DNA from: Pseudomonadales bacterium
GTDB lineage: Bacteria > Pseudomonadota > Gammaproteobacteria > Pseudomonadales > DC-out160
NCBI GenBank assembly: GCA_019090455.1
Contig: JAHRWA010000008.1
Location: 72,083 to 136,082 of the forward strand
Direction: 5' to 3'
DNA length: 64,000 bases
This document shows positions 1 to 64,000 of the stretch, piece after piece (within the stretch, counting starts at the first letter, position 1; each line of letters opens with the position of its first letter). The position numbers were made by a program, and so were the translations under genes. The notes beneath the pieces are model-generated. The model was not told where the DNA came from and searched no databases. It saw nothing but the letters and a program-made list of their open reading frames with translations.

Positions 1-689
1 TTGATAATGAATTTGTGCAACAAGATGTGAGTCGTTTGTCTCAGCAGTTGGGGTTTGCTTCCAAATCAACAGGTTCCAAATCAACTCTTTTAAAATCAAC
101 ACAGTCGGAAACGGATCATGGTGAGATTGTTGTATTGTATGAACGCGGTTTTGTTCCCCATAAACAAGAGGTCAGTTTTTCCGTTCCAGATCGAATGGGA
201 CGGCTTATTAGCATTTCTTTCCCCATCTATAAAGTGAATTCGTTCCCGAGTGAGAGAGCATCGTTAGGAATCTGGATCGATACAATTCCTCACTCTAAAA
301 CGGAAATGCTTTCAGAAACGTCACCAATGGTTGCGAAGGCTATGAAGGATAAGAGACCTATGATGATCGCGAGGCAAGTGGCCCGGGGGTTTACGAAAGC
401 AGAGTTACACCATCAATCAGAAAAGAATGCGGGTGTGCTCGGATCTTTTGTCGCGAATATTTATAGCATCATCACAGAAAGAGCTGATTTGAGAAGTTGG
501 CTTTCTCTACCGAATAATGCACAACTAGGGCGTTATTCGGTAAAGGCGGCAGAGTATCCACTGCGAATGGTCGATAGGAAAACAGGACTACGGCACGAAA
601 TGAAAGTGGTAGTGGAAGTTGGTCGTAAGACCATAGTGTACGTTGTGAATACGGGTAATAAATTATGGGTACGCTCCGTCACTCTGTAG
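1..689 (+). CDS. COG3014-type envelope protein, C-terminal part (5' cut by window edge)
   Basis: The frame is open to the first base of the window, so only the last ~228 residues are seen and the true start lies outside; the GTG at 15 is internal. The C-terminal part has a beta-rich stretch (GEIVVLYERGFVPHKQEV) followed by a conserved tail with the motif TERADLRSWLSLPNNAQ. I associate this with COG3014, a family often encoded just before YcfL and LpoB, and that is the order found here. The function is unknown; an envelope role is inferred from the two lipoprotein neighbours. The short N-terminal stretch KSTGSKSTLLKST is a low-complexity duplication. Confidence 0.7.
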   Translation, partial: DNEFVQQDVSRLSQQLGFASKSTGSKSTLLKSTQSETDHGEIVVLYERGFVPHKQEVSFSVPDRMGRLISISFPIYKVNSFPSERASLGIWIDTIPHSKTEMLSETSPMVAKAMKDKRPMMIARQVARGFTKAELHHQSEKNAGVLGSFVANIYSIITERADLRSWLSLPNNAQLGRYSVKAAEYPLRMVDRKTGLRHEMKVVVEVGRKTIVYVVNTGNKLWVRSVTL

Positions 690-728
690 GACGGAAAGTT
701 CGATAGTTCAACAAAGGAGGTAAGTCTT

Positions 729-1223
729 ATGTCAAATCAAAGTGTACTTAAAAGGAGATTGTCATTAATGAGGTTCTCGTCATTAATGAGATTGTTGGTG
801 TCAGTGGTGTTGATGGGACTAGGCATGTCTTTATTTTCCGGATGTGCCAGCAATACTACGGGATTACAAGCTAAGGTTAATGCGCAGGGAGACAGCTCCG
901 TGACCGCGATTAAGCTTGGTAGACTATTGAAGGTGGAACAAATGCAAGGTGAGTTCATCAATGGACTCTATCGAGCGAAAATAGTGTTAGCGAATAAAAA
1001 GAAATCCACTAAAAATTTACAGTATCAATTCAGTTGGTATGACGCGTCAGGTGCAGAGGTGGATATTGACGGCAACGGTTGGACTCCCTTTGTGATATAC
1101 GGCAAAGACGAAAAAACCATAGTCGGTCTTTCACCCAATCCTAAGGCCAGTGGCTTTCGGATTAATGTGAGAGATCTTAAAGCAAATAAAACATTCAAAA
1201 CTAACTTGTTCGGTATAAAGTGA
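729..1223 (+). CDS. ycfL: YcfL family lipoprotein (DUF1425)
   Basis: A 164-residue protein with a hydrophobic signal segment ending in a lipobox (LFSGC), so it should be a lipid-anchored periplasmic protein. The body (KVEQMQGEFINGLYRAKI, then QYQFSWYDASGAEVDIDG) matches what I know of DUF1425/YcfL. In Escherichia coli ycfL lies directly before lpoB, as here. A clear ribosome site (AAAGGAGG) precedes the ATG. The stop overlaps the beginning of the next reading frame, so the two are probably co-translated. The first residues hold a small internal duplication (SLMRFSSLMRLL, from TCATTAATGAG twice). The molecular function is not established. Confidence 0.85.
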   Translation: MSNQSVLKRRLSLMRFSSLMRLLVSVVLMGLGMSLFSGCASNTTGLQAKVNAQGDSSVTAIKLGRLLKVEQMQGEFINGLYRAKIVLANKKKSTKNLQYQFSWYDASGAEVDIDGNGWTPFVIYGKDEKTIVGLSPNPKASGFRINVRDLKANKTFKTNLFGIK

Positions 1224-1234
1224 GGAGTGATCAG

Positions 1235-1927
1235 ATGAAAGGTTTCCTATATCAACAAAATTCAAGTGCTGGATTAATAAGTGGTAGAGACAGTGGTGGT
1301 AGAGACGACGATGGCAGAGATAAGTATCGAATAACCACTCTTATGACCTTAGTGATAGCTTTGCTGACGCCAATGCTATTAACGTCCTGCGCAAGCAAAG
1401 TGCAGTATGGCGATGCTAAGTCAGTAGAAACGGTTAACACCGATTTCGGCTCTACCGATTTGCAGTCCACAGCCACCCAAATGGTGGAGTCGTTATTAAC
1501 GTTCCCTCCTGTGGTAGCGCTAACGCAATCCGGACGCCCAGTTCTTTTTGTGGATTCTATTCGCAATAAAACCGAAGAACATATTGATACGGAATCTGTC
1601 ACCGATACAATTGTGAATAAACTATTACGTTCCGGTAAATTTCAATTTGTCGATATGACGGCGGTCGCGGCAGTGCAGTCACAATTGGGCTATCAAGGTA
1701 ATAGCGGTTTAGTGAATCCTAGTGAGGCGGCTAAGGTGGGGAGGCAGGTGGGAGCCAAATATATGGTTTACGGTAACTTAAGCAGTATTACCAAACAAAA
1801 TAAAAAAGAGAAGGATGTGTATTATAAGTTTACTCTCAAAATGATGGGCTTAGAGTCAGGCTTGTTAGTGTGGCAGGATGAAAAAGAGATACGTAAAAGC
1901 GTGCGTCGATCTACTTTTGGTTTGTAG
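1235..1927 (+). CDS. lpoB: Penicillin-binding protein activator LpoB-like lipoprotein
   Basis: LpoB is an outer-membrane lipoprotein that reaches across the periplasm and stimulates the peptidoglycan polymerase PBP1b. The C-terminal domain fits: RPVLFVDSIRNKTEEHIDT, then TIVNKLLRSGKFQFVD and a KYMVYGNLSSI strand. The lipobox LLTSC sits about 50 residues in. I chose ATG 1235 because GAGGAG lies just before it; a GTG at 1220 would overlap ycfL. An alternative ATG at 1343 would give a short, clean lipoprotein signal. The stretch before it is an odd, hydrophilic repeat rich in Arg, Asp and Gly (SGRDSGGRDDDGRDKYR). The stop lies 2 bases from the convergent E2 gene, with no terminator between them. 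Confidence 0.8.
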   Translation: MKGFLYQQNSSAGLISGRDSGGRDDDGRDKYRITTLMTLVIALLTPMLLTSCASKVQYGDAKSVETVNTDFGSTDLQSTATQMVESLLTFPPVVALTQSGRPVLFVDSIRNKTEEHIDTESVTDTIVNKLLRSGKFQFVDMTAVAAVQSQLGYQGNSGLVNPSEAAKVGRQVGAKYMVYGNLSSITKQNKKEKDVYYKFTLKMMGLESGLLVWQDEKEIRKSVRRSTFGL

Positions 1928-1929
1928 TG

Positions 1930-3045
1930 TTAACTCTCTTTTTCAAGATCAATAATAAGTGCCTTTAAAAAACGGGCGGCTTCTCCTCCCGTTGTTGCGC
2001 GATGATCTGCACTGAGAGATAGGGGTATGATGGGGTGTATCGCAATCTCACCGTTAAAGGCGATCACTTCATCTCTAACCACGCCCGCACCAATGATTGC
2101 AACAGTAGGAGGGACCACAATTGGCGTAGCGTAACGTCCTGCTATCGTGCCAAAATTGGTAAGTGTGATGGTTGCTCCTTGTAGTTCTTTCGGTGGGATT
2201 TTTCTGGATTTTACATCGGCTTGCAGATCATTGATGCCTTGCCTTAAGTCGTCCGGAGTTCTATTAGTGATGTCTCGTAGCACGGGTACAAATAGCCCGT
2301 CTTTGGTGTCCACGGCGATGCCAATGTCCACGTGTTCTAATAATCTTCTGGACAGGGCTTTACCATTAAACCAAACGTTTAAAGCGGGCTCCAACTGGCA
2401 GGCTATTCCGATCGCGCGAATGAGTCGAATTGTGGGGTCTTCATTTTTCGCCCATAGATGAATATCGGCATCGTCAACGATCGAGACCTGCGGTACTTCG
2501 TCATTGGCTTTCGTCATTGCCTTTGCCATTGACCGGCGAACACTTCTTAAGGTTTCAGCCGCACCGTAGGAGGCTTCTAGTTTATTGGCGTTTTCCACGT
2601 CAGCACTGGAAATCATGCCGTGTTTGCCTGTTGCCGTTACGGTGCTGAGATCAACGGCAAGTCGTTTCGCTAAGGCTCGAATGGCGGGAGTGGCGCGAAG
2701 GGTGTTTGGAGTGCTAGTGGATCCGCTACCAATAATGAAATAGTCATTTTCTGCACTGTTGTCATCGGCTGTTTTCATTTCTCCTACTACTGTGCCGGTA
2801 TCTTCTTGCTCTTCTCCTTCAAATTCAACCAATGGTTCACCCACGTGAATCATGTCGCCAGGCTTGCCGAATAAGGTTGCGATGGTGCCAGTTTGTGGGG
2901 AAGGAACTTCAACAATAGCCTTTGCGGTTTCTACAGAGACGATTAGCTGGTCAACCTCAACTTGATTGCCTCTATCGATGTGCCATTCCACAATTTCGGC
3001 CTCTTGTAACCCTTCTCCTAAATCAGGCAATTTAAAATATTTCAT
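1930..3045 (-). CDS. bkdB: 2-oxo acid dehydrogenase E2 (branched-chain dihydrolipoyl acyltransferase)
   Basis: E2 core of the branched-chain 2-oxoacid dehydrogenase complex: it takes the acyl group formed by E1 on a lipoyl arm and passes it to CoA. Domains are an N-terminal lipoyl domain (residues 1-75; lipoylated Lys in SVETAKAIVEVP), a peripheral-subunit-binding domain near 115-155 (ATPAIRALAKRLAVDLSTV) and the catalytic acyltransferase domain to the end. At 371 residues it is compact, with a single lipoyl domain. The usual catalytic HxxxDG motif reads H-R-A-T-T-G, with Thr for Asp, followed by GEAARFL. It is the last gene of a four-gene minus-strand operon with LeuDH, E1 alpha and E1 beta. 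No E3 gene is nearby. Confidence 0.85.
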   Translation of the reverse strand: MKYFKLPDLGEGLQEAEIVEWHIDRGNQVEVDQLIVSVETAKAIVEVPSPQTGTIATLFGKPGDMIHVGEPLVEFEGEEQEDTGTVVGEMKTADDNSAENDYFIIGSGSTSTPNTLRATPAIRALAKRLAVDLSTVTATGKHGMISSADVENANKLEASYGAAETLRSVRRSMAKAMTKANDEVPQVSIVDDADIHLWAKNEDPTIRLIRAIGIACQLEPALNVWFNGKALSRRLLEHVDIGIAVDTKDGLFVPVLRDITNRTPDDLRQGINDLQADVKSRKIPPKELQGATITLTNFGTIAGRYATPIVVPPTVAIIGAGVVRDEVIAFNGEIAIHPIIPLSLSADHRATTGGEAARFLKALIIDLEKES

Positions 3046-3133
3046 GGCAACCTCTGTCCTTGGTCGTTATTGATTGTGCTTTTGGGTGTGTTATTGATCG
3101 TGTTATTGGCATGTTACGGGTTTATGTTTCAAG

Positions 3134-4183
3134 TTATTGAAAGGCCATCGTCTTGAGTGCCGCCTCCATGATTTGTTGCGTTGAAGGCATGTAATAATCT
3201 TCGTTTCGATAGTAGGGCATGATGGTATCGTAACCGGCGACTCTGGCGATGGGTGCTAGTAATGAGAGTAGCCCCTTCTCTGCAATTTGTGCTGATATTT
3301 CGGCTCCTACTCCGCAGGTTTTTGCTGCCTCATGGATGATGACACAACGTCCTGTGCGCTCAACGGATGCCAAGATGGTGGTCATGTCTAAGGGTTTGAT
3401 GGAAGCGACATCAATGACATCGGCATGAATGTTTTGTTCTTCTAATTTTGTTGCAGCTTCCAGGGTTTCTTGAATCATCGCTCCCCATGAAATTAAAGTA
3501 ATGTCATCTCCCTGCTTTAAGGTAAAGCAGGTTTCCAGGGGTAAACCCTCACCGTTATTGACGATGTTTTGTTTTACCGATCGGTAGATGCGTTTGGGTT
3601 CGAGAAAGATTACGGGATCGGGTGATTGTATTGCGCTAATCAGTAAGCCATAGGCTCTGGCTGGTGAGGAGGGTACGACTACCTGTAATCCCGGGATATG
3701 AGCAAACATCGCTTCGGTACTTTCAGAGTGATGTTCTGGTGCGTGAATTCCGCCGCCGTAAGGTGCACGCAAAACCATGGGGCAGGTCAGTCGGCCTCGT
3801 GTTCGGTTACGCATTCTCGCGGCGTGGGAGACGATGTGTTCCACGGTAGAATAGATAAAGCCCATGAATTGAATTTCACAAACGGGTTTCAGTCCCTGGC
3901 TTGCCATACCAATAGTGATGCCAGCGATTAACGTTTCTGCTAAAGGAGTGTCCATCACTCGACGTAAACCAAATTCACTTTTTAAATCGACGGTTGCGCG
4001 AAAGACACCACCATTGGTTCCCACATCTTCACCCAGTACCACCACATTCTCATCATGTTGCATAGAGTGGGCGAGTGCTAGATTGATGGCTTCTACCAAT
4101 GTTGCTTTTGTGGTTTCTATCTCTGGCTGTTCGCCCGAGATCGGATTTTTATGGGGTTCGGGTGTGGCTTGAAATTGGGTCAT
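3134..4183 (-). CDS. bkdA2: Branched-chain 2-oxoacid dehydrogenase E1 beta subunit
   Basis: Beta subunit of the thiamine-diphosphate-dependent E1 decarboxylase. Signature stretches are VVLGEDVGTNGGVFRAT near the N-terminus, DTPLAETLIAGITIGMA, and the C-terminal transketolase-type domain (ISWGAMIQETLEAA, VIHEAAKTCGVGAEISAQIAE). I set the start at ATG 4183, giving 349 residues. It has GAGGAG upstream and falls one base after the E1 alpha stop, which implies translational coupling. A longer frame to 4264 would run into E1 alpha. E1 alpha and E1 beta form the alpha2beta2 enzyme. Confidence 0.9.
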   Translation of the reverse strand: MTQFQATPEPHKNPISGEQPEIETTKATLVEAINLALAHSMQHDENVVVLGEDVGTNGGVFRATVDLKSEFGLRRVMDTPLAETLIAGITIGMASQGLKPVCEIQFMGFIYSTVEHIVSHAARMRNRTRGRLTCPMVLRAPYGGGIHAPEHHSESTEAMFAHIPGLQVVVPSSPARAYGLLISAIQSPDPVIFLEPKRIYRSVKQNIVNNGEGLPLETCFTLKQGDDITLISWGAMIQETLEAATKLEEQNIHADVIDVASIKPLDMTTILASVERTGRCVIIHEAAKTCGVGAEISAQIAEKGLLSLLAPIARVAGYDTIMPYYRNEDYYMPSTQQIMEAALKTMAFQ

Positions 4184-4184
4184 G

Positions 4185-5273
4185 TTAGGCTCCTCGTCGC
4201 ATGTTGGAGGCTTTGTGAATGACGTCGGCTCGTTGTTCTTCCAGCGCTTGGGGTAGATCAGCATAGAGGTAGTCGAACATGGCTTCTGCTGGTTCGGACT
4301 CTATTGAGGTATACACTTCAACAGCGGACTGAACTTGTTCTTTACAGGATGCGATTAATTGTTTTTCCTGGTCTTCATCCCAGAGTTTTTTGCCGTATAA
4401 AAAGTTTTGTAGTCGTTTGATGGGTTCTCGCTCCCAGCCTTTACTCAGTTCTTCTGCGGACCGATAGCGCGTGGCGTCGTCTGCAGTAGTATGGTCACAG
4501 AGTCGATAACTAATGGCTTCTATTAGCGTTGGCCCCTTTGCGTTATGAGCTTTCTCTAAGGCATGATTTAATACGTGTAATAACGCTATGGGGTCATTAC
4601 CATCGACTTGAATGCCCTCGATCCCGGCAGAAATGGCTTTTTGCGCAATGGTTTCAGCAGCAGTTTGTTCCTCCCTTCTTACCGAAATCGCCCATTGATT
4701 GTTGTTTACGACGACGACCATAGGGAGTTGCCAAGTGCCTGCCAAGTTGAGAGATTCACTGAAATCGCCACGAGAGGTGGCTCCGTCACCACAGGTGGTG
4801 ACCACCGCACGTCGTTGCCGCCGCACTTTGAAGGCTGTGGCAATACCCGCTGCATGTGTTATTTGTGTTGCAATGGGAACGCAGGTAGGGAAATCCTCTT
4901 TGGCATCACCGGTAAATACACTGCCTCTTTCATCACCTCCCCAATATCGCATGATGTCTTCCATGGGCACGCCACGTAATAATTGTGTGGCTTGATCCCG
5001 ATAGTAGGGAACGAAAACGTCATCACTGGCCATGCTAAAACCCACCGCTGAGCCGATGGCTTCTTGACCTAAGCTGGAGGGGTAGGTTCCCATTTGTCCG
5101 GTACGCTGAAGCGCGACAACTTTTTGATCGAAGGTCCGTACTAACACCATGTGTTTGTAAAATCGTACCCAAAGATCAGTGTTGCAAAGTTGTTCTGGAA
5201 AAGAGTCTAAAGGTTTACCTTCATCACTCAGGTATTGGTAATACGGGATGGTAAAATCAGCGGCGATTTTCAT
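4185..5273 (-). CDS. bkdA1: Branched-chain 2-oxoacid dehydrogenase E1 alpha subunit
   Basis: Alpha subunit of E1, which binds thiamine diphosphate and Mg. The cofactor motif is TCGDGATSRGDFSESLNLAG followed by VVVVNNNQWAIS, the GDG-to-NN pattern typical of the cofactor fold. The substrate-side stretch GQMGTYPSSLGQEAIGSA is also typical. The C-terminal part has SYRLCDHTTADDATRYRS, the loop that in mammalian E1 alpha carries regulatory serines. Length (362 residues) is normal. It follows the amino acid dehydrogenase gene by about 65 bases and precedes E1 beta by one base. Confidence 0.9.
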   Translation of the reverse strand: MKIAADFTIPYYQYLSDEGKPLDSFPEQLCNTDLWVRFYKHMVLVRTFDQKVVALQRTGQMGTYPSSLGQEAIGSAVGFSMASDDVFVPYYRDQATQLLRGVPMEDIMRYWGGDERGSVFTGDAKEDFPTCVPIATQITHAAGIATAFKVRRQRRAVVTTCGDGATSRGDFSESLNLAGTWQLPMVVVVNNNQWAISVRREEQTAAETIAQKAISAGIEGIQVDGNDPIALLHVLNHALEKAHNAKGPTLIEAISYRLCDHTTADDATRYRSAEELSKGWEREPIKRLQNFLYGKKLWDEDQEKQLIASCKEQVQSAVEVYTSIESEPAEAMFDYLYADLPQALEEQRADVIHKASNMRRGA

Positions 5274-5337
5274 AACCCTACTCCTCGTTAAAATTGGGTG
5301 ATGTGAAGCTATATATATTGTCTATGTCTCATTTTGA

Positions 5338-6366
5338 TTAATGTGTGTCGTAGAGTATTTCCTCCGCCACATGATCAGCGATCAAATTGGGTGGGGTATT
5401 TTCCCTTCGAGAGCGTTCTAAAATTCGAAATAGCGTATTGCCAATTTCTTGTGTTTTATGAAGAATTTCAGTTTCCGGTTTTTTTAGTTGATTGAGGGAA
5501 ACGTGTATCAGTCCACCGGCATTGATGACGTAGTCTGGTGCATAGAGGATTTGGCGATGGTGCAGTTCATTTCCATGGTGCTCGGATGCCAGTTGATTGT
5601 TGGCTGCGCCTGCAACGATGTCGCAATTGAGCAAGGGTATCGTCGCGTCATTCAATACCGCGCCTAAACTACAGGGTGCAAATACATGGCAATCTGTTTG
5701 ATAGATGTCGTTGGGTTTAACGATAATTGCGCCAAATTCATCAGCACATCGCTCTCGTTTATCTTGGTCAACATCAGTGATGGTGATGTTAGCGCCTTCT
5801 TCGTGTGCGAGTTTTGCTAACAGGTACCCCACGTTTCCTGCACCTTGAATAGCAATATGGACTCCGTCTAACTTTTCCTTATTCAATTGAAATTGAATGC
5901 AGGCTTTTATACCTTGTAAAACGCCAAGAGCAGTGAAAGGGGATGGGTCACCACCACTGGTCGGTGTGCCCGAGACCCAACTTGTCTTGTGGGAAACAAA
6001 CTCCATGTCAGTGGGAGAAGTGCCGCTATCCACTGCAGTAATATAGCGTCCGCCTAATTCGTTAACGAATTCACCGAAACTTTCAAAATAAGCTTCGCGG
6101 TCAATGACGGCTTTCGGTTTGATGAGCACGGCCTTGCCGCCGCCTTGAGGGATATGGGCAAGAGCCGCTTTATAGCTCATGCCCTTCGCTAAACGTACGG
6201 CATCCAATAGGGCATTGTCATCACTGGAATATTCAATACACCGACAACCTCCCAGGGCGGGGCCTAGATGTGTATTGTGAATGGCGACGATGGCGCGAAG
6301 CTGAGTTTCTTTATTGCTTTTTACATGTAGCTCACTGAGTCGTGCGTGTTCGATTGTGTCGAACAT
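5338..6366 (-). CDS. Glu/Leu/Phe/Val dehydrogenase (leucine/valine dehydrogenase type)
   Basis: NAD-dependent oxidative deamination of a branched-chain or aromatic amino acid to its 2-oxo acid, the substrate of the E1/E2 genes that follow. Motifs: GPALGGCRC, AKGMSYKAALAHIPQGGGKAVL (catalytic Lys region), TAVDSGTSPTDMEFV (catalytic Asp region) and the nucleotide-binding IQGAGNVGYLLAKL. Length (342 residues) suits the leucine dehydrogenase class rather than hexameric glutamate dehydrogenase. I chose ATG 6366, preceded by GGAGGA; a TTG at 6378 is a worse option. Exact substrate preference cannot be read from the sequence; the neighbours favour Leu/Val/Ile. Confidence 0.87.
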   Translation of the reverse strand: MFDTIEHARLSELHVKSNKETQLRAIVAIHNTHLGPALGGCRCIEYSSDDNALLDAVRLAKGMSYKAALAHIPQGGGKAVLIKPKAVIDREAYFESFGEFVNELGGRYITAVDSGTSPTDMEFVSHKTSWVSGTPTSGGDPSPFTALGVLQGIKACIQFQLNKEKLDGVHIAIQGAGNVGYLLAKLAHEEGANITITDVDQDKRERCADEFGAIIVKPNDIYQTDCHVFAPCSLGAVLNDATIPLLNCDIVAGAANNQLASEHHGNELHHRQILYAPDYVINAGGLIHVSLNQLKKPETEILHKTQEIGNTLFRILERSRRENTPPNLIADHVAEEILYDTH

Positions 6367-6711
6367 GGTTTCCTCCAAAGCGCGAGATGGAGTAACATCA
6401 TTGGCTTCTCAATAACACGAAAATGCTAAGCTCAATCTATCTTTCAATCTAGCTAGCTAACCTGCTTCTAAAGAGTATAGATGAGTGAAATGGCTAAAAG
6501 TCGTGTCATGACGAAGGTTTCTTAAAACGCTTGTTTGACTTTTTCTATTGGGCCTTAAATCTCATTCTATTGGGTCATCAATCTCAAGGTTATAACGAAA
6601 GTATCACAAAGCTAACGTTTCCCTAAAATTGATCAATTGCCTCTTTTGAAAGCCTGTAATCTACGACACACTAACGTGCAATACATAATGAAAAAAAGGT
6701 GAGGTTGGCAG
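6367..6711. promoter_or_regulatory. Divergent intergenic region (about 345 bp)
   Basis: Lies between the start of the minus-strand branched-chain operon and the plus-strand outer-membrane-like gene, so both promoters should be here. It is AT-rich and contains a CTAGCTAG palindrome near 6452. I see no RNA gene and no clear operator for a named regulator. Confidence 0.4.
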
Positions 6712-7911
6712 ATGATAAATAGAGTGAGATTGTCCGGTTTACTTGCATGGCTTTGTTTCATGCCTATTGCCGTTAGTGCCAGTGATAACTCACAGACTCT
6801 CATCATTCCAGGTGCTATTCACTTGGAAGGTGTGGGTTCTGTTTATGGCGCTGGTGCTGGCATCAAAGCAATCGGGGAGTCGGATTATAATATTTTTGTC
6901 GCCATTGCTGGTGGCGATGCTGATGTTTTCGGTTTGGGTATTACCGATGTGCCACTGTTAAACGGTCGTTTTAGCTATATTTATGGTCAAGCTGATGAGG
7001 TGTTGGTGGAAACACAATATCAGCGAGGTAGTGTCGTGGGCCGGCTGTATGAACAACAAATCTCGGGAGATCTTCACCGCTTTGCATTAACGCATGACTT
7101 GTCGAAAGAGAACATGAGTTCAACCCTTGCGCTTTCTCTTTCTTCTGTGGCGCTTGATGGATATGCCAATGAGAATGGTGTTGAAATTGCGATTAACGCC
7201 ACCCATTTACATGATATCGAAACATTGTCTGTAACAGCCGGTTTGGAGTGGGATAATCGAGTAGGCACAGTTGGGCTAAAAACGGGAAGCAAAGTCGGAG
7301 CATCGTTAACCTTAGAGTCGGGGCGTACCGCTCAAAGTGATCAAGGGATTCTCGAACTGAAAGCGAGTCGGCACTTGGGTATTTCCGACGAAGCCTTGGT
7401 CAGTTTTTACGTAAACCTGAGTCACGCTTTTATCGTCAGTCAGGCGACGGCATTCGATAGCATTGAGGAGGTATCCAACACACTGGATGCGCAATGCGAT
7501 GGTTTATCCAATACAGAACAACAAAATCAATGTCGTTTGTTAGAGCAAGATCTGGTTTCCTATATTACCGACTCCAATAACAAAGGGACCGCGAAACCGG
7601 TGGGTGGAAGTCAAGGTTTGCGTAGTTATCAAGAGTCATTTTTCAGAGGCGCAAATAGTTTAGTAGAAGGAATAGAATTGCAGTGGCAGCTACCTAAAGT
7701 GATGCAGTTTGGAGAAACGACAAAGTTGCAGTGGGTTGCTTTTGTAGAGGGAGCGCAAATTACAGATGATGTGGGCAAGCTGTTATCTGATAGTCGTTAT
7801 TCTGTAGGAACAGGGTTGCGTGCCTATGTTGGTGGCATCCCTCTACGAGCGGAATTCGCTCATGGCGAAGAGGGGAATGCCTTTTTACTCAATGCGGGTC
7901 TGGTGTTTTAG
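6712..7911 (+). CDS. Putative outer-membrane beta-barrel protein, unknown function
   Basis: I do not recognise a named family. The 399-residue product has a clear signal peptide (MINRVRLSGLLAWLCFMPIAVSA, cleavage near residue 23-24). It then shows alternating polar/hydrophobic strands rich in Gly and aromatics (VFGLGITDVPLLNGRFSYIYGQ; ELQWQLPKVMQF; YSVGTGLRAYVGGIPLRAEFAHG) and ends in Phe (LNAGLVF). That pattern is typical of outer-membrane barrels recognised by the BAM machinery. A Cys pair occurs at about residues 262 and 272. A strong ribosome site (AAAAGGTGAGG) precedes the ATG. A GlxA-type regulator gene follows closely on the same strand. Confidence 0.6.
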   Translation: MINRVRLSGLLAWLCFMPIAVSASDNSQTLIIPGAIHLEGVGSVYGAGAGIKAIGESDYNIFVAIAGGDADVFGLGITDVPLLNGRFSYIYGQADEVLVETQYQRGSVVGRLYEQQISGDLHRFALTHDLSKENMSSTLALSLSSVALDGYANENGVEIAINATHLHDIETLSVTAGLEWDNRVGTVGLKTGSKVGASLTLESGRTAQSDQGILELKASRHLGISDEALVSFYVNLSHAFIVSQATAFDSIEEVSNTLDAQCDGLSNTEQQNQCRLLEQDLVSYITDSNNKGTAKPVGGSQGLRSYQESFFRGANSLVEGIELQWQLPKVMQFGETTKLQWVAFVEGAQITDDVGKLLSDSRYSVGTGLRAYVGGIPLRAEFAHGEEGNAFLLNAGLVF

Positions 7912-7950
7912 TTATCTATCTCGTTCAGGTTGGATGATTCCGCGGGGATA

Positions 7951-8964
7951 ATGTTCTCTATGATTAGTCACATTACGATAGTCTGTTACGATCAGATGCT
8001 GGGTAGTAGCGTGTACGGCCCAGTGGAAATGTTAAGTGCGGCTTATCATCTTCAAAAACATTCTGAAAACGATAGTCCTTGGCGAGCAGAGCTCGGCGGG
8101 CTCAGTGTTGCGCCTATTGAAATGGCGGGTGGTCTGTTGACGATGCCCACACGGGAACTGTTATCGATTGAAGAAACAGATCTTATCGTATTGCCCGCCA
8201 TTTGGGGGCACCCCAAACGAACGTTAAAACAATTTTCCGCTATTATTCCGTGGTTAAGAGAGCGTAGCCAATCGGGGTCGTTGATTTGTGCTGTGAGTAC
8301 GGGTTGTTGTTTTTTAGCGGAAGCGGGTTTGTTAGACAGAAAGCCAGCGACTACCCATTGGTATTACTTCGATCGATTCGCACGGGACTATCCCAAAGTA
8401 CAGTTGCAGAAAAAGTTCTTTATTACTCAAGCTGAAAATTTATATTGTGCTGCGAGTATCAATTCACTGGCCGATTTAATGGTGCATGTAATAGAGCGTT
8501 CTTATGGTAGTGCTACGGCGCGCTCTGTGGAAAGGCAGTTTTCCCCCGAAATTCGTCGCCCCTTTGAGAGCATCAGTTTTTCAGTTGATGAACAAACGCG
8601 AACGGATGATGAGATGGTGATTCAATCCTTACAATGGTTACATGATAATTACAGTGAAGAAGTGCTGTTCAGCCAGTTAGCTGATGATCTAGAAGTTAGC
8701 TTACGCACTTTTAATCGGCGCTTTAAACAGGCGACTCAGCGCACACCAATGGAGTACCTACAAAAAAAACGTCTCGATGTAGCTCGTGATTTATTGAAAA
8801 ATACCAATATGAGTATTGGTGAAGTCGGGGCTCAAGTGGGGTATGGAAATTTGGCGTATTTTTCAAAAATATTTAAAAAGCGATTAATGCAGAGTCCGGG
8901 TGAATACCGAAATGCCGTGAGGGCGAAATTGTTTTCAGTAGTAGATCAGACTCCGTTAGCCTGA
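7951..8964 (+). CDS. GlxA-family AraC-type transcriptional regulator
   Basis: Two domains: an N-terminal DJ-1/PfpI-like class I amidotransferase fold (residues ~1-190, with CAVSTGCCFLAEAGLL at the nucleophile elbow) and a C-terminal AraC/XylS pair of helix-turn-helix motifs (SLRTFNRRFKQATQRTPMEYL; SIGEVGAQVGYGNLAYFSKIFKKRL). Proteins of this design are usually activators of amino acid or amine catabolic genes; the inducer is unknown here. The start is uncertain: TTG 7930, ATG 7951 and ATG 7960 are all in frame and none has a convincing ribosome site. Possible targets are the adjacent outer-membrane gene, the convergent thiolase or the branched-chain operon. Confidence 0.85.
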   Translation: MFSMISHITIVCYDQMLGSSVYGPVEMLSAAYHLQKHSENDSPWRAELGGLSVAPIEMAGGLLTMPTRELLSIEETDLIVLPAIWGHPKRTLKQFSAIIPWLRERSQSGSLICAVSTGCCFLAEAGLLDRKPATTHWYYFDRFARDYPKVQLQKKFFITQAENLYCAASINSLADLMVHVIERSYGSATARSVERQFSPEIRRPFESISFSVDEQTRTDDEMVIQSLQWLHDNYSEEVLFSQLADDLEVSLRTFNRRFKQATQRTPMEYLQKKRLDVARDLLKNTNMSIGEVGAQVGYGNLAYFSKIFKKRLMQSPGEYRNAVRAKLFSVVDQTPLA

Positions 8965-9001
8965 TTGGGGAGACTCAGAAAAGAAATGGAAATACAAATA
9001 A

Positions 9002-9028
9002 AAAAGGGTCATCATAGACGGCCCTTTT
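9002..9028. terminator. Bidirectional intrinsic terminator
   Basis: AAAAGGGTC and GGCCCTTTT form a 9-bp stem with one G-T wobble around a 9-base loop, between the convergent regulator and thiolase genes. T-rich sequence follows on each strand, stronger on the minus strand, so it can end both transcripts. Confidence 0.75.
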
Positions 9029-9053
9029 CAATATTATTTCTTAAGATTAAAGT

Positions 9054-10235
9054 CTAGATGATTTCAATTGCCATTGCTGTAGCTTCGCCACCACCAATAC
9101 ACAATGCAGCAACGCCTTTACTCTTGCCGTATTTTTTAAGCGCATAGATTAGCGATATAATAATACGTGATCCTGTTGAACCCACAGGATGCCCTAATGC
9201 ACAAGCGCCGCCATGTACGTTTACTTTTGCATGGTCTAGGCCCATTTCTTTAATTGGCAGCATGGCTACCATTGCGAATGCTTCATTTATTTCGAATAGG
9301 TCTACATCTGCAGCGCTCCAACCTGTTTTCTTAAACAAGGAAGCCATTGCGCCTAGGGGAGCGATGGTGAATTCAGAAGGATGCTGAGACTGAGTGCTGT
9401 GACCGATAATGCGAGCGAGAGGCTTCAGCCCCTTTTCCTTGGCTACGGACTCTTTCATTAGAACTAGTGCAGAGGCGCCGTCTGAAATAGAGCTAGCATT
9501 GGCAGCAGTGACGGTTCCACCGGTTTTGAATGCGGGCTTTAATGTGGGGATTTTACCAGGATTGGCGTTGCCAGGTTGTTCATCGATAGAGACGACAGTT
9601 TCAGATTTTCGGTTTCTTACTGTGACCGGTACGATCTCTGCTTCGAAGCTGCCTTCGGCAATGGCTTTATTGGCACGGGCTAATGATTCTATGGCATAGG
9701 CATCCATTTCTTCGCGGGTAATGCCTTTTTGGTCTGCGACTTCTTGAGCGAAAGAGCCCATGAGTCGGCCTGTTTCTGCGTCTTCTAAGCCGTCGAGAAA
9801 CATGTGATCTTTAACTTCACCGTGGCCCATACGGAAACCACCACGTGCTTGAGGCATAACGAATGGAGAATTGGTCATGCTTTCCATGCCGCCTGCGACC
9901 ATGATGTCGTTAGTGCCAGCCTTGATTAAGTCATGAGCAAGCATGGCTGCTTTCATGCCGGAACCGCATAATTTATTGATAGTGGTACAGCCTGTTGCTG
10001 CGGGTAGTCCAGCCTGCAATGAGGCCTGACGAGCAGGTCCTTGCTTAAGTCCAGCGGGTAAAACGCAACCCATGATAACTTCTTGAATTTCTTCTGGTTT
10101 TAAATCAGCTCGGGAGACTGCCTCTTTAATAGTAGCGGCCCCTAATTGTGGTGCGGTTAGGCCGGATAGAGCGCCTTGGAATCCACCCATGGGGGTTCTT
10201 GCGCCGGATACGATTACGATATTGTCATTGCTCAT
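9054..10235 (-). CDS. Acetyl-CoA acetyltransferase (thiolase II)
   Basis: Biosynthetic-type thiolase joining or cleaving acetyl/acyl-CoA units. Catalytic signatures are all present: the acyl-accepting Cys in TTINKLCGSGMKAAM, the NEAFA motif, the His in GGACALGHPVGSTGSR and the second Cys in CIGGGEATAMAIE at the C-terminus. The 393-residue length is standard. It stands alone on the minus strand. By function it could make acetoacetyl-CoA for the ethylmalonyl-CoA route encoded 45 kb away, or finish isoleucine or fatty acid oxidation; sequence alone does not decide. Confidence 0.9.
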   Translation of the reverse strand: MSNDNIVIVSGARTPMGGFQGALSGLTAPQLGAATIKEAVSRADLKPEEIQEVIMGCVLPAGLKQGPARQASLQAGLPAATGCTTINKLCGSGMKAAMLAHDLIKAGTNDIMVAGGMESMTNSPFVMPQARGGFRMGHGEVKDHMFLDGLEDAETGRLMGSFAQEVADQKGITREEMDAYAIESLARANKAIAEGSFEAEIVPVTVRNRKSETVVSIDEQPGNANPGKIPTLKPAFKTGGTVTAANASSISDGASALVLMKESVAKEKGLKPLARIIGHSTQSQHPSEFTIAPLGAMASLFKKTGWSAADVDLFEINEAFAMVAMLPIKEMGLDHAKVNVHGGACALGHPVGSTGSRIIISLIYALKKYGKSKGVAALCIGGGEATAMAIEII

Positions 10236-10365
10236 AGTTGATCACCCTTTTCTTGCTGTGGAAAATGGGAGGTATTCTACGATAAAATTCAGCTCGTTGC
10301 TTCCTTTACCCTCTTAGATACAAAAGATTAATGTTGGGCGTCTATGGCAGAGCATTTAATGTGGG

Positions 10366-10410
10366 CTAGGTTCTAGGTTCTAGGTTCTAGGTTCTAGGTT
10401 CTAGGTTCTA
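10366..10410. repeat. Heptamer tandem repeat (TTCTAGG, about 6.4 copies)
   Basis: 45 bases of perfect 7-bp repeats upstream of the thiolase gene and just past the histidine kinase stop. No coding frame uses it. It looks like a slippage-prone simple repeat. Confidence 0.95.
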
Positions 10411-10431
10411 TGGCGTAGGGCGTAAGGGTTG

Positions 10432-12543
10432 TTAGGTTGAGGAGTACCTTGTGGAGAGAGTAGGGTTTGCCGGGTTTGTTTTTTTACCGAGCTTATCTTG
10501 GCATAGCCATTCCGATAGTTTATGACTGAGAATATCTGCTTTGATGGGCTTGGGTATGAAATCATCCATGCCAACTTCTATACAAGCTGTTCTGTCGGTG
10601 GTATGTGCATTTGCGGTAACAGCAATGATAGGGATTCGGGAATCTGTATTTTCGCTTTGCCTAATGGCTAACGTTGCTTCAAAGCCGTTCATTACCGGCA
10701 TTTGGCAATCCATGAGAATGAGGTCATAACGTTTTGTCGCTAACATTTGTAACGCGATTTTACCATTTTCGGCGACGTCAGCAAAAAGCCCTATTTTCTT
10801 CAACAACCCGACTAATACCATTTGATTGACTTTGTTGTCTTCAACCACAAGGAGCTTTCCTTGTAAAACAGGCTGTGTTTTTATTTCCTTCAATGCGAAC
10901 GTAGAAGAGGGTTTATTGTTTTCCACGACCGGTAAGTGAATTGTAATTTGGAAGGAACTGCCTTGATTTAATGTTGACTCCACGGATATCTCTCCTCCCA
11001 TTTGCCGCACTAGATAATAAGACACAGCAAGTCCAATACCGGTGCCCTCGTATTGGCGTGAAAAAAACCGCTCTACCTGACGAAATGATTCAAAAATACC
11101 TTCCTGCATTTCCTGCGGAATTCCGATTCCCGTGTCGTCAATTCTGATCACCATTGTCACGCCGTCTCCAACCGGCTCTAGAATATCTGCAGTCATTCGA
11201 ACTTGTCCCTGGTGCGTAAATTTCACGGCATTTGAAACGATCTTTTCCAATATTTGAGAAAACCGGTATTGATCACCTCGTACCATTTTGGGTAATTCAG
11301 GAGATAGATCTAGTTTGAATTGTAGTCCCTTGTCCATCGCTTGTTGTTGGAATGCGTTGCACGCTTGGGTGATAGTGGTGTTGAGAGGGAAGGGTTCGCG
11401 TTTTAATTTGAGTAGCCCGGCATTGAGCTGACTCAAATCAAGTACATCATCAATTAGCTGAGATAATTTTTGACTGGAGTGTAAGGCGGATGAGACGTAG
11501 TTTTTTTGTTCTTCATTGAGTACTGTTTGTTTCGCTAGCTGTAGCGAACCTTGAATACCGTTGAGAGGTGTCTTGAACTCATGGCTAATTTTGCTGAGAA
11601 AGTCATCTTTTAATTGGTTGCTAGCTTTGAGTCGTTGCAACGTATCTTCAAGCGAGGATTTACTCTGATGAATTTCTTCGATTAAGTGGTCTTGAGTATG
11701 AGTCAGTGCTTCTGTTTTCTTAGCGAGCTGTTGGTCAAAGCTATTTCCAGTTTCATGAATCATGTTTTGGGTAATGCTAGTGAGGCTGTTTTTGATAAGG
11801 CGAATTTGCTGAGAACGAACAGCTAAAGAAATAGTAATCAGTAACGCAGCCAACGTCGTGAGAAATTTTATTGAGGTTATGATGCTATAGCTAGGTATGC
11901 TAAAGGAGAGATTAGTGCTAAGAGTCAGTCCTGTTGCGGTAAACAAACAAAGCATCGCTGCGAATATATAAGTTGCACTTTTGTTGTGGCGTTTCCAGGA
12001 TTGAACGCTGAGATTGAGGGCCGTGCCATAAGTGATGAGAAGTATGCTTGTGGCAATAGCGGTCGCTGATGCGATAGGTATAAAAGGTAGAATGATGATG
12101 AGGCTGATTGCCAATAGGGATCCTGCCCGTATAAAAAAATCGGTTTGTTCGGCAATGAGTATTTTATAAAAATGTTGAGTAAAGGAAAGCCATCCAATAC
12201 TGCTGCAAATCAGTAAAGAGGGAAGTAGGTTTGTTATCCATAGATGATGTTGTGCGCGCCATGGGTAAAGATCAATGGCGAACAAATGATGAGATCCGAG
12301 AAGGATCAGTGCAATCGCAAGATAGCCTTGATCTTTGTCGCGACTAACAAAATGGAAAATGAGATTGCAGGTAATAAAGGTGGCTAATATACCGTAGAAG
12401 AAACTTTGCAATACGATATGAAGAGAGCCAACGCTAGCGAAATAAAGGCTACTTATTTCTATGGCCTGGGTTGGGTTTGTGTCAGCAATGGATTGAGAGC
12501 AGATCAAACAACCGAATACAAATGTAAGCCAAAAGCTTTTCAT
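10432..12543 (-). CDS. Membrane hybrid sensor histidine kinase with receiver domain (7TM-DISM type)
   Basis: Order of parts in the 703-residue product: signal peptide (MKSFWLTFVFGCLICSQSIA); about seven membrane helices (residues ~45-260) of 7TMR-DISM type; a coiled-coil linker; HisKA with SHEFKTPLNGIQGS (His near 321); HATPase with N, G1 and G2 boxes (IVSNAVKFT, DDTGIGIP, GTGIGLAVSYYL); and a receiver domain with acidic pocket VVEDNKVNQ and phospho-acceptor Asp in LILMDCQMPVMNG (near 610), plus the Lys in FIPKPI. There is no HPt domain, so one elsewhere must receive the phosphate. I chose ATG 12543 because it yields a proper signal peptide; a longer GTG frame begins at 12606. The input signal is unknown. 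Confidence 0.85.
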   Translation of the reverse strand: MKSFWLTFVFGCLICSQSIADTNPTQAIEISSLYFASVGSLHIVLQSFFYGILATFITCNLIFHFVSRDKDQGYLAIALILLGSHHLFAIDLYPWRAQHHLWITNLLPSLLICSSIGWLSFTQHFYKILIAEQTDFFIRAGSLLAISLIIILPFIPIASATAIATSILLITYGTALNLSVQSWKRHNKSATYIFAAMLCLFTATGLTLSTNLSFSIPSYSIITSIKFLTTLAALLITISLAVRSQQIRLIKNSLTSITQNMIHETGNSFDQQLAKKTEALTHTQDHLIEEIHQSKSSLEDTLQRLKASNQLKDDFLSKISHEFKTPLNGIQGSLQLAKQTVLNEEQKNYVSSALHSSQKLSQLIDDVLDLSQLNAGLLKLKREPFPLNTTITQACNAFQQQAMDKGLQFKLDLSPELPKMVRGDQYRFSQILEKIVSNAVKFTHQGQVRMTADILEPVGDGVTMVIRIDDTGIGIPQEMQEGIFESFRQVERFFSRQYEGTGIGLAVSYYLVRQMGGEISVESTLNQGSSFQITIHLPVVENNKPSSTFALKEIKTQPVLQGKLLVVEDNKVNQMVLVGLLKKIGLFADVAENGKIALQMLATKRYDLILMDCQMPVMNGFEATLAIRQSENTDSRIPIIAVTANAHTTDRTACIEVGMDDFIPKPIKADILSHKLSEWLCQDKLGKKTNPANPTLSTRYSST

Positions 12544-12614
12544 TACCAGTCTTCCCTGAATAATACGACGTCCTTTGTCTTCGTGAATGATGAGTGCTGC
12601 ATTCACCTTATTTA

Positions 12615-12666
12615 CTAATACAAATAGCTAATACAAATAGCTAATACAAAAAGCTAATACAAAAAG
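12615..12666. repeat. 13-bp tandem repeat, four copies
   Basis: CTAATACAAATAG twice, then CTAATACAAAAAG twice, in the region upstream of the histidine kinase gene. AT-rich; it may overlap that gene's promoter. Confidence 0.95.
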
Positions 12667-12701
12667 ACTAGTTCAAGTGTTTTTGTTTGACTGTGTGAGT
12701 T

Positions 12702-12719
12702 TTGTATCTTGAGATACAA
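12702..12719. promoter_or_regulatory. Palindromic operator candidate
   Basis: TTGTATCT-TG-AGATACAA, perfect 8-bp arms, in the divergent region between the histidine kinase and saccharopine dehydrogenase genes. A matching half-site AGATACAA occurs at 10316-10323 upstream of the thiolase. The cognate regulator is unknown. Confidence 0.45.
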
Positions 12720-12814
12720 TTATAGGTAGCAGGTAGAGACGCAATTCATCGACGTTTTTTAGAAGCCGTTTTTGTCACTGAGCCACGTTATAAAATGTAT
12801 GTTCGCGTTGATGT

Positions 12815-12841
12815 CCATTAATGCACGTCGTGCATTAATGG
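12815..12841. promoter_or_regulatory. 27-bp palindrome upstream of saccharopine dehydrogenase
   Basis: CCATTAATGCAC and GTGCATTAATGG are perfect 12-bp arms around GTC, ending about 52 bases before the start codon. There is no T-tract, so an operator is more likely than a terminator. It could bind a dimeric regulator of the lysine catabolic genes that follow. Confidence 0.55.
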
Positions 12842-12893
12842 TTGCTGGCTAAAGGCTATTTTCGTTGATCGAATGAAAATCAAGGAGTGATGT

Positions 12894-13979
12894 ATGAATC
12901 GAGTGGCGATCGTAGGGGCGGGGAAAATAGGCGGTGCAATAGCAAAGCATCTATACCATTGTGGGGATTATGATGTTGTTGTTGGCGATTTTGAACAGCA
13001 GGCATTAGATCGTTTGACGCGACATCTACCCGTTGCCATCAAACAAATTGATGTATTAAATCAGACGGAATTGGACGGCTTTTTAAAAGGCGTGGATGTG
13101 GTTATCTCCGCTTGCTCTTATCGTCTCAATATTCGAATTGCTGAGGCGGCCCTTAGAGTGGGTTGTAGTTATTTTGATTTGACCGAAGATGTGGCCACCA
13201 CTGCTGCGGTTCGAAAAATTGCAGAGCAGGCTGTAGTAGGACAAATCTTTATGCCGCAGTGTGGTCTCGCACCGGGTTATATTGGCATTTTAGGGAATCA
13301 TTTATGTTCACAATTTGATGAGCCCGAACGTGTCAAAATGCGTGTGGGAGCCTTGCCACAATTTCCTTCCAATATGATGATGTATAACCTGACTTGGTCT
13401 ACGGATGGTTTAGTTAACGAGTATTGCAATCTCTGTGAAGCGATTGTTGACGGCCGGCGTATTGAAGTGTTGCCGCTGGAAGGTATTGAGCATTTCTCTA
13501 TGGATGGGATTGATTATGAGGCGTTTAATACTTCAGGGGGGTTGGGCACCCTGGCGGAAACGCTTGAGGGGAAGGTCAAAGCGCTTGACTACAAAACAGT
13601 GCGTTATAAAGGGCATTGCTATTTGATGACCTTTTTAACGAAAAGTCTACGATTAGCAAAGAAGAAAGATCTGTTGTTGGAAATATTGGAAGATGCCGTT
13701 CCCATTACTATGCAAGATGTGGTGCTCATATTTTGTAGTGTCAGTGGGAAACGTGATGGTCAACTAACGCAAATTACCGATGCACGGAAAATATATCATC
13801 GCGAGTTATACGGTGAGCATTGGAGTTCGATTCAGTTGACAACCTCTTCTTCGATTGCGGCTGTGGTGGATTTGCACCGGGAAGGGAAATTGCCAAACCG
13901 TGGTTTTGTGCGACAAGAAAATGTTAATTTCGATGAATTGAGCGCGAATCGCTTTGGGCAGTTTTACACTGTCGAATAA
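12894..13979 (+). CDS. Saccharopine dehydrogenase family protein
   Basis: An N-terminal Rossmann fold (VAIVGAGKIGGAIAKHL) and the family's DVVISACSYRLNIRIAEAALRVGCSYFDLTED stretch identify the saccharopine dehydrogenase group. The length, 361 residues, suits the glutamate-forming (saccharopine to aminoadipate semialdehyde) branch. The next gene encodes an ALDH7-type aldehyde dehydrogenase that would oxidise the semialdehyde, which supports a lysine degradation role through saccharopine. No lysine-ketoglutarate reductase is in the window. The start has AAGGAG in front. Other members of this fold act on carboxynorspermidine, so substrate assignment is inferred. Confidence 0.78.
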   Translation: MNRVAIVGAGKIGGAIAKHLYHCGDYDVVVGDFEQQALDRLTRHLPVAIKQIDVLNQTELDGFLKGVDVVISACSYRLNIRIAEAALRVGCSYFDLTEDVATTAAVRKIAEQAVVGQIFMPQCGLAPGYIGILGNHLCSQFDEPERVKMRVGALPQFPSNMMMYNLTWSTDGLVNEYCNLCEAIVDGRRIEVLPLEGIEHFSMDGIDYEAFNTSGGLGTLAETLEGKVKALDYKTVRYKGHCYLMTFLTKSLRLAKKKDLLLEILEDAVPITMQDVVLIFCSVSGKRDGQLTQITDARKIYHRELYGEHWSSIQLTTSSSIAAVVDLHREGKLPNRGFVRQENVNFDELSANRFGQFYTVE

Positions 13980-14071
13980 GTTGCACAAGTGAATAAGTTG
14001 TTCAAACGAATAAATTAAAAATTTAGATTTGTCATGCGGATGACGAAAAGCGAATGCACAGGGAGTAGTTT

Positions 14072-15631
14072 ATGGCGTGGAAAAAAGAACTTGGACTCGA
14101 TAAATTAGTTCATCAATCTCAGTACCCAGCCGTGATGATAGGTTCACAGATGAGTTTGGGGCTGGGTGATTCAATAAAAGATTTCTCCCCTATTGATGGT
14201 CGAGAGATTGGCAAATTTAAGGCAGCATCAGCAAGTCAGGTGAACGAAGCCATTCAGGCCGCTTCCGTGGTGTTTCCTCTTTGGCGTATGGTCCCTGCTC
14301 CTAAACGAGGACAATTGGTTTTAAAAATTGCCGAAATTGTAAGAGCGAAAAAAACGGCATTGGCAGAATTAATCAGTGTAGAGGTAGGAAAAATACATCA
14401 AGAAGCGTTGGGTGAAGTACAGGAGTGGATTGATGTCTGTGATTTTGCTGTGGGACTTTCCCGTCAACTCTATGGTCTTACCATAGCCAGTGAACGCCCG
14501 TCCCATCGGATGATGGAACAATGGCTACCGCTTGGCAACGTGGGCGTGATATCCGCGTTTAATTTTCCGGTGGCAGTCTGGGCGTGGAATGCGATGTTGG
14601 CATTTGTTTGTGGCGACCCCGTGATTTGGAAGGCTTCGGAAAAAGCACCTTTGTGTGCGTTCGCTTGTCAGAATATCGTGATGGAAGCACTGAATAGTTT
14701 TGAAGAGTTTGACTCTGTGAAAGAGGGCCTTAGTAGTGTCGTTCAAGGCGCTGTTGAAACGGGTGAGGCTTTAACTAAAAGTGAGTTTGTACCGCTAATC
14801 TCCGCTACGGGTTCTATTCCCATGGGGAAAAAAGTCGCATCCGTCGTAGGTGCTAGGTTGGGTCGATCGTTGCTGGAGTTGGGCGGCAACAATGCCATGA
14901 TTTTGACTGAGTCGGCGAATATGGCCATGGCAATTAGAGCTGTGGTCTTTTCTGCTGTGGGAACGACGGGGCAGCGGTGTACCACTTTGCGTCGTCTTAT
15001 CGTGCACTGCTCAAAGAGTAGCGAAGTGATTGTGCAATTAAAAAAAATGTACAGCCAAATTTCTATTGGTGATCCACTTGATGAGAATAATCTTCTCGGA
15101 CCTCTGATCGATGAGGCTGCCTATACAGCGATGTCAGTGGCGTTAGATGCCGCACAGGATCAAGGTGGAATTGTTATTTGTGGAGGTGGAAGAGTAACAA
15201 GCAATGTGCCGGGTGGGGTTTATGTGCAGCCTGCTGTGGTAAAAATGAGTCGTCAATCCGCGGTAATGATTACGGAGACCTTTGCGCCGATTCTGTATGT
15301 TATCGAATACGATGAATTCGAAGAGGCTATTCGAATTCATAACGAGGTGCCACAAGGTTTATCGTCGGCCATCTTTACTCAACTGGGTCAGCAGGCAGAG
15401 CTGTTCATTTCACCTGCGGGATCAGACTGTGGAATTGCCAATGTGAATATCGGTACGTCCGGCGCTGAAATAGGCGGCGCTTTTGGTGGTGAGAAGGAGA
15501 CTGGTGGTGGTAGAGAGTCGGGGTCTGATGCCTGGAAGAATTACATGCGGCGAGCCACTAATACCATCAATTATGGTGATGAATTGCCATTGTCCCAAGG
15601 TATTAAATTTGATTTAGATTCGTCGATTTAG
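14072..15631 (+). CDS. ALDH7-family aldehyde dehydrogenase (probable alpha-aminoadipic semialdehyde dehydrogenase)
   Basis: NAD-dependent aldehyde dehydrogenase of the antiquitin (ALDH7) group. The PLGNVGVISAFNFPVAVWAWN region is characteristic; the general-base Glu lies in LLELGGNNAMI and the catalytic Cys in GTTGQRCTTLRR. The C-terminus carries GGAFGGEKETGGGRESGSDAWK, also typical of this group. In animals and several bacteria these enzymes oxidise aminoadipate semialdehyde from lysine, matching the saccharopine dehydrogenase gene 92 bases upstream. Length (519 residues) is normal; ribosome site AGGGAG. The short gap between the two genes holds GAATAAGTTG duplicated. Confidence 0.85.
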   Translation: MAWKKELGLDKLVHQSQYPAVMIGSQMSLGLGDSIKDFSPIDGREIGKFKAASASQVNEAIQAASVVFPLWRMVPAPKRGQLVLKIAEIVRAKKTALAELISVEVGKIHQEALGEVQEWIDVCDFAVGLSRQLYGLTIASERPSHRMMEQWLPLGNVGVISAFNFPVAVWAWNAMLAFVCGDPVIWKASEKAPLCAFACQNIVMEALNSFEEFDSVKEGLSSVVQGAVETGEALTKSEFVPLISATGSIPMGKKVASVVGARLGRSLLELGGNNAMILTESANMAMAIRAVVFSAVGTTGQRCTTLRRLIVHCSKSSEVIVQLKKMYSQISIGDPLDENNLLGPLIDEAAYTAMSVALDAAQDQGGIVICGGGRVTSNVPGGVYVQPAVVKMSRQSAVMITETFAPILYVIEYDEFEEAIRIHNEVPQGLSSAIFTQLGQQAELFISPAGSDCGIANVNIGTSGAEIGGAFGGEKETGGGRESGSDAWKNYMRRATNTINYGDELPLSQGIKFDLDSSI

Positions 15632-15844
15632 AAATTAAGAATTAGGTTTTGAGTCATGATAATTTTAGGGCTGTCGTTAATGTCACTGAACTTAACGAAT
15701 GACATTGATCTTTTAACTAACGAGATCGAACTTAAACTGTTGGTGGGCGGGTATTATCATTTTGGTGGTTGTGGCATCATGACTGAAAAACGACATGTTC
15801 TGTCAATCGACATGGTCTAAGTGGCTTAGGGAGAGAATAAAGAC

Positions 15845-16708
15845 GTGAATATCGATGAAGTTGTGCGTAGGCAGAAAATGAGAAATGTGTCTTCTCATCG
15901 CCAAGTAACGTTATGGGTTAAGATTGTAAATCGACTATTGATATTTGCTGCCATCCTCTTCGCGGGTAATGTGATTGCCGACACGACTATTGTTTTTAAA
16001 CAACTAGGGGGTAGCCAGAAAACCATACCGTTGCAGGTGAGTAACGGCAAAGTGCGGATCGAGCTGTCTGGTGATTCATTTGTGTTGTTTGATAGTGCGA
16101 AGAAGACGATAACTAAAATTGATAGTAAGCAGAGTAGTTATGTTGTTATAGATGAAGTGTCACTAAATGTGATGGCGAGTACCATGAAAAATTTGAAAAA
16201 TAACTTCATGGCGCAGATGCAAAACCTATCACCGGAAAATAAAACGCAAATGCAGATGATGATGGGGAAAATGGTAGGGGCACCGGAAGAGGTGATTAAA
16301 GTTAAGAAAAGCATGGAGTTCACCCGTACTGGGATGAATAAAAAAATTGCTGGATACCATTGCGATGTTATCGAGGGCGTTAATCAGGGTGTGAAAGTGT
16401 CGGAGATATGTGTAGTGCAACGTGACAAAACGAACATTTCTCATGGAGATTTTGAAAGCCTGAAGCAGTTTTTTGATTTTATGAAAAATATTACATCAAA
16501 ATTTCCCGGCGGCGAGAAGATGAAAAAGGCTTTTGAATTCTGGGAATCTGATTTGGATGTAGTGCCGATACAGATGAAACAGTATGAGAGTGGTAAGGTG
16601 AAGTCTACTTATCAGATTGATAAGATCAGCAATGCAACATTGAATGTGACTGAATTCAATGTTCCTAAAGAATATCAGAAACGAAACGTTCTACCGGGAA
16701 TGAAGTGA
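15845..16708 (+). CDS. Exported DUF4412-like protein
   Basis: The product has an N-terminal export signal (LLIFAAILFAGNVIA), then DTTIVFKQLGGSQKTIPLQVSNGKVRIEL and a central KKIAGYHCDVIEG stretch. This resembles DUF4412 proteins, which are periplasmic or outer-membrane-associated and of unknown role. Met-rich helical segments (KTQMQMMMGKMV) occur in the middle. GTG 15845 has GGGAGAG upstream; ATG 15878 is a reasonable alternative that shortens the cytoplasmic tail before the signal. It is not obviously in an operon. Confidence 0.6.
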   Translation: MNIDEVVRRQKMRNVSSHRQVTLWVKIVNRLLIFAAILFAGNVIADTTIVFKQLGGSQKTIPLQVSNGKVRIELSGDSFVLFDSAKKTITKIDSKQSSYVVIDEVSLNVMASTMKNLKNNFMAQMQNLSPENKTQMQMMMGKMVGAPEEVIKVKKSMEFTRTGMNKKIAGYHCDVIEGVNQGVKVSEICVVQRDKTNISHGDFESLKQFFDFMKNITSKFPGGEKMKKAFEFWESDLDVVPIQMKQYESGKVKSTYQIDKISNATLNVTEFNVPKEYQKRNVLPGMK

Positions 16709-16869
16709 ACTGGTGACGACAATCTCGGTTTAGTTTGACTGTATTAGGCAATCCATAGATCCAGAAAAGCACTAATCCTGGTTGTGGCTATAATATTTTA
16801 GTTGCCTCACGAGTAAGCGTATCCTTGAAAATGAACATTAAGGGGACGTTAAATTTAAATTGAAGAAGT

Positions 16870-17838
16870 ATGAGTGACCCTATGGCGAGTAAGACACCTG
16901 ATAATCGAAAACGCATCGAGCCCACTTTAACCTTAGGTGCGAATGAGCCTGTCGCAAAAAAGGCTAATAAAAAGGTAGCGTCTGCGGAGATTACATCGAA
17001 GGGGCGATCTGAGAAGAAAGTCAATTCGCGGGCCGCTTTGTCTCAAGCTGCAAAATTAGGGTCAGGGTCAGGACCAGTGACGGGATCAGTGTCAGCTAAA
17101 ACGAGTCCGCTCTCGAATGAGAAAGAGGCGCCTTCAGCGAATACCAGTGGGGGGCAAGGTCTTAAAAATAGTTTGTTTGTTATTGTTATTGTCCTGCTCA
17201 TCGGTGTTATTGGTGCTGGCGGGCTGTTTTTTGTGCAGCAACTGGATGGGTTGCGGAGTGAGTTACTGTCGTCGAAAGATGCGCTGAATGTTTCTTCCTC
17301 GCAGCTTGGCGATCTCGAAACTAGGCTCTCCAGCACCGATAAAACGATTGATCAAGCTGGCAATAAAGTCAGTGGAACACTGGCGGAATTGGATAGTGAA
17401 GTTCGAAAACTATGGGCGATAGCGAATAAGCGTAATAAAAATGCAATTAGTGAAAATAAAAAATCAACGGCTGCAATGAATAAAGCCCTGGGGAAAGTGA
17501 AAAAGTCGGTTGAAGCGGTGAAGAAGCAAGCTATTCAAGTACAGAAGTCGAGCGATGTGCAGGCCAAGACAATTCAAAGCTTAAGCAGCACGGTGAAAGA
17601 ACTTGAACGGCAGTTAGAGGTGCAAAATAGTCAGTTCATTACATTGCAGCAGGATCTAGTTAAATTATCGAAGCAATCCGATCTGTCTGATACGGTTAAG
17701 TCCAACGTACAAGCCCTGACTGCAATAGATGCCTACAGACGTCAAACCAATGCGAGTATAGAGCAGCTCAATCAAGACATTAGGAATTTGTTTTTGCGAA
17801 CAGCGCCACCGGGATCAGTGCCAAAAGCGGGCTTATAG
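16870..17838 (+). CDS. Single-pass membrane coiled-coil protein, unknown function
   Basis: 322 residues. A basic, Ser/Ala/Lys-rich cytoplasmic tail (1-95) is followed by one membrane helix (about 98-118, NSLFVIVIVLLIGVIGAGGLFFV) and a long periplasmic coiled coil (about 120-300), heptad-rich with many Lys and Gln. No enzymatic motif is visible. The layout resembles tethering or spacer proteins of the envelope. I do not recognise the family. The N-terminal tail includes a short GS-rich repeat (KLGSGSGPVTGSVS). Confidence 0.6.
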   Translation: MSDPMASKTPDNRKRIEPTLTLGANEPVAKKANKKVASAEITSKGRSEKKVNSRAALSQAAKLGSGSGPVTGSVSAKTSPLSNEKEAPSANTSGGQGLKNSLFVIVIVLLIGVIGAGGLFFVQQLDGLRSELLSSKDALNVSSSQLGDLETRLSSTDKTIDQAGNKVSGTLAELDSEVRKLWAIANKRNKNAISENKKSTAAMNKALGKVKKSVEAVKKQAIQVQKSSDVQAKTIQSLSSTVKELERQLEVQNSQFITLQQDLVKLSKQSDLSDTVKSNVQALTAIDAYRRQTNASIEQLNQDIRNLFLRTAPPGSVPKAGL

Positions 17839-17911
17839 AAAAGGGGTATAGGGACGTGGGTGGTGCGCCTAACGGTGTTCAATAGATAAGAATAAAAATC
17901 AAATGAGCGCT

Positions 17912-17939
17912 TTAACATGCTTTTTGCACCTGGTACAAT
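17912..17939 (+). promoter_or_regulatory. Sigma-70 promoter of tRNA-Leu
   Basis: TTAACA, a 16-base spacer, then TACAAT, followed by a GC-rich discriminator (GCCGCCC), the usual form of a stringently controlled stable-RNA promoter. The tRNA begins about 100 bases downstream. Confidence 0.65.
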
Positions 17940-18048
17940 GCCGCCCTCTCTTGGTTAGGAGTAGCTCGCTAATTACTCATAGTAATCCTAATCAGAGTGA
18001 AGATAACGATTTAACTCGTTATACGAAAGAGTATCAGTAAATATATGT

Positions 18049-18133
18049 GCGCCAGTGGTGAAATTGGTAGACACGCTGGATTTAGGTTCCAGTGTCGCGA
18101 GACGTGTAGGTTCAAGTCCTACCTGGCGCACCA
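18049..18133 (+). tRNA. tRNA-Leu (anticodon UAG)
   Basis: 85 bases with an encoded CCA end. The acceptor stem GCGCCAG pairs with CTGGCGC; the anticodon stem CTGGA/TCCAG encloses loop TTTAGGT, giving anticodon TAG; the variable arm is long, as expected for a class II tRNA. The 3' part is the integration target of the adjoining element, which restores it perfectly. Confidence 0.97.
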
Positions 18134-18139
18134 TTTACA
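18078..18139 (+). repeat. attL: tRNA-side copy of the 62-bp attachment repeat
   Basis: Covers the anticodon-stem-to-CCA part of tRNA-Leu plus six bases beyond it. Identical to 28198-28259; identity stops at T/C on the left and A/G on the right. Confidence 0.95.
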
Positions 18140-18148
18140 ATCAACAAC

Positions 18149-19183
18149 TTAAGCAACTTCCAACACCTTCTTAAAAAACTCTTTCCCCGACTGTGCCAGA
18201 TTTGTGTCAACGTTCTTCGCCGATTCGCTTAAATGTGTCGCCGAAAGGGGCTCATACTTCAAAACCATGTCGTAAGAACTCCATCCTCCTAGCTCCATAA
18301 GTTCATTCAGCGAAGTGCCGTTCATTACGTGCCAGCTTGCCCAAGTGTGTCTTACATCGTGAATTCTAAAGTCTACTATTCCAGCTTTAGCGATACACTT
18401 TTTCCAAAACGGATTCGTCGGCGGATTGATGATTCCGAAAACAAATTCATTATGTTTTCCGATCTGACTACGCAAAATATCCATAGCTGTTTGGTTCAGA
18501 GGAATGGCGATATCTTTTTTGCCTTTCGCTTCGTCACCGTACACCCAGGCGCACTGTCTTTGCATGTCGATCTGAGACCACTTTAGGTGATAAAAATTGC
18601 TCTTACGAAGACCGGTCGCAAAGCCAAGCTTAATTGGCTGACGGTGGCGATCAGGTAAAGCATCTAACAGTTTTATCGCTTCTTCGGGCTTTATCCAGCG
18701 AACTCGCCGCTTGGCTTCTTTTCGCTTTCGAATGATGGGATAATTTTCTATCCAATCCCATTCGATCGCTGCCTTTCTTAAAATCATGCTTACCAATGAA
18801 ATGTAACGATTCTGGGACGCGCTAGTTAACATTCGCTCTTCCCCTAAATCTGTTATCATATCCTCGATGTATTGACGAGTTAAATCAGTTAAGCATCGTC
18901 CTGACAAGTAAGGGGTGAGTACGCGAAGTCGGTAGATGTCGGTCTCCAATGACTTTTTGTGCTCGCTCTCCTTTCTCCATTTTACAACTGCTTCTTCCCA
19001 GGTATATTTAGGCTTCTCTCCTAGTTGAGATTGCCGCCATAAATCGTTTTCTATCGATCGCGCCAACTCTTCCGCTTTTGCTTTGATGGAAGTGCCAGAG
19101 CTTCTTCGTACTCGGGGGAAGCCTTCAATTTTGACGTCAATTTGCCAATGGGGACTATCTTTTCGTTGCCTGATTTTGTACAT
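18149..19183 (-). CDS. int: Tyrosine recombinase integrase
   Basis: Site-specific recombinase that would catalyse integration and excision at tRNA-Leu. The 344-residue product has an N-terminal arm-binding domain (about 1-60), a SAM-like core-binding domain (about 60-165) and a catalytic domain with the Arg in GFATGLRKSN, the HxxR motif in RIHDVRHTWASWH, a Trp in LGGWSS at the second His position and the nucleophile Tyr in MVLKYEPLS. All catalytic positions appear intact. The start overlaps the upstream excisionase-like gene by 133 bases, an arrangement that favours coupled expression. The stop lies 16 bases past the tRNA. Confidence 0.93.
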   Translation of the reverse strand: MYKIRQRKDSPHWQIDVKIEGFPRVRRSSGTSIKAKAEELARSIENDLWRQSQLGEKPKYTWEEAVVKWRKESEHKKSLETDIYRLRVLTPYLSGRCLTDLTRQYIEDMITDLGEERMLTSASQNRYISLVSMILRKAAIEWDWIENYPIIRKRKEAKRRVRWIKPEEAIKLLDALPDRHRQPIKLGFATGLRKSNFYHLKWSQIDMQRQCAWVYGDEAKGKKDIAIPLNQTAMDILRSQIGKHNEFVFGIINPPTNPFWKKCIAKAGIVDFRIHDVRHTWASWHVMNGTSLNELMELGGWSSYDMVLKYEPLSATHLSESAKNVDTNLAQSGKEFFKKVLEVA

Positions 19184-19383
19184 AATGTGTCCTCTTTGTG
19201 TGACGCCATCAAAGAGCAGCCGGGAGCATAACCATATATTAAATAGTGATCAAGCGAGCTTCGATGGAATATAATTCGGCGACCTACCTTTCGACCTCCC
19301 AATTCCTTGGCTTTTTTATAAACTGAATCTTTGTGACATTTAAGGTATTCGGCCACTTCTTCAACTGCCAATATGTCGTTCAT
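19051..19383 (-). CDS. Excisionase-like helix-turn-helix protein
   Basis: A 110-residue protein with an N-terminal winged-helix/MerR-like DNA-binding domain of the HTH_17 type (ILAVEEVAEYLKCHKDSVYKKAKELGGRKVGRRIIF, given here as parts of residues 4-38), a form shared by many excisionases and AlpA-like regulators. The start ATG overlaps the previous stop (ATGA), and AAAGGAT precedes it. The C-terminal half overlaps the integrase start. The likely role is directing the integrase towards excision; a transcriptional role is also possible. Confidence 0.7.
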   Translation of the reverse strand: MNDILAVEEVAEYLKCHKDSVYKKAKELGGRKVGRRIIFHRSSLDHYLIYGYAPGCSLMASHKEDTLCTKSGNEKIVPIGKLTSKLKASPEYEEALALPSKQKRKSWRDR

Positions 19384-19610
19384 AATCCTTTCCAGCCCCC
19401 TCGTTCGTACATCATAAAATCATCAATGAAATATTTGTTTTCTTCGAATGCCGTTGATTCTCGCAATTTTGACAAGAAATTCTCAAAGCCATTAATCGAC
19501 TCCACTGCGTCACCAGCTTCAACTTTTTTTATTGTGACGCCGTTAAATTTGGCTCCGACTTCGAGCGGCGGTTTATCATCGAGTTCAACTACATATGTGT
19601 ACAAGCTCAT
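19380..19610 (-). CDS. Small phage-type protein, unknown function
   Basis: 76 residues from ATG 19610, chosen because AAAGGAG stands at the right distance and the ATG overlaps the preceding stop (ATGA). The product is acidic with mixed strand and helix character (YTYVVELDDKPPLEVGAKF) and has no signal or known motif. Its own stop overlaps the excisionase start, so three successive genes are chained by stop-start overlaps. I do not recognise a family. Confidence 0.6.
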   Translation of the reverse strand: MSLYTYVVELDDKPPLEVGAKFNGVTIKKVEAGDAVESINGFENFLSKLRESTAFEENKYFIDDFMMYERGGWKGL

Positions 19611-19825
19611 GTCTCGCTCCTTTCGCGATAATCTAACATCGAATAATATGCACGAATTAATGCAGTTGACGTAACCGATATTGGCCAGAAGAGGGTGTAT
19701 ATATGGAAGGTTATAAAGTCCTCCTTTTTTAAATTGTTTGTTTCCGCCCCCCATCGTAAGACTGACAAACAATACTGTAGACCCGCCAAATAAATTATCA
19801 CTGCTATTACCAAGCGGTCATCCAT
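19607..19825 (-). CDS. Small membrane protein, unknown function
   Basis: 72 residues with two hydrophobic segments (LVIAVIIYLAGLQYCLSVL and FHIYTLFWPISVTSTALI), so probably a two-helix inner-membrane protein. AAGGATTTGAA before the ATG is a good ribosome site. It is translationally coupled to the next gene. It is not a recognisable holin: there is no lysis cassette around it. Confidence 0.55.
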   Translation of the reverse strand: MDDRLVIAVIIYLAGLQYCLSVLRWGAETNNLKKEDFITFHIYTLFWPISVTSTALIRAYYSMLDYRERSET

Positions 19826-19854
19826 TTCAAATCCTTCTCGTTATTCCTTTTGGG

Positions 19855-20100
19855 TCAGTTTTTTTTCAAGCCATCAGACTTCATTACACGATCTCTAATT
19901 TTCACAGCTTCTATCAATTCCAGAGCAGAGGAAAACAAGGGAGGGGACATAGACAGTTTTGCGATCTGAATTATTTCGTGCCCAAGCTTTTCAACGAGAT
20001 CTTCCAGCTTTTGAATTTTTAGTTTATTGTCTTCATTATCAAAATAAAGACGTGTTGCTGCGGTTTGAGTTAGGTGCATCTTTATTTTTGTCTTAGGCAT
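19855..20100 (-). CDS. Small phage-type protein, unknown function
   Basis: 81 residues, highly charged and mostly helical (NKLKIQKLEDLVEKLGHEIIQIAKL is coiled-coil-like, here residues ~25-49). AGGGAGAAG gives a convincing ribosome site. It lies 11 bases after the upstream gene in the same minus-strand operon. No known motif. Confidence 0.55.
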   Translation of the reverse strand: MPKTKIKMHLTQTAATRLYFDNEDNKLKIQKLEDLVEKLGHEIIQIAKLSMSPPLFSSALELIEAVKIRDRVMKSDGLKKN

Positions 20101-20111
20101 TAAGCTTCTCC

Positions 20112-20366
20112 CTACTGCGTCATCTTTTGATCGTGATCGACAACATTAGAATCAAACCACTCTTGAGCCGTTTGTTCCTCTGAATTATTTGGTATGTGGC
20201 CAGGCCCACATAGTCCATTATGAATCCAGTGCATTGCCTTTTCAGATCCGCCGCCATTTTTCCACTCAATCCAGGCCGCTTGATTCGCAACTACGAGGTT
20301 GTGAATGATTGTGCTTGCAAACCGCGAATGCTTCTTTAGCCTTTCTATTTCTTCGTCTTTGGTCAT
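20112..20366 (-). CDS. Small phage-type protein, unknown function
   Basis: 84 residues with an N-terminal helix (KDEEIERLKKHSRFASTI) and a Trp-containing middle (QAAWIEWKNGGGSEKAMHW, near residues 29-47). This composition is common in accessory proteins of temperate phages; I cannot assign a function. A GAGAAAAAAG leader precedes the ATG. Confidence 0.5.
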   Translation of the reverse strand: MTKDEEIERLKKHSRFASTIIHNLVVANQAAWIEWKNGGGSEKAMHWIHNGLCGPGHIPNNSEEQTAQEWFDSNVVDHDQKMTQ

Positions 20367-20417
20367 CTTTTTTCTCGTCGTTATTAGGTGGGAGAGGCCA
20401 GACGCTACCCCGTTAAT

Positions 20418-20816
20418 CTATTTTCCACGCCAAATAAATGCAGGACTAATTGCGCATATAGAATAATGCTGGTCCCCAACGTGCCCCCAATCTTCAACAT
20501 ATACTTGCCAACCTTTGATGTTTTCTCCATCCTGATCTATGTCACTACACCATGGCCCAAATTCAACTTCTTTAGCAAAGTCCGTATCCAGCCAATTAGT
20601 AACGAATGGAATACATTGTTCAGCGGTTAGCGCACAAGGGAGGGCATTAATCTGCGCATCGTTTGGTGTCCAACACAAAATCAACCCATGCTCTTTTGTT
20701 TGTTGCCATCCTTTACAGGTACAGTTAGCAGACTCTTGAAGGAATGCTAGTTGAAGGGTTTTCCCTAGCATTTCATCGCCAGTACCGTTTACGTTAAATA
20801 TTCTATTATCCCCCAT
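20418..20816 (-). CDS. Phage-type hypothetical protein
   Basis: 132 residues starting at the second of two adjacent ATG codons (20816), which is better spaced from GGGAG. The sequence is rich in Trp, Cys and acidic residues (CTCKGWQQTKEHGLILCWTP; WCSDIDQDGENIKGWQVYVEDW). Four or more cysteines could bind metal, but there is no clear zinc-finger spacing. No family recognised; same operon as the other minus-strand element genes. Confidence 0.5.
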   Translation of the reverse strand: MGDNRIFNVNGTGDEMLGKTLQLAFLQESANCTCKGWQQTKEHGLILCWTPNDAQINALPCALTAEQCIPFVTNWLDTDFAKEVEFGPWCSDIDQDGENIKGWQVYVEDWGHVGDQHYSICAISPAFIWRGK

Positions 20817-20838
20817 CATCCTCTCCCGTTATTTACCG

Positions 20839-21051
20839 TTAACATCTAAGCAATGGATCATTGCCTGAATGAGATGAATTTAATTCTTCTTTTGTTGCAC
20901 TCGTTTGTGATTCTCTCAATGGGTCTATCTCATGAATAAACACTAAAGTAAGGTGATCTTGTATTATCTTAGATTGCTCTTTGTTTATTTCACTATTGCC
21001 ACTTATTTCAAAATAACTTTGTAGCCAAAAACAAAAATCAACAGCGTTCAT
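20839..21051 (-). CDS. Small phage-type protein (FCFWLQ motif)
   Basis: 70 residues. The N-terminus (NAVDFCFWLQSYFEIS) followed by QSKIIQDHLTLVFIHEIDP resembles a small protein family seen in many tailed phages, of unknown function. The second ATG (21051) is the better start behind AGGAGAGG. Same operon as its neighbours. Confidence 0.6.
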   Translation of the reverse strand: MNAVDFCFWLQSYFEISGNSEINKEQSKIIQDHLTLVFIHEIDPLRESQTSATKEELNSSHSGNDPLLRC

Positions 21052-21072
21052 CATACCTCTCCTGTTATTTGC

Positions 21073-21303
21073 TTAACTATTGCGCTCAGACATTGCTGCT
21101 TTGTATGCTTCCTGAACCTGAATAAATTCCTGTTCAGAGCCTCCTCGATCTGGATGCTTGTCGAACCTAATACGTTTATAGTTAGCCTCGATTACTCTTA
21201 ATGAAGCATCACGGCGACACTCCAATACATCCCACCACTCTTTATTTTCGTTTTGCGCTGGATTAGGTAGAGCCTCAAAACCCGTAAACGCTTGTTGCAT
21301 CAT
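21073..21303 (-). CDS. Small J-domain (DnaJ-like) protein
   Basis: 76 residues, essentially one J domain: WWDVLECRRDASLRVIEANYKRI, then the diagnostic His-Pro-Asp in KHPDRGGSEQEFIQVQEAYKAA. J domains stimulate the ATPase of DnaK. Phages use such proteins to recruit the host chaperone for replication or morphogenesis. Its start codon overlaps, on the opposite strand, the start codon of the 1538-residue gene, leaving no room for separate promoters. This suggests a rearranged junction. Confidence 0.75.
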   Translation of the reverse strand: MMQQAFTGFEALPNPAQNENKEWWDVLECRRDASLRVIEANYKRIRFDKHPDRGGSEQEFIQVQEAYKAAMSERNS

Positions 21304-24300
21304 GTCTGATGATCCCCAGCGTTCAATGCCTCGAATCGCATTAATCGTTTTTGTGATCGATCAGATGAACCCAGAGTCGGGCAAGTTTGATGAGCATAAG
21401 GTCATGCTGTCTTTCGGTTCGAAAAAAGAGGCTATCGAAGGGTATAACTCTAACTACGAGGAAGGCTGGGATGGTATGCGTGGCATCAAAGAGATGTCTA
21501 CGGATGAATTCAAGTCGTGGCTTGCTGATGGAGATACTACAAAACCTATTGCTAAAAAGTTTCCAAAGAAAAAGGCGGCTAGCAAAAAGCCTGCAAATAA
21601 GGCTGAAACTGTAAAGGCAAAAACTAAGGCGGCATCAAGAAAATCAGGGCAAAAAAAAAGCTTAGAAAGTAAGGGGGTTGATGGAAAAATCTTAATTGAG
21701 CCAGTAAAAACAGCCTTAAATGGGGTCGAAAAACCGGAAGTAGACGAAAAGCGACCAACACCAGCCAATGAAAAAACGAAAGGTCCGGCGTCAGGCAAAC
21801 AAAATCTTATCAACGATCTCGGTGAGTTGAAATCTAATGCAGAACAAATCACAGAGGTGAAGGTTAGTGAAAAGCTGAAAGAGACAGAACAGGGAGTCGT
21901 ACTCTTCAGCAAAAAACCGAGCGATGACGGGGGTAAGCTATCCCAAGACATCGACTACAACTTGCCAAAAAATACAATTGTTGGTGGCGCTGAAGAGATA
22001 GGAGATTTGTATGATTTCGCTCTAAGTCGTGAAGGAATAAAAAAGAGAGCTGTTCGGTTTGGCGTCGTGAATGCAGAAGAGGCTCAGCGAATTGAAGACT
22101 TGACAGGAATCAAGGGGCTGACGGGCTTTAAGCACACCGTTGATCAATCTGGTATTCGTCATGCCGACAAAAGCCATGGCAATGAGAGTACTGAAACCCC
22201 GAGAGGGTATGTGCCAGTCAAGAAAAATGATTTTAAGCGGATACCGGAGATAATTAAATCGCCTGATTCAATCGCCTACGGCAATAAAGATAGGCGGGGC
22301 TTGGACCATATTGTTTATAGTAAAAAGTTTGAAGATGGGGTGACGTATTATGTCGAGGAGGTGCGAGAAGGGAAAAAAGTGTTGATATTAAAGTCCGTGT
22401 GGAAAGCGCGACCAGGGCAACGTGCAACATCCGAAGATGGCTTCGCGCAAACGTCCAAGACGGCTGACCGCAACTCTCCACACGAAAACAATAGTATCTC
22501 TCCAAAGAATACGCCAGTCAAGAATAGCGACCCTGATGAAGAAGTATATCTTTCAGTTAATCACTCCAAACCCAAGGGGCTACCTGTTGCTGATGTCGAG
22601 AAAATTGTACAGGCGATAAGCCTGCAAGGGGCAGAGGTCATCGTGGTTAAATCTGTTGCTCAAGTGCCCTTGGATATTGCGACAGAAGGGCACGTTCGGG
22701 GTCTCTACCATCCGATGAGCAAAAAGGTTTATCTGATTGCCGACAATCTAGACTCAAAGGCTGAAGCGTCAAAAACACTAATGCACGAAGTGGTTGGCCA
22801 TTACGCCATGGATGCGATATTAGGTGATTCCCGTAAAGCGATATTCGATGATATTCAGCAGCTCAAGAGTAAGAGTGCGAAGTTCGAGGGATACGCGCAA
22901 GAGGTGAAGGAGGCTTATGGAGAGCTTGCAGCAGATGAGGAGAGTTCTGAAATAATTGCGCTAATGGCGGAAGGGGGAATAAAAAACCCACTAATGACAA
23001 AGGTTATTGCTGCCGTTCGTTCTTGGTTGAAAAAGATGGGGGTCAAGTTACCTACATCGGAAGTTGATATCCGGGGATTGATCCTGAAGGCTGGCGATTA
23101 CGTTGGCACCAAGAAGCCGCGCAAACTATCTATGCCGGTAACCAGTGAGGATGCCGTTAAGTTTTTGAAAGAAGTTGGCTCCTCCTATAAGAAAATTCCA
23201 ACCAATATCGCGGACGCTAAAAAGGCGATGTCTGCAACGGGTGAACTTTTAGGGGATAAGTCTGCGGATCTTCGCCCTAAGTGGCTTGCTGTAATGACGC
23301 GCAGGCATTTAGAGGATTTAGCAAAGGCCGATTTACCCGCAATATCAAGGTACGTTAAAACAGCTCAGTCCATGGATGCCTACAGAAATGAGCTTTTAAG
23401 CGAGTCTTCTACTCTGTCGGAGCACTGGCAGAAGTATATTCGTGAGAATAAGGCTGAAGCTGACATATTGGCGAAGTTGATGCACGACACGACAATAGCC
23501 GGAGTTGATCCATCCGTTGATTATGAGGTGCTTACCGATGGCAAGAAGACGGCACACAAGATAGCTGTACTCAAAGAAAAGGCGCGAGGGAGAAGCGGAT
23601 CGTCTACCGGCCCAATGATGCGTGAGATAGATGACGCCAAGAATTTGTTAAAGCAGGAGGCCAACAGGAAAGAAGCGCTTCCTGAATTGATGGAAACTTG
23701 GAGCAAGCTAAGCCCTGAAGCACAGGATATCTACCGGTCTGTTCGAGATGAGTATGCTGCACGATCTGAGGCGACATTAAAGGTTATTCTTGAGCGTATC
23801 GATAGGTATGTTGAGAACAAAAGCCACAGAGCCAAACTTAAGGAAAACGTGCGACTCCAGTTTGAGTCAGCTCGGATACAGGCGCCGTATTTCCCGTTAG
23901 CCAGATTCGGTGATTACTGGGCAACATCGTTCAAGCCTGATGATGAAGTGGCTGAAATGAGCATGTTCGAGACTCAGGGCGAACAAAAGAAGTGGATCGC
24001 AGAGCAAGAGAGCAAAGGCTTAAGGGTAACGAACGGCTTTAAAACCACCAAAGGCGACATGATACGCAGCATTGACTCGGAGTTTGTAATGAGCGTCGAA
24101 CTAATGGTGGATAAGTCTGATAACAAGGATGAATTAAAGGACAGTATTTATCAGTTCTACCTCCAAACCCTTCCTGATCTATCCATGCGAAAGAGCTTTA
24201 TTCATCGTAAGCAGACTGAAGGCTATGGCCGTGATGTGCTTAGGGCTTTCTCCCATCAAATGTTTCATGGCTCTTACCAGCTGGCCAGAATGAAGCACAC

Positions 24301-25918
24301 GCCAGAGATGGAAGGTGCGCTAAGGGATGCTGAAAAGCAGGTTTCTAAGTCGGGCAGCCCAAACCGAGCGGCCCAATTCTTTAACGAGCTGCAGTTGCGT
24401 CACGAATGGGCCATGAATCCAGGCGGGGCTCAGTGGGCTAACAATGTGTCGTCGCTGGGCTTTATTATGTTCTTAGGGTTATCCCCTGGAGCCGCATTAG
24501 TCAACGTCACACAGACGCCATTGGTTGCATTGCCGGTCCTTGCGTCTAAATTTGGATGGGCAAAATCAAGCAAAGAGCTGTTGAGGGCTGGAAAGGATTA
24601 TTTCGCAGGCGGGCTCAATATTGAAAACTCTCTTTCTGGGTCAGAGATTAAGGCCTATGAGAAATTCGTGAAAGATGGGCTTATCGATAAAACCTTAGCG
24701 CATGACTTGGCCGGTATCGCAGAGGAAGGTGGCGAATATAGCGAAACCAGGCATCGAGTAATGAAGGTTGTTTCATTCCTGTTTCACAATGCGGAGAAAT
24801 TTAACCGAGATGTCACCAGCATCGCAGCTTACCGATTGGCGAAAAAAAAGGGGAAAAGCCACGAGTCAGCGATGGAGATGGCGGAGGAGCTGACATGGGA
24901 AAGCCATTATGATTACTCGAGCGGAAACAAAGCCAGATTCATGCAGGACGACAAAGCTAAGGTAATATTCATGTTTAGGCAGTTCAGCTTGAATATGTCG
25001 TACATGCTGCTTCGAGAGACCCACCAAAGCTTTAAAGGCGAAAGCAAAGAGGTTCGATGGGAAGCTAGAAAAACTATTATGGGCGTGCTTGGCATGCACT
25101 TTATGCTTGCTGGCTCGATGGGGATGCCGCTATTGTTTCCTGCATTATTCTTCTTTGCTAACCTTAAGTGGGACGACGAAGATGAGCCTTGGGATGCTGA
25201 AGTAGCTTTTAGGCAGTTCATGGCCGAGTATATCGGGGATACAGGCGGTCGGGTTATCGCTCATGGGCCAATGGATGCGCTAACAGGGATGGACTTTTCT
25301 TCCAGAGTATCATTAGACGGTCTTTGGATAAGGTCGCCAGGTCGAGATTTGGAAGGGCGAGAGGTCGCGGCTTACTGGGGAGGTCAGCTGCTTGGCCCCA
25401 TGTTTGGCATGGCTGGTAACACTATGGCAGGTATCAGCATGATTTCTGAGGGGAAGGTTCAGCGAGGCGTTGAGACGATGCTGCCAAAAGGGATCAAGGA
25501 TGGGTTCAAGGCGTTGCGTTATGCAGAGGAGGGCGTAAATAATTATCGTGGCGATCCTTTGATTGAGAAGCTAGATGGATCCGAATTATTCTGGCAGGCA
25601 ATGGGTATCGCTCCAGCGAGAGTGGGCGAGCAATACGATAAAAACCGCTATGTAAAAAACAAGGAACGTAAAATTCTTGATCGTAAGAAAACGCTATTGA
25701 ATAAGTTCGCGTTATCGGTCAATCAGAGTGATGATGATCTGAGGGATGAGGCTATCAAGGGTATCAGAAGGTTTAATTCAAAGAATCCACGAGTGATGAT
25801 TACCATGGATTCTCTGATGCGATCAATGAAGATGCGTAAGCTATATAGCGCGAAGTCTCTTAGCGGAATCAATCTTACGGACAAGTTGCGCTACATAGCT
25901 GATGAGGTGGACTACTGA
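21302..25918 (+). CDS. Phage polyvalent protein remnant (pyrophosphatase-half, PBECR nuclease, metallopeptidase, PLxRFG)
   Basis: 1538 residues, the largest gene here. (1) Residues ~16-72 match the C-terminal half of the pyrophosphatase-like domain of phage polyvalent proteins (VFVIDQ, GKFDEHKVML, EFKSWL); the N-terminal catalytic half is missing. (2) A Lys/Ala/Pro-rich linker. (3) Residues ~205-370 resemble a phage Barnase-EndoU-ColicinE5/D-RelE-like nuclease (IRHADKSHGNESTETPRGYV; YYVEEVREGKKVLILKSVWK). (4) A zincin-like domain near residue 495 with HEVVGHYAMD. (5) A long helical C-terminal half with the PLARFG motif and hydrophobic segments. Such proteins are thought to enter the host with phage DNA. 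No ribosome site is visible at ATG 21302, so expression is doubtful. Confidence 0.75.
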   Translation: MSDDPQRSMPRIALIVFVIDQMNPESGKFDEHKVMLSFGSKKEAIEGYNSNYEEGWDGMRGIKEMSTDEFKSWLADGDTTKPIAKKFPKKKAASKKPANKAETVKAKTKAASRKSGQKKSLESKGVDGKILIEPVKTALNGVEKPEVDEKRPTPANEKTKGPASGKQNLINDLGELKSNAEQITEVKVSEKLKETEQGVVLFSKKPSDDGGKLSQDIDYNLPKNTIVGGAEEIGDLYDFALSREGIKKRAVRFGVVNAEEAQRIEDLTGIKGLTGFKHTVDQSGIRHADKSHGNESTETPRGYVPVKKNDFKRIPEIIKSPDSIAYGNKDRRGLDHIVYSKKFEDGVTYYVEEVREGKKVLILKSVWKARPGQRATSEDGFAQTSKTADRNSPHENNSISPKNTPVKNSDPDEEVYLSVNHSKPKGLPVADVEKIVQAISLQGAEVIVVKSVAQVPLDIATEGHVRGLYHPMSKKVYLIADNLDSKAEASKTLMHEVVGHYAMDAILGDSRKAIFDDIQQLKSKSAKFEGYAQEVKEAYGELAADEESSEIIALMAEGGIKNPLMTKVIAAVRSWLKKMGVKLPTSEVDIRGLILKAGDYVGTKKPRKLSMPVTSEDAVKFLKEVGSSYKKIPTNIADAKKAMSATGELLGDKSADLRPKWLAVMTRRHLEDLAKADLPAISRYVKTAQSMDAYRNELLSESSTLSEHWQKYIRENKAEADILAKLMHDTTIAGVDPSVDYEVLTDGKKTAHKIAVLKEKARGRSGSSTGPMMREIDDAKNLLKQEANRKEALPELMETWSKLSPEAQDIYRSVRDEYAARSEATLKVILERIDRYVENKSHRAKLKENVRLQFESARIQAPYFPLARFGDYWATSFKPDDEVAEMSMFETQGEQKKWIAEQESKGLRVTNGFKTTKGDMIRSIDSEFVMSVELMVDKSDNKDELKDSIYQFYLQTLPDLSMRKSFIHRKQTEGYGRDVLRAFSHQMFHGSYQLARMKHTPEMEGALRDAEKQVSKSGSPNRAAQFFNELQLRHEWAMNPGGAQWANNVSSLGFIMFLGLSPGAALVNVTQTPLVALPVLASKFGWAKSSKELLRAGKDYFAGGLNIENSLSGSEIKAYEKFVKDGLIDKTLAHDLAGIAEEGGEYSETRHRVMKVVSFLFHNAEKFNRDVTSIAAYRLAKKKGKSHESAMEMAEELTWESHYDYSSGNKARFMQDDKAKVIFMFRQFSLNMSYMLLRETHQSFKGESKEVRWEARKTIMGVLGMHFMLAGSMGMPLLFPALFFFANLKWDDEDEPWDAEVAFRQFMAEYIGDTGGRVIAHGPMDALTGMDFSSRVSLDGLWIRSPGRDLEGREVAAYWGGQLLGPMFGMAGNTMAGISMISEGKVQRGVETMLPKGIKDGFKALRYAEEGVNNYRGDPLIEKLDGSELFWQAMGIAPARVGEQYDKNRYVKNKERKILDRKKTLLNKFALSVNQSDDDLRDEAIKGIRRFNSKNPRVMITMDSLMRSMKMRKLYSAKSLSGINLTDKLRYIADEVDY

Positions 25919-26337
25919 CGGTAAGTTTGTACTGGTCCATTTTCAGGGTCAACGGAAAGAAGGCCGTTCTCGTTTGTATAGTATCCTGTGACATTTAAAT
26001 AGTCGCAGGTTATAAAATATTGAGATGATCCATAAAGGTATTCGCAGGAATTAGTGACAAAAGCCCCGCTACTCTGATCGCCTAGCACCGTTAATGTGCA
26101 GTCGCACTGAGCGCCGCCTTCAAAAAAGTATGATATAGGTTCTGGCTCTGAAAAGGAGTAGTCTCTGAGGTCTACGATATCCAGGCTCTCATTGTTCAAC
26201 CCTCGCCATAAACTAAATAATTCATTTGTAGCTGATGACCTATTGGCTCTATCAGTAGTATCGCTATTGGGGTCTCCATCGCTACCGCCGCATGCTGATA
26301 GTAAAATGGCAGATAGCATTACAATAGATCTAAACAT
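25912..26337 (-). CDS. Lipoprotein, unknown function (element cargo)
   Basis: 141 residues with a lipoprotein signal (MFRSIVMLSAILLSACGGS) and a Ser/Asp/Asn-rich tether. The C-terminal domain has four cysteines (CDCTLTV, SCEYLYG, ITCDYLNV) and alternating strands, so a small disulfide-stabilised beta domain is likely. It overlaps the 3' end of the polyvalent gene by 7 bases on the opposite strand. It is probably a lysogenic-conversion (moron) gene. No homologue recognised. Confidence 0.6.
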   Translation of the reverse strand: MFRSIVMLSAILLSACGGSDGDPNSDTTDRANRSSATNELFSLWRGLNNESLDIVDLRDYSFSEPEPISYFFEGGAQCDCTLTVLGDQSSGAFVTNSCEYLYGSSQYFITCDYLNVTGYYTNENGLLSVDPENGPVQTYRQ

Positions 26338-26483
26338 AGGTCATTCCTTGGATGTGAGTTAGGTTGGGGTTCTACAGCAAAAAATGAACCATATTCTCTA
26401 CATCATTGTTTTATTAGGAATAATGAATATATCTACATGTTTTTCATATGGGTATTGTAAGGATTACTGACAGGAGCGGCGGC

Positions 26484-26554
26484 GTTATATCCAGCCCTTA
26501 CTCCTGGCCTTTGTCGTTGGGGTCTTTTAGATGAGGTGGATGACTAGTTTTTGA
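26484..26554. repeat. Imperfect intergenic repeat, copy 1
   Basis: Begins GTTATATCCAGCCCTTACTC and is similar (about 34 of the first 38 bases) to 27007-27077. The two copies flank the membrane protein gene in the same orientation. Contains a short CCAG...CTGG hairpin and a T-rich end. Confidence 0.7.
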
Positions 26555-26578
26555 TTGCTGTATTGTTGACCTGCATAA

Positions 26579-26968
26579 TTAGGTAGCACCCAATGCTTGA
26601 ATAGGGGTGTTGCTTTCAATGATTTTGCTAACCACGTGTGTAACAAAATAATAGATGCCGCAAATTATTAAGGCTGAAACTCGGCCTCCCCACTCTGCTC
26701 TTTTAATACCATTTTTCTGAGTGTTTAGATATTCTGGATTGTAGCTTGGAAATGCCCACCAAATGGCATGATTGACGGATGATTTTAGCCACAAGAATAT
26801 AAAAAAATACGATAGTTTAGCTGTGATAAATACCGCAGAGCTGTCAATTTTATTGTGAATTACTTCCAAGGCAACTATGGTTGCAATGTAGCTAAGCAGT
26901 GTGAACCAAAAAATTGAGATTGTTTTTGAGGTTTGACCCGAGAATATTTCTTTTAATCTGCTATCCAT
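26579..26968 (-). CDS. Small multi-pass membrane protein (element cargo)
   Basis: 129 residues with about three hydrophobic segments (ISIFWFTLLSYIATIVALEV; FITAKLSYFFIFLWL; VSALIICGIYYFVTHVV). The central loop HAIWWAFPSYNPEYLN is aromatic-rich. No family recognised. It is the only gene between two copies of a ~70-bp imperfect repeat, which gives it a cassette-like look. A role in superinfection exclusion is a guess based only on its place in a prophage-like element. Confidence 0.5.
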   Translation of the reverse strand: MDSRLKEIFSGQTSKTISIFWFTLLSYIATIVALEVIHNKIDSSAVFITAKLSYFFIFLWLKSSVNHAIWWAFPSYNPEYLNTQKNGIKRAEWGGRVSALIICGIYYFVTHVVSKIIESNTPIQALGAT

Positions 26969-27006
26969 ATAGTTCAGCTAAATTATTAGTTTTATCTTGT
27001 AGTGAT

Positions 27007-27077
27007 GTTATGTCCAGCCATTACTCCTGGTCTTTGTTGTTGGAGGGTTTTGGGTTGGATGTTTGGTTTTTTTGTCA
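27007..27077. repeat. Imperfect intergenic repeat, copy 2
   Basis: Begins GTTATGTCCAGCCATTACTC; the partner of 26484-26554. Ends in a run of seven T. Confidence 0.7.
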
Positions 27078-27254
27078 TAGACCCTATAGGTAATTCTGTA
27101 TATATTTATTCAGATCGAGAACCCGCTGAAGAATTTAGGCAGTACTTCAAAGGTTAACAAGTCAAAGCACGTCGCATTGTAAATGCTGTCACCTTTTTTG
27201 AAAAAAAACACTCAAAAAAGCCGCCACCATTCACCATCCGGTGTTTGAGGCGTT

Positions 27255-27293
27255 AAGTTTCACGTTAAGCCTCGACGTGAAATTTGATCAAAT
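27255..27293. promoter_or_regulatory. Palindromes upstream of the avidin gene
   Basis: TTTCACGT (27258-27265) and ACGTGAAA (27275-27282) form 8-bp arms, extendable to 11 with one mismatch. Directly after is the perfect 12-bp palindrome ATTTGATCAAAT (27282-27293). They end 28 bases before the start codon and may be operator sites. Confidence 0.45.
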
Positions 27294-27321
27294 CAACTGA
27301 GGTATAAAAGGACTTATTTCT

Positions 27322-27774
27322 ATGAAGAATCAACATATTGTTGCTGTAATTGTATCGGTGCTATTTAGCATTTCTGCGTATGCTGATAGTAATCAATCAA
27401 CCTCCCTTCAGGCTCTTTCAGCGTGGACAAATCAGAGTGGGTCAACACTTTATATTGACACTATTGAAAGTAATGGGCTTCTGACTGGAACCTATATAAA
27501 CCGGGCACAAGGGTATGGCTGCCAAAATATATCTTACCCTGTTACTGGTTGGGTATATGGTACAGCCATTACATTTAATACCCTATGGCAAAGCACTACC
27601 GAATCCTGTAACTCAATTACTGCATGGACAGGATTTTATTATCAAGGAGCAATTCGTACGTTGTGGCAACTGACTATTAATGGTTCTACGAATACCTCTC
27701 AAATCATTCAAGGAAGCGACACATTTAAACCATCAACGGCAGTACTTAAAAAATCACTTATTCTTGAAAAATAA
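27322..27774 (+). CDS. Secreted avidin-family biotin-binding protein (rhizavidin-like)
   Basis: 150 residues. Signal peptide 1-21 (cleaved after SAYA), then an avidin barrel. Equivalents of streptavidin biotin contacts are visible: Asn37 and Ser41 (WTNQSGST), Tyr58 and Asn60 (TGTYINRAQG), Trp89, Ser98/Thr100, Trp102 (AWTGFYY), Trp115 (LWQLT) and Asp133 (GSDTF). The inter-subunit Trp120 of streptavidin is absent. Cys67 (GYGCQN) and Cys96 (ESCNS) fall in the loops that are disulfide-bonded in rhizavidin, whose sequence as I recall it is closely similar. This points to the dimeric avidin class. It should bind biotin in the periplasm or outside the cell. It is carried on the integrated element; AAAAGGAC precedes the ATG weakly. 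Confidence 0.88.
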   Translation: MKNQHIVAVIVSVLFSISAYADSNQSTSLQALSAWTNQSGSTLYIDTIESNGLLTGTYINRAQGYGCQNISYPVTGWVYGTAITFNTLWQSTTESCNSITAWTGFYYQGAIRTLWQLTINGSTNTSQIIQGSDTFKPSTAVLKKSLILEK

Positions 27775-28197
27775 ACTTAACAAAAGCAGCCAGCAGGACG
27801 CGCTAACGCGCGCCTCTGCTGTGTGCGTTAATAGATAAAATGCCCTAGTGAATATTGTTAGGATGATAAATGGTTTAAGAGTTTTCCTGCTGGCGGTAGC
27901 GTAGAGCATTTGCGCCCACTCCGTGGCAGAACAATAGTCCCAATGAGTTAGGATTGTCAAACAGCGTAACAATTGCTGTTTTTTAAAAGATGGAAAAATA
28001 TGCGTGACTCCTCGAGTATGGTTTGTGTGACGTGGTTGGTGTATATAATTACAGTGTTTTTGGCCAATCAAAAAACTGTGCCATATCTGTGACAAAGGCT
28101 ATCGAATTCACCCTTTATTGTGCCAATTTGTGCCGTAAACTTGCTCTTTGACGGCTGTTAAGTTGTTGTTTTAATTGGGTGTGTGGTTGCTGTTAGC
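27775..28197. other. Intergenic region between avidin gene and attR
   Basis: About 420 bp without a convincing gene. An imperfect GC-rich hairpin (AGCAG at 27792-27796, CGCG inner arms, CTGCT at 27816-27820) follows the avidin stop and may end its transcript. The 113-residue minus-strand frame here has no ribosome site or recognisable content. Confidence 0.5.
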
Positions 28198-28259
28198 GGA
28201 TTTAGGTTCCAGTGTCGCGAGACGTGTAGGTTCAAGTCCTACCTGGCGCACCATTTACA
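28198..28259 (+). repeat. attR: distal copy of the 62-bp attachment repeat
   Basis: Identical to 18078-18139, i.e. the 3' half of tRNA-Leu plus six bases; a tRNA fragment without its 5' half, marking the right end of the element. Confidence 0.95.
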
Positions 28260-28313
28260 GTGATAATGATTTCGTTAACTCCCTCCCTTTTTTTATGAAA
28301 CCCTTTTTATTTT

Positions 28314-28372
28314 CTCCTTAAGTTACTCCAAAACTCCTTAAGTTACTCCAAAAATAGTTACTCCAAAAATAG
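28314..28372. repeat. 20-bp tandem duplication plus partial copy
   Basis: CTCCTTAAGTTACTCCAAAA occurs twice in tandem (28314-28333, 28334-28353), then a shortened copy ATAGTTACTCCAAAAATAG. It lies just past the stop of the minus-strand spermidine-synthase-like gene. Confidence 0.95.
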
Positions 28373-28387
28373 CCACCCCCTAGATAA

Positions 28388-29263
28388 TTACTTCAAAAAC
28401 CGAGCCCCGTTGTCTCTGATTAATTGTCGCGTAAAGTGCGTCACATAGTCAGTATCAATTGTATTCTCCTTACCCAGCCCCCGTGCTCTTGCAAGTAATT
28501 TCTCTGCGCTAAAATGGAGAGGGAAGCTGGCACTTGCCAGTGCAATAATATTCGGATGTTTTGGGATATTGAGCATAAGAGGCACTGTGCCAAGCTGGCG
28601 ATGTAGTTGGGTTGCTATGTTTTGAAGTTGCATTGGTGAGTCTAATATAAAATTAATACATAGAATGCCATTTGGGTTAAGCAGAGTGGAGCATGCTTGG
28701 GTGAAACGAGATGATAATACAAAAGGGCAGATTCCAGCCTCATCAAATAGGTCAACGAAAATGAAATCGTACCGAGAGTGTGATTCAGAAGACTGTACGA
28801 AAGCGTTGGCATCATTCAATATAATCTGATGTTGATCGTTACAGTGATGATTTCTTTCTCTGGAGAAGTGCTGTTGGTGTAGTTTTATTAAATGACTATC
28901 GTTTTCCACAGAGGTAATGGAAACCGCAGTTAATTGGCCTAATAAATACCGAACTAAATCGCCACCGCCTAAACCCAAATTGAGTACAGTAGATGGGGTA
29001 GAGTTGAATAATCGCGCCAGGCTCATGGCCTGGCTGTGAGGTAATATGAGTTGGTTTTTGTCGGTCAGGTCCATAACCGATTCTACGGCACCATTGCATC
29101 GGTGAAGCCATCTCAATGATTCGGATTCCCGTATTTCTAGTCTCTCTCTTTTTTCAATCAGTGTCCCTGAGCTCGGCCCATTTGACCAGAGTGGATGGCT
29201 TAGCCATTTCTGTTGTAATTGTCGTTGTGGATAGGTGTGTGAATCTGGATGTGAGTATGTCAT
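28388..29263 (-). CDS. Spermidine-synthase-like class I methyltransferase-fold protein
   Basis: 291 residues. The nucleotide/aminopropyl-donor motif is VLNLGLGGGDLVRYLL, followed by SITSVENDSHLIKL (motif II, acidic) and YDFIFVDLFDEAGICP (motif IV), the order found in the spermidine synthase fold. The catalytic Asp region of true spermidine synthases is only partly matched, so it may be a divergent paralogue rather than SpeE. It stands alone on the minus strand just outside the integrated element, so it was probably the original downstream neighbour of tRNA-Leu. No clear ribosome site at ATG 29263. Confidence 0.7.
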   Translation of the reverse strand: MTYSHPDSHTYPQRQLQQKWLSHPLWSNGPSSGTLIEKRERLEIRESESLRWLHRCNGAVESVMDLTDKNQLILPHSQAMSLARLFNSTPSTVLNLGLGGGDLVRYLLGQLTAVSITSVENDSHLIKLHQQHFSRERNHHCNDQHQIILNDANAFVQSSESHSRYDFIFVDLFDEAGICPFVLSSRFTQACSTLLNPNGILCINFILDSPMQLQNIATQLHRQLGTVPLMLNIPKHPNIIALASASFPLHFSAEKLLARARGLGKENTIDTDYVTHFTRQLIRDNGARFLK

Positions 29264-29391
29264 CTGTGTTTTTAATTAAACTTAGGTTGATAGGAATTCA
29301 GCTGCTAAGATCATTTCTAAAGTCATTAATGTCATAAAGTAATTAAAGTCATTTAGCATAGGTCTTGGTTTCAACTAGTAAGGGTAACTAT

Positions 29392-31212
29392 ATGCACGAT
29401 CACATGCATCGGCCAGCTGCAAATTCAGGGGCAAGCAACTGGAAAGTCATCTTGCAGTTAATACCGTATTTAGCAGTATTTAAAGTCAGGGTGTGTATTG
29501 CGTTAGGTTTTTTAATTGTTGCAAAATTGGCTAATGTGTTAGTGCCATTGGTGTTGAAATATATAGTGGATGGCTTGGATGCGAGCCAGCAAGCAGGTCA
29601 TGGCTCTGAGCTTGCTCCTGTTTTAGTAGTGCCGTTTTTGTTGCTTCTCACCTATGGTTTTTTACGGTTTAGCACGGTCTTTTTTGGCGAGCTGAGGGAT
29701 GCGGTTTTTGGGCGTGTTTCGGAAGGCACCTTGTCGCGAATTGGTTTAAGGCTGTTTCGTCATCTCCATAAGTTAGATCTGGAATTTCATCTTTCTCGCA
29801 AGACCGGTGGATTATCTCGGGATATGGAGCGCGGCATTAGCGGTATTTCGTTCTTGTTACGGTCTATTGTTTTTAGCGTCGTACCCATTATGATCGAAGT
29901 GTTGATGGTGGTGGTGATCATGACAATCTATTTCGATTTTTGGTTTTCATTAATCACTTTAACGGTGGTTGCGCTTTATGTTTCGTTTTCCATGGTTGTG
30001 ACCAATTGGCGAACTGAATACGTGCGGACCGCCAATATAAAAGACAGTGAAGCCAACACCAAGGCGATCGATAGTTTGTTGAATTATGAAACCGTTAAGT
30101 ATTTTAATAATGAAGAATTTGAAGCGACTCGTTATTTGGGGTCGTTAAAACTGCGAGAAGAGGCCAAGGTAAAGAATCATCTTTCATTAGCATCTCTAAA
30201 CACCGGACAGTCTTTGATTATTGCCGTAGGAGTGACATCAGTCATGTCTCTTGCTGCCTATCGGGTGACTGAAGGTGAGATGACGTTGGGTGATTTAGCG
30301 ATGGTGAATGCCTATTTAATTCAGGTATTTATACCGCTGAATATACTGGGTTTTATCTACCGCGAAATAAGACGCGCACTGGCTGATGTGGAGGCGATGT
30401 TTGAATTAATGACGCTTGCGCCGAGTATTCACAATAAGGACGGGGCGGTCAATTTATCGCAAGGTGATGATGGAATTGAATTTAAGAACGTATGCTTCGC
30501 TTATCATGACGAGAGAGCCATTTTAAAAGGCGTTAGTTTTCGTGTGAATCCGGGTGAAAAAGTGGCGATTGTTGGACCTAGTGGTGCTGGTAAATCGACG
30601 ATCTCCAGACTTTTATTCCGGTTTTACGATGTGAATGACGGAGCTGTGAGTGTAGGAGGGGTGGATGTACGTGATTTGACTTTAGAAAGTTTGCGGCAAG
30701 CGATAGGTGTCGTGCCGCAAGATACGGTCTTATTTAATGATACGATACGCTCTAATATTCAATATGGTTGTCCTAGTGCAGCATTGGATTTGCTTGAGCA
30801 AGCGACACGAGTTGCTAAATTAGATCAGTTTATAGAATCTCTTCCGTCAGGATATGAAACTCGGGTGGGAGAGCGTGGTTTAAAAATTTCAGGTGGGGAG
30901 AAGCAGCGGGTGGCTATCGCAAGAGCCATCTTAAAGGATGCTAGGATACTGGTTTTTGATGAAGCGACTTCTTCTCTGGATAGTCGAACGGAGCGAGCCA
31001 TACTCGAATCGCTGAGTGATTTATCGAAGCGGCATACCACGCTGGTTATCGCACATAGACTTTCCACAATAGTTGATGCAGATAGTATTATTTTTTTGGA
31101 TAGTGGTGAAATAAAGGAGCGAGGGACTCACCAAGAGTTGCTGAATAAGAAAGGCGCGTATTATCATTTGTGGCAAATTCAACAACGAACAGATGAGGAA
31201 AGTAGAAGTTGA
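29392..31212 (+). CDS. ABC transporter, Atm1/HMT1-type half-exporter
   Basis: 606 residues: a six-helix type I exporter membrane domain (about 30-330) fused to an ATPase. Walker A is GPSGAGKST, the signature ISGGEKQRVAIARA, Walker B ILVFDEATSSLD and the switch His in VIAHRLSTI. The membrane-domain motif NYETVKYFNNEEFEATRYL (residues ~220-240) is typical of the Atm1/ABCB7 group, which exports glutathione-linked sulfur, persulfide or metal conjugates. The N-terminus is His/Met-rich (MHDHMHR), which may bind metal. ATG 29392 has AAGGG at good spacing; a TTG frame begins at 29365. Confidence 0.88.
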   Translation: MHDHMHRPAANSGASNWKVILQLIPYLAVFKVRVCIALGFLIVAKLANVLVPLVLKYIVDGLDASQQAGHGSELAPVLVVPFLLLLTYGFLRFSTVFFGELRDAVFGRVSEGTLSRIGLRLFRHLHKLDLEFHLSRKTGGLSRDMERGISGISFLLRSIVFSVVPIMIEVLMVVVIMTIYFDFWFSLITLTVVALYVSFSMVVTNWRTEYVRTANIKDSEANTKAIDSLLNYETVKYFNNEEFEATRYLGSLKLREEAKVKNHLSLASLNTGQSLIIAVGVTSVMSLAAYRVTEGEMTLGDLAMVNAYLIQVFIPLNILGFIYREIRRALADVEAMFELMTLAPSIHNKDGAVNLSQGDDGIEFKNVCFAYHDERAILKGVSFRVNPGEKVAIVGPSGAGKSTISRLLFRFYDVNDGAVSVGGVDVRDLTLESLRQAIGVVPQDTVLFNDTIRSNIQYGCPSAALDLLEQATRVAKLDQFIESLPSGYETRVGERGLKISGGEKQRVAIARAILKDARILVFDEATSSLDSRTERAILESLSDLSKRHTTLVIAHRLSTIVDADSIIFLDSGEIKERGTHQELLNKKGAYYHLWQIQQRTDEESRS

Positions 31213-31405
31213 GTGAGCTACGTTGGCTTTTTTCTTTGGCTTGGACTGGACATCCTTCTATGAAATGTTCTGTGCCTTTATAAATAAACCAATTGTAATT
31301 AAATCACTAATTTCTGCTGCGTGTGATGAACTTCACCTTATCATGTTGGTAAGAGTCGTATGATCTTTCCCTGAGTATGACTAAAAGATAAATGGAGATT
31401 AAAAA

Positions 31406-31627
31406 ATGCTTAAATTAAACGTATCGACTCTCATCACTAGTGCAATCGTTGCCATTTCTTTAAATGGAGTTGTTTTGGCGAATGAGGAAGTTAAGGAAAC
31501 AGCTCCCACTGCAGCGACAGAAGCCTCAAGTGCTACTGATAATGTAGCGACTGCGGAATCAGATGGGCAGAAGAAAACTGAAGAAGGTGGTGTAGAAAAA
31601 GCAGTTGCCACAACTGATACCGAGTAG
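31406..31627 (+). CDS. Small secreted Ala/Thr/Glu-rich protein
   Basis: 73 residues: a signal peptide (about 1-25, LITSAIVAISLNGVVLA) and a short acidic, probably disordered mature part (ATEASSATDNVATAESDG). GGAG lies upstream at normal spacing. The opposite strand is also open but is a shadow of this biased composition. Function unknown. Confidence 0.6.
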   Translation: MLKLNVSTLITSAIVAISLNGVVLANEEVKETAPTAATEASSATDNVATAESDGQKKTEEGGVEKAVATTDTE

Positions 31628-31662
31628 ATCAAGCGGGTTTTAATTAATACCGTGTTCGGTAG

Positions 31663-31691
31663 TATTCCTGCGACTTTTTTTTAAGGTCGCG
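31663..31691. terminator. Probable intrinsic terminator
   Basis: CCTGCGACTT and AAGGTCGCGGG pair with G-T wobbles around a T-rich loop, just past the small secreted protein gene. The trailing T-tract is weak, so this is tentative. Confidence 0.4.
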
Positions 31692-31809
31692 GGATTTCTT
31701 GTTTAAATATGAATTCTCTCGTCAATAAAAGCCCTTCTGTAAATTAGTCCTTTCTAGATAATCGTTTTGACTCGATAGATTTTAAGTTTAACGAAGACTG
31801 ACAGTGAAT

Positions 31810-33525
31810 TTAAATATCGTTCTTAGATGTTCGAGAAAAAATTCCGGTGAGCCATCTCCACAGTGGGCTTTCAAGGCCGTTAATTCCGTTTAAAATGTAA
31901 TGTATCGTAGTGATGTCATTTGTCGCCCATCGCATTTTTCTTGAAGCTTGATAATGCCCACTAAAGAGAATTGAGTCGCCCATTTTTAGTTTATGATTTA
32001 GAGGCGGTGCCAATATATATTGATCATCATGATGTAGTAATAGGGGGACGACTGGAAGGTGAATCGTTCGATCATCGGGATCTGTCACAAGGTGTTTTAA
32101 TAAATAATCTTTTTGCTGCCCCATAATTTCCGCTATGCCTTCTGTTTCCCATGGGCTAACGGTAACCGACCAGCTGTCTAAGCTTTGATTCCCTATAACG
32201 TCTTCCAGCTGAGTCAATATTTGTTTCACCCATGTTGTTTCTTCCTGCTGTATTTTTTTAAGGAAGTTGATAAGTAAAGGCGCTTTTATTAGAGACATAA
32301 TATGATTGCTCATCATTACTGAAGGTTTCATGATGATGTCAATTTCAGCGGCGTCAAAAATATCCTCATTAGCTTGTTCATTTTGCCGTGCAACGGTATA
32401 AAGCGTTGGGTTAAGCTCCTTTGCCGTCATAATAATTGATAGGTTGTTGGCATCATCCGCCGTGCCAGCAACGATGCCTACGGCACCCTCAACGTGCGCT
32501 TCACAAAGAGTGACGGCTTCGGTGCCAATGCCGATAACAATGTCATCGGGAGCTTGTGTTGCTTTTGGGTCGGGTTCGATGATGGTGGCTTCAATATGGT
32601 TTTTTATAAATTGCTGGCGTAGTGCTTTTCCGAATCGACCAAAACCGCAAATTATCCATCGACCTTTGGGGCTTTGTGCAGGTTCCGATAGTGCGCGATG
32701 TTCAGGGTTGGTTAACCAGTCGTATAATGCGTGGTGATACGGTGAGCATATGGCCATCGTTAGATAGTTTGAAAATGCTTCAAATGGATCGACAATATGA
32801 TCTGTACCGAAGGAATCTAGGTTAGCAGCATAGTCTCTTGATTCGGTGCGGCTAATCACGGGCCGGTTAGGCATAATGAGTTTACTAGCGATAGAAATAG
32901 CTAGGTTTGCATGATCGTTGTTGGTGATCGCAAGTACGCCAATGCAGTAATTATGCTTAAGACCTGCGTCCTGCAGGACATCGGGTCGAGATGCATCGCC
33001 ACACAAACTAGGCACTTTGTAACCTAAATTATCAACTTCTAGCGCATCAATGCGATTTTGTTGCACGTCAACAATGACAGCGTGAATATTTCGCTCTGCT
33101 AGTTTGTTGAGAACCAATAGCCCCGTCTCACCATATCCACAGATGAGATAAAATGGCTCTGCGATTCTTTTGACTTGCTTTTGAAACCGGTTGCGTTTCA
33201 TTATCCGGATAAAAGCGTCATCCCGAAATACCGATAAAACAGCGCCGACGCTGTATATCCACGACACCACCGTAGCGTATAAGCAAATCAGCGCCCAGAA
33301 ACGCTGTGCGTCAGTAAATGGGTAGGGGATTTCCCCAAACCCAATAGTGGTGCTCATAAAGCTGACAAAATAAAATGCGTGGAAAAATCCCATTTGCCAA
33401 GGATTACCTTCATGGTCCATGCCTGGAATCTGTACGAAGCCTAATATAGATACCGCATAAACGATAATGAGCAATATCATGGGTGCGCGTAGGCGGCGAA
33501 GGAGTATGAATAATATGCTGTTCAT
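31810..33525 (-). CDS. Potassium channel / NAD-binding TrkA-type protein
   Basis: 571 residues. Two membrane helices flank a pore loop with the K+ selectivity sequence TTIGFGEIPY (near residue 62). Two RCK/TrkA-N Rossmann domains follow (YLICGYGETGLLVLNKL; WIICGFGRFGKALRQQ), and TrkA-C-like sequence precedes the end (QYILAPPLNHKLKMGDSILFSG). This is the layout of ligand-gated RCK channels in the inner membrane. It is preceded by a small membrane protein gene 9 bases upstream, so the two form an operon. Confidence 0.87.
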   Translation of the reverse strand: MNSILFILLRRLRAPMILLIIVYAVSILGFVQIPGMDHEGNPWQMGFFHAFYFVSFMSTTIGFGEIPYPFTDAQRFWALICLYATVVSWIYSVGAVLSVFRDDAFIRIMKRNRFQKQVKRIAEPFYLICGYGETGLLVLNKLAERNIHAVIVDVQQNRIDALEVDNLGYKVPSLCGDASRPDVLQDAGLKHNYCIGVLAITNNDHANLAISIASKLIMPNRPVISRTESRDYAANLDSFGTDHIVDPFEAFSNYLTMAICSPYHHALYDWLTNPEHRALSEPAQSPKGRWIICGFGRFGKALRQQFIKNHIEATIIEPDPKATQAPDDIVIGIGTEAVTLCEAHVEGAVGIVAGTADDANNLSIIMTAKELNPTLYTVARQNEQANEDIFDAAEIDIIMKPSVMMSNHIMSLIKAPLLINFLKKIQQEETTWVKQILTQLEDVIGNQSLDSWSVTVSPWETEGIAEIMGQQKDYLLKHLVTDPDDRTIHLPVVPLLLHHDDQYILAPPLNHKLKMGDSILFSGHYQASRKMRWATNDITTIHYILNGINGLESPLWRWLTGIFSRTSKNDI

Positions 33526-33534
33526 GAGGCTGGA

Positions 33535-33918
33535 TTAGCGTCTCACTAGGGCTGCTTCAATCATTAATAGAATGACAGACGTGACATTGGCAAGTAGCGC
33601 TCCACCTGAAAGCGATACAATTCTAGCAACTGTAGCGGGTGTTAAGCCTTCTTCCCTGACATGTAAGGCAAGGCCCCAGTCAACAGCTGCTACGACTAGC
33701 TGGAGATCTGCAACTAAGCTTGTTGCCAGTAAAACGGCACCTATGTAAGTTCTATCGCCAAACTTCATTGCAGTGGCAATAAAGCTGATAATGATTGCTG
33801 CGAATAGCTCATAGACAGCATGGTGATCTATATTATCTATGTCACCGAGGAAAAAACCAAAATTCACGGTGAGTGCTAATACTATAAAAAAAGCAAAGAC
33901 GACTTTTTCAGTATTCAT
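33535..33918 (-). CDS. Small four-helix membrane protein (DUF6394-like)
   Basis: 127 residues from ATG 33918 (MNTEKVVFAFFIVLAL), with four predicted membrane helices and a DNIDHHAVYELFAAI loop. I associate it with DUF6394, often found next to K+ channel/RCK genes as here, so a role as channel partner is likely but unproven. A longer TTG frame begins at 33936. The stop is 9 bases before the channel gene. Confidence 0.65.
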   Translation of the reverse strand: MNTEKVVFAFFIVLALTVNFGFFLGDIDNIDHHAVYELFAAIIISFIATAMKFGDRTYIGAVLLATSLVADLQLVVAAVDWGLALHVREEGLTPATVARIVSLSGGALLANVTSVILLMIEAALVRR

Positions 33919-34553
33919 TGATAGTGGTACCTGCAACTAACGATTATTCTCTAATAGATTATGGCAGATGATCCCGCGAAGGTTGTATTAATTGGGAATT
34001 TTTGCTGATTTAGTTTCCAATGGGTACATTGCAATCGACATTCGTGTTTTATTAGATTACTGCAAGTCAGAGTCTAGTCTATGGTGTATATGTGGAGTCT
34101 CTTTCTCTGAATTGGCTGGTCTTGAACTTGCAAGATTTGGGCTATTGCCGCTGATCCTTTTTTATTTTAGAATCCGGCATCCCTTCGCGGGGTAGGCTTG
34201 ATAATTGTCTTTGAAACCCGTTTTAATCTACTTGAATTTAAGGAGCGGGAACTATTTTTATTGCCGAATATATTATTGATTGGGTCAATATTAATTTATA
34301 GTGAAAATAAAGATACCTTATAGTGCATTTTCTATTTGCTAGGTGCATATCTGCTAGATCTAAGTAATGTTATCTCATTAGCATCGCATTATTCATATAA
34401 TAAAAATGGTGGATCTTCGTAGAGTACTTGCTCTTTTTGTTGTGGATTGCTCCTCATCATTTTTATTATGTTACGAGAGTAAATGCTAATTATGTTCTAT
34501 ATTTTATTTGCGCAATTTTGTTTTATTTGAAATGAGCTAGTTTAGGAGGGTAA
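33919..34553. other. AT-rich intergenic region, about 635 bp
   Basis: No convincing gene. A 67-residue TTG frame at 33992-34195 lacks a ribosome site and family features. The rest is very AT-rich; promoters for the channel operon (minus) and the small gene at 34554 (plus) should lie here. An unannotated small RNA cannot be excluded. Confidence 0.4.
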
Positions 34554-34805
34554 ATGTCAATAGAGAGTCTGGAAATCGAAGTGTTAACGCGCAAGGATGT
34601 TGCGAAGTATTGTAAAGAATTGTTGAATGATGCGAGAAAGGCTCGCGATGCAGAGTTTTGTATTGATGCAGCGGGAAGTTGTGAAAAAGAATCTAGGAAG
34701 ACTAAAGATTCTTTTGTAAAAGGTGAGCTGGAGAAATGTCGGAAAAAACTCGTTCAGTGGTCTGCTTCTCTGACGGGCGTTGGGAATGTAAAGTCTCATT
34801 CGTGA
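34554..34805 (+). CDS. Small charged protein, unknown function
   Basis: 83 residues behind one of the strongest ribosome sites in the window (AGGAGGGTAA, ATG). Lys/Glu-rich and helical, with three cysteines (YCKELLNDARKARDAEFCIDAAGSCEKESRK, residues ~19-49, and KCRKKL). It stands alone between two long non-coding stretches. No family recognised. Confidence 0.6.
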   Translation: MSIESLEIEVLTRKDVAKYCKELLNDARKARDAEFCIDAAGSCEKESRKTKDSFVKGELEKCRKKLVQWSASLTGVGNVKSHS

Positions 34806-35396
34806 AGGGTCTAACTCTGATGGTCATTTGAGACTTGTGAGCCTATAAAAGGGTCTTATTTCGTAGATTAATGTTTGAGATTGTAGAAAATAATCGATTT
34901 GTGTGTCGTTAGCCTGTCGCTTTTATTGGCACCTTTTATTGGTATAGCTGGGAATTCATAAGTGCGTACTTAGTTAATAAAATCAATAAATTGCCTGCCG
35001 AATAATATCATAGTCACTGTTCTTGTCTTAATTCTTTCTGCTTGAAGGGTCGCCGCTAAATACATGTTTCATTATCCATCGGTTTAATTGACGGCATTTT
35101 ATATTTAATTAGATAGCCTGCATTTGATTTGCAGTGTTCCCAGGTGTCCAAAAAAGGTGTTTTTTATTGTTTTCGTTACGGTTGGTCAATTCGCGGAGTA
35201 ATTCAGCCAAATGAAGTATGCATTGCTGTATATTCTGAAACAAATAAGGGGTTCACAGCTTGCGGACTGTTGTCCCTATGAGTATTGTCTCGTCCAAGAT
35301 GGCTTCGACAGAGTTGCTTTTTGATTTTAAGAGAGCTGTTCTTTGTTTTAAGAAAGTTGTTCTGTGTTTAAGAGAGTTGATTTGATTAGTGAAAAT
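34806..35396. other. AT-rich intergenic region, about 590 bp
   Basis: No gene or RNA recognised. The last part (about 35325-35380) is an imperfect tandem repeat of ~21 bp built on TTTAAGAGAGTTGTTCT, three copies, just before or across the start of the next gene. Confidence 0.45.
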
Positions 35397-36797
35397 ATGA
35401 CGAATTTGATCTGTCCAATTAAAGTGAAAAAAAGGTGTATTCACCCTTGTAACATATTGGTGATATGTGTTCTGGCTGTGGTGTTTTTTTGTGGGATTTC
35501 AAGTTTTTCCAAAAGAGCTTTCGCCAGTACTGAGGGTAGTGAAGATAGGGCGGTTGCATTGTCGAAAGCGCTGCATCAAAAAGTCGTGGAAGTGTCTGCG
35601 GTATTATTGTTAACACGAGGGGGGTTAGATAAGGGGCGATATTCTATTATGGCTGTCACAGATCAAAAGCTACAGCCGATACCCTTTCAAATTGATGAAT
35701 ACAATGGGGAGGGTGAGCCTTTCTTTGCCAAGGCTCGGGTGCCGATTTTGGGAGAGCTAGGAAAATTTGATGCCGATGATCGCCTGCTGTTTATGCTTGA
35801 GGATGCGGGAATTAAAATGCCAGGTGATATGGTTTCCGATGTATCCAACTCACAAAAAGGTGAATTAATTGCAGAGATAAAGGTGGATGATGCGACCGGT
35901 GTGAGATACGTCTATTTGTTTGTCGATAACCCAATGCGCTCATCAATAGATTATGTGCGTTATGATCCTGAAACAGGTCTCAATGAGTCAGATTATTATT
36001 CTCTATTTGTGAATAAGAAAAACCTCTTAGATTGGACGAATTTAAGTTATAACGATTACACTGGGCCCAATCCCGATTCAATAATAGATACACTTAAGCT
36101 GCGGATCAGTGGCCGTATATTGTTGAATATGGCGAGTCTGACTTTAACTAACAGGAACCTTAAAGCGAAGTTGTTGGGTTATGTGGATGGCCCTATTCGC
36201 AGTATAGTGCAATTGAAAACCTCCATTGTGATAGCCAAGGTGCCGGTTATGAAAATTGAGGTTCAGTTGCTTCATTATCGACGTCAAGTCCACGCAATCT
36301 CCCGTACTAAAACACCTAAAGTTATTCCCTATTTATTTCGAGATCCCAAAATAAGTTTGTCAATTGATGCAAACGACATGAAGGGCAGTCAGCTTTATAC
36401 TGCGTTGTTACCTAATCAGCCAGCCCAGGTAGATGGATTTTTATCTCGTAATGAGTCATCACTTATTAGTAACGGGATCGATAAAAATCATACGTGGTTA
36501 CTATTGCGTTCCCCCCATAATTTTCAAGTTTTAACATCCTTGGATAATAAGGAAAAAGATCAAACACCGGTTAGTTTGTTGTATCAGGATGATGATAAGC
36601 TGAAAAATAAACCTGAACGTTTCGTGGGGCAGCTTCCGAATTTCGGTTATGTGATCAAGAATATTCCCATGGAGTCTATTTATTATATGGGAATTCGTGT
36701 TTATTTTGATGACAATTCGTTTGCCTATGATCCGGTGACTTATGCCGAGCAGATAGCAGCGGCGCCTAAAGTCTCGGTTCATGTTTACTCCCAGTAA
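35397..36797 (+). CDS. Exported protein, unknown function
   Basis: 466 residues from ATG 35397; a GTG at 35364 is the other choice. A basic N-terminus and hydrophobic core (NILVICVLAVVFFCGISSF) form a signal peptide or anchor, cleaved probably after RAFA. The body is beta-rich, with VEVSAVLLLTRGGLDKGRYSIMAVTD, PIPFQIDEYN and DADDRLLFMLEDAG. Similar hypothetical proteins occur in marine gammaproteobacteria as far as I recall, but I know no function. It is convergent with pilU and ends 24 bases from it. Confidence 0.6.
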   Translation: MTNLICPIKVKKRCIHPCNILVICVLAVVFFCGISSFSKRAFASTEGSEDRAVALSKALHQKVVEVSAVLLLTRGGLDKGRYSIMAVTDQKLQPIPFQIDEYNGEGEPFFAKARVPILGELGKFDADDRLLFMLEDAGIKMPGDMVSDVSNSQKGELIAEIKVDDATGVRYVYLFVDNPMRSSIDYVRYDPETGLNESDYYSLFVNKKNLLDWTNLSYNDYTGPNPDSIIDTLKLRISGRILLNMASLTLTNRNLKAKLLGYVDGPIRSIVQLKTSIVIAKVPVMKIEVQLLHYRRQVHAISRTKTPKVIPYLFRDPKISLSIDANDMKGSQLYTALLPNQPAQVDGFLSRNESSLISNGIDKNHTWLLLRSPHNFQVLTSLDNKEKDQTPVSLLYQDDDKLKNKPERFVGQLPNFGYVIKNIPMESIYYMGIRVYFDDNSFAYDPVTYAEQIAAAPKVSVHVYSQ

Positions 36798-36821
36798 GAG
36801 CCACTTTATAGGCATCCAAGC

Positions 36822-38099
36822 TTACATTTGATCTTCTCTCTTTTCTTCAATGGGTTGTAGGGATAATGTGGAGAGAGAAGGCGTGTTTTCTGTCTTAGCG
36901 TTAGCTTTATCCTCTTTTTCTTTTGTGTCTATGCCGTTATGGCTGTTTGCGTTGTTAGGATTAATTGTGCTGTTTTGATTGGCAGCTTGAGCTGAGGCAG
37001 GTTTTGTCGCTTTGGGAGATTGATTCTGGCCTCCTGCACTTTCGTCTAAACTAATCCTTAAACGTAAGTTGTTTTTAGAGTCTGCATTTTTTAGTGTTTC
37101 ATCTAAAGAAATTTGACCACTCTTGTAGAGCGCATATAGTGCGGTGTCAAAAGTTTGCATTCCCTGTGCTTCTGATTTCAGCATGACCTCTTTTATAGCG
37201 TCAACTTTACCGTTTTTTATCAGATCTTGTATTCGAGGTGATCCTAATAATATCTCTACAGCGGCCGCGCGCTTGTTATCGATAGTAGGGACTAGACGCT
37301 GGGAAATTATTCCGCGTAAATTGAGAGATAAATCCAGGAATAGTTGTTTATGTCTCTCCTCCGGGAAGAAATTAATAATGCGATCTACGGCTTGATTGGC
37401 ATTGTTTGCGTGCAGGGTTGAAATGCAGAGGTGACCTGTTTCCGCGAATGCGATAGCGTGTTCCATGGTGTCCTGGGAGCGAATTTCGCCAATGAGAATG
37501 ACATCAGGTGCTTGGCGCAATGTGTTTTCCAAAGCGTCATCATAGCTGTCAGTATCGACCCCCACCTCCCTTTGGTTGACGATGCTTTTTTTATGGGGAT
37601 GTAAAAACTCAACGGGATCTTCAATCGTCACTATGTGGCCGTAGCTATTGGAATTTCGATAGTCAATGAGGGATGCAAGTGAAGTGGATTTTCCCGACCC
37701 GGTTCCCCCAACAAAAAGGATTAAACCCCTTTTCTGCATAATTAGTTTTGATAATACTTCCGGAAGATTGAGTGATTGGAAAGAAGGGATTTCTGTTTTT
37801 ATCGCTCGCGCAACGATCGCAACTTGGTGGCGTTGCTTAAATATATTGACTCGAAACCGGCCTATGCCTGAGAGTGAAATCGCTAAATTCATTTCCGGCT
37901 TTATTGCAAATTGGCTTTTTTGTTCGTCGTCCATTATCGAATTTGCAATCTCTCCTACGATACCCGGAGGTAGTCTCTCAGTATCGAGCGGAACGAGTTT
38001 GCCGTAAATTTTTGCACTGACGGGTGCGCCAGTCGATAAAAAAAGATCTGATCCATCCTTATCGACCATTTCTTTGAGGTACTCAGAAAATTCTTTCAT
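36822..38099 (-). CDS. pilU: Type IV pilus retraction ATPase PilU
   Basis: Hexameric ATPase of the PilT/PilU family at the cytoplasmic base of the type IV pilus, which assists pilus retraction in twitching and DNA uptake. Motifs: Walker A FVGGTGSGKST, Asp box VTIEDPVEFLH, Walker B APDVILIGEIRS and His box ETGHLCISTLHAN. The end of the core, KNADSKNNLRLRISL, is PilU-like rather than PilT-like. A further ~55-residue Asn/Gln/Lys-rich tail after residue ~370 is longer than usual. No pilT lies beside it. The degenerate GGDEF/EAL protein at 48.3 kb resembles the pilus regulator FimX. Confidence 0.88.
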   Translation of the reverse strand: MKEFSEYLKEMVDKDGSDLFLSTGAPVSAKIYGKLVPLDTERLPPGIVGEIANSIMDDEQKSQFAIKPEMNLAISLSGIGRFRVNIFKQRHQVAIVARAIKTEIPSFQSLNLPEVLSKLIMQKRGLILFVGGTGSGKSTSLASLIDYRNSNSYGHIVTIEDPVEFLHPHKKSIVNQREVGVDTDSYDDALENTLRQAPDVILIGEIRSQDTMEHAIAFAETGHLCISTLHANNANQAVDRIINFFPEERHKQLFLDLSLNLRGIISQRLVPTIDNKRAAAVEILLGSPRIQDLIKNGKVDAIKEVMLKSEAQGMQTFDTALYALYKSGQISLDETLKNADSKNNLRLRISLDESAGGQNQSPKATKPASAQAANQNSTINPNNANSHNGIDTKEKEDKANAKTENTPSLSTLSLQPIEEKREDQM

Positions 38100-38271
38100 G
38101 GCATTTTGCTGTATAGGTAGCTGTGAATAGGTATTGCCTTGCGGCTAGTCTTTTCTTGAGTATAGGTGCTTTGACAAATAGGGTGGCAAGTGAGAACACA
38201 GTTTTAAGCGATTGCGTTAGGGGTCAAAACAATCAGCGACTTCAGATGTTGGTATCGCTACACAGTTTATT

Positions 38272-41013
38272 TTAGAATTCTGTTTGGTGTGGATATCCCT
38301 TTGATTCAAGGTCTGGGTTTTGACTATTTTGCGTGGAGAGCAGGGCGGGAGAGGAAAGTGTGTTCCTATAGCGAGTGGAGAAATTGAGATCCGTTATGTT
38401 TTTGGTGACGGAAATAAGCTCAGGTCTAGAGTAAGTCGGGTATTTCCCGCATGACTCTAAGCTAGTAGAGCCGCAGATAAAGCCGTCAGCATCTCGGTCT
38501 GAACCGGCTACGAGTGTGTATTCCCCCGGAGTCACATTTTCAAAGGAGAATGAATACTGGCCATTTACCGCAGTGGCAGACATTTGCATAACCGCTTCTT
38601 CTTCAGACAGGACCGGATCAATTAACAACACATAGTGCGTGCCTGTGTTGCTGGGAAGCTGGCTATCGGATACTTGCATCTGAACGGTGACGAGCTCAAT
38701 ATCGCCATTGCTGGCGACTACCGTGAGTGTGGTTGTGTAGAGGTTTTCTTCTAAACCACTGCGATCAATAGTTAGGGTATATTCCCCGAGGTCGGTGTCA
38801 TCGGGTGGCGTCACGGTGAGCCAAGAGTCATTGGAGTTTGACCGCACCGATGAAATTGATAAGTTACCACCTCCACTATTGACGATATAAAAAAATCCGG
38901 AGCGGCTGGCAGACCCAAGATCGACGGTTTTAGGGAAGGCTTGTAAGTGAGGTGTTAGTTCGCTAATGACTTGTCCTTGGGCTGCAACAACGGCTTTAAA
39001 GGCGTTAATTAGGCCATAACCATATTTATCGTCTCGGCCTGTACTGCCTAAATCATCTGTTATGTCTCCAGAACTTAATAGATTATCTATTTGGTCCGGT
39101 GTTAGCGGCTTGACTGATTTCATTAATGCGATGACGCCCGAGATATGGGGTGCTGCCATTGAGGTGCCTTCGTAATGGGCATACGTATTATTGATTCCAA
39201 TCGTGTTGTGCTCCCCTAACAGGCTAAATACGCCGTCGGGGCTGGAATCACCATCTCTATCTCGAGAAAGGTCGCCGCCAGGTGCAACCACATCAATCGT
39301 GCTGCCAAAGCTAGAATAACGGGTTACGTTTCGTTGCATGTCCACAGCACCTACTGAAATAACACCCTCATTAGCCGCAGGGAATGTGAGTTCGTCTGTG
39401 CCCGTATTGCCTGATGAAGCCACGATGGTAACTCCGGCTGCTCTAGCGAGATTGATTGCATTGACTATGACAGTGGATTGTTCCAGGCCGCCCAAACTCA
39501 TATTAATAACGTCCGCTTTTTGAGGGGGGGTGGTGCCTGAATCGTTTTCCAATTGCGCCGCGTAGAGGATAGCTTGAGCGAGATCGTCAACTAAACCACC
39601 TCCTTGCCCTAGCACTCTTAAAGGCATAATTGAGGTGTTCCATGCAACCCCGGTGATGCCAATGCCATTGTTGCCCACGGCAGCGATGGTGCCAGCCACA
39701 TGAGTACCGTGAAAACTACTGTTGTATTGATCGTTTTCTCTGTCACCTGGGTCATCAGGATTATCATCAATACCGTCGCCATCTTGAGATATGGAAGGGT
39801 CACTGATGAAATCGAAACCGGCGACAAGGTTAGGCGCGATATCGGGGTGTGATAATAGTACGCCCGTATCGATAACGGCGACGATGATTTCCTTGCTGCC
39901 AGTTGTGATATCCCATGCTGCGGGTAAATTTATAATCGGGTAATGCCACTGACGTGGGTAAAAGTTATCGTTTGGTATGGCGTTAGCGTGATAAATATAA
40001 TTGGGTTCCGCATATTCAACGTCTGCTCTTTGGCGTAATGCTTTTACGGCTGCAATCGTTTTTTCCTTTAATGATTTAATTTCATTAAAACTTAATACGG
40101 TATTGTTTAAATCTATTTTTTCAGACGAGGTGTCCCCTAACTGGGTACCCACGAGCGCGGTATGATTTGAAACGGGTGTCGATTTCTTGGCGGTTGATTG
40201 GAGTTTCAATTTGCGTTGTTGTCGAGAGTTGGGGGTGATGTCTCTTAAGCCTAAGGCACCGAGTGATAGAGGTTGAATCTTCGAGTTGTGTTGAGCAATG
40301 ACGGTGTCTCTGTACCGTACTAAAATTTCACCTGGTTTAAAGTTGTCGTAGGTGCTCAAACGATTGCTCTTGAATGTAGATTGGTTTGTCACGCTCGACT
40401 GGGCGCTGCTGAGTAAATAGTTGGAGGCGCCGGTATTGATGCGCACCTCAACAAAATAGATACCTTCAGTTGGGGCGGTCACGCTCTCGGTGAAGCCGGT
40501 GTTAAGTGAATCGTCGACTTCCGTTTGACTTCGATTATAAAGATAGAGGTCGATATCGTTGGGGCTGATATCACTCGATTGATTAGGATCATCTGAATCG
40601 CGAGTGTCGGCAATGGTTAGAACTAACTGTTGATTTGCTCTTAAAGATATTTCATAGAAATCGGAGATGTCGCCTGAGATATAGGTTTGGCCGGTGCTAT
40701 TTCCTTGAAGAGCAATGTTGACATGGCCCCCTAATGAAATAGGACTGCTGAGTGTTTGGGCTTGAGAAAAATCATCATTTAACTGGTAGGGATCATTTGA
40801 ATCATTGATGTCAGAATCTAGAGCGGAATTGTCACTCACTTGTATTGTGCCGCTGATGGTTATGGAGTCGTGACCACAACTGTCATTTAAACCCTGTAAG
40901 GTTCCTTCACATTCGGACTGACTGCCTCCGCAGGCCGCAAGTAGAAAGGTAAGAAGTGTAATTGAGAAACAGTGTCTTCGAAGAGGGCGGAGCGATAGAT
41001 AGAAGTAATTCAT
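38272..41013 (-). CDS. S8 (subtilisin-like) serine protease lipoprotein
   Basis: 913 residues. A lipoprotein signal (LLTFLLAACGGS) anchors it in the envelope. A PPC-like domain (about 85-195) and a propeptide-like part (about 220-335) precede the peptidase S8 domain (about 355-670), with Asp in VAVIDTGVLLSHPDI (~380), His in SSFHGTHVAGTIAA (~437) and Ser in YEGTSMAAPHISGV (~618). A BACON-like beta domain (about 690-785) and a C-terminal SdrD-B-like domain with one Cys pair complete it. All three catalytic residues are present. Possibly acts on surface or extracellular proteins. Confidence 0.88.
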   Translation of the reverse strand: MNYFYLSLRPLRRHCFSITLLTFLLAACGGSQSECEGTLQGLNDSCGHDSITISGTIQVSDNSALDSDINDSNDPYQLNDDFSQAQTLSSPISLGGHVNIALQGNSTGQTYISGDISDFYEISLRANQQLVLTIADTRDSDDPNQSSDISPNDIDLYLYNRSQTEVDDSLNTGFTESVTAPTEGIYFVEVRINTGASNYLLSSAQSSVTNQSTFKSNRLSTYDNFKPGEILVRYRDTVIAQHNSKIQPLSLGALGLRDITPNSRQQRKLKLQSTAKKSTPVSNHTALVGTQLGDTSSEKIDLNNTVLSFNEIKSLKEKTIAAVKALRQRADVEYAEPNYIYHANAIPNDNFYPRQWHYPIINLPAAWDITTGSKEIIVAVIDTGVLLSHPDIAPNLVAGFDFISDPSISQDGDGIDDNPDDPGDRENDQYNSSFHGTHVAGTIAAVGNNGIGITGVAWNTSIMPLRVLGQGGGLVDDLAQAILYAAQLENDSGTTPPQKADVINMSLGGLEQSTVIVNAINLARAAGVTIVASSGNTGTDELTFPAANEGVISVGAVDMQRNVTRYSSFGSTIDVVAPGGDLSRDRDGDSSPDGVFSLLGEHNTIGINNTYAHYEGTSMAAPHISGVIALMKSVKPLTPDQIDNLLSSGDITDDLGSTGRDDKYGYGLINAFKAVVAAQGQVISELTPHLQAFPKTVDLGSASRSGFFYIVNSGGGNLSISSVRSNSNDSWLTVTPPDDTDLGEYTLTIDRSGLEENLYTTTLTVVASNGDIELVTVQMQVSDSQLPSNTGTHYVLLIDPVLSEEEAVMQMSATAVNGQYSFSFENVTPGEYTLVAGSDRDADGFICGSTSLESCGKYPTYSRPELISVTKNITDLNFSTRYRNTLSSPALLSTQNSQNPDLESKGYPHQTEF

Positions 41014-41210
41014 AGTAAATTCAGTAACTAAAGTTGTGTCATCGTTATTATTTTTAAATCCCCCAAAGGGGAGTCGATGATACCTTAGATACGAGTATTT
41101 AGAAAATCGAGAGAATTACTGTTTTCATAATGTGCCTCATTGATAGGCGTCTCATCCGCTAGGATTCTGAGTGAAGGTTAGCGGATGAGATAGAACTTAT
41201 TACAAAAGAA

Positions 41211-41891
41211 CTATTTGTGTACTCTCTTAATTGACACGGTGGCAACTGGGCCTCTCCAATCTGAATCTTGCGGACTGAGGTCCTTGATACCGTGAATGCC
41301 ATTAGAAAGGGTGACAAAGCCTTCAGCTTCATCGGTAGCGCGCATGTTGCCGGATTCAGGCGAGCAAGGTGGTCCAGGAATAAAAGCACAATCTTCATTG
41401 TTGGCCTCGGAACCGGCGTCATAGACGGAAGCGCGACTTTGACTGCGTCTCTTAGGAGTCTTCATTCCGCGCACCGCGATAAATGCATCGTTGGTACCCG
41501 CTAACATGCTGCTAACGGATATTCGAGACCTATGAGGCGCCATGATTTCAATTGTTGTCGAGTTTCCTGGTGGAACTAGCTCACCGTTGGTTGTTGCATT
41601 GATGACGTAGGGGTTTGCGTCTAATTCGCTTAAGAGTACGCTCGGATCACCATTTTCCGCTTGGTGCGCTAAACCTTCTGAAGCGGGGTTTGCAATGGTG
41701 AAGAGTTTGAAGCGGGGCTTATGTACGGTGACAACGGTTGGTGTGAGCACGTGATAGGCATGTGCATTGGTGATAGTAACTTCGTATTTCTTCATGTGAG
41801 GATAGTAACTATTATCGTCGCTGTTGTTGTCAGCCAGACTTGTCTGACTCAAAGCGCCACACAATGCGATTGTTAGCAGTTTAATTTTCAT
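41211..41891 (-). CDS. Secreted spondin-domain protein
   Basis: 226 residues with a signal peptide (MKIKLLTIALCGALSQTSLA). The mature part fits the bacterial spondin_N domain: KYEVTITNAHAYHVLTPTVVTVHK, then PPGNSTTIEIMAPHRSRISVSSMLAGTNDAFIAVRGM (residues ~100-137). A Cys pair lies in EDCAFIPGPPCSPESGN. Such proteins are exported beta-sandwich proteins of unknown role. The gene is monocistronic, with GGAGAAACC before the ATG. Confidence 0.8.
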   Translation of the reverse strand: MKIKLLTIALCGALSQTSLADNNSDDNSYYPHMKKYEVTITNAHAYHVLTPTVVTVHKPRFKLFTIANPASEGLAHQAENGDPSVLLSELDANPYVINATTNGELVPPGNSTTIEIMAPHRSRISVSSMLAGTNDAFIAVRGMKTPKRRSQSRASVYDAGSEANNEDCAFIPGPPCSPESGNMRATDEAEGFVTLSNGIHGIKDLSPQDSDWRGPVATVSIKRVHK

Positions 41892-42029
41892 CGGTTTCTC
41901 CTTGATGTAGCACGCTAGTGCTTATTTTTTCTGATTGGAGAGATGAGCATGGGTAACAGCTGTTACGAGAAGATCACTAAATTATTACGTTTCTATCACA
42001 ATCGAAAAAACGATGCCCGCAGTGAGATT

Positions 42030-43826
42030 TTACTGATGGGTGGTTTGGCTCACAATACAACGGACGGTTGAAAAAAACTTCAAACGCTTTTTTTGATAGT
42101 CTAGAGTAAGAGGGATAAAGGGAATAGAGTGTTGCTCAATTATGGGCTTGAGTTGGTCAATGAGTTTTTGGTCTTGTTTTTTAAGCTCGGAGTTGTTTTT
42201 CAGGTAGAGACAAATTAGTCCTGAATTTTCCAAAATTGCTGTTACGGAATTTAATACTGTTTTATTGGACTCTTGATTCGAGGTTGGAGAAGCAATGGGG
42301 ATGGCTTTACTTGTTCGTAAAATGAAGTTGAGTATGGGTAACTGATAAGTTGTTTCAGGTATAACGAATCGGACGGGGCGGCGTAGGATTCGACTGATTA
42401 GTAATGTATCCCAATAGCGGGTTTGATGACAGATTACAATAGCAGGCCCTGTTGCGGGAATTTGATGGAGTCCACTAAGTCGCACTCGATACAAAGTGTG
42501 AGTGAGTATCAAAATAATAAACCGCATGGTGAATTCAGGGGACTGTCGAAATATCAATATTGCGACTGCAATATTGAGAATAGAAATAGCAAAAAAGAAT
42601 TCAGGAATACTAAGCTGAAATATGCCGAGTAGGATAAAGCCCGTGGCAGCGGATGCCACCATGAATAGGGCGTTAAAAATGTTATTCCCCGCTATGACCC
42701 GCGATCTCACCGCAGGGTCAGATCTCTCTTGTATCATCGTGTAAAGCGGTACAATGTATAATCCGCCAAACAGACCAATGCACAACATGTCTAAGAGTAT
42801 GTGTGTTGAATTGGGGATACTTAAAAAGTCTGCCATTGAGCGTAAGGTGTCAGTGGCTGGTGGCATGGCTTGTAGGCTTAAGTCTAGACCGAAAATGCTT
42901 AGTCCTATTGAGCCAATTGGAACGAGTCCTAATTCAACTTTATGTCCTGATAGTTTTTCGCAGAGCAGTGAGCCTACACCAATACCAATGGAAAATGTGG
43001 TGAGGAGTAAAATGACGATGCTGTCATCACCACTCAATAGCACTTTAGAGTATTCCGGAAATTGCGTTAAGTAAGCAGCGCCGAGAAACCAAAACCAAGA
43101 GATGGCCATAATGGCAATAAATACCGTTGGGTTTTTTCTGGTAAAAGAAATGGTCTTTACAGTTTGAGTCAGAATGTTCCAATTGATTTTCAGGTCTGGT
43201 GCAACAGCTGGAGCTGTAGGGATAGCTCTACTGGTGCAGTATCCTAATGTAGCAAACACGATTGCGGCGATAGAGACAGGCAGTGCGGGTGTGTCGAAAC
43301 GATGTAATAGTCCCGCGAGTATTGTGCCTATAAGAATGGCCAAAAAAGTTCCGGATTCAACCAGTGCATTGCCGCCCACCAGTTCCTCTTTATTCAGGTG
43401 TTGAGGGATGATGCTGTATTTGACTGGGCCAAAAAAACTGGACTGAGTCCCCATAAAAAATAATACTGCCATCAAACCCATGACACTTTGCAAATAAAAC
43501 GCAAGGGAAGCCAGAATCATAATTAGAACTTCAAATAGTTTGATGTTTCTGATGAGTTTGGATTTTTCATATTTGTCCGCAATCTGCCCAGCGGTCCCGG
43601 AAAATAAAAAAAAGGGTAAGATAAAAAGCAATGCAGCGGCATTGGTGTATAAACTGAGTTTTTCATCTGCGTTAATTAAAGTGCCGTAGGTTAAGAGTAG
43701 AACCAGCGAATTCTTAAATACATTGTCGTTAAAGGCACCCAGAAATTGAGTGAGAAAAAAAGGTAAAAACCGTCGTTGTTTAAAAAGGGAAAATTGTCCG
43801 TGATTTGGTGAATTCTGATCGGCCAT
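42030..43826 (-). CDS. LplT-like MFS transporter fused to degenerate PlsC-type acyltransferase
   Basis: 598 residues from ATG 43826 (the longer frame overlaps the previous gene). The first ~400 residues are a 12-helix major facilitator starting FLTQFLGAFNDNVFKNSLVLLL, as in the lysophospholipid flippase LplT. The C-terminal ~180 residues are PlsC-like (GPAIVICHQTRYWDTLLISRIL). The usual HX4D box has an extra residue (His-X5-Asp, near 465). Where FPEG is expected I read ICLYLKNNSELKK, so the acyltransferase is probably inactive or altered. In E. coli LplT and Aas together re-acylate lysophosphatidylethanolamine. Ends of this gene and its upstream neighbour are 2 bases apart. Confidence 0.8.
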   Translation of the reverse strand: MADQNSPNHGQFSLFKQRRFLPFFLTQFLGAFNDNVFKNSLVLLLTYGTLINADEKLSLYTNAAALLFILPFFLFSGTAGQIADKYEKSKLIRNIKLFEVLIMILASLAFYLQSVMGLMAVLFFMGTQSSFFGPVKYSIIPQHLNKEELVGGNALVESGTFLAILIGTILAGLLHRFDTPALPVSIAAIVFATLGYCTSRAIPTAPAVAPDLKINWNILTQTVKTISFTRKNPTVFIAIMAISWFWFLGAAYLTQFPEYSKVLLSGDDSIVILLLTTFSIGIGVGSLLCEKLSGHKVELGLVPIGSIGLSIFGLDLSLQAMPPATDTLRSMADFLSIPNSTHILLDMLCIGLFGGLYIVPLYTMIQERSDPAVRSRVIAGNNIFNALFMVASAATGFILLGIFQLSIPEFFFAISILNIAVAILIFRQSPEFTMRFIILILTHTLYRVRLSGLHQIPATGPAIVICHQTRYWDTLLISRILRRPVRFVIPETTYQLPILNFILRTSKAIPIASPTSNQESNKTVLNSVTAILENSGLICLYLKNNSELKKQDQKLIDQLKPIIEQHSIPFIPLTLDYQKKRLKFFSTVRCIVSQTTHQ

Positions 43827-43828
43827 GT

Positions 43829-44287
43829 TTAGCGGGTCCAGTGAGCGATTTTGACGACCCACTTGTTATCCTTTTTGACCCAATGACTTTGAATGTCCAT
43901 GAGTCGGCCTTGTTCTGGTAGCAGTCCTTTTCCACCAGTGAGGATGACTTTGATGTTGGCCGTTGCTAGGGAGGTATCTGATTTGTTAATGATGATGTTG
44001 GTGTGAGTAATGCGTATTTTAATATCGCTGTGCCGCATAAAATTGAGGATGAGATATTTTTTGATAAGAATGCGGTTAAATTGTTGGTTGCCCAGGAATC
44101 CCTTATCGAGTATATCGATGAAATCATTGGGTGATTCGGATTCAACAGCGATTTGTAATGTTTGAATATTCTCTTTTATTTGATCTTCGTCACTGGTATC
44201 ACTGCAGCCGGTAACGAAGAGGCCAAGGATTAAGCTGCACCATAGGGCGCATAAATTGTGTTTTATAGTCCTTCTAGACTCATGCAT
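43829..44287 (-). CDS. Lipoprotein with NTF2-like/SnoaL-type features, unknown function
   Basis: 152 residues with a lipoprotein signal (SLILGLFVTGCSD). The body (ENIQTLQIAVESESPNDFIDIL, then RLMDIQSHWVKKDNKWVVKIAHW) has the helix-then-strand pattern common in small NTF2-like proteins; this is fold-level inference only. It sits in a three-gene run: thioesterase, this gene, then the transporter fusion, with gaps of 6 and 2 bases, so a shared role in lipid handling is plausible. Confidence 0.6.
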   Translation of the reverse strand: MHESRRTIKHNLCALWCSLILGLFVTGCSDTSDEDQIKENIQTLQIAVESESPNDFIDILDKGFLGNQQFNRILIKKYLILNFMRHSDIKIRITHTNIIINKSDTSLATANIKVILTGGKGLLPEQGRLMDIQSHWVKKDNKWVVKIAHWTR

Positions 44288-44293
44288 GGAAGG

Positions 44294-45094
44294 CTATTTC
44301 TTCTTTTCTGGAGGTAATCGAAATTTTGCCATTTGCCGTGAAATAGCGACTAGATTGTCTTCTGAATCCCAAATGTCACCGTCTTCTTCTAGGGTTCCAT
44401 TGCTTAGATAGCGAGTCTTAAAGCGAAATTTTAAGGGGCCTGGTTTTGGTTGGGCGCGTAAATGAATGGTGAGTTCGATAGTGGGGACCCATCCTACTGG
44501 GCCAGCTCGATTAAACACGGCGGGAGGAAGCGCGTCGGCAAAGAATAAAAGCGAATAAAGATCGGGCTCTCCGCCTTCTTTGAATTCTACCCAACCCGTT
44601 AGCTCTGACTTGTTTCCTGGCTGCCCTCTGTTTTCTTTAAAGCCAGGAGCCAGATATAAATTGATGCGGCTATAGGTTTCTACTTTAGGTTCTAGGAACA
44701 ACTCGCACTGATCGATAGCCAATGGCGTCGGAGGTTCTTCTTCAAGAAAAGTTTCGCCGCTGGGTTTATCTAAGTCAGTGTAGGATGCGATAAAACGAAC
44801 TCGCTCAGTGCCATTTTGTATTATTTTTGCAGCGGCCGTAGAAACGTTTCTTCCTTCTCGAATGGCTTCTACATGGATTTCTGTGTCACAAGGTTCTGAC
44901 TTGTCGAGGTAATATCCAGTGATCGAGAGAGGGTGTGGATGCGGTAATATATCTTCCATAGCTCTAGCGGCAATTGCCATGACGTATCCACCATTGCAAA
45001 TAGATCCGGTAGCCCAGCGTTTGTTGAATTGAGCATGATATAGGTGTGGATTATCACTCTTGTTAATCTGGGTATCTTGATCGAATACACTCAT
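44294..45094 (-). CDS. Acyl-CoA thioesterase family protein (double hotdog)
   Basis: 266 residues forming two hotdog units of TesB/thioesterase-like type: NKRWATGSICNGGYVMAIAARAM in the first and VGWVPTIELTIHLRAQPKPGPLKFRF in the second, ending SEDNLVAISRQMAKFR, which is typical. It would hydrolyse acyl-CoA to free acid and CoA; chain length is not predictable. It heads the small operon with a lipoprotein and the LplT-PlsC fusion. Confidence 0.78.
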   Translation of the reverse strand: MSVFDQDTQINKSDNPHLYHAQFNKRWATGSICNGGYVMAIAARAMEDILPHPHPLSITGYYLDKSEPCDTEIHVEAIREGRNVSTAAAKIIQNGTERVRFIASYTDLDKPSGETFLEEEPPTPLAIDQCELFLEPKVETYSRINLYLAPGFKENRGQPGNKSELTGWVEFKEGGEPDLYSLLFFADALPPAVFNRAGPVGWVPTIELTIHLRAQPKPGPLKFRFKTRYLSNGTLEEDGDIWDSEDNLVAISRQMAKFRLPPEKKK

Positions 45095-45379
45095 ACTAAG
45101 ACCGTCTGCTAGTTATTTTTTTTGGTGAAATGGCGATGCTGGATTATTCCCTTTTTTAAAGATAATTGAAATGTCAGTTTGTTATTTAATTTGAGGTGCG
45201 CGGGAGTAGACACTAGAAGCCTAATGATAAAGCGATAAATTTGGATGAGATGTTGCGGAAGGTGAGAGCGAGGAGGAGTGAAAGGGAAGGGAATAGCCGG
45301 TTCTGGTATTCCCTTATAGTTGAAAATAAAATTGATATTGAAAATGAAAATTAGATTGAGGAGCTTAAACCGTCGCCAT

Positions 45380-46258
45380 TTAAGCTTCTAGAAACTCAAT
45401 GACTGCTGATGTGAATATATCGTTCTTATCGCCTGCAATCATGTGCCCTGCATCCTTCACGTCGGTATATTTTGCGTGAGGTACCATCTTCAAAAAATCT
45501 TGTGCATACTCTTCGGTTACGAGATCACTCATTTGTCCTCGAACGAGTAACGTTGGCAACTTTAAGGATTCAGTGGCACCGATTATGCGATCTTGGTAGT
45601 TGTCTGATCGGGGGCGCTTATCTCCGGTCATAAATCTCGGATCCCAATGCCAGCGATAACGGCCATCGTCGTGTAGGCGTAAGTTTTTTGCTAATCCCTT
45701 GTTATTCTTTGGGCGGCTACGGGTGGGATTGTATTTTGCGATAGCGTCAGCGGCTTCTTCGATTGAGCCAAACCCAGCTTTTACCTTGTCTGTCATAAAA
45801 GAGACTATTTTATCAACTCCGCCTTGATCCATTCGCGGTGTGATATCCACTAAAATGAGAGCCGCAAAAACGGATTCTTCACTTCCGCCTTCCGCTAATA
45901 TTCCAGATAGCCCGCCCAATGATGCGCCAACTAATACAGGTTTTTCTTTCAATTGTTTTGAAATTGCAATTATGTCTTTAGCAAAAGTCCCCATTTGATA
46001 GTCGCCATCTTTATCCCAAGCGCTATCCCCATGGCCCCTCATGTCAATCGCTATTGCATACCAGCCTCTTTGGGATATGACCTGTGCGGCGCCACGCCAT
46101 GCATGACGAGTTTGTCCGCCACCATGAGCAAATAGAATCGGCTTATCGTCGGGATTACCCCAGGCATCAGCCATGATTTTCATTCCATTATGGGCATCAA
46201 TGGTGAAGTTTTTTGGGGAAAGGTTAACTTGTGCCTCTGCAGCAGTACTGGTACTCAT
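45380..46258 (-). CDS. Alpha/beta hydrolase
   Basis: 292 residues from ATG 46258. The oxyanion-hole HGGGQTRHAW, nucleophile elbow VGASLGGLSG (Ser), acid in LVRGQMSDLVTEEY and His in DAGHMIAGDKND give a complete catalytic triad of the epoxide-hydrolase/peroxidase-like branch. There is no signal peptide, so it is cytoplasmic. The substrate is unknown. Standalone gene between the thioesterase operon and dinB. Confidence 0.85.
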   Translation of the reverse strand: MSTSTAAEAQVNLSPKNFTIDAHNGMKIMADAWGNPDDKPILFAHGGGQTRHAWRGAAQVISQRGWYAIAIDMRGHGDSAWDKDGDYQMGTFAKDIIAISKQLKEKPVLVGASLGGLSGILAEGGSEESVFAALILVDITPRMDQGGVDKIVSFMTDKVKAGFGSIEEAADAIAKYNPTRSRPKNNKGLAKNLRLHDDGRYRWHWDPRFMTGDKRPRSDNYQDRIIGATESLKLPTLLVRGQMSDLVTEEYAQDFLKMVPHAKYTDVKDAGHMIAGDKNDIFTSAVIEFLEA

Positions 46259-46433
46259 AAATGGTTTACTCTTATCTGTGTTTAGTCTGGTCAATATGCA
46301 GATATTTACGAATCACTTGGTTCATAATTCGGCTATTTTATACGCTGATTAGTGTATGATTGTTCCAATAAAATAGATAGGGCTAGTTTTATATACGTGA
46401 TGTTCCGAATATGGAACAATTAGAGAAGGGTGG

Positions 46434-47495
46434 CTAGGAGGGAAATAGCTCTAACTGAGCCAAGTTGCCAAGGTATTGTTCTTCCTTGAAACGCACCCCT
46501 ATTCCCAGTAATCGAACAGGTTGCTCAGCACGACTATAGGCCTCTTTTAATAAGTCTTGGTAGGCTTCTAGAGTTGGGCAATCGGCTCTACGTTCAACGG
46601 TGGTGGTGGAAAAGTCGGCAAATTTAACTTTCACAAACGCTTTGTGGATGGATTTTTGGGAGGATGATTTTCGTTGCCTCTCTTGAAAGGACTGATACAG
46701 CCGCGGTATCTCTTTAATGCAGCTATCAATGCCGTGGAGGTCATTGGGATAGGTGTGTTCAATGCTAACGGATTTTCGAGATCGGCTAGTATTGACCTGT
46801 CGATCATCAATGCCTCTTGATAATTGATGTAGTCGTTCGCCAAACCGTCCAAATATCTTAGTCAATTCAATTTTGTCATGCCGATGTAAGTCGCTGCAGT
46901 AAATAATTCCCAAGTTTTGTAATTTCTGCGCTGTGACTTTACCTACTCCAAAGAGTTTATTCACGGGGAGGTTCTTTACAAAACCCTCGATTTCAGTTGG
47001 TAAAATGACGAATTCACCATTGGGTTTGTTCCAGTCGCTGGCGATTTTAGCGAGAAATTTATTAGTGGCAATGCCGGCGCTGGCGGTGATACCTATTTCC
47101 TTTTTAATTCGTTGGCGAATTTCTCTTGCCATAAGTGTTGCCGAGCCGCTGCAATGAGTCGATGCCGAAACATCGAGAAAGGCTTCATCTAACGATAAGG
47201 GTTCGATTAAATCGGTGTAGTCCTGAAAAATATGATGCATGCCTTCAGAAGCTTCTTTGTATTTATTAAAGTGATGAGGTATTAGCACTAGCTGAGGGCA
47301 TATGCGAAGAGCGTAGTTGGTTGCCATAGCAGAGTGTACGCCAAAAGCTCTAGCTGTATAGTTGCAAGTTGATATGACGCCACGGCGATCAACTGAACCG
47401 CCAACAGCGACGGCTAAAGTTTTTAAAGAAGGGTCGTCTCGCATTTCAATGGCTGCAAAAAAGCAATCGCAGTCAATATGTATGATTTTTCGCAT
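46434..47495 (-). CDS. dinB: DNA polymerase IV (Y family)
   Basis: 353 residues. Metal-binding acidic residues lie in IHIDCDCFFAAIEM and SLDEAFLDVS; the IATNKFLAKIASDWNKPNG palm/thumb stretch is typical. The C-terminus QLELF is a beta-clamp-binding motif. It copies damaged DNA with low fidelity during the SOS response. A perfect LexA box lies 31 bases upstream of the start, which supports SOS control. The IDCDCFF variant (Cys between the metal ligands) is slightly unusual. Confidence 0.95.
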   Translation of the reverse strand: MRKIIHIDCDCFFAAIEMRDDPSLKTLAVAVGGSVDRRGVISTCNYTARAFGVHSAMATNYALRICPQLVLIPHHFNKYKEASEGMHHIFQDYTDLIEPLSLDEAFLDVSASTHCSGSATLMAREIRQRIKKEIGITASAGIATNKFLAKIASDWNKPNGEFVILPTEIEGFVKNLPVNKLFGVGKVTAQKLQNLGIIYCSDLHRHDKIELTKIFGRFGERLHQLSRGIDDRQVNTSRSRKSVSIEHTYPNDLHGIDSCIKEIPRLYQSFQERQRKSSSQKSIHKAFVKVKFADFSTTTVERRADCPTLEAYQDLLKEAYSRAEQPVRLLGIGVRFKEEQYLGNLAQLELFPS

Positions 47496-47525
47496 ACCGC
47501 AATTTAGGCTCCAAAGAACATTGAC

Positions 47526-47570
47526 CTGTATGTAAATACAGTACTATACTGAACCTGTATTTACATACAG
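47526..47570. promoter_or_regulatory. Two perfect LexA (SOS) boxes in mirror arrangement
   Basis: CTGTATGTAAATACAG (47526-47541) and CTGTATTTACATACAG (47555-47570) both match CTGT-N8-ACAG exactly and are reverse complements of each other, 13 bases apart. They lie between divergent dinB and the LexA/UmuD-like gene and can serve both. The spacer contains a further small palindrome (CAGTACTATACTG). Confidence 0.92.
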
Positions 47571-47702
47571 TAATATGTTTTTGCTGATAGATCAAGCGCT
47601 GGCCTCGTCTGTTACTAGTAGTGGCTGTTTTATAGTTGGTGCTTCCCCTCTTTGTTAAATAACTCGCTTTCAACTCGAGAGTGCAATAAACGGAGCTGTA
47701 AA

Positions 47703-48053
47703 ATGGATATACGTTCGTTAACTCAAACTCATGAAAACTCGATCATAGTTTCACCGTCTTTAACCCATAAAAAGCCAACGTATTTGTTGAAAGTGCGAGG
47801 GAATTGCATGCAAGAAATTGGTATTCTGGATGGCGATTTAATTGCAGTAAAAAAAGCAAACCCTGCTTTAACAGGGGATATCGTAGTGACTAAACTGAAT
47901 GATAGTTCATCAATTAATGAGCTGAAGATGCTTAATGGTCGTTATCAATTGCCGCAGTTTCATTCTACATTCGATTCTGTGTTGCTGGATTCGGCTGAGC
48001 TGGCTGTGAAGGGAGTTTTTGTGGGGTTGGTTAGAGGGGAAACCTGCCATTAA
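47703..48053 (+). CDS. LexA/UmuD-like S24-fold protein without catalytic residues
   Basis: 116 residues from ATG 47703 (CGGAGC upstream). The sequence matches the C-terminal dimerisation/peptidase domain of LexA and UmuD: YLLKVRGNCMQEIGILDGDLIAVKK, here residues 27-51, then GDIVVTKLND. It has no DNA-binding domain and no cleavage segment, so it equals a UmuD'-sized unit. The catalytic Ser is Cys35 (GNCM for GxSM), and the position of the catalytic Lys is Asn72. Self-cleavage is therefore unlikely. With two SOS boxes upstream and dinB opposite, it may be a dimerisation partner of LexA, UmuD or a Y-family polymerase. Confidence 0.8.
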   Translation: MDIRSLTQTHENSIIVSPSLTHKKPTYLLKVRGNCMQEIGILDGDLIAVKKANPALTGDIVVTKLNDSSSINELKMLNGRYQLPQFHSTFDSVLLDSAELAVKGVFVGLVRGETCH

Positions 48054-48337
48054 TACGGTTAAATATTGATCTTTATGTTGTCTGCTTTTTAATCTGATTT
48101 CTGTGGTATGTTTATGCTGCAGGATAAATTCAATTTAAGTGTTGAAATGTGAGGCTTGTTTACTCTTTTCAGAAAACCTCTGCTCCAATATGGTGTAAAA
48201 TGAAACTTCGGATTTATAACTCACTTTTATGCGAATTGAGTAATCTTGTTTTTGCATATTCACCGTCATTATATAAATGCCACAAACCGTAATGGGTTTC
48301 AAAAGAAAGTGGCGCTGATGATCGAGCCAGAGAAACA

Positions 48338-50935
48338 ATGTCAGTACAAGTTAAAGACAGAGACGAAGTTACAGAGGAAGACTCGGGGCTGATTAAGCCT
48401 TCTTCTATTGATATCGCAGTAGCAGCGGCTAATACATCTAACAAATTGGAAGAACCTATCGTTATTTCTGCTGGTGAGAGCATACCTATACTTTTACCGG
48501 CAGAAGACCTATCACCTGAAGCGGGTAAGTGGGCGTTTTATCGTCAGCTTAGTTGCGTAGGTGGGGAAATGTTAGCGTATTGGCAATTTGTTCAGGATCT
48601 TTCTTCTCCCGCCTATGTTTTACGCCATTTTACTCGCGTCATTCGTAATCTATATGACAAGTGTACCGTTTACGATTTTGTCAGTATTGCCGAATTAGTC
48701 AAAGCCCTTGAATTAGATTTGATGGCGCTGATGCGAAATTTCGCGCTCTCCAATCCGGAAATTGAAGAGAAAGTGACTCTGAAGCTACAGGCCCTAAAAG
48801 AGCTTTGTAAGAACGAGGCCAGCAATGCAGGCCAAGTATTAGCGACACGAGTGGAAGATAGCAGTGTTTCGACGTTGTTGGTTTATATTTACGACCCTGA
48901 TTTTCAATCTTCTTCTCGTTTGGCTAAACATTTATCCATGGCCGGGTTTAATATTCAGACTTTTCAGTATCTCGATGATCTAGGGGCAACGGTTCATCAG
49001 AATGCCCCCGATATTATTGTGGCGGATATCGACTTTCAGTACTCTGGCGACATGGTTTCAAGCTTTAACCGGTTGCAGCAGATGAGAGAGATTGGCTCGC
49101 GTATGGTGCCGTTAATAATGACGGCTCAACGAGAAAATATGAAAGCGAGGGCTATCGCTGTAAAAAATAGAGTAGATGGGTTTATGCTGAAGCCCGTAAG
49201 CGCGTCGGCATTGGTTTGTCGTGTGTTGGAATTGAATCAAGAGAAAATGCTGTCAGATAAAACGGTGAAAAGTCGCGTATTACTGGTCGATCAAGATTCT
49301 GATAGTGCGAAAGCGTTTAAAAGGAGCTTGTTGAAAGTTGGGCTCGAAGTGCAGTGGCTATCTGATTACAACAAAACTATTTTTGCCGCACTAGGTACCT
49401 TACCTGATTTAATTGTTTTGAATGTGACCCAACGAAATGTTAACCCTGTTCAGTTAGTGCGGTTGTTGAAGCTAGATAAGTTGACCGTAGATTGTAAAGT
49501 GGTTGTTTTGGCAGCTCAGCATCAACAGAAATTTCATGTTGATATAGTGCGGGAAGGTGTAGGCGATTTTATATCTTACCCCATCAGTTCAAGTGATCTG
49601 GCGACCCTGGTGGAAGCCAGGTTACAAGTGAATAAAACTGATTTGGCCGAGCGTGTATTGGCTGCGCGTTTTGATTTAGATACAGAGCTTTTTCAATTGT
49701 CCTATTTTGAGGAGCTTGTGCGTCAAAAGCTAATGAGGGCTAAAGGTCAGGCTTATTTTGCACTTTTGCACATTACGATTGATAAAGCTCAGCAGATAAT
49801 AGAAAAATTTGGAAATGCTCGTTTTCGCGTATTGCGACGCCAAATAGCTCAGCTTATCGTCCAACATTTGGAGTCGGACGATATAAGTACCCGGTTTTCT
49901 GATACGAGCTTTGTTGTGCTTTATAAGCCAAGTCGGTTGAGAGAGTTGGACTTATATTGTCAATCACTGTGCAGCAGAATTTCTGATTTTTCTTTAGATA
50001 CTATTGATTCTGGGTATCATGTGACTGTTAGTATTGGAGTTTGTCAAATTCAAAAGCAGGCGTTTGATGTGGCCATGGCGAATGCATCGGCAGCCTCACA
50101 TTTAGCTCAGCGGTTAGGTGGGAATCGGGTTGAATGGAATAGTGAGTTAAAAGAGAAAAATGAACGTCAGCAGGCAACTCATAAGGAATTGCTGTTCTTG
50201 CAGGATGCGATTGATGGGCAGCGATTGTTTTTGATGTATCAGCCTGTAGCGAGTTTGGCTGTTGAAGATATGGAGCGTTACGGTGTCTGTCTGCGGTTGA
50301 TGGATGCTGATGGCAATGAATTGGAGCCATGCCAATATATTAATGCTGCCAGAGAGCATGATATGAGTCGATATATCGACCGTTGGGTGGTTCATGCGGC
50401 AATAAAAGAGCTTAGTGAACATACTGAGCGAGGTTCGTATCCTCGGTTGTTTTTAAAATTATCAGTTGATACGGCGAACGATGTGAAATTCATCCCCTGG
50501 TTTGAACAATTATTATCCAAGTATGAGGTCCGTTCTGAGCAGTGTATTTTCGGTTTGGAAGAACAAGATATTATTCAACATACGCAGGTTGTCAGGCCAT
50601 TCTTTTCGAAGCTCCATACTTTGGGTTGTCGTTTGGAAATATCTGATTTCGAAGGATTGCAACAAGGGTTGGATTTGCTAAAGAGCTTTAAGCTTGATTA
50701 CATCAAACTGTCTCCTGCCTTATTTGATGACATTGATCACGATCATGGCAAGCAGAACCGTTTAACCTATATATCTAATGTGGTTGCACAGCATCAAATA
50801 AAAATGCTGGCATCTTGCATCGAAGACCCGCGGCAATTAGTTTCCTTGTGTCGATTCGGCATCGATTTATTTCAAGGCTATATGATACAAGCGCCAAGCA
50901 AAGTTATGAACTACGAATTTTCTACCGAAATGTAA
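48338..50935 (+). CDS. FimX-like protein: two receiver domains, degenerate GGDEF and EAL
   Basis: 865 residues. An N-terminal helical part (about 55-170) is followed by receiver-like domain 1 (about 180-300, Asp kept in IIVADIDFQ), receiver-like domain 2 (about 315-440, Asp replaced by Asn in LIVLNVTQ), GGDEF (about 455-605, signature reduced to FSDTSF) and EAL (about 610-855). In the EAL domain the motif is VCLRL, the metal Asn is Lys (FLKLSVDT) and the DDFGTG loop reads ISDFEGLQQG, while YIKLSP and LFQGYMI remain. It should neither make nor cleave cyclic di-GMP but may bind it or partners. A degenerate receiver/GGDEF/EAL mix is the plan of FimX, a regulator of type IV pili. Confidence 0.8.
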   Translation: MSVQVKDRDEVTEEDSGLIKPSSIDIAVAAANTSNKLEEPIVISAGESIPILLPAEDLSPEAGKWAFYRQLSCVGGEMLAYWQFVQDLSSPAYVLRHFTRVIRNLYDKCTVYDFVSIAELVKALELDLMALMRNFALSNPEIEEKVTLKLQALKELCKNEASNAGQVLATRVEDSSVSTLLVYIYDPDFQSSSRLAKHLSMAGFNIQTFQYLDDLGATVHQNAPDIIVADIDFQYSGDMVSSFNRLQQMREIGSRMVPLIMTAQRENMKARAIAVKNRVDGFMLKPVSASALVCRVLELNQEKMLSDKTVKSRVLLVDQDSDSAKAFKRSLLKVGLEVQWLSDYNKTIFAALGTLPDLIVLNVTQRNVNPVQLVRLLKLDKLTVDCKVVVLAAQHQQKFHVDIVREGVGDFISYPISSSDLATLVEARLQVNKTDLAERVLAARFDLDTELFQLSYFEELVRQKLMRAKGQAYFALLHITIDKAQQIIEKFGNARFRVLRRQIAQLIVQHLESDDISTRFSDTSFVVLYKPSRLRELDLYCQSLCSRISDFSLDTIDSGYHVTVSIGVCQIQKQAFDVAMANASAASHLAQRLGGNRVEWNSELKEKNERQQATHKELLFLQDAIDGQRLFLMYQPVASLAVEDMERYGVCLRLMDADGNELEPCQYINAAREHDMSRYIDRWVVHAAIKELSEHTERGSYPRLFLKLSVDTANDVKFIPWFEQLLSKYEVRSEQCIFGLEEQDIIQHTQVVRPFFSKLHTLGCRLEISDFEGLQQGLDLLKSFKLDYIKLSPALFDDIDHDHGKQNRLTYISNVVAQHQIKMLASCIEDPRQLVSLCRFGIDLFQGYMIQAPSKVMNYEFSTEM

Positions 50936-51078
50936 AATCGATATTTCGTCAAATTTCTACTTTCAGTCCTCAATGATGGTTAAGTCTTGCTGAGTGGCAG
51001 AAAATCAATCCTCACATAATTCACTTTTATTAACCCAATGACTGAACTTGGTATACCTTTAAAGGAGTACTAAAAAGG

Positions 51079-51106
51079 GCAGCATTCAACTTTAGTTGGA
51101 TGCTGC
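51079..51106 (+). terminator. Hairpin after the FimX-like gene
   Basis: GCAGCATTCAAC and GTTGGATGCTGC form a 12-bp stem with one wobble around loop TTTA. There is no T-tract, so it may be a terminator aided by Rho or a processing/attenuation structure in the leader of the next gene. Confidence 0.45.
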
Positions 51107-51145
51107 ATTGTAGAAGCTTTAACTGGCTAATCAGAAGGGTTTGGC

Positions 51146-51574
51146 ATGGATATAAAACTGAAGCTGAAAGTTAAATTGATGTTAAATGCGTTATTTTTAG
51201 TGATCGGGAGCGCTCTGATTGTTGGATGTATGAGTGCGCCACAAGAGAAATCAAATCGTTCTCGCATTGAGTTGAGTACTGAGGACCTTCGTAATGATAT
51301 GACTGCCAAAGTGAGTGAAATAAAAAAAATCAGCGGAGAGGTTATTGTGATTACGCCTGAGAATTACAATCGAAATTATATCGATGTTTGGTCTGATCGC
51401 TACCAGGTGGTCGTGAAGTGTTATAAGGAGTCTGATGGTGGTATCTACTTTAGTGGCTCCACAATGGGCACTTTTAAATTGAATGCGGGTGAGTTGTTAC
51501 GATTGGAGTTTAGGCGGGATCAAGAGTTGGTGACCAATGATAAGTGCCCTCTGCTCTTTTCTACCAAGAGATAG
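51146..51574 (+). CDS. Lipoprotein, unknown function
   Basis: 142 residues with a lipoprotein signal ending LIVGC. The mature part has a helical start and a beta-rich end with two cysteines (VKCYKESDGG, NDKCPLLF). No family recognised. It is convergent with gor. Confidence 0.6.
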   Translation: MDIKLKLKVKLMLNALFLVIGSALIVGCMSAPQEKSNRSRIELSTEDLRNDMTAKVSEIKKISGEVIVITPENYNRNYIDVWSDRYQVVVKCYKESDGGIYFSGSTMGTFKLNAGELLRLEFRRDQELVTNDKCPLLFSTKR

Positions 51575-51684
51575 CATCACTAGGTAGAAAAGAGATTGGA
51601 GAGGAAGCTTTAACTATACGAAATTCCCTATGCTCTGAGTAATCCTGCAAATAGGCTACATTTCTTTTTTGTCGCCTGCCTATT

Positions 51685-53046
51685 TCAACTCGAAGCGGGT
51701 TCTCGCATCGTGACAAATTCTTCAGCCGCAGTTGGATGAATACCAATAGTGCTGTCGAACGTGCTTTTGGTGGCTCCTGCTTTGAGGGCAACCGCCAAGC
51801 CTTGAATTATTTCTCCCGCATCCGCACCGATCATGTGAACACCTAAGACGATATCGTTATCTTTATTGACGATAAGTTTCATAAAGGTTTTTTCGGCACT
51901 ACCGCTTAGGGTATGTTTTAGATGCCTGAAGGTGCTTTTGTAGATCTCAATACTAGCGAATTGTTTTCGCGCTTCCTCTTCTGTTAATCCTACGGTGCCA
52001 ATATTGGGGTGGCTAAAAACGGCTGTTGGAATGTTGCTGTAGTCTACGGTTTGAGGTGTGTTATTGAATAACGTATTGGCAAGTGCGGTGCCTTCTCGCA
52101 ATGCTACGGGCGTAAGTTCGGGACCTTCGATTAAATCGCCCAGAGCGTAAATAGAATCAACGGAGGTTTTATGATATTGGTCTACGACGATGGTGCCACT
52201 GGGATTGGTTTTGATGTCCACATTTTCTAAGCCTAAATCTGTGGTGTTGGGTTTGCGTCCTGTGGCATATAATATTGAGTCGAAGCTGGCGTTTTCACCG
52301 GTATCAAAAAAGGCTTGAAAGGAGCCGTCTTGTTGTTTGACGACAGACGTGACATTTGTATTAAAGGCCAAGTTTATGCCTTTTTTTGCCATTTCCGTAG
52401 CGAGTACATTGCGTATGTCATCATCGAAATTACGAAGGAAAAGTGGGCCGCGGTAAGATAATGTGATATCGGCGCCTAACCCTGCAAATATACCTGCAAA
52501 CTCCACTGCAATATAACCACCACCCACGACTAATAGCCTTTTCGGGAATTCTTTCAAATAGAAAATTTCATTTGAAGATATGACGTGTTCTTTACCGGGA
52601 AACTCGGGAATATAAGGCCAGCCGCCTGTAGCGAGTAGGATTTTGTCGGCTGTCACTTGCTTGTTGTTTATGGCTACTGTGTGAGAATCAACGAGTCTCG
52701 CTCTTCCGTCCAGTAAGGTAACACCTGCATTTCCTAATAGGTTATCGTAGATGCCATTTAAACGTGAAATTTCGGTGTCTTTATTAGCGACGAGAGTGCA
52801 CCAATCAAATTCGGGTTTATTTATGTTGCTCCAGCCGAAACCATTGGAGTGTCTGAATTCTTCACTAAAGTGAGATGCGTAGGAAAAGAGTTTTTTCGGT
52901 ACGCAGCCAACGTTGACGCATGTTCCGCCCAAGAACTGATCTTCAGCAACAGCAACTTTTGCTCCAAACTGAGATGCCATCCGGCTAGCTCTCACTCCGC
53001 CGGAACCTGCGCCAATAACAAATAGATCGTAATCGTAAGTGGCCAA
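51685..53046 (-). CDS. gor: Glutathione-disulfide reductase
   Basis: 453 residues. FAD site VIGAGSGGVRASRMA, redox disulfide GGTCVNVGCVPKK, NADPH site LLVVGGGYIAVEFAG, FAD-binding YALGDLIEG, and the C-terminal proton-relay His in GIHPTAAEEF. It reduces glutathione disulfide with NADPH in the cytoplasm. Trypanothione and mercuric reductase relatives differ in the C-terminal part, so glutathione reductase is the best reading. Confidence 0.94.
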   Translation of the reverse strand: MATYDYDLFVIGAGSGGVRASRMASQFGAKVAVAEDQFLGGTCVNVGCVPKKLFSYASHFSEEFRHSNGFGWSNINKPEFDWCTLVANKDTEISRLNGIYDNLLGNAGVTLLDGRARLVDSHTVAINNKQVTADKILLATGGWPYIPEFPGKEHVISSNEIFYLKEFPKRLLVVGGGYIAVEFAGIFAGLGADITLSYRGPLFLRNFDDDIRNVLATEMAKKGINLAFNTNVTSVVKQQDGSFQAFFDTGENASFDSILYATGRKPNTTDLGLENVDIKTNPSGTIVVDQYHKTSVDSIYALGDLIEGPELTPVALREGTALANTLFNNTPQTVDYSNIPTAVFSHPNIGTVGLTEEEARKQFASIEIYKSTFRHLKHTLSGSAEKTFMKLIVNKDNDIVLGVHMIGADAGEIIQGLAVALKAGATKSTFDSTIGIHPTAAEEFVTMREPASS

Positions 53047-53175
53047 AATATTCCCCTTTCTTTATAAGTGGGGGGATTATACCTAATCATTACCCCTAAT
53101 AACTAAATGAAAAGAGAAGATAATTAAATGAGATGAGAATGAATTCTATAAGGGATATAGATTGAAAAGAGAGAT

Positions 53176-53589
53176 ATGATGAAGGGCTATAACTTAAGGT
53201 ACATTAGTATGGTTTCAGTATTGGTAGTTGATGATGAAGAACTGATTCGCGTAAATCTTGTTGCCTATTTGGAGGATGAAGAGGCTGAAGCAGTGGGTAC
53301 TAGTAGTGGTGAAGATGCATTGATCATCTTGGCGGAGAGAGAGTTCGATGTGGCTATCATTGATATGCGTTTACCCGGGATGAACGGGAATGAGTTAATT
53401 ATCAGAGCTAACCAGTGTTGGCCTGATATGGGGTTTGTGATACATACAGGATCAACGGAATACAGATTGCCCCAAGGGTTGTCAGACATCGGTCTCGAAG
53501 AGAGCCATGTATTCTTAAAGCCAATGCAAGATATGGGTGAAATAACCCAGCTAGTATGTCAGCTAGCAAAGCGTCTACCGAAAAAGTAG
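53176..53589 (+). CDS. Single-domain response regulator
   Basis: 137 residues, a stand-alone receiver: acidic pocket VLVVDDEEL, phospho-acceptor Asp in AIIDMRLPGMNG, Thr in VIHTGS and Lys in FLKPM. No output domain. ATG 53176 has AGAGAG upstream; ATG 53209 (MVSVLVVDD) would trim a non-conserved N-terminus. The partner kinase is unknown; the receiver-bearing kinase at 10.4 kb is not adjacent. Confidence 0.85.
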   Translation: MMKGYNLRYISMVSVLVVDDEELIRVNLVAYLEDEEAEAVGTSSGEDALIILAEREFDVAIIDMRLPGMNGNELIIRANQCWPDMGFVIHTGSTEYRLPQGLSDIGLEESHVFLKPMQDMGEITQLVCQLAKRLPKK

Positions 53590-53609
53590 ATTTTCAATTA
53601 ACAGGCCGC

Positions 53610-53646
53610 CGAATATCTCGGAGTGATTATTTATCCGAAATATTCG
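53610..53646. terminator. Hairpin between convergent genes
   Basis: CGAATATCTCGGA and TCCGAAATATTCG form a 13-bp stem with one mismatch around an 11-base loop, between the response regulator and the Arc-type gene. It lacks a T-tract on both sides; a bidirectional terminator role is likely but not certain. Confidence 0.45.
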
Positions 53647-53672
53647 AAGAGTTCCCCCGGCCCTTAGTGTTG

Positions 53673-54014
53673 CTAAGCGGTTTCGCCCAGCAGCTCTAAA
53701 AGCGCTTTCTGCTTGGCAGCAGGTAACTGTCGAAGACGCTGGATTATAGCGGATTCAACTGCATTCAAATCAGTAGGGATTTTTTCCTGCTCTTCATTTG
53801 ATTCAGTGGTATTTTCGGTCGTTCCTTCTTGACTGACGGCACCGAATAGAGATTCTGTGTGCAGGCTTTGTTCAAGCCTTGATACAATCTCTGAGTTCAT
53901 GCTGCGGTGATAGTTTTTAGCGACATCAGCAATTTTCTGACGCATACCGTCCGGTAGACGTACCACAAACTTGTCCGCGGTTCTGCTTCCTGGAACTTTC
54001 ACTTCAGTATTCAT
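53673..54014 (-). CDS. Arc-family ribbon-helix-helix DNA-binding protein
   Basis: 113 residues. The N-terminal half (DKFVVRLPDGMRQKIADVAKNYHRSMNSEIVSRLEQSL, residues ~14-51) is an Arc/MetJ-type ribbon-helix-helix domain: a beta strand that enters the major groove and two helices for dimerisation. A Glu/Thr-rich linker leads to a helical C-terminal part (AIIQRLRQLPAAKQKALLELL). A small transcriptional repressor, target unknown. No toxin gene is adjacent, so an antitoxin role is unlikely. Confidence 0.82.
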   Translation of the reverse strand: MNTEVKVPGSRTADKFVVRLPDGMRQKIADVAKNYHRSMNSEIVSRLEQSLHTESLFGAVSQEGTTENTTESNEEQEKIPTDLNAVESAIIQRLRQLPAAKQKALLELLGETA

Positions 54015-54716
54015 GGGCGTTTTGTCTTCTCGCTAGGGGCTGGGCCAGTACCGATGGGTCATGGCATATTAATATATTATGGGGTTACCTTTATTAGTTA
54101 TTATGATAAATCAAATAACCATTATAAGCTCTTAATAAATATGAATAACTATGGCTTTTTCAATGATGGCAAAAACAACCCAATAAAATATATCTCCTCA
54201 AAAACTACTTATATAATGTAGATCAAAATCACAAATATCCCAGAGAAAATCAAAAATTTCTTTGAAAGTGAAGGGCTTGGTAAAAAAATTGGGAGTTATG
54301 GTGTGGAAAAGACTCGAGGCGATTAACTTATAGTCAAATCTGAAGTTAGTGATGAGTCAGCGAATATTAATGATGATTCTATGCCCTATCTCCGGGTGAA
54401 TTTCATTCCTCTGGTTTATTTATTTGTGAGGGTACTGTGGAGTCATGCCTGAATTGGCTAGTCCAAGCTTATAATTGACTTGTCATGGACACGGTTTACC
54501 TGGTATTCGCTATTTCACGGCTAAATAACTTATTGAAGGGTCGACGGTATTTACCTGAACAGGATAAAATCGCCGAGTAAAATTTCCGGTTTCCCCGATT
54601 TAAGGGTATTTCAATAGAATTGTGTGCTAAGTGATCAGTCTTGCTACATGCCAAGAAAAATTTCGGCTTAGATCAAACCTCGCATCCACTTAGCCAGATT
54701 AATAGGTAAGCTTCTC
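54015..54716. other. Intergenic region upstream of the ethylmalonyl-CoA-type cluster, about 700 bp
   Basis: No gene recognised. AT-rich around 54060-54250 and more balanced later. It should contain the promoter of the Arc-type gene (minus) and of the lyase-led cluster (plus). AGGTAAG lies before the ATG at 54717. I see no riboswitch fold I can name; a cobalamin riboswitch box was looked for and not seen. Confidence 0.4.
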
Positions 54717-56156
54717 ATGGAACTAACGTTATCAAACGCCGATACACAGTCGATTCTTGCATCATTGCAAGATGCCAATCAACGCCACAGCGCAATTTAC
54801 CCCGGAGATTCCTCTGACCGCCAACAAGTGCATACGGTTTATGGTGGTGCCAATTTATTCAAAGCCGGCTCTAACATGAAATTAGGTGGACTAGGACTAC
54901 GAGCTTTAGACGGTTATGCCCCCAACTTTGTTGCCTTAGCCAAGATTTTGGGTTTCAGCGGCTGCGAGTCTTTGCCAAACACAGAAATGGATATCAACAA
55001 TCTCGCTGCTGCTATTGAAGCCGACGAGCAATCCGTAAAGAAATCTTTTTATGCCGGTTGGTTGGCTTACACCATTTACAATCGAGTTATTGCAAAATTA
55101 AAAAGCGAGCCTGTTGAAGATAGCCGTATTGATTTTGAAGATGGATATGGTAATCGTCCTGATGAAGAAGAAGATGCCGACGCGGTTCGTAGTGCAGGCG
55201 AAGTTGCCAAAGGTATGGCTGACGGTTCTTTACCTCCCTTTCTTGGCATTCGTATCAAGACGTTCACTGAAGAGTGTCGCGAACGTTCTGTTAGAACACT
55301 CGATCTTTTCTTAACAGAATTGGCCAAACAAACAGGTGGGAAAATAGTTGAGAATTTTGTCATCACTCTTCCTAAAGTGACCCATCCTGAGCAAGTCGCT
55401 GCATTGGCTAGCTTATTAGATGTGATCGAAGAAAAATGTGGCTATGAGAAAAATGCCATCAAAATCGAAGTCATGATTGAAACCACGCAATCGATTATTA
55501 ATGCCAAGGGTGATACCCCTATATTAGGTTTAATTGAAGCGGGTAGAGGGCGGTGTCGGTCAGCCATATTCGGTACCTATGATTATACCGCTTCTTGCAA
55601 TATCACTGCTGCGTTCCAGACACATACTCATTCCGCTTGTGATTTTGCTCGTCATACGATGCAGGTATCCTTGTCGGGAACCGGTATTACTCTTTGTGAT
55701 GGCGCAACCACTATTATGCCAATTGCTCCCCACAAAGCGCCAAAGGATGGGCAGCTTACCAACGAACAAGTTGCTGAAAACCGCCGGGCAGTACAGGGTG
55801 GTTGGCAGATGCATTTTGCCAATGTACGGCATTCCTTAGCTCACGCCTATTACCAAAGCTGGGATTTGAATCCTGGCCAACTTCCTATTCGATATGCCGC
55901 AGTTTACAGTTTCTTCTTAGAAGGTCTGGAAGATGCATCGCTTCGATTACAAGCGTTTTTAGGTAAAGCGGCACAGGCAACATTAGTGGGTAATACTTTT
56001 GATGATGCTGCGACGGGACAAGGCTTGTTAAATTTCTTCTTACGCGGCATTGCCTGTGGCGCAATAACAGAAGAAGAGGCATTGTCTACGGGCATTACAA
56101 TGGATGAGTTACGTTCTCGCTCATTTGTGCAGATCGTTAAGGATCGTGCGAAATAA
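54717..56156 (+). CDS. HpcH/HpaI (CitE-like) lyase, candidate malyl-CoA/beta-methylmalyl-CoA lyase
   Basis: 479 residues, longer than classical malyl-CoA lyase (about 320). CitE-type core features: RIDFEDGYGNRP (acidic metal region), LGIRIKTF (substrate Arg), ENFVITLPKVTHPEQV, and IKIEVMIETTQSIINAKG (metal Glu), then a YDYTASCNITAAFQ stretch. I associate it with the DUF6986 aldolase group. In the ethylmalonyl-CoA pathway a lyase of this superfamily splits beta-methylmalyl-CoA into glyoxylate and propionyl-CoA; the three following genes supply the preceding steps, which makes that role likely. The substrate is inferred, not shown. Confidence 0.7.
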   Translation: MELTLSNADTQSILASLQDANQRHSAIYPGDSSDRQQVHTVYGGANLFKAGSNMKLGGLGLRALDGYAPNFVALAKILGFSGCESLPNTEMDINNLAAAIEADEQSVKKSFYAGWLAYTIYNRVIAKLKSEPVEDSRIDFEDGYGNRPDEEEDADAVRSAGEVAKGMADGSLPPFLGIRIKTFTEECRERSVRTLDLFLTELAKQTGGKIVENFVITLPKVTHPEQVAALASLLDVIEEKCGYEKNAIKIEVMIETTQSIINAKGDTPILGLIEAGRGRCRSAIFGTYDYTASCNITAAFQTHTHSACDFARHTMQVSLSGTGITLCDGATTIMPIAPHKAPKDGQLTNEQVAENRRAVQGGWQMHFANVRHSLAHAYYQSWDLNPGQLPIRYAAVYSFFLEGLEDASLRLQAFLGKAAQATLVGNTFDDAATGQGLLNFFLRGIACGAITEEEALSTGITMDELRSRSFVQIVKDRAK

Positions 56157-56223
56157 TTGTAGTAGTTTAAAAATGTAGTGGTAGTAAAAAATATATAGTT
56201 AAAGAAGCAATTAAAGTTGTTTC

Positions 56224-56264
56224 TCAAGATGCCTAAGATATCGGTACCATCTTAGGCATCTTGA
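56224..56264. other. Perfect 16-bp hairpin between lyase and dehydrogenase genes
   Basis: TCAAGATGCCTAAGAT and its exact reverse complement surround a 9-base loop (ATCGGTACC). No T-run follows, so a simple intrinsic terminator is unlikely; it may stabilise the upstream mRNA end or regulate the downstream genes. Confidence 0.6.
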
Positions 56265-56347
56265 ATTGCACTTCTCTGTACCGTCCCTTTTAGTTCCATT
56301 CTTCTCAGAATGTTTCATGTCAAAATAATACAAGGTTGGAAAAGCTA

Positions 56348-58030
56348 ATGTCTAAAACGCCAAGCCAAGTAATCGATTTCGCCGGTTCTCTAATAGCCGA
56401 AGGGCGTAAAATAGTGGATAAAGGGTTGAGCCATATCAAAGTCCAATGCTTGGATGGCGGAAAGGTATCCACCACTAAGCTAGATGATCATCAGCTGGTG
56501 TCTTATGAGTTGGCCTATTGCGCTGCTGAATTGACAGCGTCGGATTTTATCTTGGATTACTGTCGTAAAGTCAGAGATATAAAAGGCGGCGATGAGTTAG
56601 GGCTAGAAGAAAACTTGGCGCTTATGTACTGCGCTGAAACTATTAATAACTGTCGTGGCAGATTGGTGACTCGTTTAAGTGATTTTGGTTTAAGTCACCA
56701 AGATGTGGTAACGGGTTTTGGGTCAGAAGAAAGCAATGACTTTATTAGCCAGCAGTTATCATCGGCTAATATGGAAGCCATGGGACGAACCCTCATTAAA
56801 TTGGATGGCGTCACAGGAACGTCAATCTTAGATAATGAAAAGGAAATGATGCGTGATAGCTTTCGTCAATTCGCCAACGATGTGGTGATGCCCATAGCGG
56901 AAGATGTGCACCGTAAAGATCTGATTATTCCTGATGAAATATTAAAGCCGTTAATTGATTTAGGTTGTTTCGCTTTGTCGATTCCCCAGCAATATGGTGG
57001 TTTGCAGCCAGATGATCGAGAAGATAATTTGGGTATGATAGTGGTTACCGAAGAACTCACTCGAGGATCTTTAGGTGCTGCAGGTAGCTTGATTACGCGA
57101 CCCGAAATTTTGGCGCGAGCGTTATTAAAAGGCGGTACTGAAGAGCAGCGAAAGTATTGGCTACCGAAAATTGCCGTAGCAGATCCCTTGTGTGCTGTGG
57201 CCGTCACGGAGCCTAACTTCGGTTCCGATGTAGCCTCTATAAAGTTAAAGGCGTCTAAAGTCGAAGGTGGTTGGACTTTAAATGGTGCTAAAACCTGGTG
57301 TACTTTCGGTGGCAAAGCGGGAGTGTTATTGACGATTGCTCGGTCTAATCCTGATGCGAGTTTGGGTCATAGAGGATTGAGTTTGTTCTTTGTAGAGAAA
57401 CCCAGCTCTGATGGCAATGAGTTTGAACATGTCCAAGATGGTGGCGGAAAGATTAGCGGTAAGGCTATTTCAACCATTGGTTATCGAGGAATGCATTCCT
57501 TTGATGTCTTTTTTGACGACTACTTTGTTCCCGATTCTAGTTTGATTGGTGGTCCAGAAGGGGAGAACAAGGGCTTCTATTATACGATGGCTGGTTTTGC
57601 TGGCGGCCGTATTCAAACCGCCGCACGCGCAACCGGTATTATGCAAGCCGCTTATGAAAAGGCATTGTCTTATTCCCAGGAGCGTAAAGTATTTGGGCAA
57701 GCGGTTTCTGACTATCAACTAACGGCCTATAAGATTGCGCGAATGGGAATGTTGCTGTCGACGATGCGTCAATTCACTTATGCCGTGGCGCGAATGATGG
57801 ATGCAGGTGAAGGGCAGATGGAAGCGAGTTTAGTTAAGCTTGTTTCGTGTAAAACTTCAGAATGGATTTGCCGTGAAGCGATGCAAATTCACGGTGGTAT
57901 GGGTTACGCGGAAGAGTCTGCGGTTAGTCGGTATTTTATTGATTCTCGCGTACTGTCTATTTTTGAAGGAGCGGAAGAAACTTTGGCCCTCAAAGTTATT
58001 GCTCGCACTTTAGTTGAAGATGCGCTCTAA
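56348..58030 (+). CDS. mcd: Methylsuccinyl-CoA dehydrogenase (acyl-CoA dehydrogenase)
   Basis: 560 residues from ATG 56348 (GGTTGGA upstream; a TTG lies at 56336). A ~150-residue N-terminal extension absent from ordinary acyl-CoA dehydrogenases precedes a full FAD-dependent dehydrogenase core: AVTEPNFGSDVASI, GAKTWCTFGGKAG, GYRGMHSFDVFFDDYFVP, then ERKVFGQAVSDYQ, MQIHGGMGYAEESAVSR and catalytic-Glu region IFEGAEETLAL. Methylsuccinyl-CoA dehydrogenase is known for just such an extension and length (about 550). It oxidises methylsuccinyl-CoA to mesaconyl-CoA. The flanking hydratase and mutase genes support the call. Confidence 0.85.
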   Translation: MSKTPSQVIDFAGSLIAEGRKIVDKGLSHIKVQCLDGGKVSTTKLDDHQLVSYELAYCAAELTASDFILDYCRKVRDIKGGDELGLEENLALMYCAETINNCRGRLVTRLSDFGLSHQDVVTGFGSEESNDFISQQLSSANMEAMGRTLIKLDGVTGTSILDNEKEMMRDSFRQFANDVVMPIAEDVHRKDLIIPDEILKPLIDLGCFALSIPQQYGGLQPDDREDNLGMIVVTEELTRGSLGAAGSLITRPEILARALLKGGTEEQRKYWLPKIAVADPLCAVAVTEPNFGSDVASIKLKASKVEGGWTLNGAKTWCTFGGKAGVLLTIARSNPDASLGHRGLSLFFVEKPSSDGNEFEHVQDGGGKISGKAISTIGYRGMHSFDVFFDDYFVPDSSLIGGPEGENKGFYYTMAGFAGGRIQTAARATGIMQAAYEKALSYSQERKVFGQAVSDYQLTAYKIARMGMLLSTMRQFTYAVARMMDAGEGQMEASLVKLVSCKTSEWICREAMQIHGGMGYAEESAVSRYFIDSRVLSIFEGAEETLALKVIARTLVEDAL

Positions 58031-58072
58031 GTTAAAAGATTATTATCAGTTAAATAAGGTGTAGGAAATTAT

Positions 58073-59263
58073 ATGTCTACTCAGTTTGGTGCCCAATCCG
58101 AAATCGCTCAAAGTGTAGCGATAGATTTATCTAAAGTTCGTCATCCACACTATGGCCGTTATTTGGAAGAGTATGTGCCGGGGCAGGTATTTGTCCATCC
58201 TCGTGGATTTACTTTTTTCCGCAGTCAGATGGAAGGTTTTTCACGTCAGTTTATGCAGATGAATCCATTGTATCTGAACGCGGACTTTGCTCGTGCCCAC
58301 GGTTTTGCCGATATTCCAGCATCGCCGCAGATGATATTTAATGTAGTCTTGTCATTAGGCGTGCAATTTGATTCTGAAAAAGTCATTGCGAATCTGGGTT
58401 ACTACGATGCGCAATTCCTACAGCCAGTTTATCCTGGCGATACCATTGAAGCATTGACTCAAGTCGTTGAGCGTAAAGAGCGTGGAGAAGGTAAGCCCGG
58501 TATTGTCACGATTCGCACGTTAGGTACCAACCAACACGGTAAAGTTGTCTTGCAGTACGTGCGTAAATTATTAGTGGCAGGACAGGGCGAACGTCCCGAT
58601 ACCACTCCTCTGCCAGTTAGAGAAAAAGAGGTGGATTTTCCTTGGGTAGAAACAGCCAATACGAATTTACCGGAAACTCTTGCATCTGCCATTGCGCAGT
58701 CACCAAGAAACCTAACCGGTTGGAATACCTATGCGGAAGATTTTGCAGCGGGTGACATTATTGCTCACTCCATTGGTCGTACAGTTACCGATGAACATTA
58801 TCAAGTAACTTACCAAATGGGTAATACCCATCCTCTGCATTATGATCAAGTGTTTAGCCAAAGTTTGTCGGGGAAAATGAGCGGGAAGCCGATTGTTTAT
58901 GGCGGGCTTGTATTCGCATGGTTAGATGGCTTAGCGAGTCGAGATGTGAGTGAAAATACCTTATGGGAAATTGGTTTCACTGAGGGCTATCACACACAAC
59001 CTACTGTCGAGGGCGATACGGTTGCACCGATAACGCGAATATTGTCAGTAGTTGATGCGCCGGGTGAGTTAGCGAAAGTCGCCAGTGTCGTTACGACCCA
59101 GCTTATTGGCGTTAAGAATATTCAGTCTGCTGCGGCTCTTGATAAATATGGCGAAGATTTATTTATCAAAGAAAATGCGAAGAAGGCTCTCGGTAAAGAT
59201 AAGATTGCTGACAAAATATTTGAAATTGAACGGCAGTTGTTAATTAAAAAGCGCGGCGCATAA
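58073..59263 (+). CDS. mch: Mesaconyl-CoA hydratase (double MaoC hotdog)
   Basis: 396 residues with two MaoC-type hotdog units: the first around HPRGFTFFRSQMEGFSRQFMQMNPLYLNADFARAHGFAD (residues ~42-80), the second around GRTVTDEHYQVTYQMGNTHPLHYDQVFSQ. A hydratase-type Asp/His pair is visible in the second. Mesaconyl-CoA hydratase converts mesaconyl-CoA to beta-methylmalyl-CoA. It is somewhat longer than the alphaproteobacterial enzymes I recall (about 340-350), but its place between mcd and ecm makes the role likely. AGGAAATT precedes the start. Confidence 0.83.
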   Translation: MSTQFGAQSEIAQSVAIDLSKVRHPHYGRYLEEYVPGQVFVHPRGFTFFRSQMEGFSRQFMQMNPLYLNADFARAHGFADIPASPQMIFNVVLSLGVQFDSEKVIANLGYYDAQFLQPVYPGDTIEALTQVVERKERGEGKPGIVTIRTLGTNQHGKVVLQYVRKLLVAGQGERPDTTPLPVREKEVDFPWVETANTNLPETLASAIAQSPRNLTGWNTYAEDFAAGDIIAHSIGRTVTDEHYQVTYQMGNTHPLHYDQVFSQSLSGKMSGKPIVYGGLVFAWLDGLASRDVSENTLWEIGFTEGYHTQPTVEGDTVAPITRILSVVDAPGELAKVASVVTTQLIGVKNIQSAAALDKYGEDLFIKENAKKALGKDKIADKIFEIERQLLIKKRGA

Positions 59264-59278
59264 GCATAAGGAAAGAAT

Positions 59279-61330
59279 ATGGGAACTTCCGATAATTCTA
59301 ATAATACAGGCAATGAAAAGCACCTTCTGAAAGATAAAGAAGGAAACCCAATATCGGAACGTCCCTGGATATTTCGGACTTATGCTGGGCACACTAACGT
59401 AAAGGCGTCCAATGAGCTTTATCGTGGAAACCTCGCGAAGGGCCAAACAGGATTGAGTATCGCTTTCGATCTAGCTACGCAGTGTGGATACAGTTCTGAC
59501 GATACGATTGCGAAGCCTGAAATTGGAAAGGTCGGCGTGCCGATTAATACCCTTGATGACTTTCATATCTTGTTTGACCAGATGGCCATCGATGAAATTA
59601 ATACGTCAATGACTATCAATGGAACGTCCATGTGGTTGCTGTCTCTTTATGTGGCCTTGGCCGAAGAGCGCGGTGTGGCCTTAGAGAGCTTAACGGGGAC
59701 AACACAAAACGACTTGATCAAAGAGTTTTTGGCGCGGGGTACTTATGTTTTTCCGCCAGACACGTCGATTAAATTAATTGTGGATATGTACGAGTTCTGT
59801 TTGACCCGTATTCCGAAATGGAATCCTGCAAATGTCTGTTCCTATCATCTGCAAGAGGCGGGCGCTACGCCTGTGCAGGAGCTGGCTTATTCTTTAATTA
59901 CGGCGATTACGGTTCTTGATGCGATTAAGGAGCGTGGTTGTTTTAGTGAAGACGAGTTTGAACGTTGTGTTGGGCGGGTTTCATTTTTCGTGAATGCGGG
60001 AATGCGATTTGTTGAAGAGATGTGTAAGATGCGCGCCTTCACACAGTTGTGGGATGAAATTTGTCAGGAACGATACAAGGTTAAAAATCCAAAATTTCGC
60101 CGTTTTAGATATGGTGTTCAAGTAAACTCGCTGGGTTTGACCGCTGAGCAACCGGAGAACAATGCTTGGCGAATTTTGATTGAAACCTTAGGTGTAACCT
60201 TGAGCCGTGATGCACGTTGTCGCGCATTACAGCTCCCCGCTTGGAATGAAGCGCTTTCCTTACCTCGTCCCTGGGATCAGCAATGGTCTTTACGTCTCCA
60301 GCAAATCTTAGCATTTGAAACGGATTTATTAGAGTATCCCGATTTATTCGAAGGCTCCCCTGTCATCGAATCGAAAGTGAATGAGCTGAAAGAACAAGCC
60401 AAAGCCGAAATCGCTAAAATATTGGAATCAGGTGGGGGCATTGAAGCGATTAAGTCCGGCTATATGAAGTCGCAGCTGGTTCTCTCGCAAGCCGAACGAT
60501 TAACCAAGATTAATAGCGGCGACCAAATTGTTGTGGGTAAAAACCATTGGGTAGAAGGCGTGGAATCTCCCTTAGTAAAAGACAGCGATGGGGGTGTATT
60601 CAAAGTAGATCCTGAAGCGGCTAAATTGACATTGGATGCACTCGCGGAAACAAAAGCAAAGCGCAATAATGTAGAGGTGGAAAAGTGTCTAACGCAGTTA
60701 AGCGATGATGCCAAAGCTGGGCTCAATTTGATGAGTGCCTCCATTGCTTGCGCGAAAGCGAGAGTGACCACTGGCGAATGGTCGCAAACTTTACGTGGTA
60801 TTTATGGTGAATATCGACCCCCAACGGGCGTGGAAGGTCTGACTCTCGATTTGGAAAATGAAAAGCTAGATGAAGTGCGTCAAAAAATCGCCGACTTTAT
60901 GAAAACCTACGGCCACAGGCCCCGCATAGTGGTGGGTAAACCAGGATTGGATGGGCACTCCAATGGCGCGGAGATGATTTCTGTTGCGGCTCGGCATGCG
61001 GGCTTTGATGTCATTTATTTCGGTATTCGTCTAAGTGCCGTTGATATTGTGCAATCTGCGGTGGAAGAAAACGTGGATATCATTGGTATTTCTTTACTGT
61101 CCGGATCTCACAATGAGATTATCGATCAGCTGATGAATGAGCTGGATAAACAAGGTGCCATGGAAGCCATTCCCGTCGTGTTAGGTGGGATAATTCCTGA
61201 ATCCGATAGAGAGAGTTTATTATCTGCCGGTATTCAACGCATTTTCACACCGAAAGACTATGATTTGATGGCAGTGATGAATCAAATGATGGATGTGGTG
61301 ATTGAACGAAAAAAATCCCTGGGCAACTAG
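59279..61330 (+). CDS. ecm: Ethylmalonyl-CoA mutase (B12-dependent)
   Basis: 683 residues in one chain. The N-terminal TIM-barrel opens with FRTYAGHTNVKASNELYRGN, AKGQTGLSIAFDLATQCGY and GKVGVPINTLDDF, as in the ethylmalonyl/isobutyryl/methylmalonyl mutase family. The C-terminal cobalamin domain has the Asp-x-His-x-x-Gly motif in KPGLDGHSNGAEMI (His ~558) with GISLLSGSH and VVLGGIIP. It rearranges (2R)-ethylmalonyl-CoA to methylsuccinyl-CoA using adenosylcobalamin. The FRTYAGH start and the neighbours favour ethylmalonyl- over methylmalonyl-CoA mutase. The start is 15 bases after the hydratase gene. Confidence 0.87.
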   Translation: MGTSDNSNNTGNEKHLLKDKEGNPISERPWIFRTYAGHTNVKASNELYRGNLAKGQTGLSIAFDLATQCGYSSDDTIAKPEIGKVGVPINTLDDFHILFDQMAIDEINTSMTINGTSMWLLSLYVALAEERGVALESLTGTTQNDLIKEFLARGTYVFPPDTSIKLIVDMYEFCLTRIPKWNPANVCSYHLQEAGATPVQELAYSLITAITVLDAIKERGCFSEDEFERCVGRVSFFVNAGMRFVEEMCKMRAFTQLWDEICQERYKVKNPKFRRFRYGVQVNSLGLTAEQPENNAWRILIETLGVTLSRDARCRALQLPAWNEALSLPRPWDQQWSLRLQQILAFETDLLEYPDLFEGSPVIESKVNELKEQAKAEIAKILESGGGIEAIKSGYMKSQLVLSQAERLTKINSGDQIVVGKNHWVEGVESPLVKDSDGGVFKVDPEAAKLTLDALAETKAKRNNVEVEKCLTQLSDDAKAGLNLMSASIACAKARVTTGEWSQTLRGIYGEYRPPTGVEGLTLDLENEKLDEVRQKIADFMKTYGHRPRIVVGKPGLDGHSNGAEMISVAARHAGFDVIYFGIRLSAVDIVQSAVEENVDIIGISLLSGSHNEIIDQLMNELDKQGAMEAIPVVLGGIIPESDRESLLSAGIQRIFTPKDYDLMAVMNQMMDVVIERKKSLGN

Positions 61331-61399
61331 AAGTCTAGCCGTTTAGATAGACAGTTAGGCAGCTATCAATTGAAACCACTAACGTTAGGCAAGACATAA

Positions 61400-62497
61400 G
61401 TGTATTTGGATGAACAGCAGTCATTAGATAAAGCATTGGAAGCGCAACTAGTGAAAGCGGCGAATTATGAGAAGTGGCCCTTAGGTCAGCTCATTTCCGT
61501 ATTTGAAAATACCCAAGAAAAAGCCCAGCAACATCGGCATGATATTGTTTCTCATCTTGAACGCAATAAATCCTCTTTCCCAAAGTTAGCCACGGTGTGC
61601 GGTTTTACCGGTGCACCGGGTGCGGGTAAATCCACATTGTTGGGTGAGCTTGCACTCACTTTATTGAAACAAGATAAAACATTATCAATTGCCATTTTGG
61701 CGGTTGACCCTTCCAGTCACATTTCGGGCGGATCGTTCCTTGGCGACCGCACTAGAGTGAGTATTCCCTACGGTGAAAAGCGATTGTTTTTTCGTTCCCA
61801 GGCTTCGAATTTGGAGTTTGGTGGTGTCAGTCAAAATACCTATCAAGTTGTTCGATTGCTGAGGCATCTGTTTGATTTTATCTTTATTGAGACGGTAGGC
61901 ATCGGTCAGAGTGAAATTGATATTCAACAGTTGTCTCACCATACCTGTTTGGTGATGCAGCCATTAGCCGGTGATCAGGTGCAGTTTATGAAAGCGGGTA
62001 TTATGGAGATTCCCGATACCTATATTGTGAATAAATGCGATGAAAATATTTTGGCGCAACGCAGTTTAAATCTGCTAAAAACGAGTCTTCGTCAAGCTCA
62101 GATAGTCGAGGAAGGAGTGGCTGAAAAGACACCGATATTCCTCACTAGCGCGATTAAGAAAATAGGGTTAGTCGAATTAGGCATTCACCTGTTGGCCATT
62201 GCAGAGAAGAATAAATCCAGTGGTGGTACTGATCCCTCATTTGAAAAATCAGAAACGTTTTTCTTTCACCGTTGGGTAATGCTAGGGTTTGGTCAATTTG
62301 GGCTCGAATTTTTGAATCAAATGACGCTGCAAACTCCCAATGTAAACCCAGACCTAACGGTAGACATAAGAGCAGGGGCCTCAGAAGATAGGGTGCCGAT
62401 GACTACCTTTGAGCAGAGAAAGCGGGCTTTTTTGGATGCAATTTCCGAACACATTACTAAAGCCTTAGGTGAATCTCATTTTTTTGAGCGGCTGTAA
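61400..62497 (+). CDS. meaB: MeaB/ArgK-type GTPase, mutase chaperone
   Basis: 365 residues from GTG 61400. G-protein motifs: Walker A GFTGAPGAGKSTLL, AVDPSSHISGGSFLGDRTRV, FIETVGIGQSEIDI (G3) and IVNKCDEN (G4). MeaB proteins load and protect adenosylcobalamin in B12-dependent acyl-CoA mutases; the mutase gene is 69 bases upstream, so it probably serves Ecm. The sequence is somewhat divergent and longer than usual. Confidence 0.85.
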   Translation: MYLDEQQSLDKALEAQLVKAANYEKWPLGQLISVFENTQEKAQQHRHDIVSHLERNKSSFPKLATVCGFTGAPGAGKSTLLGELALTLLKQDKTLSIAILAVDPSSHISGGSFLGDRTRVSIPYGEKRLFFRSQASNLEFGGVSQNTYQVVRLLRHLFDFIFIETVGIGQSEIDIQQLSHHTCLVMQPLAGDQVQFMKAGIMEIPDTYIVNKCDENILAQRSLNLLKTSLRQAQIVEEGVAEKTPIFLTSAIKKIGLVELGIHLLAIAEKNKSSGGTDPSFEKSETFFFHRWVMLGFGQFGLEFLNQMTLQTPNVNPDLTVDIRAGASEDRVPMTTFEQRKRAFLDAISEHITKALGESHFFERL

Positions 62498-62561
62498 TCT
62501 TTACGCACTTTACCTTAAACAGAGTTACCCTATAATATTCAATATTGATCTTCGCAATGGA

Positions 62562-63035
62562 ATGGCGACTATGATTACTGATTTTCTTCAAAAAACCACT
62601 ATTTTCATGGATCTAGATGCGAGACAGTTAGATGACCTTGCCATCCTATGTACTCGGCATGAATATTATGATGGTGAGATATTGATAAAAGAAAATAGTG
62701 AAGATGACATTGATATATTCATTTTAATTGCGGGGGCCATCGAAATTGTGTCACGGGATTCTGAGCTGATTAGTGATGAAGTCGTGATCTCTAAGAATGA
62801 AAAAGATCTTTTTGGTGAAATAGGCTGGCTGACCAATCGTAAGCGTACTGCCACAGTTCGTTGTGCGGGGACGGTTGAGGTGATACGAATTGATGGTGTT
62901 GCGTTGCGAAATTATGTAGAGGTTAATACTCATGTGGGTTATATCGTAATGCGTCGGATGGCCATCAATCTGTCTTACAATCTGGCTGAAACCAGTAATT
63001 TACTGAAACAAATTCTCTGGAATAATAATATTTAA
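62562..63035 (+). CDS. Cyclic nucleotide-binding domain protein
   Basis: 157 residues from ATG 62562 (ATG 62571 also possible; a longer frame runs back into the GTPase gene). One cNMP-binding beta-roll: MDLDARQLDDLAILC, ENSEDDIDIFILIAGAIEIV and the phosphate-binding-cassette-like FGEIGWLTNRKRTATVRCAG. The cassette Arg/Ala pattern is retained approximately. No HTH output domain follows, so it is a stand-alone sensor or structural domain. Role unknown. Confidence 0.7.
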   Translation: MATMITDFLQKTTIFMDLDARQLDDLAILCTRHEYYDGEILIKENSEDDIDIFILIAGAIEIVSRDSELISDEVVISKNEKDLFGEIGWLTNRKRTATVRCAGTVEVIRIDGVALRNYVEVNTHVGYIVMRRMAINLSYNLAETSNLLKQILWNNNI

Positions 63036-63045
63036 AGCCTATTCC

Positions 63046-63108
63046 CCGACAGTTCTATTATCGGATAGTTCTATGATTGGATAGTTTTATGATCGGATAG
63101 TTCTATAG
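63046..63108. repeat. 16-bp tandem repeat, about four copies
   Basis: Units like CGGATAGTTCTATGAT at 63062, 63078 and 63094, with a diverged first copy from 63046. Lies between the cNMP-binding gene and yceH, overlapping the likely yceH promoter region. Confidence 0.92.
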
Positions 63109-63147
63109 CCGCCTTCAGTTTTCATAACCTAATGAAAAGGAAATTAA

Positions 63148-63849
63148 GTGAACTTGACTTTGTCGCCTAATGAAACTCGCGTACTCGGAGTCCTCATTGA
63201 AAAGGCCATCACAACCCCAGATCAATATCCTTTATCTCTAAATGCACTGAATAACGGCTGCAACCAAAAAAGCAATCGCGAACCAGTAGTGAATTGGGAA
63301 GAGAGCGAGGTTCGGGCCATCGTGGATGAATTAGTTAAAAAGCGATTAGTCAGAGAGGATACGGGGTATAGCCGGCGAGTAGTGAAGTTTAAGCATTGGT
63401 TTTGTAATACGGAATTTGGTGACTTAAAGCTGACTGAGCAGGAGTTAGCAATAATATGCGTGCTTTTTTTACGGGGACCACAAACACCGGGAGAACTGAG
63501 GACGCGCACTAACCGCTTATGTCAGTTCTCAGACGTGTCAGTGGTGGAGTCGACTTTAGCGCAACTGATGGATCGGGATGATGGGCCTTTTTTGGTCAAA
63601 TTAGAGCGGGAACCGGGTAAGCGAGATTCGCGTTATGCCCATTTGTTTTGTGGCAAAGAGAGTTTTCATATTGCCTCCGCCAATGTCAATTCAACGGCTA
63701 ACACTGCGGGGCACATTAATACGAACACTATAGCGAGTGATTCCTCTATAGATAAAGCTGATCGTGTCGCGGTGCTTGAGCAGCAAGTCCTTGAATTACA
63801 GGATGATATTGTAAAAATCAAGTCGCAGCTGGCAGAGCTATTTGATTAA
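63148..63849 (+). CDS. yceH: YceH family protein (DUF480)
   Basis: 233 residues from GTG 63148 behind AAAAGGAAA. The N-terminus (LSPNETRVLGVLIEKAITTPDQYPLSLNAL) and NGCNQKSNREPVVNW are diagnostic of YceH, a two-winged-helix protein. The central RGPQTPGELRTRTNRL region is also typical. A C-terminal coiled coil (AVLEQQVLELQDDIVKIKSQLAELF) follows a Thr/Ser/Asn linker. Function is unknown; the fold suggests nucleic-acid binding. Confidence 0.92.
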   Translation: MNLTLSPNETRVLGVLIEKAITTPDQYPLSLNALNNGCNQKSNREPVVNWEESEVRAIVDELVKKRLVREDTGYSRRVVKFKHWFCNTEFGDLKLTEQELAIICVLFLRGPQTPGELRTRTNRLCQFSDVSVVESTLAQLMDRDDGPFLVKLEREPGKRDSRYAHLFCGKESFHIASANVNSTANTAGHINTNTIASDSSIDKADRVAVLEQQVLELQDDIVKIKSQLAELFD

Positions 63850-63960
63850 TTAACGCTGTTTGATGTCGTCACTAGGCATTGAAGAGTATCAATTATGGCG
63901 GCATTGAATAGGTGTGATACACTTGCTGCGTTTTTTTAATCCACTTACTGAGAGAGTGAT

Positions 63961-64000
63961 ATGTCTGACAAATTTAAAACGGTAGAGCAGCGCGTTAGCT
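63961..64000 (+). CDS. Start of a gene cut by the window end; possible FKBP-type isomerase
   Basis: ATG 63961 follows GAGAGAGTG and opens MSDKFKTVEQRVS before the window ends. This N-terminus resembles FklB/FKBP-type peptidyl-prolyl isomerases, which begin with a short helix of this kind. With 13 codons the identity is tentative. Confidence 0.45.
   Translation, partial: MSDKFKTVEQRVS

Follow-up and report, generated by a model that had tools for sequence, protein, structure and literature searches.

A wilavidin-type avidin gene with a predicted pseudoknotted leader lies behind an attC site in a decayed tRNA-Leu prophage

Analysis of a 64,000-nucleotide stretch of a Pseudomonadales genome (the window, meaning the whole stretch) revealed, at the level of sequence, a decayed DarB-type prophage in tRNA-Leu whose right end contains an attC site and, directly behind it, an avidin gene of the wilavidin type preceded by its own 5' leader. 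This leader carries a predicted pseudoknotted RNA common to other wilavidin-like avidin genes. Considering all the evidence, the locus is probably best explained as an attC-linked mobile avidin unit lodged in a decayed prophage, which would encode an exported, biotin-denying protein under leader-controlled translation. The protein itself adds a member to a family already known. What appears to be new is the avidin leader RNA and the attC-bounded avidin unit, judging by the literature searched (subscription papers lay mostly outside its coverage), in which we found no description of the leader RNA, no published attC-bounded avidin unit and no papers on wilavidin or on a biotin riboswitch. The features of the locus, numbered by window position, are as follows.

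18049-18133, + strand: tRNA-Leu, the integration target (ARAGORN)
18078-18139, + strand: left 62-bp att repeat, the 3' part of the tRNA, 100% identical to 28198-28259
18149-19183, - strand: tyrosine integrase (PHROG phrog_1, E=1.5e-55)
19051-19383, - strand: excisionase-like protein (phrog_2907, weak match, E=0.001)
21302-25918, + strand: shortened DarB-like giant phage protein (phrog_10089, E=3.6e-216, best stretch 3944-4632 of 4647)
25912-26337, - strand: small lipoprotein-like protein by eye, non-phage cargo (ORF, no Pfam match)
26579-26968, - strand: small membrane-protein-like protein by eye (ORF, no Pfam match)
27059-27157, + strand: 32-codon ORF whose stop codon lies within the attC site (from sequence, no Pfam match)
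27152-27258, + strand: integron-type attC site, R'' GGTTAAC and R' GTTAAGT (bottom-strand z=-5.23, top-strand z=-2.59)
27253-27825, + strand: predicted avidin gene cassette, comprising RNA leader, ORF and 3' hairpin (left edge placed by homology to locus L032; right boundary weaker)
27256-27303, + strand: predicted RNA pseudoknot in the avidin leader (covariation, held-out model recovery)
27256-27264 / 27276-27284, + strand: helix P1 of the leader pseudoknot
27269-27274 / 27298-27303, + strand: pseudoknot helix, the loop strand pairing with the downstream strand
27308-27312, + strand: Shine-Dalgarno (SD) sequence AAGGA, downstream of the pseudoknot
27322-27774, + strand: avidin ORF, 150 aa, with a likely signal peptide and the C-terminal tail KKSLILEK
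27775-27830, + strand: attC-like hairpin directly 3' of the avidin stop codon (bottom-strand z=-2.70)
28072-28278, + strand: right prophage arm including the right att repeat 28198-28259 (79.5% match over 210 columns to congener genome G001)

The avidin ORF matched the Pfam family Avidin (PF01382) with 53.2 bits (cut-off 24; E=4.5e-14) and was the single match to this family in the 5.55-Mb host genome. A search of the PDB placed wilavidin first (E=2.2e-55), followed by shwanavidin and then rhizavidin, with identities to the window avidin of 73% (over the shared region), 61% and 48%, respectively. The designation rhizavidin-type in an earlier note on this DNA is thus apt as to the disulfide type and the missing inter-subunit Trp, but the nearest solved relative is wilavidin. 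When the window avidin was aligned with streptavidin, rhizavidin-type, wilavidin and shwanavidin-type sequences, nine letters (N37, S41, Y58, W89, S98, T100, W102, W115 and D133) were identical to those of streptavidin at positions that we take to be biotin contacts. The column of streptavidin S45 adjoins an alignment gap, where by eye N60 of the window avidin substitutes, as in rhizavidin; nearly all of the streptavidin contacts are kept, as the note had held. Streptavidin W120, presumably the inter-subunit Trp, aligned to a gap, in agreement with the absence of this residue noted earlier. C67 and C96 were invariant in all six aligned sequences and at least 90% conserved across a 24-sequence alignment, and the cysteine pair and the missing Trp were common to the window avidin, rhizavidin and shwanavidin. 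A disulfide linking L3,4 and L5,6 has been described at the positions where these cysteines sit (PMC5398887), which agrees with the claim that they occupy the rhizavidin disulfide position. At the level of sequence alone, then, the window protein shows the features of the dimeric avidin subfamily (no inter-subunit Trp; an L3,4-L5,6 cysteine pair) and is a genuine avidin of the disulfide type.

An AlphaFold2 model, computed from 24 window- and locus-derived avidin sequences, gave a barrel of eight strands with a pLDDT of 84, and superposed on wilavidin chain 7our_C with a target-normalised TM score of 0.94 and an rmsd of 1.4. Residues 1-21 resemble a signal peptide by eye, with likely cleavage after residue 21. 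The tail KKSLILEK contains a K-S/T-hydrophobic motif that recurs in the last 14 residues of 18 of 25 avidin relatives, and this stretch beyond the barrel is likely an oligomer or self-ligand tail. Tails of this kind matter within the family: entries for a short wilavidin and for an agroavidin bearing the Hoef tail appear among the PDB titles, and the ligand-binding site of hoefavidin is described as occupied by its own C-terminal peptide (PMC5398887). Wilavidin (PDB 7ouq, 7our and 7p8y) and the window avidin are alike in fold, in the cysteine pair and in possessing a C-terminal tail, by which wilavidin presumably forms its hexamer. The two differ in that the wilavidin locus L041, which encodes precisely the 117 aligned wilavidin residues, has no pseudoknot leader, whereas the window avidin has one, together with a mobile-element location and a different tail. 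Rhizavidin and shwanavidin share with the window avidin the cysteine pair and the lack of the Trp, but the leader RNA is absent from the four rhizavidin-type loci tested and from the shwanavidin-type locus. In a protein tree, the window avidin fell outside every strongly supported group, with the avidin of L032 nearest by path; for this reason, no donor is claimed.

The element that carries the gene occupies 10.1 kb between the two perfect 62-bp repeats, with the integrase and the weakly matched excisionase-like gene at its tRNA end. An integrase at a tRNA and flanking att repeats are therefore present, and no complete virion gene set was found among the proteins scanned. Among ten window proteins, matches to head or virion families of PHROG were confined to short parts of the DarB-like protein, and one further window ORF had no phage-family match. 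Phage proteins related to the DarB-like gene showed 37-39% identity among the best 12 of 73 records; Pseudomonas phage Skulduggery (39.3%) and Ochrobactrum phage POI1126 (38.4%) were among the matches listed, over 98% of a 691-residue DarB segment. These DarB-like phages are ∼60 kb in size, as against the 10.1-kb window element, in which no virion gene set was found. The DarB-like remnant also matches pyrophosphatase-like, PBECR3 nuclease-like and LPD39 Pfam domains. Comparison with one congener genome (G001, 87% complete) revealed that the equivalent tRNA-Leu bears an integrase 86% identical to that of the window, while the DarB-like end, the right arm of the prophage and the chromosome beside it have their equivalents on another contig. 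The DarB-like counterpart in G001 contains ∼1.8 kb extra between the parts matching residues 16-193 and 191-880, and the shorter gene in the window indicates that the window prophage has suffered deletion. Between the DarB-like gene and the att site, G001 carries other genes (of three scanned, one matched a PHROG of unknown function) and no avidin, nor was an avidin found elsewhere in that genome. Because a like prophage at the equivalent tRNA lacks avidin at that end, the avidin is regarded as accessory cargo. The description of the gene as cargo of a deleted prophage in tRNA-Leu is accordingly borne out by the 62-bp repeats, the integrase, the shortened DarB-like gene and the avidin-free prophage of G001. 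By eye, an imperfect ∼46-bp repeat (26483-26530 and 27005-27054) flanks the membrane-protein-like gene; these repeats were considered as attC sites and rejected, as box searches found no fitting pair there. The right end of the G001 prophage (L086:3514-6390) encodes a 958-residue protein with many SDSTLQWDLL-like repeats and no PHROG match (E≤0.01).

The site upstream of the avidin leader has the AAC/GTT ends and spacer loops of integron attC sites, and the consensus by which we name the R'' and R' boxes was fitted at six of seven positions in R'' and at all seven in R'. None of 200 shuffles folded as well as its bottom strand. Two further copies of this attC family were found, one in the host genome (G000:C15) and one in the congener (G001:C98), with bottom-strand z values of -5.28 and -5.30. 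The congener contig also contains a number of small genes, as well as a fragment resembling an integrase that scores below the family cut-off. The host encodes an integron integrase (TIGR02249, 408.1 bits; cut-off 265), a family that exceeded the cut-off in 0 of 14 control genomes. This integrase gene (L136, G000:C79) lies at a contig end, beside a very long non-ribosomal-peptide-synthetase-like gene. Thus, an upstream attC with its boxes and bottom-strand hairpin occurs together with an integron integrase in the host, as for a gene cassette. Moreover, blastn of the window against the 77%-identical avidin locus of a Candidatus Thiodiazotropha (L032) gave homology over 27253-27775, and the first base of this homology directly follows the G of GTTAAGT, where the integrase is predicted to cut. 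The 32-codon ORF ending in the attC may represent the final codons of a preceding cassette gene that was truncated. On the other side, the hairpin behind the avidin has a box, ACTTAAC, that fits RYYYAAC, whereas GTTAATA, the right box, does not fit the consensus and the hairpin is of modest stability. The avidin unit therefore resembles integron gene cassettes in its attC family, in the short ORF ending in attC and in the hairpin after the avidin, but integron cassettes sit in an integron array, whereas this unit sits in a prophage and its right attC-like site departs from the consensus. The palindromic upstream region that the earlier note ascribed to the gene is real, but is actually two things, namely the attC site and the RNA pseudoknot.

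Mobile avidins as such are already known. Matching avidins were found in 89 plasmid records, including 45 from Xanthomonas and 37 from Rhizobium, with the R. etli CFN 42 record NC_004041 among them, which shows that the statement that dimeric avidins are described as chromosomal genes was wrong. According to one survey, over 10% of the avidin genes of bacteria lie in mobile elements (PMC8033661). An avidin search of viral contigs and a phage collection returned none, as did searches of viral sources with streptavidin, rhizobial and one other avidin clade as queries. One provirus locus in IMG/VR (L067:982-6849) was recovered with wider avidin alignments; within 6 kb it encodes an integrase, an avidin of 31% identity and an abortive-infection protein resembling BstA, and this avidin had no match in the phage collection. 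In a library of predicted viral protein structures, the one match with E≤0.001 was an avidin of Pithovirus. A search for avidins at tRNA-Leu elsewhere did not extend the arrangement seen in the window: none of 28 loci scanned had a tRNA-Leu near the avidin, and two (L037 and L045) had another tRNA. Phage-integrase matches occurred in 17 of 18 avidin-bearing genomes, a genome-level count in which contigs are not tied to avidin loci.

Related avidin genes share a common leader plan, in which helix P1 with its GCCUC-like loop is followed, after a linker, by a strand able to pair with that loop and then by the SD, often with A-rich sequence in between. Covariation was counted in 12 unaltered leader sequences. 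P1 was paired in 93.5% of cells, with two-sided changes in six of nine pairs among these 12 sequences, and the 19 two-sided cells compared with a shuffle mean of 4.7 (reached in 0 of 500 shuffles). Its covariation was 0.633, whereas slid versions did not exceed 0.175; pairing fell to 48% or less when the partner was displaced by 1-3 columns, and G-U pairs accounted for 15 of 108 cells. The pseudoknot helix, in an alignment that left out central linker bases, was 97.2% paired with two-sided changes in three of six pairs (U-A/C-G, C-G/U-A and G-C/A-U), and pairing fell to at most 50% on sliding. Shuffles gave moderate results for this helix, with the covariation score reached in 11, the percentage paired in 13 and the pair types in 361 of 500. 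The distance from the pseudoknot strand to an SD-like word was 4-10 nt in 12 of 13 loci and 16 nt in L038. Energy folding of six single leaders was unremarkable (z from -3.19 to 0.09; window -1.84, L039 0.09), and the lowest-energy fold of L043 had the loop pairing and lost P1. An ad hoc hairpin-plus-loop score, in the seven loci for which shuffles were made, beat 98 of 100 dinucleotide shuffles for the window or all 100 otherwise. This score is not discriminating alone, because L047, without a model match, scored 42.5 against 41.5 for the window, L040 gave nothing and L035 gave a different pairing; thus, the evidence rests on the alignment counts. These point to a conserved, covarying leader structure near expression signals, a property expected of riboswitches.

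The leader RNA was found at 14 of 17 wilavidin-like loci (the window, L029 and L032-L046; fragment L062 was left out), 13 by covariance model R1, comprising its 12 training sequences and L044 (identical to L043), and one (L045) by eye. In L045 the plan is present with a bulged P1, as judged by eye, and L026 and L030 are further copies of this locus. By model, the leader was absent from L041 (wilavidin), L042 and L046 (shwanavidin-type), and it was found in none of the four rhizavidin-type loci tested out of 13 (L048-L060), which indicates that avidins do not need it. Loci with the pseudoknot span Sedimenticolaceae, Sulfuricellaceae, Methylococcaceae, Rhodanobacteraceae and Porticoccaceae. In a held-out test, a P1 covariance model (R2) built from six other loci was searched against 60 sources (0.70 Mb), and the window site, though absent from training, was the best match in the window (43.3 bits, E=2.7e-8). 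Six of nine untrained loci with the plan were recovered at E<0.01 (the window, L139, L039, L043, L044 and L029), whereas L035 was weak (E=0.61) and L040 and L045 were missed. The leader model was also run with stricter filters over a sample of 390 genomes of the order. Strong matches were obtained at the avidin of G221 (53.9 bits) and the window (50.3 bits), both in training, and at an untrained site in G206 (33.6 bits); four more genomes gave weaker matches of 22.3-23.6 bits. The host genome had a single match, at the avidin, and the avidin leader of G140 (L045 type, accepted by eye) gave none. At the G206 site (L139:1501-1721, in G206:C250), the P1 hairpin is kept, the loop-to-strand pairing is broken (by eye) and a 50-codon ORF with a signal-like start stands in the place of avidin; upstream lies a gene for a 171-residue protein, by eye the same as the gene preceding avidin in G140 of the same genus. 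The site is apparently a decayed avidin locus, and the strong matches in the scan therefore lie at two avidin genes and at one locus that apparently once held avidin.

Searches against 4227 Rfam families gave five matches for the window, none for L036 and two for L043, all with E of at least 0.88 and far below gathering scores. The known Rfam pseudoknots preQ1, SAM-II and SAM-V were set aside, as no covariance-model match was obtained for these three sequences. These riboswitches, which we take to have a small pseudoknot architecture, resemble the avidin leader in having a hairpin whose loop pairs with a 3' strand, and most avidin leaders have an A-rich stretch by the SD; the leader differs in lacking an Rfam match in the three sequences and in having avidin as its gene partner.

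With respect to the origin of the unit, it probably travelled as a gene cassette and then lodged in the prophage. An avidin acquired with the phage as a cargo gene (moron), with the attC being coincidental or a later insertion, seems rather unlikely: the place between the DarB-like gene and the right arm conserved in G001 is the usual cargo position, and another avidin lies beside a BstA-like gene in an IMG/VR provirus (L067), but this account sits poorly with the copies of the attC family elsewhere in the host genome and in the congener, and with the homology to L032 that begins at the predicted cut point of the attC. A non-functional avidin, left as a relic in a dead element, is very unlikely. 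Such a fate would suit a 10.1-kb element in which no virion gene set was found, and avidin decay is apparent at another locus (L139), yet the ORF, the pocket residues, both cysteines, the tail, the SD and the leader pairing are all intact here. The protein is predicted to be exported and to bind biotin very tightly, which would deny biotin to neighbors. Biotin scavenging, also suggested by the note, is less likely, since the host has bioB (425.7 bits; cut-off 225), and a secreted avidin would be more plausibly aimed at others than at supply.

As for the leader, its hairpin loop would pair with the strand a few bases before the SD, and the pairing state would set avidin translation; our best guess is that a signal-responsive pairing, when formed, blocks ribosome loading, with biotin or a biotin derivative as the natural candidate signal. 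That the leader is a ligand-binding riboswitch is a tentative proposal, to which we give somewhat less than an even chance. A role for biotin or a derivative as its ligand is doubtful: the genes behind the leader RNA encode biotin binders, which favors it, but the strong matches among the 390 genomes include no biotin synthesis genes and the host match occurs at avidin only, which disfavors it. We would likewise regard as improbable the fuller proposal, in which this leader would be the first RNA known in nature to sense biotin or a derivative, serving secreted-avidin genes rather than biotin synthesis within a self-contained mobile unit. The leader may instead be a constitutive translation or mRNA-stability element, or one responsive to temperature or protein, and no metabolite sensor at all, an account that is quite possible though not one we would call likely. 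Structure and SD proximity are what the sequence data establish, and in the genomes scanned a single gene family accounts for the strong matches, whereas a riboswitch typically serves multiple genes of a pathway. However, a pseudoknot conserved over five bacterial families is more than a simple stabilizer seems to require. P1 is also a near-palindrome ahead of a biotin-related gene and could be the DNA operator at which a BirA-, BioR- or BioQ-type biotin repressor binds, but this is highly improbable, given that an operator would keep its letters whereas the P1 arms change by compensation with 15 of 108 cells being G-U, that the loop pairs with a strand outside the palindrome, and that no BirA operator was seen in the upstream region.

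Two riboswitch reviews count biotin as one of the cofactors for which no RNA sensor is known (PMC9971707, PMC10043782). A conserved leader tied to biotin-binding proteins would therefore offer a concrete RNA to test for biotin sensing. Moreover, the role of bacterial avidins is unsettled, and the identity of an inducing signal would be a direct clue to it, while cassette-like mobility suggests a route for the spread of avidins among distant bacteria. At six loci (L029:10366-10794, L036, L039, L040, L043 and L044), a small gene whose product starts, by eye, much like MDLLDSKNVNNRIKK was observed downstream of avidin, and it is possibly an avidin partner gene.
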